Source: an uncultured Clostridia bacterium (GTDB lineage Bacteria; Bacillota; Clostridia; Oscillospirales; CAG-272). From it: a DNA stretch of 39,448 bases. The position numbers were made by a program, and so were the translations under genes. The notes below the pieces were generated by a model. The model saw only the letters and a list, made by a program, of their open reading frames with translations. It ran no database searches and was not told where the DNA came from. Shown here one piece after another: positions 1 through 39,448 of this stretch; the first letter of the stretch is position 1, and the number at the start of each line of letters is the position of its first letter. The stretch lies in contig CANROT010000003.1 of NCBI GenBank assembly GCA_947632285.1, positions 1 to 39,448 on the forward strand, given 5' to 3'.

Positions 1-755
1 CCGGAGTTGTCGGCGACGGCGGTCGCCTCAAGGACGAACGCCATGTGCGGGTCAATGGCGTATGCCGTCGTCTCCGCGCCCGATTTGCCGACCTCCTCGC
101 GCACGGTGAACGCGAGATACGTGTCGTGCTCGGGCAGCTGCGGCGCCTCTCGGAGTGCGCGCCCGAGCTCGATCAGGGCGGCACAGCCGAAGCGGTCGTC
201 GAGCGCCTTTCCCTTTATATATTTGCCTCCGCTGCCGAAGCGGACAAACTCGGAGTCAAATGTCGCGAACGCGCCGCGCTTGACGTAGCCCTCCGCCTCC
301 TCCTTGTCCTTCGCGCCGATGTCGATATAGAGCTCGGAGAGCTTGGGCACGGCCTCGCGCTCGTCGCCCTTCAGTAGGTGTATCGGCTTTGTGCCGATAA
401 CGCCGGGGACGCGGCAGTTCTCATCGCCGACGGTGACGCGGCGCGCGGGGAGCGCGGAGCCGACGATGCCGCCGAGGTTCATAAACGAGAGCGTTCCGTC
501 CGAATTGACATTCTTTATCATGAACCCGACCTCGTCCATGTGCGCCGAGAACATGACGCGGCGCTCGCGGTCTGTCCCGTGGTCGGTGCCGTATATGACC
601 GCCGTGAGATTGCCCATTTTGTCTCGCCTTATCTCGTCCGCGATGTCGCTTATCTGCGCCCGGACGAGGTCGGCGACGTTGTCCTCGCATCCGGTCGGCC
701 CGAATGTGAGCGAGAGCTCGCGCAAAAGCTCGATACCGGATAATTTGTTACTCAC
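1..755 (-). CDS. M42 family metallopeptidase (partial, runs off window start)
   Basis: Minus-strand reading from GTG at 755: [34 protein letters not shown]...[12 protein letters not shown]...[21 protein letters not shown]...[21 protein letters not shown]42 metal-ligand motifs AHMDE, DDR and EE. Confidence 0.88.
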
Positions 756-1800
756 GGCACCACACCTCCAGTTCACGGTTTTTCATCACGGCGAGGACGA
801 GCTTTGAGAGCTCGAGCGCGTCCGCCTCGTCTATGACCTCGGCGGGAGTGTGCATCGAGCGGAGCGGGATCCCGAGCACGACGGTCGGGACGCCGCCCGC
901 GGCGAGCGTCACGTCGTCACCGTTCGTGCCGGTGCCGGAGGGCTCCGCCGAGACGGTGTATTTTATATTTTCGTCGTCGGCGATGTGCATGACGCGGCGC
1001 GTCAGCTTAACATTCGTGACGGCGGAGAAGGAGACGATGACGCCGGAGCCGAGCGCCGACGTCCCGTTTTCCTCCGGCGAGCCGGGGGCGGACGCAAAGC
1101 CGACGTCGAGGATGAGCGCGAGGTCGGGGGTGATCGCGAACGCCGCCTTCTCGGCGCCGGACATGCCCGTTTCCTCTTCGGCGGAGGCGACGACATAGAC
1201 GTCAAAGCGCCCGCGGTCGTCTCCCATCATTTTTACGGCGCATATCGCCGCGGCGAGGCACGCCTTGTCGTCAAAGGCGACACCGGCGGCTCTCTCGCCG
1301 AGCAGCTTTGTAAACGGCGCGCGGTAGCCGACCGTCGTACCGACGCGGACGCCGAGCGCCTCGAGCTCCGATTTCGAATATCCCGTGTCGATGCGCATTT
1401 CCTCTATCGGGGCGACCTTGTCGCGGTCGTCGCCGGAGATCAGGTGCGGCGGCGTCGAGGCGACGACGCCGAAGATCGGCTCGCGCGCGTATACGGTCAC
1501 CTCGGAGGCGGGGAGAATGCGGCGGTCAACGCCGCCGAGCCGCGTTACGAGGAGGCACCCCTCGTCCGTGATATCGGTGACGAGCAGGCCGACCGCGTCA
1601 TAGTGCGCGTCTATCATAAGGCGCGGCGCGTCCGGCTCCGATGCGCGGCGGTGGAAAATATGGTTCCCGACGCTGTCAACGCGCCAGTCGTCAAAGCACG
1701 GCGACAAAAGGTCGGTGAGCGCGCCGCTGTCGGCAGTCTCGTGACCGACGAGCGAGCGTGATGCAGACAGCCGGGAGAGCAATTCAAAAAATTCTGACAA
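748..1800 (-). CDS. M42 family metallopeptidase
   Basis: 350 aa ORF with [16 protein letters not shown] and [13 protein letters not shown] motifs and C-terminal [10 protein letters not shown]; paralogous to the preceding ORF. Confidence 0.88.
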
Positions 1801-1967
1801 ATTCTATATCCTTTCACAGCTTGATTTTTTATCCGCAGCTTAGATGATACCACAAAAACAGAAGAACGCCAATAGCTTTTTGCGGTATCTGAAAAATTTT
1901 TGCGCCACCGAGCGCACAGGGCCGGCAAAAAGGCGGATTTTTTACTGTATCTCGCGCGCTTTCCGTG

Positions 1968-1996
1968 TTGACAAACGGGGCTCCATCGGTTACAAT
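1968..1996 (+). promoter_or_regulatory. sigma-A type promoter for GH51 gene
   Basis: TTGACA (1968-1973), 17-bp spacer, TACAAT (1991-1996), upstream of ATG 2043. Confidence 0.75.
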
Positions 1997-2042
1997 GTAC
2001 AGTGGCGCGGGGCGCACTTTTTTCGCTCAGGAAGGATTTTTT

Positions 2043-3521
2043 ATGAGCAAACTCGTTATAAACACATACGACAAAAGGAGCCGTATAGACAAAAATATTT
2101 ACGGTAATTTCTCCGAGCACCTCGGGAGATGCATATATAACGGCATTTATGTCGGCGAAAATTCGCCGATCCCGAACGTGGCGGGCATGAGGACCGATAT
2201 CGTGAAGGCGCTCCGCGACATGAAGCTGCCGGTGCTCCGCTGGCCGGGCGGCTGCTTTGCGGACGAATACCACTGGATGGACGGCATCGGCCCCAAGGAA
2301 AGCAGAAAGCTCATGGTCAACACGAACTGGGGCGACGTCACGGAGGACAACAGCTTCGGCACGCACGAGTTCTTCGAGCTCTGCCGCCAGATCGGCTGCG
2401 AGCCCTACATAAACGCGAACGTCGGCAGCGGCTCCGTTCAGGAGATGTCCGAGTGGGTCGAGTACATGAATTTTGACGGCAAGTCCCCGATGGCGGACCT
2501 GCGCGCGAAAAACGGGCACCCGGAACCGTTCGGCATACGCTATCTCGGCATCGGAAACGAGAGCTGGGGCTGCGGCGGCATGATGCGCCCCGAATACTAC
2601 GCGGACGAGTACCGCCGGTACGCGAACTTCTGCCGCAATTACGGCGAGGACCGCCTCTATAAGATCGCGTGCGGGCCGAACGCCGCCGACTACAACTGGA
2701 CAGAGGTGCTGATGAAGCAGGCGGGGCACCAGATGAACGGGCTGTCGCTGCACTATTACACGATCTGCCACGACTGGGACCACAAGGGCTCCGCGACCGC
2801 GTTTGACGAAAAAGAGTGGTACCTCACGATGAAGAAAACGCTCGAGATGGAGGAGATAATCACCGGACACGAGCACGTCATGGACCGCTATGACCCGCGC
2901 CGCCGCGTCGCGCTCATTGTCGACGAATGGGGCAACTGGTTCGACGTTGAGCCCGGCACGAATCCCGGCTTCCTCTACCAGCAGAACACGATCCGGGACG
3001 CTGTCGTCGCGGGCGTCAACCTCAATATTTTCAACAAGCACAGCGCGCGCGTCAGAATGGCGAACATCGCGCAGCTCGTAAACGTGCTCCAGTCCGTCAT
3101 TCTCACGGACGGCGAGAAAATGATACTGACGCCGACGTACCACGTTTTCAAAATGTACGCGCCGCATCAGAATGCAACACTCGTCGGCAGCTTTATCGAG
3201 AAGTCGAAGATAGGCGTCGAGGACAAGGTCCGCGCGGACGACCTCTCCGAGTCCGCATCGATCGACGCCGAGGGCAGCCTCAACATCACGGTCTGCAACC
3301 TCTCCTGCACGGACGCTCACGATATCGACGCGATCCTTGTCGGATATAAGCCCGCCTCGGTCGAGGGCGAGATCGTGACCGGCAAGATGGACGCGTTCAA
3401 CACGTTCGAGTCTCCGGAAAACGTGCGGGCGGAGCATTTTGACGGCATTAAGCTCACGGACGACGGCATCTCGTTCACGCTGCCCGAATGTTCTGTCGCG
3501 AGGATAACGGTCAAGCGGTAA
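2043..3521 (+). CDS. Alpha-N-arabinofuranosidase, GH51 family
   Basis: Start at ATG 2043: [39 protein letters not shown]...[14 protein letters not shown]...[11 protein letters not shown]...VDEWGNW; typical intracellular GH51, no signal peptide. Confidence 0.93.
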
Positions 3522-3790
3522 TGGACGGAGACTATTCGCAGCCCCGCTGCCGCCGGTGCCTCCTCTCGGAGATCGACCGCGACGGGGTGTATAAAACGGT
3601 GCTCGAATACCTCGCCTCGCTCGACGACTCGGTCAAGTGCGGGGCGGACGAGTACGCGTCCCGCCTCAGGATATGCCGCGCGTGCGACCGCCTTTCGGAC
3701 GGTATGTGCTCGCTCTGCGGCTGTTTTGTCGAGGTCCGCGCCGCCAAAAAGATACAGACGTGCCCCGACCTGCCGCACAGGTGGGAATAA
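3521..3790 (+). CDS. DUF6171-like small cysteine-rich (zinc-ribbon) protein
   Basis: ATG at 3521 overlaps the GH51 stop (TAATG). [17 protein letters not shown]...RLRICRACDRLSDGMCSLCGCFVEVRAAKKIQTCPDLPHRWE with several CxxC motifs. Confidence 0.75.
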   Translation: MDGDYSQPRCRRCLLSEIDRDGVYKTVLEYLASLDDSVKCGADEYASRLRICRACDRLSDGMCSLCGCFVEVRAAKKIQTCPDLPHRWE

Positions 3791-3808
3791 AATTCAAAAT
3801 AAAAGCTG

Positions 3809-3844
3809 CCGGGGGAGGGACCCGAAAAAAGGTCCCTCCCCCGG
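3809..3844. terminator. Bidirectional hairpin terminator between convergent genes
   Basis: ccgggggagggacc-cgaaaaaa-ggtccctcccccgg followed by tattttt. Confidence 0.8.
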
Positions 3845-3869
3845 TATTTTTGCCCGAAAGCCGGGTGCG

Positions 3870-6800
3870 TTATTCAGTGAGCTTTTTCGCTCTCTCGGTC
3901 AGCTCTTTGTATCTTTCGTCCTCCCTCGCGGAGTCGAACCACCCCCAGCTCTGCTGTGTCGACGTCATGGCGCGGTATATAATTCCGCTGTCGGAGAGCC
4001 GCCGGCCGTCGATGATGCCGTCCGCGTCGATCTCGCGCTTTGTGCCGTCCGGCAGCTCTATTATCGACTGCCCTTTTATATAGCGAATGCTTCCGAACGC
4101 CGCCTCGTCGCCGAAGGAGAGCGCCTCGCCGTCCGGTACCGCGTGCCACCGCTCGGCGAAGTCGAGCGCAAGCTCGAGATATTTGTACCCGTCCCCGCGC
4201 TCGCCGCCGCCGAAAAACGCGAGCGATGCCAAAAGGCATATCCATGACGCTTTCGCGCAGAACGCGGGCGGAACGCTGCCGTCTCCCGCCGCCTCGAGCA
4301 GCCGCAGGTAATAGGTAAATCTCCTCGCCCTTGTGAGCGGGTCGCCGTAGTGGTAGTCTCTCTTTGACGTCTGGTGCAGAAGAAGGAGTATCGCGTTGCA
4401 GCCGGACTCGAGGTTTGCCTCATCAAATTTTTCCGCGTTCGCGAGGCACGCCTCTTCAAGCTCGCCGACGGTCGAATTATAGCGGGTGATTTTTTTCGGC
4501 TTATGCCTGATCCCCGTCAAGTCCGAGAAGATCACGAGCTTGCCCTCGCAGTCGCGGGCGTATGTGTATTCCGCCGCGCCCTCGTAGCCGTCGGTAAGCC
4601 CGAGATCCTCGTATCTGCGCCTCATTCCGTCTGCTGCGGGCATGTAGCCTTCGCCCGTGCCTTCGTATGAGGTCAACTCATACGCGCTCACAGAACCGGC
4701 GTTCGTGTATATCTCCACTTTTACGAGCCCCACGCCGGGCGCGAAATAATATGTCCGCCTGCCGCCTCGGTAGATGTGTCCGCTGTCAAACCCGTCGCAG
4801 TATGTGTCGACAGAGAGACACCCGTCAAAGCTCCCGGCGCATACGGTGACCGTTCCCGCGTCCGCGCAGCTTATACGCGTCCTGAGGCTGCTGTTGCTGC
4901 CGTAATCCTTTGATTCTTCGGAACTGTACCCGGGCTGCCACCTCTCGTCAAAGAGGCAGCCTGTTACGTCGTGCAAAATCGAATAGATGTGATTTGAGAG
5001 CAGGCGATTGCAGAGCGAGGTGTCGTCCGTGTTCTTCCACTCAAAGTCAAATCTCCGGCTGCTCCTGACAAGGCAGAGCTTTCCGTCCGTGGACTCGACC
5101 GTATTGCGGTTGAAGAAATTCCACTGTCCCACCGCCTCGCATTCGGGGTCAAATTCCTCGTCCGTCTCGATTATCCTTTTGACGACCGAATATGCTGCCT
5201 CGGCGTGCGCCTTTTCAAACGGCGTCTTCGCGAGCTCCACGGCGCGCCGTGCATAAGGTCTTACGTCAACGATCCTCTCCGGCTCCTTCGTGAAGTAGTC
5301 GTCGCGGGTCTTCAGGATCATGTCGAGCCATGAGTTCTCGTCATACTTGCTCCGAATTATGCGCGTATTCTCCGTAACGATCGCCCTCTCGCCGTCGCAC
5401 CACTCGACACAGATCCGCGTCGGCGCGGAAAACGACTCGGGGTCGCAGTCCATCTCATATTCCCATAAGTTACCGGTGCAGAGCGGCAAAAGCCCTTCGC
5501 CGCCGGAGACGTTATAGGTTTTTAATGATTTTGCGTCGCTGACTCCCTCGCAGATCATCTCTTGCCTGACGAGGCCGACACCGCGCTTGAGCCAGCTTCT
5601 GACCGTGCCGACTTTTAAGCGCGACACCCAGACCTCGCAGCCGGAAAACGTCCCCGCCGGGACCGTGACCGTCTCGTCCCCCGATTCAAACGTGAGCGTC
5701 GAGCCGTCCGAGGCGGTGACGCTCTCGCCCGGCGCTATATCCGCCGTCATCTCCCCGTCGCATCTGAATAGATTTTCAAACAGCTGCGTGCACATATAGT
5801 TCAGCGCGTAGAGCCCGCCTATACTGTAGTATTCGTCCCGGGCTATTTTTAAGCCGCCCGACATGACAAATTCATAAGTCACCCCGACGCTTTTGCGGTT
5901 CTGAACGTCGCTTATGAATTCCTCTTCTGCCGACTCCACAAAGGCTTTTTTCATTTCAAGCGCGTGATGGTATAAAACGTCCGCCGGGGTCAGGAGCGCG
6001 AGCGCGCTGTCAAAGGCGTCCGTGCCGTCCTTTAAGTTTTCGGGCTTTGTCAAGTCGCCGACGGCGCACCATCTGTCCGCGAGCGTGAGCCGGAAATCGA
6101 CGGGGTCAAGGGACGGGATCTGCACGTTTTTGATGTGCTCCCGCTTTTCATCGCCCCAATATTTGGCCGCCTCGCGGACAAGCACATAGCTCATGACCTC
6201 GTTGTTTTTGCCGAGCGTTGCCGCCTCGCGTATGCGTTCGAACAGCCGATCGTTCTTCTCTCCCGGCAGCCACCAGTAACCGCGCATCAGAACGTCCGCC
6301 AGGGCGTGATATTTCTCGCGGCACTCGGGCATCGTGTCGATGTCCTTCAAAACGTCACGATAGACCTTGTCAAAGCCCTCCTTCGAATTCTTGTACTGCC
6401 AGCTTTTTATTTCGTCGATCTTTTTCCTGATCTTCAGAAGTAGCGTGTCATTTAATTTTTCGTCCATAGCACATAGCTCCTTTCGCATTTTCTTTCTGCC
6501 GTCGTGGAGCTGCGATTTGACCGTCCCCACCGATATGCCCATCAGCTTTGCGATGTCCTCCGCGCTCATGTCCTCATAATAGTGCAGATAGACGACCTGA
6601 CGGGCGCGCTCGGGGAGCCGACGCAGTCCGCGGCGCATGAGTTCTGCCTCCTCCTCCGTCATGAGCATCAGCTCCGGGTCCCCGTCGTCGGCGCGCATGT
6701 ACTCTATACCCTCGACGTCGTCAAGGCAGAGATAGTTCCTGAACCGCAGCGCCATGTTCCGGGCGCAGTTTTTGGCGATGCGGCAGACCCATATCCCAAA

Positions 6801-7013
6801 CTTTTCCGGTTCGCGGAGCCGGTCGAGCTTGAGCCACGCCGCCAAAAAGGCGTCCTGCGCCGCGTCCTCGGCGATGTGCGCGTTGCGTATAACGGAATAC
6901 GCCGCCGCGAGGACGCGCTTTTCATGGCGCAGGAACAGCTCGTCATATGCGGCGGAGTCACCAGCGAGCGTCAGGAGCACGAGCGTGCCGTCCGAATTTG
7001 AAGAATGAGGCAT
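3870..7013 (-). CDS. ECF-type sigma-70 family RNA polymerase sigma factor with a ~850-aa C-terminal extension of unknown function
   Basis: N-terminal ~180 aa has sigma region 2 (AYDELFLRHEKRVLAAAYSVIRNAHIAEDAAQDAFLAAWLKLDRL...FGIWVCRIAKNCARN) and region 4 (LPERARQVVYLHYYEDMSAEDIAKLMGISVGTVKSQLHDGRKKMRKEL); the long remainder has no family I recognise. Confidence 0.88.
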   Translation of the reverse strand: MPHSSNSDGTLVLLTLAGDSAAYDELFLRHEKRVLAAAYSVIRNAHIAEDAAQDAFLAAWLKLDRLREPEKFGIWVCRIAKNCARNMALRFRNYLCLDDVEGIEYMRADDGDPELMLMTEEEAELMRRGLRRLPERARQVVYLHYYEDMSAEDIAKLMGISVGTVKSQLHDGRKKMRKELCAMDEKLNDTLLLKIRKKIDEIKSWQYKNSKEGFDKVYRDVLKDIDTMPECREKYHALADVLMRGYWWLPGEKNDRLFERIREAATLGKNNEVMSYVLVREAAKYWGDEKREHIKNVQIPSLDPVDFRLTLADRWCAVGDLTKPENLKDGTDAFDSALALLTPADVLYHHALEMKKAFVESAEEEFISDVQNRKSVGVTYEFVMSGGLKIARDEYYSIGGLYALNYMCTQLFENLFRCDGEMTADIAPGESVTASDGSTLTFESGDETVTVPAGTFSGCEVWVSRLKVGTVRSWLKRGVGLVRQEMICEGVSDAKSLKTYNVSGGEGLLPLCTGNLWEYEMDCDPESFSAPTRICVEWCDGERAIVTENTRIIRSKYDENSWLDMILKTRDDYFTKEPERIVDVRPYARRAVELAKTPFEKAHAEAAYSVVKRIIETDEEFDPECEAVGQWNFFNRNTVESTDGKLCLVRSSRRFDFEWKNTDDTSLCNRLLSNHIYSILHDVTGCLFDERWQPGYSSEESKDYGSNSSLRTRISCADAGTVTVCAGSFDGCLSVDTYCDGFDSGHIYRGGRRTYYFAPGVGLVKVEIYTNAGSVSAYELTSYEGTGEGYMPAADGMRRRYEDLGLTDGYEGAAEYTYARDCEGKLVIFSDLTGIRHKPKKITRYNSTVGELEEACLANAEKFDEANLESGCNAILLLLHQTSKRDYHYGDPLTRARRFTYYLRLLEAAGDGSVPPAFCAKASWICLLASLAFFGGGERGDGYKYLELALDFAERWHAVPDGEALSFGDEAAFGSIRYIKGQSIIELPDGTKREIDADGIIDGRRLSDSGIIYRAMTSTQQSWGWFDSAREDERYKELTERAKKLTE

Positions 7014-7188
7014 TTTTTATTCCTTTCGTTGAAAGCTTTCGTTATATAGACATCAAAAGCATCAAAAAGGTTGGTATGAAAAAGAAAAATTTAAGGAGCC
7101 TTGTTTTGGTATGTGAGATACTGCAAAAAAAGTGTTCACTTGTCGCCGTAAGCCAAACCAAGCAATAAAAAGTTTTGAAGAGGGGGGA

Positions 7189-7225
7189 CCGGGGGGAGGA
7201 ACCTTTTCAAAGGTTCCTCCCCCCG
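7189..7225. terminator. Strong hairpin downstream of the PAP2 gene; similar to the hairpin at 33421-33452
   Basis: ccggggggaggaacctttt/aaaggttcctccccccgg inverted repeat, flanked by aaaaagttttgaagaggggg. Confidence 0.7.
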
Positions 7226-7244
7226 GATAAATTACCTGATATTA

Positions 7245-7796
7245 TTACTCCGCCGCGGGCGTTTTGTGCTTTTGTATGTATGCGTCGAGGCGGTCGACGA
7301 TGAGGACGCCGAGGATACCGAAGAGGACGCCAAGCACGAGACCGGCGAGGATATCGGTGGGGTAGTGGACGTAGAGGTACATTCGTGAGAACGCGATCAG
7401 CGCGGCGAGCACGCAGGCGGCGATCCCCCATTTGCGGTGGCGTATGAGGATCACGGTCGCACCCTCAAAGCTTGCCGTCGTGTGCCCGGACGGGAAGGAG
7501 AAGTCCTTCTGCACTTCGCACAGATACGGCATTATCCCCTTGACGTCATATGGTCGGACGCGCGCGACGAGCGGCTTTATCGTTATGTTGCAGACGAGAA
7601 GGCCGAGAATGAGGGCGACCGCCATCATCAGGCCCGTTTTGCGCGTTTTTTTCGGGATCAGGAGCGCTATCGCAAGGATTATCCAGAATATACCCGCGTC
7701 TCCGAGCAGCGTGATCTTCGGCATAAGAAAGTCGAGGAAGGGACAGCGCAGGTGCTCGGCGATGAAATCGAGTATTGCAAGTTCGCTTACATTCAT
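7245..7796 (-). CDS. PAP2 family phosphatase (undecaprenyl-pyrophosphate-phosphatase-like)
   Basis: 183 aa multi-TM; PAP2 signature KPLVARVRP...FSFPSGHTTASF...SRMYLYVHYPTDILAG. Confidence 0.92.
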   Translation of the reverse strand: MNVSELAILDFIAEHLRCPFLDFLMPKITLLGDAGIFWIILAIALLIPKKTRKTGLMMAVALILGLLVCNITIKPLVARVRPYDVKGIMPYLCEVQKDFSFPSGHTTASFEGATVILIRHRKWGIAACVLAALIAFSRMYLYVHYPTDILAGLVLGVLFGILGVLIVDRLDAYIQKHKTPAAE

Positions 7797-7809
7797 ATGC
7801 GGACCTCCT

Positions 7810-8976
7810 TTACGCGTTGAACCAGTCGTAGATCAGGAATTTTCCGTCCACATTGTGCAGGAACACGTAATAATCCATGATCTCGCTGAAATTCTGCCCC
7901 TGCCGTTCGAGCAGCAGCTTGAACGAAATGTGGCAGGAAAAGACGTCGTCCGAGAATTTGTAGAATTCGCCGATCTCAATGTCGGTGAAGTCGTAGCTCG
8001 AGGGCGCCCATATCGTCCAAAGCGCGCCCGCCTGAGTGACGAGCTTTTCGTTCGCCGTGGAGTTCAGGTCAAAGTGACCGCTGTATTGCAGCCCCCAAAG
8101 GCTCTTGTCCTGCGCGCCCTGACCGAACGCGGCGAAATCCGTCATCGCGGCCGTCACAAATTCGGAATATTCGTCGGCGAGCGCCTGCGAATACGCAAGC
8201 CCCGCGGTGTACGTCATCGTTTCCTCGTTATATTTGACCTCGGCCTCGTTTCCGTCCGCGTCCGTGACGGTCACCTTTTCGGGCGGGGCCTCAAGCGTGT
8301 TCAGCATGTAGATCGAGAACTCGAGCCCTTCCGTGTTCCCCGATTCGGGCGGGAAATACATGATGATGTCCTTGTTCATGTGCTTCTGGGTGACGTTTTT
8401 CTCGGTGAGGGGGGTGCCGTCAACGGTGACGGTGTAGCTCGAGGGCACGTCGAAATAGAGCGTGACCGTTTTCGGGAGCTCCTCGGTCTCGGGAGGTTCC
8501 GGGTTGTCGCCTACCGTGTTGATAAACAGCTCGATATAGGAGAATTCATACTGAGTGTAGCCGTGCTTGGTCTTCTCGTCGGACGCCTTGAGGATAATGG
8601 AGGCGAGCTGCTTTGACCCGGCGCGGACGATGTATTTCATCTCGTCATCGCTTGCGGAGGAGGCGGAATACGTCACCTCGCTCTCGCCGATCTCGCTTAT
8701 GAGATACATCTTTAACGCTTCGCGCGTCCCGGCCTCGCGATCGTAGCGCGCATCGTCAAGGAGCGCGTCATAGTTGACGGAGGGCTCGAAATACCGCGAG
8801 AATATCTCGGAGGCGATATATTTCGGCTGCGCGTCCTCGTATTCGGCGAGCCGGTTCGAAACGACGCCGAGAGAGGCGATTATGATCAGTATCACCGACA
8901 CGGTCACGGCAAGATATATCGCGTAAAAGCGCGGGATATGAAAGCCGCGGCGCGCGTTGCTTTTTTTCATAGCCAA
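7810..8976 (-). CDS. Hypothetical membrane-anchored extracytoplasmic protein
   Basis: 388 aa; single N-terminal TM (FYAIYLAVTVSVILIIIASLGVV), rest predicted outside; sits in the envelope cluster. Confidence 0.7.
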   Translation of the reverse strand: MAMKKSNARRGFHIPRFYAIYLAVTVSVILIIIASLGVVSNRLAEYEDAQPKYIASEIFSRYFEPSVNYDALLDDARYDREAGTREALKMYLISEIGESEVTYSASSASDDEMKYIVRAGSKQLASIILKASDEKTKHGYTQYEFSYIELFINTVGDNPEPPETEELPKTVTLYFDVPSSYTVTVDGTPLTEKNVTQKHMNKDIIMYFPPESGNTEGLEFSIYMLNTLEAPPEKVTVTDADGNEAEVKYNEETMTYTAGLAYSQALADEYSEFVTAAMTDFAAFGQGAQDKSLWGLQYSGHFDLNSTANEKLVTQAGALWTIWAPSSYDFTDIEIGEFYKFSDDVFSCHISFKLLLERQGQNFSEIMDYYVFLHNVDGKFLIYDWFNA

Positions 8977-8994
8977 GATGGTGTCCTCCTTTGC

Positions 8995-10680
8995 TTAGCT
9001 CTCGCGCCTGACGAGGAAGAACGTCGGCATCGTGCGCGGCAGGGTAAACGATTTGTATCTGTTTGTCAGCCCTTTGAGCTGGTATTCGTCAAGCCCCGCA
9101 GGGTCCATGTTGTATTTCGTATAGTAGTCCTCGTAATACATCATCGCGGAGGAACCGCCGTCAAGCATACCGGCGACGACGGCGCCCTCGGAGACGAGCA
9201 GGTCAATGACATCGTTGCGGTTCGCGCCGAGGCTCGAGGGAGAGCGCCCGTCCGTGACAAGGAGGATAACGGTCCCGTCCGCGCGCTGCGCGATCGCGGT
9301 GCGCTGCGAAAGCCCCGTGTTTCCCTCGGAGTAGTTGAGCGTCACCTGCTGCCCGTCGTTGCTGATGAGGACGTTGCCGTTCTGGAAGCAGACGCCGTCG
9401 CGTATGCCGAGCTCCTCCGCCTTTGCTTTGGTCAGGGGTTCAACGGCGTGCAGGACGTTGTTTTTGTCAAAGCCGATGAAGGTGCGCCACGAGCCGTCGT
9501 CCCAGACGCAGCTGCCGTTCGAATATGTTATGCCGAGCGGCTGGGCGCCCGAGCCGCCGCCGCCCGTGTCGAGATATTCGCCGGCGTTTATTCCGGCAAT
9601 GGCGTCGAAGCGGGCCACGGTGTCGAATATATTTTTGCCGACGGTCGCCGTCTGATAGTTATCGGACGAAGTGCCGACAAAGACGCGGGAGGGGTCCTTG
9701 ATAAGGAGCAGATACGCCTTGAAGGTCGGCCTCGTATACGTTTTGAAGATCATGCCGTCGATGGCGTTTGCCCATTCGTCGACGACGGGGGGCGGGTCAG
9801 TAACGTCGGTGCCGGGAGTGTCCGTATCCTCCCCCGTGGAGGGCGTGTTCGCGCCCGGGATCGTCCCCATCGGGACGGTGACGGGCTGCTGCTGTTCGCT
9901 GCGCTTGCAGATCTCATCGACGACCTCGTCGTCAAGGAACAGGCCGGGCAGCCATTTCGTTGCGCTCGCCTGCATCGCGGAGAGCACGAGCTTGTCGCGG
10001 ACGGTCTCGCTCGGGCCGTTCACGAGCGTGCTGCACAGCGCGAATGCCGCGAACAGCACCACGAGGATCGTCGTCAGGAAGACGAGCAGCACCCTGCCGA
10101 CAACGATGGACGGGCTCAGGCGTTTTTTCTTATTCGTGCGGCGCACGGGTGCGTCCGCGGACGTCATGCGCTGTACCTGCGATGAGCCGACGGGCGGGCG
10201 GCGTTCGCCGTCACCCGAAGGGGTACGTGCGGGACGCTGCGCGGCGTCTGTCGGCTGCGGCCTTACGGGACGCTGCACGGCATTCGTCGGCTGCGGTCTT
10301 ATGGGTCGCTGCGCGGCGTCCACGGGCTGCGGTCTTACGGGACGCTGCACAGCATCTGTCGGCTGCGGTCTTGCGGGTCGCTGCGCGGCGTCTGTCGGCT
10401 GCGGTCTTACGGGTCGCTGCACGGCGTCTGTCGTCTGCGGTCTCGTAGGACGCTGCGCGGCGTCCACGGGCTGCGGTCTTACTGGTCGCTGTGCGGCGTC
10501 GACCGGCTGCGGCCTTGCGGGACGCTGTGCGGCGTCGGTCGGCTGCGGCTCCGGTGTTTGTTGAATGTCGACCCTTCTTTTTGCGGAGCGCTGAGGCGTC
10601 CGCCTCACGGCGTCGGGGCGCGGCGTGCGCCGGGGCGCCTCCTCTTCCGGGATACGGTTTTCAGAGTTGTTTTCGTCCAT
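8995..10680 (-). CDS. Phosphodiester glycosidase (NAGPA-like) family protein with cytoplasmic Pro/Gln/Arg repeat region
   Basis: 561 aa; N-terminal RPQPxDAAQRPx repeats, TM helix (SIVVGRVLLVFLTTILVVLFAAFAL), then GITYSNGSCVWDDGSWRTFIGFDKNN...GVCFQNG...QRTAIAQRADGTVILLVTDGRS...GAVVAGMLDGGSSAMMYY typical of this family. Confidence 0.85.
   Translation of the reverse strand: MDENNSENRIPEEEAPRRTPRPDAVRRTPQRSAKRRVDIQQTPEPQPTDAAQRPARPQPVDAAQRPVRPQPVDAAQRPTRPQTTDAVQRPVRPQPTDAAQRPARPQPTDAVQRPVRPQPVDAAQRPIRPQPTNAVQRPVRPQPTDAAQRPARTPSGDGERRPPVGSSQVQRMTSADAPVRRTNKKKRLSPSIVVGRVLLVFLTTILVVLFAAFALCSTLVNGPSETVRDKLVLSAMQASATKWLPGLFLDDEVVDEICKRSEQQQPVTVPMGTIPGANTPSTGEDTDTPGTDVTDPPPVVDEWANAIDGMIFKTYTRPTFKAYLLLIKDPSRVFVGTSSDNYQTATVGKNIFDTVARFDAIAGINAGEYLDTGGGGSGAQPLGITYSNGSCVWDDGSWRTFIGFDKNNVLHAVEPLTKAKAEELGIRDGVCFQNGNVLISNDGQQVTLNYSEGNTGLSQRTAIAQRADGTVILLVTDGRSPSSLGANRNDVIDLLVSEGAVVAGMLDGGSSAMMYYEDYYTKYNMDPAGLDEYQLKGLTNRYKSFTLPRTMPTFFLVRRES
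10222..10545 (-). repeat. 36-bp in-frame tandem repeat, ~9 copies (12-aa unit QP[TV]DAAQRP[AV]RP)
   Basis: Read directly from nucleotide and protein sequence; degenerate copies at 36-bp period. Confidence 0.9.
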
Positions 10681-10686
10681 TTGAAC

Positions 10687-11787
10687 TTACCTCCTGTCTG
10701 AGGATCTTTCTGCGAATACCCACTTGCGCTGCGCCCTGAAGCTGACAAGGAACAGAAGCGCGTCCACGGGTATCTTGACCGCCGTGCGGCCGATGTGTGC
10801 TATCGCGCCGACGCCGAAGACGAACGCGAGCAGCTCCGATATGAGATAAACGCTCAGCCATGACGCGAGCATTATCGGAACGGCGACGCATATGTAACGC
10901 GCCAGCGTTTTCCCCATGTTCGCGCGGCTGCGGAACACGAGCTTTTTGTTGGTGAGGAAATTTACTGTCGAGGAAACGACGCGCGCGCACGCCGTTGTAT
11001 AAAGGACGTCGAGCTTGCCGCCGCCGTTGAAGACGAATTGCCCGAGCAGGAAAAACATTAAGAGGTCGACGACGGTCGAGAAAACGGAGCTCGCCATATA
11101 TTTGAGTATCAGCCCGTAGACGCGGATCGAATCCCTGAACGGACGGAAGTGCGAGGCGCTGTTGTCGTCGAAATAGAGCGTTTTGATCGGGCGCTCGTGA
11201 TACGGGATATTGTTCTGCCCCATATAGAGAAGCATATTCGTCTCATATTCATACCGTGACCCGTTCACCTCGAGCATATCCGCGAGCAGATCTGCCGGTA
11301 TCGCGCGCAGACCTGTCTGCGTGTCCGAGATCTTCATTCCGCAGAAGACGCGGAAGACGAGGGAGGTCGTGCGGTTCCCGAAGCGGCTCTTCTTCGGGAC
11401 GTAGTCGAGCGAAAAGTCGCGGCAGCCGAGGACGATGCTGTCCGTCTTTTCCATGTCCTCGGCGCAGGCGATGATGTCCTCGGTCGCGTGTTGACCGTCT
11501 CCGTCCGCGGTGACGACGCCGGAGCGGCCTTTTTTGTTTTCGAGAAAATACGAAAACGCGGTCTTCAGCGCGGCGCCCTTGCCGAGATTTTTTTCGTGGC
11601 GCAAAAGCGTTATCTCCGGGTGCGCACGTTCGAGCTCGTCGAAGACGGCGCGGTGCTCGGCGCTGCTCCCGTCGTCAATGAGGATTATGTCGTCTATCCC
11701 CGCCTCGAGCGCGGAGCAGACGGTAGAAGTCAGCTTCCCGTCCGGATCGAGCGACGGGATCACAAGCGTGAAGTTATACTTTCCCAT
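10687..11787 (-). CDS. GT2-family glycosyltransferase fused to a GtrA-like membrane domain
   Basis: 366 aa; N-terminal FTLVIPSLDPDG..IDDIILIDDGSS...TADGDGQHATEDI, C-terminal four-helix GtrA-like domain with VVSSTVNFLTNKKLVFRS. Confidence 0.88.
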   Translation of the reverse strand: MGKYNFTLVIPSLDPDGKLTSTVCSALEAGIDDIILIDDGSSAEHRAVFDELERAHPEITLLRHEKNLGKGAALKTAFSYFLENKKGRSGVVTADGDGQHATEDIIACAEDMEKTDSIVLGCRDFSLDYVPKKSRFGNRTTSLVFRVFCGMKISDTQTGLRAIPADLLADMLEVNGSRYEYETNMLLYMGQNNIPYHERPIKTLYFDDNSASHFRPFRDSIRVYGLILKYMASSVFSTVVDLLMFFLLGQFVFNGGGKLDVLYTTACARVVSSTVNFLTNKKLVFRSRANMGKTLARYICVAVPIMLASWLSVYLISELLAFVFGVGAIAHIGRTAVKIPVDALLFLVSFRAQRKWVFAERSSDRR

Positions 11788-11795
11788 GATATTTC

Positions 11796-13436
11796 CTATT
11801 TATCGCGGCTGTGCCGCGTTTTTGACGTGAACTGAGGCAGAGCGCGCAGAACGCAGAGAACTGCGGCGATCACAAGGAGGGCGACGATGCACAGCGTTGG
11901 CACGATCCCGCCGAAGGCGTTATCTGTACCCGGGCTAAAGGCCGTGTCTGCTGCTTCGGGTTCGCGCGCATCAGCTTCAGACCGGGGCTCGGACTCAAGG
12001 CGGCTCTCCTCGGCGCTCACGCTCTCGGAGGCGAGGACGCTTTCCTCAAGGCTGATGCGCTCGGACTCGAGGCGGCTCTCCTCGGCGCTCGCGCTCTCGG
12101 AGGCGAGGACGCTTTCCTCAAGGCTGATGCGCTCGGATTCGGCGCGGCTCTCTTCAACGCGCTGCCGCTCCGCCTCCGCCTCCGCCGCAATCTCCGCGTA
12201 TGACATCGGAATGTTCTCGAACATGTCGCCGCCCTTAATGTCGGCGCCGACCGTCGAGCGGAAGAGCCCGTAGCGGCAGGGGGAATATGTCGTTATCTCG
12301 GAGGCTTTCGTTATTCTGCTTTCCGTGCCGTATATCCAGCCGTAGAACTTTGTCCAGTGCTGGGATCTGTGGCACATAAAGCCGTCCTGCGAGACCCCGA
12401 ACGCCGTTTTCCCGCCGAATTTTTCAAGCGGGATATCCCAGTTCATGACGATCTCGTTTTCCTCCCAGAGGTGGATATATGTCTTCGGCGTGTCCCACAC
12501 GCCGTATTTTTCGGCGGATTCGGGATCGTAGCTCGCGTCCGCCGCGAGCGGCAGCGCCTCCCGCAGCGTCTCGCTGTTTATGATGTGCTGGCCGTGGCCG
12601 TATTCGCCGTTCACGTCATGCCCGACGACGACGTGCGGGCGGAAGCGGCGGAGCGCCTCGACCTGTTTTTTTACGATATAGTCGCGCGAGAATCCGTATG
12701 CTGCCTGCCGGCTGTATGCGTCCGCGGCGTTCTCCGAATAGGAGTCGATTAGCTCGCCCTCGACCGGGTAGCTGCGCACGCCGACCGTCCAAAGGCCGTT
12801 CAGCTGTTCGTGCGGTCTGTCGTGATACGTGTACGGCGAGGTAAAATAAACGACCTCGACCCGATATCCGAGCTCTCCGGCGTAGTAGGGGAGAAGTCCG
12901 GCAAAGAAAAGCTGCTCGTCGTCGACATGAGTCGAGAATAGCACGAGGTCCGCCTCCTCACACGGCGGCTCCCAGACCTGGACCCATGAGGGGAGCGTGC
13001 CCTCGCCGAGCGCGTATATCTCGGAGATCGCCGCCGCGCCGCCCGAAAACGTCAGCGTCAGGGACTTCGGAGAATAGCCAAAAGCCTCCGTGACGTCGAC
13101 ATATTCGTGAAGGAATCCGTCCTTCCCGCAGCCGACGTTGACGGTCCCGTCCGAGAGGGACCACTCGCCGAAGACGCGGTCAAATTCGATATAGAGGGAG
13201 GATATCCCGCTCCCGGCAGAGACGGTGACGGCCCCGCCGTCCGGCAAGGACGCAAACGTCGTCTCGTTTCGGTCTGCTGCGGGCGCGGTCTGCGCGCCGG
13301 GGCAGGTCACGGATATCTCAAGGTTTTCCGCCTCGGTGGGGGTCGCCTCCTCCGCCGAGAGGCTCCCGGACAAAACGGTTACGGCGGCAAGCAGCGAAAA
13401 CAGCATCGCCGGGAATATATCTTTGAAGCGCTTCAA
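11796..13436 (-). CDS. Secreted, C-terminally anchored PIG-L (LmbE-like) deacetylase family protein
   Basis: 546 aa; signal peptide; LVLFSTHVDDEQLFFAG...VVVGHDVNGEYGHGQH PIG-L motifs; Ser/Glu-rich repeats then C-terminal TM. Confidence 0.85.
   Translation of the reverse strand: MKRFKDIFPAMLFSLLAAVTVLSGSLSAEEATPTEAENLEISVTCPGAQTAPAADRNETTFASLPDGGAVTVSAGSGISSLYIEFDRVFGEWSLSDGTVNVGCGKDGFLHEYVDVTEAFGYSPKSLTLTFSGGAAAISEIYALGEGTLPSWVQVWEPPCEEADLVLFSTHVDDEQLFFAGLLPYYAGELGYRVEVVYFTSPYTYHDRPHEQLNGLWTVGVRSYPVEGELIDSYSENAADAYSRQAAYGFSRDYIVKKQVEALRRFRPHVVVGHDVNGEYGHGQHIINSETLREALPLAADASYDPESAEKYGVWDTPKTYIHLWEENEIVMNWDIPLEKFGGKTAFGVSQDGFMCHRSQHWTKFYGWIYGTESRITKASEITTYSPCRYGLFRSTVGADIKGGDMFENIPMSYAEIAAEAEAERQRVEESRAESERISLEESVLASESASAEESRLESERISLEESVLASESVSAEESRLESEPRSEADAREPEAADTAFSPGTDNAFGGIVPTLCIVALLVIAAVLCVLRALPQFTSKTRHSRDK
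11989..12132 (-). repeat. 72-bp tandem repeat (2 full copies + partial) encoding Ser/Glu-rich stalk
   Basis: tcggactc(a/g)aggcggctctcctcggcgctc... repeats at exact 72-bp spacing (11989, 12061, partial at 12133); 24-aa unit SERISLEESVLASESxSAEESRLE. Confidence 0.9.
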
Positions 13437-13671
13437 TGCGAGCCCTCCGATACTTCGACCGTAATCATATTTATTTTACCATAAATCCTTTCGTTGTGCA
13501 AGTATTAAAACAGGGAAAGCTAAAAAATTAAGGCATAAAATGTCGACGGTGCGTGGGAACCGGTTACAGCGACACCATATATTATTACATTATTGCGGCG
13601 ATATTATATATCGGTAAAATAAACGGCGGCGAAATTTATGCCGCTGATGCGGGAAATTTTTTCGGGAGGGC

Positions 13672-13700
13672 TTGACATTTCGCCGGCTTTATAATAAAAT
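13672..13700 (+). promoter_or_regulatory. sigma-A type promoter upstream of the TasA-like gene leader
   Basis: TTGACA (13672-13677), 17-bp spacer, TAAAAT (13695-13700). Confidence 0.65.
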
Positions 13701-13846
13701 GAAAATGTATAGTTGGGCTTTTCGCCGAATCTTCCTCGACAACGAGCAGTCGCGCGGAGAGGAGGCGGAGGTTCGGCTGTTCAACCAGGTCGTCGGGGCG
13801 CGGCTTCAAATGCCCCGGCGGAATTCCAGTAATCGGGAGGTTTTAT

Positions 13847-13930
13847 ATGAATAAGGTCAAATTATGCTTCCGAAATACGGGGGGGGGGGTATATCCTTTC
13901 AGGTTTGCTGCGCCAAACGGAAGGAACTGA
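13847..13930 (+). CDS. Putative 27-codon leader ORF containing an 11-G homopolymer
   Basis: RBS gggagg (13835-13840), ATG 13847: MNKVKLCFRNTGGGVYPFRFAAPNGRN*; G-tract 13879-13889. Confidence 0.35.
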   Translation: MNKVKLCFRNTGGGVYPFRFAAPNGRN

Positions 13931-14044
13931 TCCTCTCGCTGGAAACCGGTTCTTTTTTTGACACATACTCCACGGATTCTGCGGGGTTGCCGGGGGTATG
14001 AGATCCCCAAATCCCGACAGAAATCTGTTAAAGGAGAAACAAAG

Positions 14045-15949
14045 ATGGAAAAAACAAGGAAATTCAGGATTTCCAAAACACGGCGCGCGATGCTGATGAG
14101 CGTGCTTTCCATGCTGTTGTGCTGTTCCATGCTCGTAGGAACGACCTTTGCATGGTTTACCGACAGCGTAACGTCCGGCAAAAACAAGATCGTCGCCGGC
14201 AACCTCGACGTGGAGCTGTATCACACGAGCGCATCTGTCGAGGACGAGACGAAGATCGAAGGCAAAACGGATCTGTTCCTTGACGCCGACGGCAAACCGA
14301 TCCTCTGGGAGCCGGGCGTTATCGCTTACGAAAACTTCACCGTGAAGAACGTCGGCAGCCTGGCGCTCAAGTATAAGCTGGCGCTCGATGTTGCCGGGAA
14401 GAACACAGTTACGGTAGACGGCAAGACTCATTCGCTTGACGAGGTCATTCAGGTGGCGTTCATCGAAGGGAAGTTTGAAGGCGACCGCGAGGCTGCTCAA
14501 AAGCTTGATTACAAGCCGCTCGCAGACACGGCGAAGACCGGCGTGCTCCTTCCGAAGGACGAAACCACACCCGATAAGGACACCACATCATTTGCAGTCG
14601 TGCTTTACTGGAAGCCCACCGAAAACGACAACCTCTACAATGTCAACAACGGCAAAAAAACCGACGAGCCGGAGCCGTCCGACCGTCTCTGGATCGAGCT
14701 CGGCGTTGACCTGACAGCTACGCAGTATACATACGAGAACGACAGCTTCAACGACCAGTATGACAAGAACGCCGACGACAACCACGGCAATGTCATCGAG
14801 CTGACCTCCGTCGAAAAAGAAGTCAGCTCCACAGAGCTGACGAGCAGCCCGCTGACCTTCGTATTTGACAACACCGCGCCGCTGCCCGAAGGCGAGCACG
14901 AAAGCACGACGGTCGAATTAGAAGCAGGCGCTCTCGCCGCAGGATCTACGAGCGAAAAGCACACCGTCGATCTGACCATCGAGACCGAGTTTGAAAGTTA
15001 TACGGCTATGCCGGACGGCTTTTCCGGCGTTGCAAAAATCGCCCTTTCTCTCCTTGTTGACGGAGAAGAAGTCCACAATTTTGAAAGCGGAAAGAAAGCG
15101 ACGATCACTACCAAAATACCGGCAGGACTGGAAAATGTTGAAGTCAAATATAACGGCGAAGACGGCGAAGATCCCGACAAAACTGATGTAAAATATGATT
15201 CGGACACCGGTGTGCTCACCTTCAAAACCACGCATTTCAGCGAGTTTGAGGTGATTTGCAAATTCCCTGAGCCGACGTTTGCGCAGTTGAAGAGTGGAAA
15301 AGAACTTTTTAAGACCGGCACCGGAATTTTTAACCAATTGCTTAATTACAAGGAGGTAGACCTGAACATATCTTGGCGCGATGCTAATTATTCGGTAAAG
15401 AAAGTTGTCTTCTGCGATTTTGAGGACTTAGCTTCAAAATATGATTTTACACCCACTTGGAATAGTGGTAAAATTATAAGCGAAAATGTAGAAAACGGGA
15501 AGGAAGCAAGAGTTTTCGTCACTTCAAAGAAGGACGCGATGTATATTTGTGTAGAATCTTCGACCGACATCATCTATCTGAATGAGAATTGTAATGGAAT
15601 GTTCAGCAACTTAGGAGGCGTGACGGAAGTTGATTTCGGCGAAAAGGTTTCCTTTGAAAAAGTTAAGGATTTATACAATTTCTTCAACGCTTGTTCCTCT
15701 TTGACAACGGTTAAATTCGGCGACGTTGACGTTTCAAATGCAACCGATTTCGGGTGCATGTTTGGAGAATGCGAAAGCTTGACGGAGCTTGACCTTTCCG
15801 GCTGGAATACACCGGTAAATGCAAACATTACGAAAATGTTTACTTTGTGCTCTAAGCTCAAAACTGTCTATATCGGCGAAGGCTGGAAACTTTCCAAAAA
15901 CGCTTCTGATTTCGGCAGCCAATTCAATGCAACTTTCCAAACAAAATAA
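14045..15949 (+). CDS. TasA/camelysin-like SipW-dependent secreted protein with C-terminal BspA/DUF285-like repeats
   Basis: ATG 14045 after aaaggag; MEKTRKFRISKTRRAMLMSVLSMLLCCSMLVGTTFAWFTDSVTSGKNKIVAGNLDVELYH (TasA/SipW-cognate signature); C-terminal MFSNLGGVTEVDFG...FFNACSSLTTVKFGDVDVSNATDFGCMFGECESLTELDLSGWNTPVNANITKMFTLCSKLKTVYIG. Confidence 0.85.
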   Translation: MEKTRKFRISKTRRAMLMSVLSMLLCCSMLVGTTFAWFTDSVTSGKNKIVAGNLDVELYHTSASVEDETKIEGKTDLFLDADGKPILWEPGVIAYENFTVKNVGSLALKYKLALDVAGKNTVTVDGKTHSLDEVIQVAFIEGKFEGDREAAQKLDYKPLADTAKTGVLLPKDETTPDKDTTSFAVVLYWKPTENDNLYNVNNGKKTDEPEPSDRLWIELGVDLTATQYTYENDSFNDQYDKNADDNHGNVIELTSVEKEVSSTELTSSPLTFVFDNTAPLPEGEHESTTVELEAGALAAGSTSEKHTVDLTIETEFESYTAMPDGFSGVAKIALSLLVDGEEVHNFESGKKATITTKIPAGLENVEVKYNGEDGEDPDKTDVKYDSDTGVLTFKTTHFSEFEVICKFPEPTFAQLKSGKELFKTGTGIFNQLLNYKEVDLNISWRDANYSVKKVVFCDFEDLASKYDFTPTWNSGKIISENVENGKEARVFVTSKKDAMYICVESSTDIIYLNENCNGMFSNLGGVTEVDFGEKVSFEKVKDLYNFFNACSSLTTVKFGDVDVSNATDFGCMFGECESLTELDLSGWNTPVNANITKMFTLCSKLKTVYIGEGWKLSKNASDFGSQFNATFQTK

Positions 15950-16024
15950 CTCCGGTTTGTATGTGAACTGCATTAAGTCGTGACCTCGGAAAAAACATAA
16001 AGAGGCTCGCGTAATACGCGGCGT

Positions 16025-16054
16025 GACCGCCCTTCCCGGTTGGGAAGGGCGGTC
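16025..16054. terminator. Hairpin terminator after TasA-like gene
   Basis: gaccgcccttccc-ggtt-gggaagggcggtc followed by cgtttgtttg. Confidence 0.75.
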
Positions 16055-16169
16055 CGTTTGTTTGACGGCGGGTGCTCTTTTGCGCAAAGAAGTGTATTGT
16101 AATCCCGCGGAAAATATTATATAATAATAATGACAATAATATTTGCGGTATTTTTTGGGAGGGCGCTTT

Positions 16170-17153
16170 GTGAAGGATATTCGCCTCGGCAAAGCCGTGA
16201 TACCGAACGGCGTGATGCTCGCGCCGATGGCGGGCGCGTCCGACTATGCGATGCGGACCGTGTGCAGGGCACACGGCGCGGGATATGCCGTCACCGAGAT
16301 GGTGTCGGCAAAGGCGATGATGTACGGCGACAGAAAAACGGCGGCGCTCGCCGCCGTCCGCGACGGGGACGGGCCGCTCGCGGTACAGATCTTCGGCCAC
16401 GACCCCGAAACGATGGCGAGGGCGGCGGGCGAGCTTGCAGCGTCGGCGAACGCTCCTGCGGCGATAGACATAAATATGGGCTGCCCCGCGCCGAAAATAG
16501 TTAAAAACGGAGACGGTGCGGCGCTGATGAAGGATACGGCGCTCATCGGCAGGATCGTTTCGGCGTGCGTCCGCGCGGCGGAGCCGTGCGGCGTCCCCGT
16601 CACGGTGAAGCTGCGCGCCGGGTGGAACGAGTGCAGGAACGCGCCGGAGGCGGCGAGGGCGGCGGAGGCGGCGGGCGCCGCGCTCATCGTCATACACGGC
16701 AGGACGAGGGAGCAGATGTATGCCCCGCCGGTCGACCTGGCCGTGATAGCGGACGTAAAGCGCGCGGTCGGTGTCCCCGTCGTCGGTAACGGGGACATAG
16801 TCTCCGCCGCAGACGCCGCAAGAATGATCGACGCCACGGGGTGCGACGGGGTCGCGATAGGGCGCGGCGCGCTCGGAAATCCGTGGATATTCGAGGAGAT
16901 CGGTGCTTTTGCGCGCAATGAGGAGTACACGATGCCGACGGTGCGGGAGAGGTGCCTCACCGCCATATCGCACGCGCGGCTGCTCGTCGCGGACAAGGGC
17001 GAGCGCGTCGGCGTGTTTGAGGCGAGAAAGCACTTTGCGTGGTATATACACGGCATCGAGGGCGCGCCCGCGTGCCGCGACCGCATCATGCGCTCCGCGA
17101 CGCTCGCCGATATGGAGACGGCCGTCCTCGAGCTCGCGGAAAGGTACGAATGA
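16170..17153 (+). CDS. dusB: tRNA-dihydrouridine synthase (DusB-like)
   Basis: GTG 16170 after gggagg; VMLAPMAGASDYAMRTVCRAHGA...INMGCPAPKIVKNGDGAALM...TVKLRAGW...IHGRTREQMY...VPVVGNGDI...GVAIGRGALGNPWIFEEI. Confidence 0.92.
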   Translation: MKDIRLGKAVIPNGVMLAPMAGASDYAMRTVCRAHGAGYAVTEMVSAKAMMYGDRKTAALAAVRDGDGPLAVQIFGHDPETMARAAGELAASANAPAAIDINMGCPAPKIVKNGDGAALMKDTALIGRIVSACVRAAEPCGVPVTVKLRAGWNECRNAPEAARAAEAAGAALIVIHGRTREQMYAPPVDLAVIADVKRAVGVPVVGNGDIVSAADAARMIDATGCDGVAIGRGALGNPWIFEEIGAFARNEEYTMPTVRERCLTAISHARLLVADKGERVGVFEARKHFAWYIHGIEGAPACRDRIMRSATLADMETAVLELAERYE

Positions 17154-17215
17154 GCTGTGATTTAAAGCCGCAGACCGCGGCAAAAAATAAAAACAACAGG
17201 AAAGTGAGGCAAACA

Positions 17216-19876
17216 ATGAAACACGGACTGCCGAAGCTCTTATCGCTCGTATTGGCGCTCGTCTTTGTTTTCGCGGTTATGCCGCTGACCGTTTCGGCGG
17301 ACGACGAAAATGACGAGGACATCGTCTATCATGTCCGCCCGGTCGTGAACTCGGACGGGGTGACGGTCATCTCCGCGGAGAAGTACCACGCGGCGGAGAG
17401 CGAGCATTTTCAGCTCTTGTGGGGCGACCAGAACAACTCATATATCACCGACGACTGGATCGCGGCGATATTCGATATGTATGAGGCGTGCTGGAAGCTC
17501 TATATCGACGATCTCGGTATGCAGCCGCCGTCGCTCTGTACGTACAGGAACGGCGACCAGAAGACGCACTACAAGGTGAACATTGTCGTCTGGGGCACGG
17601 GGCTGCCCGGCTACCACAACGCCGCCGACCCGAACGAGTGGGCGGCATACGGCGGCATCGACTACGAGGGCTACGGCTACATGATGTGCAGCCGCAGCGC
17701 GATGGAGTCGAATTCATGGGCGCTGCCGCACGAATTCGGCCATGTGACGCACTTTGCGCAGGGGTACAACAGCTGGGCGTCCGGCAATTACCTCGGCCCG
17801 TGGTACGAGGCGATCGGCAACTGGTTCCGCGAGCAGTACCTTTACAGCGATTACTATACGGCGGGCGGCACCCGGACGGATTTTTCGTATCTCATCATGC
17901 GCGCCTCGAGCCTGACGGCGGCGAACGGACGCGCGTACTACGAGGCGTGGCCTATACTCCAGTACCTGACCGAAAACCCGGACGGGCTTGACGGGTACGG
18001 CCCCGATTTTGTCGCGAAGCTGTTGCAGAACGGCAGCTCGAGCGGCTACATATATACGATGATCGCCGAGCACGCCGACGCAAAACTCGAGGATATGCTC
18101 GGATATTTCGCCGCGCACATGGCGACGCTCGATTTTGAGCATCAGAAAAACTATATGGCGAATATGCAGAACGCGGTAAACGACCAGGACTTCTTCTGGC
18201 AGCAGTTCTACACGACGCTCGAGGCGACCCCCGGGTCGGAGCACACATACGCCGTCCCGACGGAGCGCGCGCCGCAGCAGGCTTCATACGTCGTCGCGCC
18301 GCTGAAGGCTGACGGCGACACGTTGTCTGTGACGCTGCGCGGAATGACGGACGCCCCCGGGGCTGCGTGGCGCGCCTGCGTCGTGGCGGTCAAAAAAAGC
18401 GGGACGGAGTATTCGGAGCTGTTCGGTGACGGGGACACGATAAAGGTAGACGTGTCCGGCGCGAAAGAGGTGTATCTGACCGTCGCGGCGACGCCGGCGA
18501 TCGACAAATACGTGAAATACGCCGCGTTCCAGTCGGAAAACGACGTTCCCTTCGGCACAAAGCCGCGATATCCGTTCTGCGTGGAGCTTGACGGTGCGGA
18601 GCCGAAGGTGCGCGAGATCGCGAACGGCGGCGCGGGCGCCCCGCACCCGAACGGCGGCGGATTCGTCGCCAAGACCGCAAAAGTCAGCGAGAGCGTGTAC
18701 GTCGGCCCGGACGCGAAGGTGCTCGGGAATGCGGTCGTTACCGGAAATGCAAGGATCGAGGATCACGCGGTCGTCATGGGCTCCGCGAGGGTGTCCGACA
18801 ACGCCGTCATAGACGGCTGCGCCGTCGTGGCGGGCAGCGCCGTCGTCGGCAAGGACGCCTATGTCGGGGACAGCGCCGTTGTGACCCGAAATGCGAGCGT
18901 TTACGGGCACGCACGGGTCATCGAATCGGCATATGTTGCCGGAAACTACAAGGTCTATGAAAACGCGACCGCGAAGGGGCTCGCGCTCTGCCTCGGCGGC
19001 GGGGCGCTCAAGGGCGACGCCGTCGCGGACGGGGATTTCTTCGAGGACGGCGGGCTGACGATCGGGTCCGGCACCGCGTTCGGCTATTTTCCGTCGCTCG
19101 GCGACAGCAGCGCGCAGAACGCGTACATAAACAAGCTCCGCAAGACAGACGGACTTATACTCGGCTATACGTTTGACAAAGGGGACAACGAATTTTTGAC
19201 AAACCCGCAGTACGGCTCGACATACGCGGCGGTCAACGGCGCGAGATGGGAGCGCGGCGGCGTCGAGACCGCGATGGGGTATTACAATTTCACCGCTGAG
19301 GACAGCATCACGCTCGACGGGCAGGCGCTGTCGTCAAACGAGCTGCAAATATTCCTTTCCGCGATGCTGAAAAAGAACGGCGGCAGCCTTCTGTCATTTG
19401 AAGGGAGAAACGGTTCGCTTTCGCTCACGTCTGACGAGGAGGGTAAGCTCACCTTCGAGCTGGAGGTCGAGGGCGAAAAAGTGACGCTCACAACGAAGTC
19501 CGCCGTCCCGGTCGATGAGTTCACAAACATTTACGTCACGTTCGCGGACGGAGCGGCGGCGCTGACCGTGGGCGATATTACGCACGACGTCGTGAAGACG
19601 GACATCTGCCCTCGCGACATCGGCGCGACATACGGTACGCTGGGCGGCGGATTCAAGGGGGCCGTCGACCTGGTGAGGTTCTACCGCAATAACGCGGAAA
19701 ACGTAGAGATGGAGGTCAACGTGCCGGCGGCGGAGCCCGAGGAAACGGAGCTGACGACGGAGACCGCCCCCGCCGAAGACGGCGGCGGATGCGGCTCCGC
19801 GGTAGGAGGCATCGGCATGTTGTACATCGCGGCAGCCCTCTCGGCCGCAGTATGGCTCGGAAAGAAGGAGCGGTAA
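17216..19876 (+). CDS. Large secreted protein: DUF6055-like putative zinc metalloprotease domain, hexapeptide beta-helix region, LamG/ConA-like region, C-terminal GGGCGS-TM-KKER tail
   Basis: ATG 17216 with signal peptide (LPKLLSLVLALVFVFAVMPLTVSA); LPHEFGHVTHFAQG (HExxH at 17729-17743); VYVGPDAKVLGNAVVTGNARIEDHAVVMGSARVSDNAVI; C-terminal DGGGCGSAVGGIGMLYIAAALSAAVWLGKKER. Confidence 0.8.
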   Translation: MKHGLPKLLSLVLALVFVFAVMPLTVSADDENDEDIVYHVRPVVNSDGVTVISAEKYHAAESEHFQLLWGDQNNSYITDDWIAAIFDMYEACWKLYIDDLGMQPPSLCTYRNGDQKTHYKVNIVVWGTGLPGYHNAADPNEWAAYGGIDYEGYGYMMCSRSAMESNSWALPHEFGHVTHFAQGYNSWASGNYLGPWYEAIGNWFREQYLYSDYYTAGGTRTDFSYLIMRASSLTAANGRAYYEAWPILQYLTENPDGLDGYGPDFVAKLLQNGSSSGYIYTMIAEHADAKLEDMLGYFAAHMATLDFEHQKNYMANMQNAVNDQDFFWQQFYTTLEATPGSEHTYAVPTERAPQQASYVVAPLKADGDTLSVTLRGMTDAPGAAWRACVVAVKKSGTEYSELFGDGDTIKVDVSGAKEVYLTVAATPAIDKYVKYAAFQSENDVPFGTKPRYPFCVELDGAEPKVREIANGGAGAPHPNGGGFVAKTAKVSESVYVGPDAKVLGNAVVTGNARIEDHAVVMGSARVSDNAVIDGCAVVAGSAVVGKDAYVGDSAVVTRNASVYGHARVIESAYVAGNYKVYENATAKGLALCLGGGALKGDAVADGDFFEDGGLTIGSGTAFGYFPSLGDSSAQNAYINKLRKTDGLILGYTFDKGDNEFLTNPQYGSTYAAVNGARWERGGVETAMGYYNFTAEDSITLDGQALSSNELQIFLSAMLKKNGGSLLSFEGRNGSLSLTSDEEGKLTFELEVEGEKVTLTTKSAVPVDEFTNIYVTFADGAAALTVGDITHDVVKTDICPRDIGATYGTLGGGFKGAVDLVRFYRNNAENVEMEVNVPAAEPEETELTTETAPAEDGGGCGSAVGGIGMLYIAAALSAAVWLGKKER

Positions 19877-19917
19877 TCGCGCGCAGCCGATCCCGATGCG
19901 GCGGCGAAGCAAAACTT

Positions 19918-19955
19918 TACCCCCGGCAAGGTGCATGGGCACCTTGCCGGGGGTA
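19918..19955. terminator. Hairpin terminator (perfect 17-bp stem)
   Basis: tacccccggcaaggtgc-atgg-gcaccttgccgggggta. Confidence 0.8.
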
Positions 19956-20003
19956 TTGTTGTGCGCTCGGCCAACCGACCGAGCGGGGGCGGAGTTATAT
20001 TTT

Positions 20004-20333
20004 TTACCGTTTTTTCACTCTGCCGCCCGTATTCATAAAGATGACCCCGCCGACGCACACGAGGACGATGAGTCCGACGCTGAGCCACAAAAGCATCATC
20101 TTATGAAACAGAAACGCAGCGACGGCGAAAAGAGAGCACGCCGCGCACAGAAACATAATTATGCTCATGTATTTAAAGAGCTTTTTTTCGTCATATTGTT
20201 TCTTTCGGTACAGCGGCGCGGTGTTATATCCGGCGATGAGAAAGCCGCCCTTTCCGGTGCGGAAAACGACGCCGAGTATAACGAACAGCACGGTGAAAAA
20301 AGCAAATATGGCAGCAGGCATATCCGTCCTCAC
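20004..20333 (-). CDS. DUF3784-like small membrane protein
   Basis: 109 aa; three TM segments; GKGGFLIAGYNTAPLYRKKQYDEKKLFKYMSIIM resembles the DUF3784 signature. Confidence 0.65.
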   Translation of the reverse strand: MRTDMPAAIFAFFTVLFVILGVVFRTGKGGFLIAGYNTAPLYRKKQYDEKKLFKYMSIIMFLCAACSLFAVAAFLFHKMMLLWLSVGLIVLVCVGGVIFMNTGGRVKKR

Positions 20334-20791
20334 CTCCCGCAGATGCTGTCCAGAAGTCCGCGGCAGCCCTCGGATATATCGCGGTACGCGGTGTCAAAGT
20401 CGCCGGTGTACCACGGGTCGTCGATGTCCTCGCCCCGCCTCTCCGTAAAGTCGAGCAGCTTTTTAACTTTGCCGTCCGGGTCGCCGCCGGTTATGCGGAG
20501 GATGTTCGAAATATTGTACCTGTCCATGCCTATGATGAGGTCGAAGTCGTCGTAATCCCGCCGTGTGAGCTGCCGCGCCGCCCTGCGCTCAAACGGGATG
20601 CCCTCGCGGCGCAGCTTTGATTTTGTGCCGTAGTGGATGTCGTTCCCAATCTCCTCGGTGCTCGTCGCCGCGGATTCGATGTGAAATTCGCCGCCGCGCT
20701 TTTTCACCATGTCCTTGAGCACGAATTCCGCCATCGGAGAGCGGCATATATTCCCGTGGCAGACAAAAATTATCCGGTTTTCGGTTTTCAT
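20330..20791 (-). CDS. Low-molecular-weight protein-tyrosine phosphatase
   Basis: 153 aa; IIFVCHGNICRSPMAEF P-loop; DLIIGMD; DDPWYTGDFD acid loop. Confidence 0.93.
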   Translation of the reverse strand: MKTENRIIFVCHGNICRSPMAEFVLKDMVKKRGGEFHIESAATSTEEIGNDIHYGTKSKLRREGIPFERRAARQLTRRDYDDFDLIIGMDRYNISNILRITGGDPDGKVKKLLDFTERRGEDIDDPWYTGDFDTAYRDISEGCRGLLDSICGR

Positions 20792-20881
20792 AGCGTTAAG
20801 GTCCGTTTCAAAATGTCAAATTACCCGCACGAGCGGGTCGGGGGAGGCCCCGGATGACGGAGTCTCCCTTCCCGCATACAG

Positions 20882-21085
20882 CTATTCGATGTCGAGCTCC
20901 GGCGGGACGTCGAGCTCGTCGGAGACGTATTTGCCGTTCTTCTTGCGCTGGCGGACGCACTCGGTCAAAAGGTATTCGATCTGCCCGTTGACGGAGCGGA
21001 AATCGTCCTCCGCCCACGCGGCGATAGCGGCATAGAGCTTCGGTGACAGACGCAGCGGGACCTGTTTTTTCTCGTTGTCCGCCAT
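20882..21085 (-). CDS. Arc-type (ribbon-helix-helix) DNA-binding protein
   Basis: 67 aa; [44 protein letters not shown] matches Arc/RHH pattern; directly follows SPFH gene. Confidence 0.75.
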
Positions 21086-21086
21086 G

Positions 21087-22124
21087 TCAATACAGGCTGC
21101 CGGAATTCACGACGGGCTGTGCGTCGTGGTTCCCGCAGAGGACGACGAGCAGGTTCGAGACCATCGCGGCCTTGCGCTCCTCGTCGAGCGTCACGGTCCC
21201 CTTTTCGTCGAGGCGTTCGAGCGCCATTTCGACCATGCCGACGGCGCCGTCGACGATCATCTTGCGTGCGTCAATGATGGCGGACGCCTGCTGGCGCTGG
21301 AGCATAACGGCGGCGATCTCGGTCGCGTATGCGAGATATGTGATGCGCGCCTCGATTATCTCGATCCCCGCCTCGTCGACGCGCGCCTGTATCTCGTCGC
21401 GTATGCGGGAGGCGACGAGCTCGGAGGAGCCGCGCAGGCTGCCGTCGTCCGCGATGCCGTCGCCGGTCGTGTCCACGTTCGGCGCGACGTCATAGGGGTA
21501 GAGGCGGACGATGTTGCGCAGCGCGCTGTCGCACTGGAGGGAAAGGAATTCCTTGTAGTTGTCGACGTTGAAGACCGCCTTCGCGGTGTCAACGATGCGC
21601 CACGTCACGGCGATTCCGATCTCGATTGGGTTGCCGAGGCAGTCGTTGATCTTCTGGCGGCTGTTGTTCAGCGTCATGATCTTGAGCGACAGCTTTTTCG
21701 AGACGGGCTCCGCCTGCGTTGAGGAGGTGCCGTTCGTTGTTACGACGGTCGCGATGGACGAAACGTCGCCGGACTGGTTCAGCTTTGTCTTTGCCGCCGG
21801 GTTGACGGAGACGCAGAACGGATTGATGGCGTAAAAGCCGTTGCCCTTGAGCGTGCCGATATATTTGCCGAACAGCGTCAGCACGAGCGCCTCATTCGGG
21901 GCGAGAATGCGCAGCCCGCAGAGCGGGATCCATGCGAAAGAAAAAACGAGCAGCGAGACGACGAGAAGCGCGGTCGAGGCGGCGTCCGTAGTGCCGCTCT
22001 CCTCCGCCGCGTCAAGTCCGATGCCGCCGAAAATGACCCCGGCGATGGCGGCGAGCGTGATCACGATGCAGACGATGAGCGTTGCCATGCCGTGCTTTTT
22101 GTTTGAAAGAACGATCTCATTCAT
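21087..22124 (-). CDS. SPFH (band 7/stomatin-like) domain membrane protein
   Basis: 345 aa; two N-terminal [35 protein letters not shown]...[46 protein letters not shown]. Confidence 0.9.
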
Positions 22125-22143
22125 GATTATTACCTCTCATATT

Positions 22144-22170
22144 CTTGTGATATCATAATGATATCACAAG
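22144..22170. promoter_or_regulatory. 27-bp perfect palindrome (13-bp arms, 1-nt centre): putative operator of SPFH-Arc operon
   Basis: cttgtgatatcat-a-atgatatcacaag; covers the -10 and likely transcription start of the minus-strand promoter. Confidence 0.85.
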
Positions 22171-22186
22171 CGCGCCCGCTTGTCAA
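22158..22186 (-). promoter_or_regulatory. sigma-A type promoter of SPFH operon
   Basis: Minus strand TTGACA (22186-22181), 17-bp spacer, TATCAT (22163-22158). Confidence 0.65.
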
Positions 22187-22218
22187 TACTTGGCGAAGAA
22201 TTTTTTTGCGGCAAAAAA

Positions 22219-22248
22219 GCTCGCGGGGAGAAAAATCTCCCCGCGAGC
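22219..22248 (-). terminator. Intrinsic terminator after TrkH
   Basis: gctcgcggggaga-aaaa-tctccccgcgagc; followed on the minus strand by ttttttgcc. Confidence 0.85.
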
Positions 22249-22262
22249 ACGGCACCGTATTT

Positions 22263-23717
22263 TTATTTCCTTCCGTTCCACGTGGACGGGACGAAGAGCA
22301 GGAGCACCGGGAAGATGCCGAGCCTTCCGAGCAGCATATCGAACGCGAGCAGGAGCTTTCCGACGGGCGAATAGCACGTATACGCCATCGCCGGGCCGAC
22401 GAGGCCGAAGCCGGGCCCGACATTGTTTATGCACGCGAGCACGGCGCTCAGGTTCGTCTCTAAGTCGCAGCCCTCGATCGAGAGCAGCAGCGTCGAGAGC
22501 GAGACGAGGATCATGTAGACGAAGAAGAACACGCCGCAGCGCGCGAGCGTGCTGCGCTCGACGACCTCGCCGTCCATCTCGATAGTCGGGACCGCGTGCG
22601 GGTGCAGGAGCTTTTTGATCTCGTTGCGGAACGCCTTCCACATTATGACGAGGCGCGTGACCTTGACGCCGCCGCCGGTCGAGCCGGCGCAGGCGCCGAC
22701 GACCATCAGAATGAGCAGCACCACGTGCGAAAATTCGGGCCACGGCTCGTAATCGAGCGTTGTGCCGCCGGTCGTTGTGATTATCGAGACGACCTGGAAG
22801 AATGCGTGATGAAACGCGACCTTTGCGGAGTCAAAAAATTTCAGCACGTTGACGGTCACGGCGGCGACGGAGACGCCGACTATCGCGAGATACGCGCGCA
22901 GCTCGCTGTTTTTGAAGACGCGGCGGAACTCGCCTATGAGAATGAGGAAATATATGTTGAAGTTGACGCCGAACAGCAGCATGAAGACGGCGAGCGTCGT
23001 CTGGCAGAACGGGCTATAAGAGGCGAAGCTGTCGTTTTTGATGGAAAATCCGCCCGTTCCCGCCGTGCTGAACGACGCGGTCACCGCGTCAAAGACGGGC
23101 ATTCCGCCGCAGATAAGGATAATGATCTGCAAAACCGTCAGCCCGAGGTAGATCGAATAAAGTATGCGCGCGGTCAGGTGGAGCTTGGGCGCGAGCTTCC
23201 CCGCCGTCGGCGTCGGGCTCTCGGCGCGCATTATCTGGAACGACATGCCGTTCCCGCGCCCGTCCGGTCCGAGCGCGAGCAGGAAGATGAGCACGCCCAT
23301 GCCGCCGAGCCAGTGAGTGAACGAGCGCCAGTATAAGACGCTCATCGGCAGCGACTCGATGTCGGTGAGTATCGTCGCGCCCGTCGTCGTAAAGCCGGAA
23401 ACCGTTTCGAACACCGCGTCTATGAACGACGGTATCGCGCCCGACAGCGTCATCGGGAGCGCGCCGAAAAGCGAGATCGCGACCCACGAGAGCGCAACGA
23501 TGACGCAGCCCTCGCGCGAGAAAATGTTCCGGTTCTTCGGCTTAAAGCAGAATATCAGCAAGAGCCCGGCGCCTGCCGCCACGGCGATCGAGACGGCGAA
23601 CGCGACGGCGGACGTCAGCCCGTCCGCGAATATCGCCATTATGAGCGACGGCAGCATCGTCGCCGATTCGAGCAGCAGGATCCGCCCAAGATAGTTTGAG
23701 ACGATCTTGTAATTCAA
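22263..23717 (-). CDS. trkH: TrkH/KtrB family potassium uptake protein
   Basis: 484 aa multi-TM with pore motifs TVSGFTTTGATIL, STAGTGGFS, TTTGGTTL; ACAGSTGGGVKVTR. Confidence 0.93.
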   Translation of the reverse strand: MNYKIVSNYLGRILLLESATMLPSLIMAIFADGLTSAVAFAVSIAVAAGAGLLLIFCFKPKNRNIFSREGCVIVALSWVAISLFGALPMTLSGAIPSFIDAVFETVSGFTTTGATILTDIESLPMSVLYWRSFTHWLGGMGVLIFLLALGPDGRGNGMSFQIMRAESPTPTAGKLAPKLHLTARILYSIYLGLTVLQIIILICGGMPVFDAVTASFSTAGTGGFSIKNDSFASYSPFCQTTLAVFMLLFGVNFNIYFLILIGEFRRVFKNSELRAYLAIVGVSVAAVTVNVLKFFDSAKVAFHHAFFQVVSIITTTGGTTLDYEPWPEFSHVVLLILMVVGACAGSTGGGVKVTRLVIMWKAFRNEIKKLLHPHAVPTIEMDGEVVERSTLARCGVFFFVYMILVSLSTLLLSIEGCDLETNLSAVLACINNVGPGFGLVGPAMAYTCYSPVGKLLLAFDMLLGRLGIFPVLLLFVPSTWNGRK

Positions 23718-23729
23718 GGCACGCCCCCC

Positions 23730-25106
23730 TTAGTTCCTGACGGCGTCGCGTTCAAAGATGTCGCGCAGGTCCCCGACGGTGCGGTCCGCCGTCGTGACGA
23801 CGATGACGGTGTCGCCCGGGTGGAGCGTGTCGTTGCCGTTCGGAATTATGACCTGATTCGACCGCGTGATGCAGGCGATGAGAACATTTTGCTTGAAGCG
23901 GAGCCTGGAGAGCGGAATGTCGATGTGCGGCGTCGCGTCCGTGACGAGGAATTCGAGCGCCTCCGCCTTTCCGTCGACGAGGCGGTGGAGCGCGCGGATC
24001 GAGTCCTCGCCGCTGTTCGATATCGCGCGGATATAGCGAATGATCTCGTTCGCCGTCAGTTCCTTCGGGCAGACGACGGAGCCGACGTCCCGATCGGAGA
24101 ACAGGCGCAGATACTCGTTGCGGTCGATCTTCGTGACCGTTTTCTTTATGCCCATGTGGCTGCAATACATTGAAATGATGAGGTTTTCCTCGTCAACGCC
24201 CGTCAGCGTTATGACCGCGTCAAAGTTATCGACGCCCTCGGATTCGAGAAAGCCGCGCTGGGAGGCGTTTCCGTTTATGACGAGTGCTCTCGGGAATCGG
24301 AGCTGGAATTCTTCCGCGCGCGCGCGATCCTTTTCTATCACCTTGACGCTGACGCCGGAGCGCAGAAGCTCATCTGTCAGATATTCCGCGATTCTGCCGC
24401 AGCCGATGATGAGGACGCCGCGTATCTTCTGCCGCATAAGGCCGAGAGATTTTACAAGGACGGCGAGGTCGATGCGCGCCGCGGTCACCGTTATCCTGTC
24501 TCCGGCGCGCAGCGTGAAGCTGCCGTTCGGGATAGTGACCGTGTCGTCGCGCTCGACGGCGCAGATAAGGACGCGCAGGCCGAGGATCCCGGACGCCTCG
24601 TAGAGCTTTTTGCCGTCGAGCGGGCTGCCCTCGGCTATCTTCATTTCGACAAGCTCGACGCGCCCCTTGTCAAACGAGTCGCGCTTTAAAAACGACGGTA
24701 ACTGTATTATCCTGTAGATCTCGTTTGCCGCCATGTGCTCGGGGTTGACGGCCATCGCGAGCCCGAGATCGTCGCGCAGAAACTGAATGTGGCGCGAATA
24801 CTGCGGGTCGCGGACGCGCGCCATCGTGTGGCGGCAGCCGAGCTTTTTCGCGGAGAGGCAGCAGAGCAGGTTTTTCTCGTCCGCGTCGGTCATGGCGATC
24901 AGGACGTCGCCCTTTCCGGCGTCCGCGCGGCGCAGCGTGTCAATGGCAGCGCCGTTGCCCTCGATGGTGAGGACGTCGAGCGTTTCCTGCGCCTCGGTGA
25001 GCACGTCGGTGTCCGTGTCGATGAGCGTTATATTGTGGTCCTCGTATGAGAGGCGCTCGGCGATAGAAATGCCGACCTTTCCTCCGCCTACGATGATGAT
25101 GTTCAT
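23730..25106 (-). CDS. trkA: Trk system potassium transporter TrkA (two RCK units)
   Basis: 458 aa; MNIIIVGGGKVGISIAERL...LIDTD and second VLIIGCGRIAEYLTDELL...VKVIEKDR Rossmann motifs; 12 bp upstream of trkH. Confidence 0.94.
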   Translation of the reverse strand: MNIIIVGGGKVGISIAERLSYEDHNITLIDTDTDVLTEAQETLDVLTIEGNGAAIDTLRRADAGKGDVLIAMTDADEKNLLCCLSAKKLGCRHTMARVRDPQYSRHIQFLRDDLGLAMAVNPEHMAANEIYRIIQLPSFLKRDSFDKGRVELVEMKIAEGSPLDGKKLYEASGILGLRVLICAVERDDTVTIPNGSFTLRAGDRITVTAARIDLAVLVKSLGLMRQKIRGVLIIGCGRIAEYLTDELLRSGVSVKVIEKDRARAEEFQLRFPRALVINGNASQRGFLESEGVDNFDAVITLTGVDEENLIISMYCSHMGIKKTVTKIDRNEYLRLFSDRDVGSVVCPKELTANEIIRYIRAISNSGEDSIRALHRLVDGKAEALEFLVTDATPHIDIPLSRLRFKQNVLIACITRSNQVIIPNGNDTLHPGDTVIVVTTADRTVGDLRDIFERDAVRN

Positions 25107-25268
25107 ATATTTTCTCCCTCTCGGGTCGACTCCATATTTTTACGGCTACATAATAGCACAAGCGAGTGACTTTTTCAAGGGCAGTTTTGCGACTATAAAA
25201 AGATTTCCCGCGCCCGGGAATGCGGCGGGAAAGGCATAAAATATTTTTAACACGGCTTAAAAATAATG

Positions 25269-25290
25269 GGCGGTGCCGCAGCACCGCCCG
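25269..25290 (-). terminator. Intrinsic terminator after histidine kinase gene
   Basis: gggcggtgc-cgca-gcaccgccc; minus strand continues attattttt. Confidence 0.75.
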
Positions 25291-25306
25291 CCAGATCAAA
25301 TATGAG

Positions 25307-26689
25307 TCAGCACTGAATTTTTATAATGACCTGTGCGCCCCCGGTCGCATCGGAATTTTTCAATATGAGCTGTCCTTTGTGCTGTTTAATAATGCTGTCC
25401 GCAATATACAGCCCCATGCCGAAGTGCATATCGGAGGTTCGGCTTTTATTTCCCATAAAGAATTGTTCCCGCGCACGGTGCAGCTCTTCCTGCGTAAAAC
25501 CTCGCCCCTCGTCTGTTACGGAGATCAAAAGAAAGTCGTCCCGCCTTTGCACGTCCATATAAACCGTTCCTTTTTTGGGGGAATGATCCGACGCATTGTC
25601 TACGGCGTTCATAATTGCTCGCCCCAGCAATAGTTTATCCGCTTTGAATGTGCCGAGATCAGCTCCTTTCTCCATGCGCAGATATATTTCTCTTGTAAGA
25701 CAAAGGGAACTTGCCTGCGTCTCGATCTGCTCCATATAATCGGCAACGTCGACCTCCTCCAAATCGATCCGGTACCCGGCCGCTGTTCCTGATATATCGA
25801 TCAGCGCCTTGATATATGTGCCGATCTGCTCGGCGCTTTCCGTAATATATCCCGCATATAGCCGCTGTTCACCGTCAAGCACCGTTTCGCTTAAGAGGTC
25901 GATATTTCCCCGGACGACGGTCAAGGGCGTTTTCAAATCGTGCGCAAGCGCCGCGATCTGCTCCCTTTGCATTTGCTCAGCGCTCCATTGTTTTTCCAAA
26001 GAAGTTTTTAAACTGTCTTTCATAGAAGAGAAAGAGCGCAGCACATCTTCAAACTCTCTGATCTTTGAGTGCCCCACTTCAAAATCAAGATTTTCCCCCG
26101 CGATCTGTTCCGTTGCATCAAAAAGCGGGGATAGCTGTGCCCGCATGTTTTTTGCAAATTTTGCCGTCAATAAAGTGCAGACCGTGATACAGTTTATCCC
26201 CATAAGGATATAGAGCAAAATTTCCGGAGAGGGAAAATGATCATAAAGCCACTCGTTTATGAACTGTGAGCCGATGTAATATTGCAGCACAACGTATTCA
26301 TTTTCACGAGTAACAAGCAAATACTGCCGGTTGAGGTTCCGGTTTATCCTTCCGGTCGCGGCATATTCCATGGCCCGGTCCAAATCGCCACCCTCAAGCG
26401 TCGTGTCGATCACATGATAACTCTTATCCAAAAGTAAATATTTGCATCCCATAGGCAGCTGCACGTCCCCAAGCTCCGGCGCCGCGGCAATGACAGGAAC
26501 AAGACTTTTTGTGCTCTGCTCCGAGTAATCGGCATAAGTAATAAATCCCGCACCCGTTCCGACTATAACAAGACCGAAAGGAATGACGACCGAACATGTC
26601 AATCCGATCAACAGCATACACAAAAATTTCCAAAACAGCGCTTTCAGAGATGCCGGTTTATTTACTCCCATTTGTACCCTATCCCCCAA
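25307..26689 (-). CDS. Sensor histidine kinase (two TM, HAMP-like, HisKA, HATPase_c)
   Basis: 460 aa; ALAHDLKTPLTVVRGNIDLL H-box; NAVDNASDHSPK N-box; VTDEGRGF G1; GMGLYIADSIIKQHKG G2. Confidence 0.92.
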   Translation of the reverse strand: MGDRVQMGVNKPASLKALFWKFLCMLLIGLTCSVVIPFGLVIVGTGAGFITYADYSEQSTKSLVPVIAAAPELGDVQLPMGCKYLLLDKSYHVIDTTLEGGDLDRAMEYAATGRINRNLNRQYLLVTRENEYVVLQYYIGSQFINEWLYDHFPSPEILLYILMGINCITVCTLLTAKFAKNMRAQLSPLFDATEQIAGENLDFEVGHSKIREFEDVLRSFSSMKDSLKTSLEKQWSAEQMQREQIAALAHDLKTPLTVVRGNIDLLSETVLDGEQRLYAGYITESAEQIGTYIKALIDISGTAAGYRIDLEEVDVADYMEQIETQASSLCLTREIYLRMEKGADLGTFKADKLLLGRAIMNAVDNASDHSPKKGTVYMDVQRRDDFLLISVTDEGRGFTQEELHRAREQFFMGNKSRTSDMHFGMGLYIADSIIKQHKGQLILKNSDATGGAQVIIKIQC

Positions 26690-27321
26690 ACTGTAGATAT
26701 CGGCTGAATATCCGAGCCGCTCAGTTTAGCCCGAATGTTTTTGACATGGGTGGAGATCGTGGAATCATCGCCCCTGCCGTCAAGGCTGAAGACCGCCTCA
26801 TAGATCTGTTCCTTTGAAAACACCTGCCCCTTGTTCCTTGCAAGAAATTCACAGATCAAATATTCGCTTTTTGTAAGCGGAACAGGCGTATTATCTACGT
26901 ACAGTTCTCTTGCGGACAGATCGATTTTTATTCGGTCAAAGGTAAGGGCGGCGTGCCGTTCACGACGCTCGCGGCGCAGGTGCGCGCCGACCCTTGCCCG
27001 CAGCTCTGCAATTCGGAACGGCTTCGTCAGATAATCGTCCGCGCCCGAGCCAAGCCCGAATGTGATATCGTTTTCCGCTGTTTTAGCTGTCAGAAACAGA
27101 ATGGGGCAGTCAGTGAGTGAACGAATCTTGCTGCAATAAGAAAATCCGTCGATGTCCGGCATCATTATATCAAGTATGATCAGGTCAAATCGGTTCAGCA
27201 TATCTATCGGGACATTTGCCGCAGACGTATACGCAGTAACGGTGTGCCCGTCTTTTTGCAATCCGTTTTTCACAAGCTCTAAAATAGACCGTTCGTCATC
27301 GACCACAAGGATATCAGCCAT
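26662..27321 (-). CDS. OmpR-family response regulator
   Basis: 219 aa; DILVVDDERSILELV...LIILDIMMPDIDG...KPFRIAELRARV; C-terminal winged helix ending STVWGIGYKWE; overlaps histidine kinase start. Confidence 0.94.
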   Translation of the reverse strand: MADILVVDDERSILELVKNGLQKDGHTVTAYTSAANVPIDMLNRFDLIILDIMMPDIDGFSYCSKIRSLTDCPILFLTAKTAENDITFGLGSGADDYLTKPFRIAELRARVGAHLRRERRERHAALTFDRIKIDLSARELYVDNTPVPLTKSEYLICEFLARNKGQVFSKEQIYEAVFSLDGRGDDSTISTHVKNIRAKLSGSDIQPISTVWGIGYKWE

Positions 27322-27381
27322 AATATCGCCTCCATTTGCCGTTTCTTTATTATAGCATGATCCGAGCGCGCGGGAAAGCTG

Positions 27382-28194
27382 TCATTGCCGCTTTGCGATA
27401 TAGCAGCAGTTATTTATTTTTACCGCGACCGCCTCCTTTTTATCTGTGCCGTAAATTTCATAAACAGCCGTGTAAAACCACATCTCGCGTCCCTGCCCGG
27501 CGGCCTCCCCTGTCAGGTCGAGTTTATTCAGATCGATTTTAGAGAGGGGGCGTTTCGTTTCCGTGTCAAATGTAACGCTTTTTGCGATGATATCGATATA
27601 ACTTCCCAATTTATCGGCCGGTACGGGCTCTGACGTTACCTGATAAACCGCCCCGCCGCAGATAAGCCGTGTTGCGTTTTCGGGATCGATTTCAAATTTT
27701 CCGATCATAGACGGCGCGCTCTTAAAGTCAAAGACGGGATCGGTGTCTTTAACTTTTTCGCTCCTGACGGCTTTGTGATATCCTCCGTTTACATCTACGA
27801 TCAGATAATCGTCCGTGTTGGGCGCGGCATACACGTTTAAGAACGGTATGATATATGCGGCCTTTTGGGCGCACCCCGCAAGATCTGTCGGGGGCTGAAA
27901 TGCAGCGGTTTCCATACTGTCCTGAAACAGTATTTTCCCTGTTTCGTCTACTGCCGCAAGTCGGCGAATATATCCGACCCATTCTCCAAGCCCGCCGTTA
28001 GAGACGGTGTCATCTAAAATAGTATAGGCGGCTCCCATATAGGAAAATTGTGTTACATTTTCCGTGTTCAGATAACACTGTTCTTTATTAGCGGAGTATT
28101 CCTCGATCATGCGCTGTAAAGAGCAGCCCGTAAACGAAAAAACTACAATAATGTCTGCCAGAAGCGATGCCGTTATTTTTTTGATCAGGTCCAT
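27382..28194 (-). CDS. NisI/SpaI-like lantibiotic immunity lipoprotein
   Basis: 270 aa; signal peptide with FTGC lipobox-like motif; FSYMGAAYTILDDTVSNGGLGEWVGYIRRLAAVDETGKIL...YLIVDVNGGYHKAV resembles annotated NisI/SpaI-family proteins of gut Clostridia (from memory); order I-R-K as in nisin-type loci. Confidence 0.65.
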   Translation of the reverse strand: MDLIKKITASLLADIIVVFSFTGCSLQRMIEEYSANKEQCYLNTENVTQFSYMGAAYTILDDTVSNGGLGEWVGYIRRLAAVDETGKILFQDSMETAAFQPPTDLAGCAQKAAYIIPFLNVYAAPNTDDYLIVDVNGGYHKAVRSEKVKDTDPVFDFKSAPSMIGKFEIDPENATRLICGGAVYQVTSEPVPADKLGSYIDIIAKSVTFDTETKRPLSKIDLNKLDLTGEAAGQGREMWFYTAVYEIYGTDKKEAVAVKINNCCYIAKRQ

Positions 28195-28408
28195 ATTTTT
28201 CAGTCCTCATTTTTCTTCCTTTCTTATAATGAGAAAATGATAGCAGTTCTTTTTGAAGATTTTATAAAGAAATCTGTTTTTTTCGAGCACTTTTCAAAAA
28301 ACGGCGGCTGTCCTCACAAGTCACAGCACATTTTTGACCTTTCTCATTTAAAATAATATCCCGGATAAGTCTGCGGGGGCGAGAGTGATTCCCCGCTTTT
28401 ACAAAGCC

Positions 28409-28444
28409 GAAAAACGGCACAGCCCGAAAGCTGTGCCGTTTTTC
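28409..28444. terminator. Hairpin terminator after zinc-ribbon membrane protein
   Basis: gaaaaacggcacagc-ccgaaa-gctgtgccgtttttc. Confidence 0.85.
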
Positions 28445-28495
28445 AAAAGACGGTCTATACTGTTTTACGAGTCCCGCTCTCATCCGGATAAATAT

Positions 28496-29791
28496 TTACC
28501 GGTACATGTTTTTCGGCATGCCGCAGCGGGGGCAGGCCGGGAGGCTTGCCGGATACTGCGCGCCGCAACGGGGGCAGACGGTGAGCGGCGGCTGACCGTA
28601 TGCGGCGGCGGGCGCTGCGGCTGCCACGGACTTCATTCGGCTGCGGTAGCTGACGAGGGCGACGCCGAACATGATGATCGCCGTACCGGAACAGATGTCC
28701 GCCAAAGCGCCGATCAAGCTCACGGCATTCCCGGCTATCGCGTTTGCAATAAGGGAAAACGAGCCGAACACCGTGAAGGCGCCAATAATGAAATCGAGGA
28801 CGGCGACGTACATGACGGAGCCTCTGACCTCCGGTACGCCCGTGCGCGCCGTCTTCTTAACGGCGCCGACGGCGCGCACCAGGCATATGTAATACGAGAG
28901 AACAACGCCGACGATAAGCGCGAGAACGATAAAGATGATCGCCATTCCCACGGCCAAATACTCGACGTCACCGGCGGCCGAGAGCGATACCGCCGCGGCG
29001 CCGAACACAATAAGGATCAGGAACACGATAAAGCAGATCGCGCCGAGGGTTATGCCGTTGATGACGTTTATGAGCGTCAGCCCGCCGGTGCCGAGAGTGG
29101 GGCTCGTTCTGCTCTTTGCCGAGGCAAAGACGACGAATACCCCGATCACGATGATTATATTCGGTATCGCGGAAAAAATCGCGGACGCAGCCGACACGGA
29201 GGGGTCTGCGGAGAACATAAGCCCAAGGTCGTTGAAATCGTCGATGAAATCTTCAAATTCATCAAAATCACCGAAGTTATCGAGGCCGCCGAAGCCGCCG
29301 TATATATCCCCGAGCGCATTATTTATGTTGACAGAACGCGCGACCTGACTGACGATGCCGAGCAGGACGGCGGCAGCCAGTAATATCGCGGCGATGAGCA
29401 CGACGGGCGAGGCGCCGACCTCCTTGAGCGCGCGGTGTACGGCGCTCCCGGCATTGGGCGCTGCATATGCTCCGGAGCTGTAAGGTGCGTACCCGGCCTG
29501 CGGGGCCTGTCCGTATGGATACGCGGGCTGCCCGTACATCGGCGCATACGGCTGCTGCGGATTTACATATTGCTGCCGGGACTGCGGATCCGGATATTGC
29601 TGCCGTGGCTGCTGCGGATCGGAATATTGCGGCTGAGGCGGGGCGTTTTCGGTAATGAGCTCCGTGCGGTCCGGGTCTTCTGCGGGAGTGGGTTCGACGG
29701 CGTCTTCGGGTTCGTTTTTCAGCTCCGTGCCGCAGTTCGGGCAGAATACCATACCGTCTTTGCAGTCAAAACCGCATTTTTTGCAGATCAA
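28496..29791 (-). CDS. Membrane protein with zinc ribbons at both termini
   Basis: 431 aa; N-terminal CKKCGFDCKDGMVFCPNCG, P/Q/Y-rich linker, several TM helices, C-terminal CPRCGAQYPASLPACPRCG. Confidence 0.8.
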   Translation of the reverse strand: MICKKCGFDCKDGMVFCPNCGTELKNEPEDAVEPTPAEDPDRTELITENAPPQPQYSDPQQPRQQYPDPQSRQQYVNPQQPYAPMYGQPAYPYGQAPQAGYAPYSSGAYAAPNAGSAVHRALKEVGASPVVLIAAILLAAAVLLGIVSQVARSVNINNALGDIYGGFGGLDNFGDFDEFEDFIDDFNDLGLMFSADPSVSAASAIFSAIPNIIIVIGVFVVFASAKSRTSPTLGTGGLTLINVINGITLGAICFIVFLILIVFGAAAVSLSAAGDVEYLAVGMAIIFIVLALIVGVVLSYYICLVRAVGAVKKTARTGVPEVRGSVMYVAVLDFIIGAFTVFGSFSLIANAIAGNAVSLIGALADICSGTAIIMFGVALVSYRSRMKSVAAAAPAAAYGQPPLTVCPRCGAQYPASLPACPRCGMPKNMYR

Positions 29792-29831
29792 GTCAGTGAT
29801 CCTCCTAAATTACAAAAAGTCTCAAAACCGA

Positions 29832-29861
29832 TTCGGGGGACTTCATGCGAAGTCCCCCGAA
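29832..29861. terminator. Hairpin terminator after ABC ATPase gene
   Basis: ttcgggggacttc-atgc-gaagtcccccgaa. Confidence 0.75.
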
Positions 29862-29878
29862 AATCAGCGAGTGTATTA

Positions 29879-31003
29879 TCAGTGAACGATGCAGCGCTCG
29901 GTGTCCTTATCGAAGATGTGGATCCTCGTAGGATCGATGGCGACCTTGATGTTGTCGCCGGCGCGTGCCGTGGACGTCGGAGCGACGCGGGCGATGAGGT
30001 TCTGCTCCTCGGAAACGATGTAGAGGTAGATCTCGGCGCCCATAAGCTCCGTGACCTCAACGTCACAGTTGATGACGCAGTCCGGGAATTGTGTGAGGTA
30101 TGCGGGATCGTCGTGAATAGCCTCGGGACGGATACCGGCGATGACTTCTTCGCCGATGTAGTCCTTGAGCTCGGGAGCGTTGCCCTTTTCGGCGGGCAGC
30201 TTGATCTTGCTCTTGGTCTCGCCCTCGCCGTATACGAGATATGTATCCTCGCCCTGGCGCTTGAGCGTGCAGTTGACGAAGTTCATCTGAGGCGTGCCTA
30301 TGAAGCCCGCGACAAAGAGGTTGCACGGTTTGTCGTAGAGGTTCTGAGGAGTGTCGACCTGCTGGATAAGACCGTCCTTCATAACGACGATGCGCGTAGC
30401 CATCGTCATAGCCTCTGTCTGGTCGTGCGTGACGTAAATGAACGTCGTGCCGACTCTCTGATGTATCTTTGTAAGCTCGGTTCTCATCGTCGCGCGCAGC
30501 TTAGCGTCGAGGTTTGAGAGCGGCTCGTCAAGAAGGAAGACGCGCGGGTTACGGACGATAGCACGGCCGAGAGCGACACGCTGCTTCTGACCGCCGGACA
30601 GAGCCTTCGGCTTTCTGTCGAGCAGGTGCGTGATGTCGAGAATGCGGGCAGCCTCTTCGACGCGGCGCTTGATCTCTTCCTTCGGTGTCTTGCGGAGCTT
30701 AAGACCGAATGCCATGTTGTCGAACACGGACATGTGCGGGTACAGAGCGTAGTTCTGGAACACCATCGCGATGTCGCGGTCCTTCGGAGCCACGTCGTTG
30801 ACGAGCTTATCGCCGATGAAGAGCTCGCCTTCGGAGATCTCCTCAAGACCTGCGATCATACGCAGAGTCGTCGACTTTCCGCATCCGGAAGGGCCGACGA
30901 GGACGAGGAACTCCTTGTCTTTGATCTCAAGGCAGAAGTCGGACACAGCCGTGACGCCGCCGGGATACTTCTTATAAATATGTTTCAGGGATAAGCTTGC
31001 CAT
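29879..31003 (-). CDS. ugpC: Carbohydrate ABC transporter ATP-binding protein (UgpC/MsmK-like)
   Basis: Likely start M at 31003 (MASLSLKHIYKKYPGGVTAVSDFCLEIKDKEFLVLVGPSGCGKSTTLRMIAGLEE...LSGGQKQRVALGRAIVRNPRVFLLDEPLSNLDAKLR), TOBE C-terminus. Confidence 0.93.
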   Translation of the reverse strand: MASLSLKHIYKKYPGGVTAVSDFCLEIKDKEFLVLVGPSGCGKSTTLRMIAGLEEISEGELFIGDKLVNDVAPKDRDIAMVFQNYALYPHMSVFDNMAFGLKLRKTPKEEIKRRVEEAARILDITHLLDRKPKALSGGQKQRVALGRAIVRNPRVFLLDEPLSNLDAKLRATMRTELTKIHQRVGTTFIYVTHDQTEAMTMATRIVVMKDGLIQQVDTPQNLYDKPCNLFVAGFIGTPQMNFVNCTLKRQGEDTYLVYGEGETKSKIKLPAEKGNAPELKDYIGEEVIAGIRPEAIHDDPAYLTQFPDCVINCDVEVTELMGAEIYLYIVSEEQNLIARVAPTSTARAGDNIKVAIDPTRIHIFDKDTERCIVH

Positions 31004-31230
31004 TCTTGAATGGTTCCTCCTTAGATTCGGATATGACGGCAAAACGCGAGCCGATACATACCCATACTTTTGTTTTTATATATTTTATCAAAAACCTGCG
31101 CCTGTGAAAAGAGCTTTTTTCTCCAAAAATCACAATTGGCATTTGTATATGTTGCATAACTCGGGAAAAACAATCGCGGATTTTCGGACAGAAGCTTCCA
31201 TTTCGTTTTAATAGATTAAAAACGTCCGCG

Positions 31231-33411
<2,181 letters not shown>

Positions 33412-33420
33412 TGGTTACAG

Positions 33421-33452
33421 GCGGGGGTGACTTTTGAAAAAGTCACCCCCGC
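33421..33452. repeat. Strong hairpin in tex 5' region, similar to the element at 7189-7225
   Basis: gcgggggtgactttt-gaa-aaagtcacccccgc next to gccccctt-caaaactttt. Confidence 0.7.
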
Positions 33453-33495
33453 GCCCCCTTCAAAACTTTTCGGTATGGTATGATTTAACAGATAC

Positions 33496-33524
33496 ATTGT
33501 ACCACAAAATCGGCGCGGCGTAAA
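33496..33524 (-). promoter_or_regulatory. sigma-A type promoter of tex
   Basis: Minus strand TTTACG (33524-33519), 17-bp spacer, TACAAT (33501-33496). Confidence 0.6.
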
Positions 33525-33559
33525 GAGGGGTCTTTACGGTGTTTGTATAGCGAAGAATT

Positions 33560-34087
33560 TTACGGCACCTCTATAAGTGTCGTTATGAGGGCGACGTTTT
33601 CGGGAACGGGTCTTGTCCCGTCAACGCGCAGTACGGGGCAGCCGAGCGACATTGCATATTTCCCGGCGGCGGACTCGTCTTTTGATTCGATATGCCGGAA
33701 GAACGCTTCCTCCCTCTCGTATAAGTCCCCGCCCGGCATCATTCTCTCGCCGAATTTGGCGTGCGACCGGCTCCTCACACGCCGAAAGCGTATTTCCTTC
33801 GGGACTTCGATCAGGACCGCGTAACGGAAATAATGGCATATCTCCGGCCAGTGCTCGCAGCTCCCGGCGGCGAGGACAAAATTTCGGCGCCGGTTTACCT
33901 CACGAAAAAGCAGCTCGCCGACCTCAACTTCTGTGCGTGGGTCGGCGTAGAGATAGTTGGGGTTCTTCTTCGGAAAATACAAGTCTTCGATATCTATAAA
34001 ATAAAACCCGAGCTTCTCCGCGAGCATTTTACCGAGCGTGCTTTTTCCGGCGCCGTTAAGCCCGCAGACTATGATCCCGACGTCCAT
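33560..34087 (-). CDS. P-loop NTPase / shikimate-kinase-like kinase
   Basis: 175 aa; IIVCGLNGAGKSTLGKMLAEKLGFYFIDIEDLYF Walker A. Confidence 0.8.
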   Translation of the reverse strand: MDVGIIVCGLNGAGKSTLGKMLAEKLGFYFIDIEDLYFPKKNPNYLYADPRTEVEVGELLFREVNRRRNFVLAAGSCEHWPEICHYFRYAVLIEVPKEIRFRRVRSRSHAKFGERMMPGGDLYEREEAFFRHIESKDESAAGKYAMSLGCPVLRVDGTRPVPENVALITTLIEVP

Positions 34088-34116
34088 GTTTCCCTCCGAT
34101 AAGTTTTTTTCGACCG

Positions 34117-35091
34117 TCAGCGTCCCGCCGCGCGCAGGATCGCATAGCGGTTCTCGCTGTAAAACCGGATCCTTTCGACTGTCGCCATGCTCTCGCGCAG
34201 ACCGAGCGCCGCCTCCTCCGGGTCCGACATTTCGCCGCAGGCGCGGCGGACATTGTATTCAAGCCATTCGAGCCACGAGAAACCGAGGCCGAAACACGAT
34301 TCCGCGTCCGGGTGAAGGCCGCACGCGCGCTCATATGCGTCGAGAAACGCGCGAAAGCGCTCGCCGTCAAACTCACACACGTCTCCGCCCGCCCATGAGA
34401 GCGCGAGCACCCATGCGTCGTAAAACGGGCTGCCGTACCTGAGGCATTCGAGGTCGATGATGACGGGGCCGGACGGCGTCCACATCACGTTTTTCGCGTC
34501 CATATCGCCGTCGGTTATCGTCAGGACGCGCGGCAGGCGGCGGACCGAGGCGTTATATTCGCCCTCCGCGGAATAGAGCAACTCTGCGTTTTGCGCTATC
34601 GCCTCCGCGAGCTTTGGCGTGCATGCTCTGGCACGCGCCGCGAGCATGTCCCAATTGACGCTCACGCAGTTAACGGCAGGTACGCCGCCCCGGCGCTCAA
34701 TACCGTGTATGCGGCCGAGAAGGCTGCCCGCGGCAGAGGCGTGGCTCGCGGTCAGCGCGTCCCACCCGACCGCCATACCGTCTATCCAGTCAAATATGTA
34801 GAAAAACTGCCCTCCGGCGTCGAGCCGTTTGCGCCCGTCAAAGGTAAGCGCGCATGACACCGGGACCCCGGCGTCGGCGAGCGCGACCTCGAGCGATTCC
34901 GCGCGGTCAAAGTTTGATGCTGCGTCCGGGCGAGACATCACCTCGGGCGAAAGCAGCTTGAGCGCGAAGGTCCCGCGCGTCGTTTCGAGCCGATACATTT
35001 TGTGCATGAGCCCGCCCGTCACGCGCGACGCAGACAGCGGCTCACCGAGCGGGAGGCGCTCGGAAATATAGCGGAGGACGGCGTCAAGCAT
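34117..35091 (-). CDS. Aminoglycoside phosphotransferase (APH/choline-kinase-like) family protein
   Basis: 324 aa; LTITDGDMDAKNVMWTPSGPVIIDLECLRYGSPFYDAWVLAL catalytic loop and metal-binding D-x-E variants. Confidence 0.82.
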   Translation of the reverse strand: MLDAVLRYISERLPLGEPLSASRVTGGLMHKMYRLETTRGTFALKLLSPEVMSRPDAASNFDRAESLEVALADAGVPVSCALTFDGRKRLDAGGQFFYIFDWIDGMAVGWDALTASHASAAGSLLGRIHGIERRGGVPAVNCVSVNWDMLAARARACTPKLAEAIAQNAELLYSAEGEYNASVRRLPRVLTITDGDMDAKNVMWTPSGPVIIDLECLRYGSPFYDAWVLALSWAGGDVCEFDGERFRAFLDAYERACGLHPDAESCFGLGFSWLEWLEYNVRRACGEMSDPEEAALGLRESMATVERIRFYSENRYAILRAAGR

Positions 35092-35797
35092 TGCCGCCTC
35101 CGGTGAAGAGGTTTATTTCCTCGGGCGTGAGGTAACGCCACTCGCCCGGGGCGAGCGTCGTGTCAAGCTCGATACCTGCGAAGCGGACGCGGCATAGTGA
35201 TGTTATTTCGCTGCCGACCGCGTGAAACATTCGCTTGATCTGATGGAATTTTCCCTCCGTGATCGTGATCGTGTCCCCGTCGATCACCGCCGGAGCCGTG
35301 AGGACGGCCTCGCCTTTTCCGTCCCGCTCGCCGATGTCGACGCCCACCGCAAGCGCGCCCCTCATCTCCTCCGTCAGCGGGGGCGTGCACGTGAAACGGT
35401 ACGTCTTTTCAACGTGATGTTTTGGCGAGATGGCGCGGTGCGCGGACGCGCCGTCGTCGGTGAAGAGCAAAAGCCCCGTCGTGTCACGGTCGAGGCGGCC
35501 GACGGGGAAGACGCGGCGCGCCGTCTCCGGCGGCAAAAGCTCGGAGACGACGCGCTCGCCGGGGCGCGCGTCCTCGGTCGCGGTGATATATCCCGAGGGC
35601 TTGTTCATCATCAAATAAATGTACCGCGAAAACGTGAGCGTTACTCCGTCGAGGGCGACCTCTGCGTCTTCCGCGACCTTGAGCGCGCCGTCCCGGACGG
35701 TGTCCCCGCCGACGGTGACGCGTCCCTTCGCGATGGCGCGTGCGGCGTCCCGCCGGGTGAGGTTCGCGGAGGACGAAACAAATTTGTCAAGCCTCAT
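35084..35797 (-). CDS. RsuA/RluB-family pseudouridine synthase
   Basis: 237 aa; S4 domain (MRLDKFVSSSANLTRRDAARAIAKGRVTVGG), NKPSGYITA, FPVGRLDRDTTGLLLFTDDG, ITEGKFHQIKRMFHAVG. Confidence 0.94.
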   Translation of the reverse strand: MRLDKFVSSSANLTRRDAARAIAKGRVTVGGDTVRDGALKVAEDAEVALDGVTLTFSRYIYLMMNKPSGYITATEDARPGERVVSELLPPETARRVFPVGRLDRDTTGLLLFTDDGASAHRAISPKHHVEKTYRFTCTPPLTEEMRGALAVGVDIGERDGKGEAVLTAPAVIDGDTITITEGKFHQIKRMFHAVGSEITSLCRVRFAGIELDTTLAPGEWRYLTPEEINLFTGGGNA

Positions 35798-38487
35798 TTT
35801 TTGCCTCCCGAAACGGTGACTCGGCCGTTTTTCACTCCGGCGGGAACGGTAAATTCGACCGCGCCGTCCGTGCGGACCGTGAGCGGGACGGGGGCACCGT
35901 CAAGCTCTGCCGAGGCTCCGGCGGGGGAGGCGAGCGACACGACGACGGCGCCGGGGCGGCCGCCGTGATTTGTGACGGTCAGCGTGACCGAATCCGACTG
36001 CGCGTCATAATTCTGCGAGCCGAGCCACAGGTCGAACCCGCACGAGACGGTCCCGGGCGTGTAATATGCGCACGCCCAGATGAGAACGGGGGAGGACAGC
36101 CCGCCGAAATGGTGGAACCAGCCGCCGCGCCCCGTTTTGATATTGAGCATTTCGAACGTATAGTATGAGTGGTCGACCTCGCGGGCCCACGCGTCCAGCG
36201 CGCACGATGCTATTCTGTACGCGAGGTCGCCGCGGCCGAGGTCGAGCATCGTTTTCCACAAAAACCACTGGTGCGAGAACCAGACGTTGCCGTTCCAGTA
36301 GCCGTCGTCGCGGTAATACGACGCCGACATGTCGACGGCGCTGATCCCGACCGGGGAGAACATTTCGCGCTCGGAGAAAATGTGGCGGAGCAGGATATCC
36401 TCGCGCCGCTCGTCGCAGACCCCGGCGACGAGCGGATAGACGCCGTCCATGCCGCGGGAAAGGTTTTCGCCGTCCGCGGTCTTATATACGCCGACGGGGG
36501 CTTTGCGCTCGCCGTGGACGACATAGCCGAAGTAGCCGCTCTCCTCGTCCCACGCATAGCGGAGGAGCGCCTCGGAGCGGCGCGCGATGTCGGCGCCGTA
36601 TTCGGCGGCGTCGTCGGTAAACCCCGCCTCCTCGGCGATCATGCGCAGAATTTTCGCCATGCGGATAAGGTGCGAGGTCGTGAGCGCCGGGGCGCAGTCA
36701 AATTCCTTGCCGGAGGTGTGCATCTCGACCTGCGGCGGCAGGTCGTCCATGCCGCTGCAATTGTAAAAATACGAAAACGTCGTCGTAAGCCCGCTCAAAA
36801 ACGGGTCGGTGACCGAGCCCTCGTCCTTTCCGGCGAGATATCTGTAATACCGCCTGAGGCGCGGGTAATATGCATATAGTGCCGATTTGTCGCCTGAGCG
36901 CTGCAAAAGCTCGAGGTAGAGGTATGCCTGTACCGGGACGGGCGAGCCGTGCAGCAGGAAGGCGAAGTCGTCGTTCCCGTCCTCGGAGAGGTAGAGGGAG
37001 AGAACGTATTCGGAAAGGCGCGGCTCGACCTCGAGCAGGCCGAGGCCGATGAAACCCGAATCCCACGTATAAAAGCTGTCCCAGCGCTTTCCTGGCGTGT
37101 GGTGCTTTACGTATTCGCCGCGGCGGTACACGGGATAGACGATGTTCGTGAGCAGCGCGGCCCTCAGTATGCGGCAGCCGAGCGTGTACCGCTCACCGCC
37201 GCCGACAAGGCGGAGGGCGGGGACTTCGCGCTTTTTCGATACGTATATTCTCTCTGCCTCGCTTTTCGGGATCGGGCGGACCTCGCCGTCGGAGATGACG
37301 GCGTATTCGATGTGGCGCGAGGCGGGCGGGATAAAGATCGAGTGAACGATGAAATTCTTATAAAATCCGTCGTCCGACCTCTTGTCCGAAAACGAGCGCG
37401 TGAACGAGCGGAGCACGCGGTCAAAGGAGGGGTCCGCCTGCGAGAGCCGGGAGGGGAGCGCATCTTCAAGCGCGCCCGTCGGTATGTCGCGGACGCGGTA
37501 CAGCTCCGTGAGCGGATAAAATCCGAATGCGCGCGGCGCGCCCTTATATTTAAGCATAAAGCCGCCGTCCTTTTCCGTGAGCTCCGGGAAATATTCGGGC
37601 GTGCGTACAGAGACGGACACGGGCGCGCACGAGAGCGCGGCGAAGTCGAGCTCGGAGCCGCCTCCGCCCAAAGACGTGAGCGTCAGCGAGACTTTCCCCT
37701 CGGCGCGCGCGACGGGGACGGCGACTGTTGCGAGTCCCGCGGACGCGAGGAGTAAAAGCTCCGATTCGGCGCCGTTATAGATGAGCTGAAAGCGCGCGTC
37801 GCGGTCCGAGGTCGTCCTGTACCGCAGCGTGAGCGTGTCGAATGATGCCTTTGCGTCGAGCGTCAGCGTGACGGTGTCGCCCGCCTCCTCACCGAAGCGC
37901 GTGCGCGGGACATATTCGGGCATGTGCGCCCGCTCGCCGAAGCCGCGCCCGTCCGTGAAGGCGTCGTCAAAAAATTCGCCCCTGTGCAGTCCGTCCGGCA
38001 TGAGGTGCTCCCACGGGCGCGGGGTGTAATACGCCATCGAGTCATATTCAGTGAATTTTTTTATGGAAAACTCGCCGTCTCCGCGCGCCTCCACGATGCG
38101 GCGGCGCGGATATTCGAGCGAAAGATAGTAGTTCAGAACGCAGTTGCGCGCGAGGTCCGTGGAGTTCACAAATTCGGTGCGGACAAGGGTCGAGGCGCCG
38201 TCCAGTCTGATAAATGAAACGTCCGCAAAGAGGCGGTCGCGCCATTCAAGCTCGACGCGGTATGAGAAAAAGGAGAGGTCGGGGGCGGCGTCCCACATGT
38301 GCCATGACGACGGGTATGTCACGTTCGGCACGGGCTGGTTCATGTTTGCCTCGGCGGGGTGGACGACGAGGTCAAAGCGGACGCCGGGCACCTCCGCGTC
38401 CGGCACCGGACGGGAGACGCCCATATATTTTTTCGAATACGGCCCCCAATCGGGCAGCAATTCCTTCGGTTCCGTAAATCCGTTCAT
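35794..38487 (-). CDS. MGH1-like / GH63-type (six-hairpin) glycoside hydrolase
   Basis: Start M at 38487 (MNGFTEPKELLPDWGPYSKKYMGVSRP); WDSFYTWDSGFIGLGLLEVEP, YNCSGMDDLPPQVEM, DDGYWNGNVWFSHQWFLWKTMLDLG, TGRGGWFHHFGGLSSPVLIW (alpha/alpha toroid features). Confidence 0.82.
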   Translation of the reverse strand: MNGFTEPKELLPDWGPYSKKYMGVSRPVPDAEVPGVRFDLVVHPAEANMNQPVPNVTYPSSWHMWDAAPDLSFFSYRVELEWRDRLFADVSFIRLDGASTLVRTEFVNSTDLARNCVLNYYLSLEYPRRRIVEARGDGEFSIKKFTEYDSMAYYTPRPWEHLMPDGLHRGEFFDDAFTDGRGFGERAHMPEYVPRTRFGEEAGDTVTLTLDAKASFDTLTLRYRTTSDRDARFQLIYNGAESELLLLASAGLATVAVPVARAEGKVSLTLTSLGGGGSELDFAALSCAPVSVSVRTPEYFPELTEKDGGFMLKYKGAPRAFGFYPLTELYRVRDIPTGALEDALPSRLSQADPSFDRVLRSFTRSFSDKRSDDGFYKNFIVHSIFIPPASRHIEYAVISDGEVRPIPKSEAERIYVSKKREVPALRLVGGGERYTLGCRILRAALLTNIVYPVYRRGEYVKHHTPGKRWDSFYTWDSGFIGLGLLEVEPRLSEYVLSLYLSEDGNDDFAFLLHGSPVPVQAYLYLELLQRSGDKSALYAYYPRLRRYYRYLAGKDEGSVTDPFLSGLTTTFSYFYNCSGMDDLPPQVEMHTSGKEFDCAPALTTSHLIRMAKILRMIAEEAGFTDDAAEYGADIARRSEALLRYAWDEESGYFGYVVHGERKAPVGVYKTADGENLSRGMDGVYPLVAGVCDERREDILLRHIFSEREMFSPVGISAVDMSASYYRDDGYWNGNVWFSHQWFLWKTMLDLGRGDLAYRIASCALDAWAREVDHSYYTFEMLNIKTGRGGWFHHFGGLSSPVLIWACAYYTPGTVSCGFDLWLGSQNYDAQSDSVTLTVTNHGGRPGAVVVSLASPAGASAELDGAPVPLTVRTDGAVEFTVPAGVKNGRVTVSGGKK

Positions 38488-38538
38488 AAAATAAGCACCT
38501 TTTTCGGTATTGTGAAATAATGAAAGAGAAGAATGCCC

Positions 38539-38556
38539 GCCCGGCTTGCTCCGGGC
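38539..38556 (-). terminator. Weak hairpin after TA module
   Basis: gcccgg-cttgct-ccgggc; T-rich on the minus-strand downstream side. Confidence 0.45.
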
Positions 38557-38562
38557 AGACAT

Positions 38563-38829
38563 TCAGCATTCGTATACTTCGCGTCGGTGGCCGACTTCGA
38601 GCGCGACGATAACGAGCCTCCCGTCGTCGATGAGGCAGATCAGCCTGTAGTCTCCGATCCTGTATCTCCATTGGCCGTGCCTGTCGCCGGTGAGGCTTTT
38701 GCCGTGCACCCTCGGGTCGTCACAGTTTACAAGATTTTTTTGGATCCATGACTGTATCATTTTCATCGTGTATCTGTCGAGCTTTTTGAATTCCCGATCA
38801 AATCTCGCGGTCGTTTCAACTCTGTACAT
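38563..38829 (-). CDS. RelE/ParE-family toxin
   Basis: MYRVETTARFDREFKKLDRYTMKMIQSWIQKNL...HGKSLTGDRHGQWRYRIGDYRLICLIDDGRLVIVALEVGHRREVY; start overlaps the antitoxin stop (TGATG). Confidence 0.92.
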   Translation of the reverse strand: MYRVETTARFDREFKKLDRYTMKMIQSWIQKNLVNCDDPRVHGKSLTGDRHGQWRYRIGDYRLICLIDDGRLVIVALEVGHRREVYEC

Positions 38830-39050
38830 CACAGCCCCGTTTCGCGCCAAAGCTCTTCGATGGGCCTGCTCTTTTTGCCGCTTTTTTCGTATTCGTCATA
38901 CGCCTCATCTGCCGCGACAAGGTCAAATTCGTCTTCGATGCGTTCAAATAGCGCTTTCTTGAACGCCTCGCCGAGCGATATCGAATGTATCTTTGCATAG
39001 CTCTCGGCAAGCCTTCTTTCTTCATCTGTCAGTCTGATAGAAAAACTCAT
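38829..39050 (-). CDS. RelB-type/DUF6290-like antitoxin
   Basis: 73 aa; MSFSIRLTDEERRLAESYAKIHSISLGEAFKKALFERIEDEFDLVAADEAYDEYEKSGKKSRPIEELWRETGL. Confidence 0.88.
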   Translation of the reverse strand: MSFSIRLTDEERRLAESYAKIHSISLGEAFKKALFERIEDEFDLVAADEAYDEYEKSGKKSRPIEELWRETGL

Positions 39051-39076
39051 AACACAAACCTGCCTTTCTGTCTTTC

Positions 39077-39105
39077 ATTGTACTACACATTCGCCGCTTT
39101 GTCAA
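39077..39105 (-). promoter_or_regulatory. sigma-A type promoter of TA operon
   Basis: Minus strand TTGACA (39105-39100), 17-bp spacer, TACAAT (39082-39077). Confidence 0.75.
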
Positions 39106-39139
39106 ACATTTTTTCGTATGCGTCCGGATCGTTGAAAAA

Positions 39140-39168
39140 GGGGAGGGGACGATGACAGTCCCCTCCCC
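39140..39168. terminator. Hairpin terminator after Fe-ADH gene
   Basis: ggggaggggac-gatgaca-gtcccctcccc; minus strand continues tttttcaac. Confidence 0.8.
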
Positions 39169-39188
39169 GATGCGGTATGCTTTTAGTC

Positions 39189-39448
39189 TTACATAAGCGA
39201 GCGGTAGAGCTCGGCGATCTCGGCCTCGCTCGTTTCGCGCGGGTTGCCGGGGCGGCAGGCGTCCGCATATGCGTCGCGCGCGAGCGCGGGGATATCCGCA
39301 GGGTCGACGACGCCCTTGAGCGAGCAGACTATGCCGACGTCCTCGGACAGCTTTTTGACCGCGTCGACGGCGGCGCGGCGGTATTCGTCCTGCGTCATGG
39401 AATCAACGCCGGGAACGCCCATCGCGCGGGCGATCTCGCGATACTTCT
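39189..39448 (-). CDS. Iron-containing alcohol dehydrogenase, C-terminal part (truncated by window end)
   Basis: ...KYREIARAMGVPGVDSMTQDEYRRAAVDAVKKLSEDVGI...DIPALARDAYADACRPGNPRETSEAEIAELYRSLM; conserved Fe-ADH C-terminus. Confidence 0.82.
   Translation of the reverse strand, partial: KYREIARAMGVPGVDSMTQDEYRRAAVDAVKKLSEDVGIVCSLKGVVDPADIPALARDAYADACRPGNPRETSEAEIAELYRSLM

What the first reader, a model, noticed from the sequence alone, without database searches (positions are those of the whole stretch)
3870..7013. ECF sigma factor fused to a ~850-aa C-terminal region with no recognisable family
The first ~180 aa are a standard ECF sigma factor (regions 2 and 4). One uninterrupted frame then continues for ~850 aa, far longer than the usual ECF C-terminal extensions (SnoaL-like, TPR). 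The extension has no obvious TM segment, and there is no anti-sigma or zf-HC2 gene on either side (PAP2 one side, DUF6171-like the other). It could act as a built-in sensor or anti-sigma module. The family size, sensor role and promoter target are inference.
Basis: partly seen in the sequence, partly recalled or inferred. Interest (0 to 1): 0.75.

Follow-up and report, generated by a model that had tools for sequence, protein, structure and literature searches.

The report
Self-regulated sigma factor with built-in sensor
A gut bacterium carries a transcription-switch protein (an ECF sigma factor) joined to a huge soluble tail made of borrowed sensor modules; the whole design recurs across one order of uncultured Clostridia, always as a stand-alone gene that appears to turn on its own promoter, so it looks like a complete one-protein signalling circuit.

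Summary
The ORF is real (window 3870-7013, minus, 1047 aa) and is not an assembly artefact: about 55 full-length homologues and about 50 forms lacking the last 200 aa occur in independent genomes of one order. The extension is not wholly without family. Residues 185-370 are helical; 371-842 hold two DUF3108-like beta domains (PF21347 above cut-off), related to secreted lipoproteins of other Bacillota; 843-1047 recur as the C-terminal effector domain of XRE-type regulators. There is no membrane helix, and no conserved neighbour or anti-sigma gene across 15 loci. Almost every gene carries its own ECF promoter, CCAACCTTTT-N12-TGTCTATA, just upstream (window 7045-7074); in the window's genome this is the only exact site. 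Autogenous promoters also carry a palindrome 8-10 bp after the -10 element, with 13 different half-sites (53/93 against 1.2 expected); it is absent from eight other promoters examined. In other genera the promoter also precedes small membrane proteins. Best reading: an autoregulated one-protein ECF system with a cytoplasmic sensor, that is, a new variant of the C-terminally extended ECFs. Ligand, sign of control and the palindrome's reader are unknown. Membership of an already catalogued ECF group (ECF262, for example) could not be tested.

The parts
3870..7013 (-). CDS of the ECF sigma fusion protein (1047 aa)
   Evidence: homologues
6753..6938 (-). sigma region 2 (residues 26-87)
   Evidence: Pfam PF04542, E 3.5e-12
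6486..6638 (-). sigma region 4 (residues 126-176)
   Evidence: Pfam PF08281, E 2e-19
5904..6461 (-). all-helical region, TPR-like in appearance (residues 185-370); its start is the best conserved part after the sigma domain (WQxxNxKxGF...YHALADVLMRGYWWLP)
   Evidence: AlphaFold secondary structure, conservation; no Pfam match, the TPR-like label is inference
5334..5903 (-). beta domain 1, DUF3108-like (residues 371-560)
   Evidence: AlphaFold pLDDT 90.5 for residues 366-842; Pfam PF21347 has two stretches, one at 5559-5681; lipoprotein profile match at residues 425-502
4488..5333 (-). linking helices and beta domain 2, DUF3108-like (residues 561-842)
   Evidence: Pfam PF21347 at 721-778; internal repeat of beta domain 1, blastp 4e-6
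3873..4487 (-). C-terminal module (residues 843-1047) shared with the effector domain of XRE-HTH regulators of about 380-410 aa
   Evidence: HTH_3 in the L032 protein E 4.8e-15
7045..7074 (-). autogenous ECF-type promoter: -35 CCAACCTTTT (7065-7074), 12-bp spacer, -10 TGTCTATA (7045-7052)
   Evidence: (expected by chance 0.00)
7031..7040 (.). palindrome GAAAGCTTTC just downstream of the -10 element, near the expected transcription start
7021..7027 (-). ribosome-binding site GAAAGGA
   Evidence: read directly; conserved in homologues

Best explanation
A stand-alone, one-protein ECF signalling system. The N-terminal sigma2-sigma4 domain directs RNA polymerase to promoters of the type CCAACCTTTT-N12-TGTCTATA, above all to the gene's own promoter (positive autoregulation). 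The ~860-aa soluble tail replaces an anti-sigma factor: its helical region, two DUF3108-like beta domains and XRE-type effector module bind a cytoplasmic ligand or partner protein and switch the sigma domain on or off. Shown: ORF, domains, conservation, orphan context, promoter with fixed spacing in front of nearly every family member. Inferred: that the sigma domain itself reads this promoter, that the tail is the sensor, and the direction of control.
For: Full architecture kept in about 55 genes of the family and in other families of the order, with no conserved neighbour in 15 loci although L039 is 91% identical. Promoter score at least 12/18 in 93 of 108 non-redundant upstream regions (observed mean 14.7; shuffled mean 10.4, maximum 13.5), spacer almost always exactly 12. 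An exact promoter pattern hits 27 sites in 295 genomes (reversed control 3), 23 of them 40-140 bp upstream of a fusion gene listed; of the other four, L097 is a further fusion and L115 a sigma-fusion remnant. Divergent paralogues carry correspondingly divergent promoters: the own-genome paralogue L002 has CCGAGC / GGCACTA. Tail modules are known outside sigma factors: XRE effector and lipoproteins. The same type of promoter precedes homologous 4-TM (L111, L201) and homologous 2-TM proteins (L203, L204) in different genera, so targets beyond the gene itself probably exist in relatives.
Against: No expression or biochemical data. In the window's own genome the only exact site is its own promoter, and its two homologues of the 2-TM target lack the promoter, so no regulon is demonstrated there. 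DUF3108-like relatives elsewhere are secreted lipoproteins, so a cytoplasmic ligand-binding role is inference. The full-length AlphaFold model does not resolve the sigma domain (pLDDT under 50 for residues 31-149) or its contact with the tail.
Confidence: 0.74

Rival explanations
1. Scaffold type, as proposed for ECF42 (TPR): the tail binds no small molecule but a partner protein, possibly a small membrane protein under the same promoter, and the tail is required for activity. (This is a sub-case of the best explanation, so the confidences overlap.)
For: Helical regions flank the beta domains; targets in relatives are small membrane proteins; ECF42 tails are essential and thought to act by protein interaction (PMC8999054).
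Against: No partner gene is conserved next to the fusion; ECF42 tails are about 200 aa of TPRs, and this tail has two beta domains besides.
Confidence: 0.33
2. Self-contained on/off circuit: the protein turns on its own promoter through sigma and turns it off by binding, through its tail as a dimer, the palindrome at the transcription start.
For: The palindrome sits at a fixed distance in 53/93 autogenous promoters (1.2 expected), changes sequence in a compensated way (13 half-sites) and is absent from 8 non-autogenous promoters. It follows the sigma group, not the genome: the separate spacer-10 ECF group shows GAAAGCTTTC in 5/5 genomes while the spacer-12 genes of G102 and G081 show AAGCGCTT.
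Against: No recognised DNA-binding domain in the tail; a class-B subset has a conserved TGAACCCC there instead; a separate co-diverging repressor, or a role in the RNA 5' end, is possible.
Confidence: 0.12
3. Tethered anti-sigma: the tail inhibits sigma and is removed by a protease, as suggested for ECF115 and described for the fused IutY.
For: Proteolytic release is known for other fused ECFs (PMC8999054).
Against: No membrane segment, no zinc-finger or other anti-sigma domain; the tail is conserved in length and over its whole span, more than a disposable tether needs.
Confidence: 0.1
4. Assembly or annotation artefact joining a sigma gene and an unrelated gene.
For: The window comes from a fragmented assembly (213 contigs).
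Against: The same fusion is found in about 100 other places in independent assemblies.
Confidence: 0.01

Closest known systems
[quoted passage not shown] review PMC8999054)
   Same: Soluble sigma2-sigma4 protein without a cognate anti-sigma gene, fused to a C-terminal regulatory extension
   Different: The tail is about 860 aa against roughly 120-200 aa for the soluble extensions whose length the review states, and is built of DUF3108-like beta domains plus an XRE-effector module, which I did not find described there
ECF262 and ECF288 (Clostridia ECF groups listed with extensions, Ruminococcus albus and Blautia producta; PMC8999054 Table 2)
   Same: ECFs with extensions from related Clostridia
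   Different: The extension of ECF262 is not described in the text I read; ECF288 is described as cysteine-rich; sequences could not be compared here
PF21347 DUF3108_like lipoproteins of Bacillota (L274-L284)
   Same: Same beta module: DYFPxxxNxYWEYEG...VPAGEFxCxKV...YFAxGVGLVKxxF
   Different: Those proteins have a lipoprotein-type signal and act outside the membrane; here the module is repeated and fused to a cytoplasmic sigma factor
XRE/Cro (HTH_3) regulators with a C-terminal helical domain (L032, L025, L034, L035, L036)
   Same: Residues 845-1047 match their C-terminal domain
   Different: The DNA-reading part is sigma2-sigma4 instead of HTH_3

Membership tests
ECF sigma factor | sigma regions 2 and 4 present, no sigma 1/3 domains | tested here: met
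   (PF04542, PF08281); TIGR02937 91.3 bits against cut-off 42.9
ECF sigma factor | ECF-type promoter (AAC in -35) upstream of own gene | tested here: met
ECF with regulatory C-terminal extension | extension after sigma4 in the same polypeptide, conserved in homologues | tested here: met
ECF with regulatory C-terminal extension | no cognate anti-sigma gene nearby | tested here: met
   no conserved neighbour in 15 loci; Pfam names no anti-sigma domain in eight neighbours in the window, one of which (7813-8976) has no match at all
ECF with regulatory C-terminal extension | extension modulates sigma activity | not testable with these tools
   needs a deletion assay
ECF41 / ECF56 (SnoaL-like tail) | SnoaL-like domain in the tail | tested here: not met
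   no SnoaL match in Pfam
ECF42 (TPR tail) | about 200-aa TPR tail directly after sigma4 | tested here: not met
   tail about 860 aa, no TPR Pfam match, two beta domains
ECF238 (CorE-like) | Cys-rich C-terminal domain and CxC between sigma2 and sigma4 | tested here: not met
   cysteines scattered through the tail; one (C96) but no CxC between sigma2 and sigma4
ECF48/52/53 (fused membrane anti-sigma) | TM helix and zinc-finger anti-sigma domain | tested here: not met
ECF262 / ECF264 / ECF288 | sequence membership in the group | not testable with these tools
   group models not held; Casas-Pastor et al. 2021 not in library
DUF3108_like (PF21347) | Pfam gathering score | tested here: met
   32.7 bits against 27 for the window protein; 14 of 15 homologues match at E 0.1 or better

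The most novel reading that the evidence does not exclude
Activator and repressor in one polypeptide: the sigma domain drives its own promoter while the dimeric tail binds a palindrome at the start site whose sequence co-diverges with the protein, giving a self-contained, self-limiting genetic switch that recurs as an orphan gene across an order of gut bacteria.
Probability: 0.12. Interest if true: 0.85.

Novelty: new variant of a known kind. Interest (0 to 1): 0.6.

Why it matters
Extended ECFs are known, but the soluble tails described are short and of few kinds. This family shows a sigma factor carrying a very long cytoplasmic tail assembled from modules otherwise used by repressors (XRE effector) and by surface lipoproteins, in an orphan gene with its own conserved promoter. 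That makes it an attractive self-contained sensor-promoter pair: the promoter is known to the base, so finding the signal becomes a reporter screen. The palindrome that changes sequence yet stays palindromic at the start site is an unexplained, testable feature of the autogenous promoters.

Tried and rejected
Assembly artefact: rejected. Known solved structure for the tail: none by sequence (in effect only sigma chains match). Foldseek with the good 366-842 model gives tandem helix-grip ARO/CYC enzymes first (E 2e-5, probability 0.99) but TM-scores 0.13-0.19 and rmsd about 20 A, so I do not claim that fold. The full-length model was too poor over sigma to study the sigma-tail contact. Membrane anchoring: rejected. 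Conserved operon partner: none. A regulon in the window's genome: the 2-mismatch search gave only background-level extra sites and, with an 18-position pattern, one further site that is the spacer-10 promoter of another ECF; homologues of the 2-TM target there lack the promoter. RNA hairpin reading of the palindrome: considered unlikely because a perfect palindrome has no loop and most copies do not pair with the ribosome-binding site (reasoning).

Full report
WHAT IS THERE. The window's minus strand holds one frame of 1047 aa at 3870-7013. Pfam finds sigma region 2 at residues 26-87 and region 4 at 126-176, well above cut-offs; NCBIfam places it in sigma70-ECF. No stretch looks membrane-spanning. 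Named neighbours are PAP2, NAGPA, GT2/GtrA and PIG-L on one side and DUF6171, an alpha-L-arabinofuranosidase and an M42 peptidase on the other; none is an anti-sigma factor.

THE FUSION IS REAL AND CONSERVED. A scan of GTDB contigs returned 15 loci encoding relatives over most or all of the protein, 46-93% identical (14 full length, one cut by its contig end), all from 'Lapin' Clostridia MAGs, by their name rabbit isolates. In 295 genomes of the same GTDB family an alignment search lists about 55 full-length rows and about 50 rows that stop near residue 840 (my counts of the listing; at most two candidates per genome were scored, so these are lower bounds). The own genome holds a 29% identical shorter paralogue (L002). 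In an order-wide sample 42 of 295 genomes match, in several families; in a phylum-wide sample no other genome has the fusion, and only the beta motif matches. About 100 occurrences in independent assemblies rule out a joining error.

WHAT THE TAIL IS MADE OF. (a) Residues 185-370: helical; conserved at its start, no Pfam match. (b) Residues 371-842: two beta-rich domains separated by helices. AlphaFold models this part well (mean pLDDT 90.5, pTM 0.86). The two halves share the motif VTVPAGTFxGC...GVGLV (blastp 4e-6) and match PF21347 DUF3108_like above its cut-off (14 of 15 homologues match). The phylum-wide hits inspected are lipoproteins with a lipobox-like N-terminus and the same module; a profile of those matches the fusion proteins with whole-protein E about 5e-14 at Z = 20,000 (the profile members were found with this query, so the value is somewhat favourable). 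(c) Residues 843-1047: the same ~200 aa end the 380-410-aa HTH_3 (XRE) regulators such as L025, L032, L034, L035 and L036. The shorter family members lack only this part. So the tail is a mosaic of modules that elsewhere belong to transcription regulators and surface lipoproteins.

ORPHAN GENE. Comparing all ORFs within 6 kb in 15 loci gives no shared neighbourhood beyond the nearly collinear L038, even for L039 at 91% protein identity. There is therefore no linked anti-sigma or partner.

OWN PROMOTER. All 16 upstream regions first inspected carry CCAACCTTTTT or a near copy, a fixed gap, TGTCTTA or TGTCTATA, then GAAAGCTTTC and the ribosome-binding site. After fetching 80 more stretches, 93 of 108 non-redundant upstream regions score at least 12 of 18 against CCAACCTTTT-N12-TGTCTATA; mean 14.7 against 10.4 in shuffles (maximum 13.5), spacer nearly always 12. 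An exact pattern occurs 27 times in 295 genomes (reversed control 3); 23 lie just upstream of fusion genes listed; of the remaining four, L097 is another fusion, L115 a sigma-fusion remnant, and two (L111, L117) precede small membrane proteins. Positive autoregulation is a common property of ECFs (general knowledge of the field); here it is inferred from position, conservation and co-divergence with sigma subgroups, not from RNA data.

OTHER TARGETS. At 0-2 mismatches the promoter also precedes: two homologous 4-TM proteins in different genera (L111, L201; phmmer 1.6e-10 within a set of five), two homologous 2-TM proteins (L203, L204; 1.7e-16), another 4-TM protein (L117), a lipoprotein (L202, start codon some 230 bp downstream) and an XRE regulator (L206). 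Several more members of the 2-TM family carry ECF-like promoters, some with a variant -10 ACACTATA. In the window's genome, however, no second exact site exists, and its two 2-TM homologues have no such promoter. A regulon beyond self is therefore supported in relatives only. TM counts are my reading of the sequences.

PALINDROME. In autogenous promoters a perfect palindrome (at least 8 bp) is centred 7-11 bp after the -10 octamer in 53 of 93 cases, 1.2 expected from local shuffles, with 13 different 4-nt half-sites. A palindrome count over a wider window is less clean because AT-rich upstream control windows also contain palindromes (26 of 92); position and half-site diversity carry the argument. 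Related sequences are counted apart, so the number is not one of independent events. Eight non-autogenous promoters have none. The half-site follows the sigma group rather than the genome: a separate ECF family of about 555 aa with a 10-bp spacer shows GAAAGCTTTC in all five genomes seen, including the window's (L211-L215). A class-B subset has TGAACCCC there instead. What reads it is unknown.

MECHANISM. Most likely a one-protein ECF circuit: the tail senses something in the cytoplasm and controls the sigma domain, which amplifies its own synthesis and, in some genera, envelope-associated genes. Shown: anatomy, conservation, orphan context, promoter. Inferred: sensing, sign of control, sigma-promoter pairing.

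KNOWN OR NEW. Extended ECFs are a known kind: at least 26 ECF groups have N- or C-terminal extensions (PMC8999054). I found none described there with this tail, and no paper combining ECF with DUF3108 was found. ECF262 (Ruminococcus albus) is listed with an unspecified extension and could be related; I could not test it. I therefore call this a new variant of a known kind.

Noticed in passing
window 7031-7040; upstream regions of L012-L052 and L121-L200: Palindrome at the expected transcription start of autogenous promoters, sequence differing between sigma groups yet perfectly symmetrical (53/93 against 1.2 expected), absent from 8 target promoters.
   Followed up: partly
L211 406-2073 (own genome contig C6), also L212-L215: A second, separate ECF fusion family (about 555 aa) with a 10-bp spacer promoter CCAACCTTTT-N10-TGTCTATA followed in 5/5 genomes by GAAAGCTTTC; its tail has no Pfam match.
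   Followed up: partly
L221-L250, own genome L251 and L252: Widespread family of 2-TM proteins with a C-terminal soluble domain (143 of 295 family genomes), no Pfam family for the two tested, often preceded by ECF-like promoters including a CCAAACCTTTT...ACACTATATA variant.
   Followed up: partly
L111 1587-2075 and L201 (G279:C25): Homologous 160-185-aa four-TM proteins without family, each with a copy of the fusion-gene promoter.
   Followed up: partly
L206 (G238:C254): XRE regulator gene under a near-exact promoter of this type, with palindrome TAAGTATACTTA just after the -10 element.
   Followed up: no
L258 1170-3804 (G197:C3): Directly downstream of a 2-TM target gene lie a sigma-like gene (196 aa) and a 684-aa ORF with a membrane helix, possibly its anti-sigma factor.
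   Followed up: no
window 8995-10680 (minus): NAGPA phosphodiester glycosidase with a long Pro/Gln/Arg-rich tandem repeat (unit like RPxRPQPTDAAQ) in its N-terminal part.
   Followed up: no
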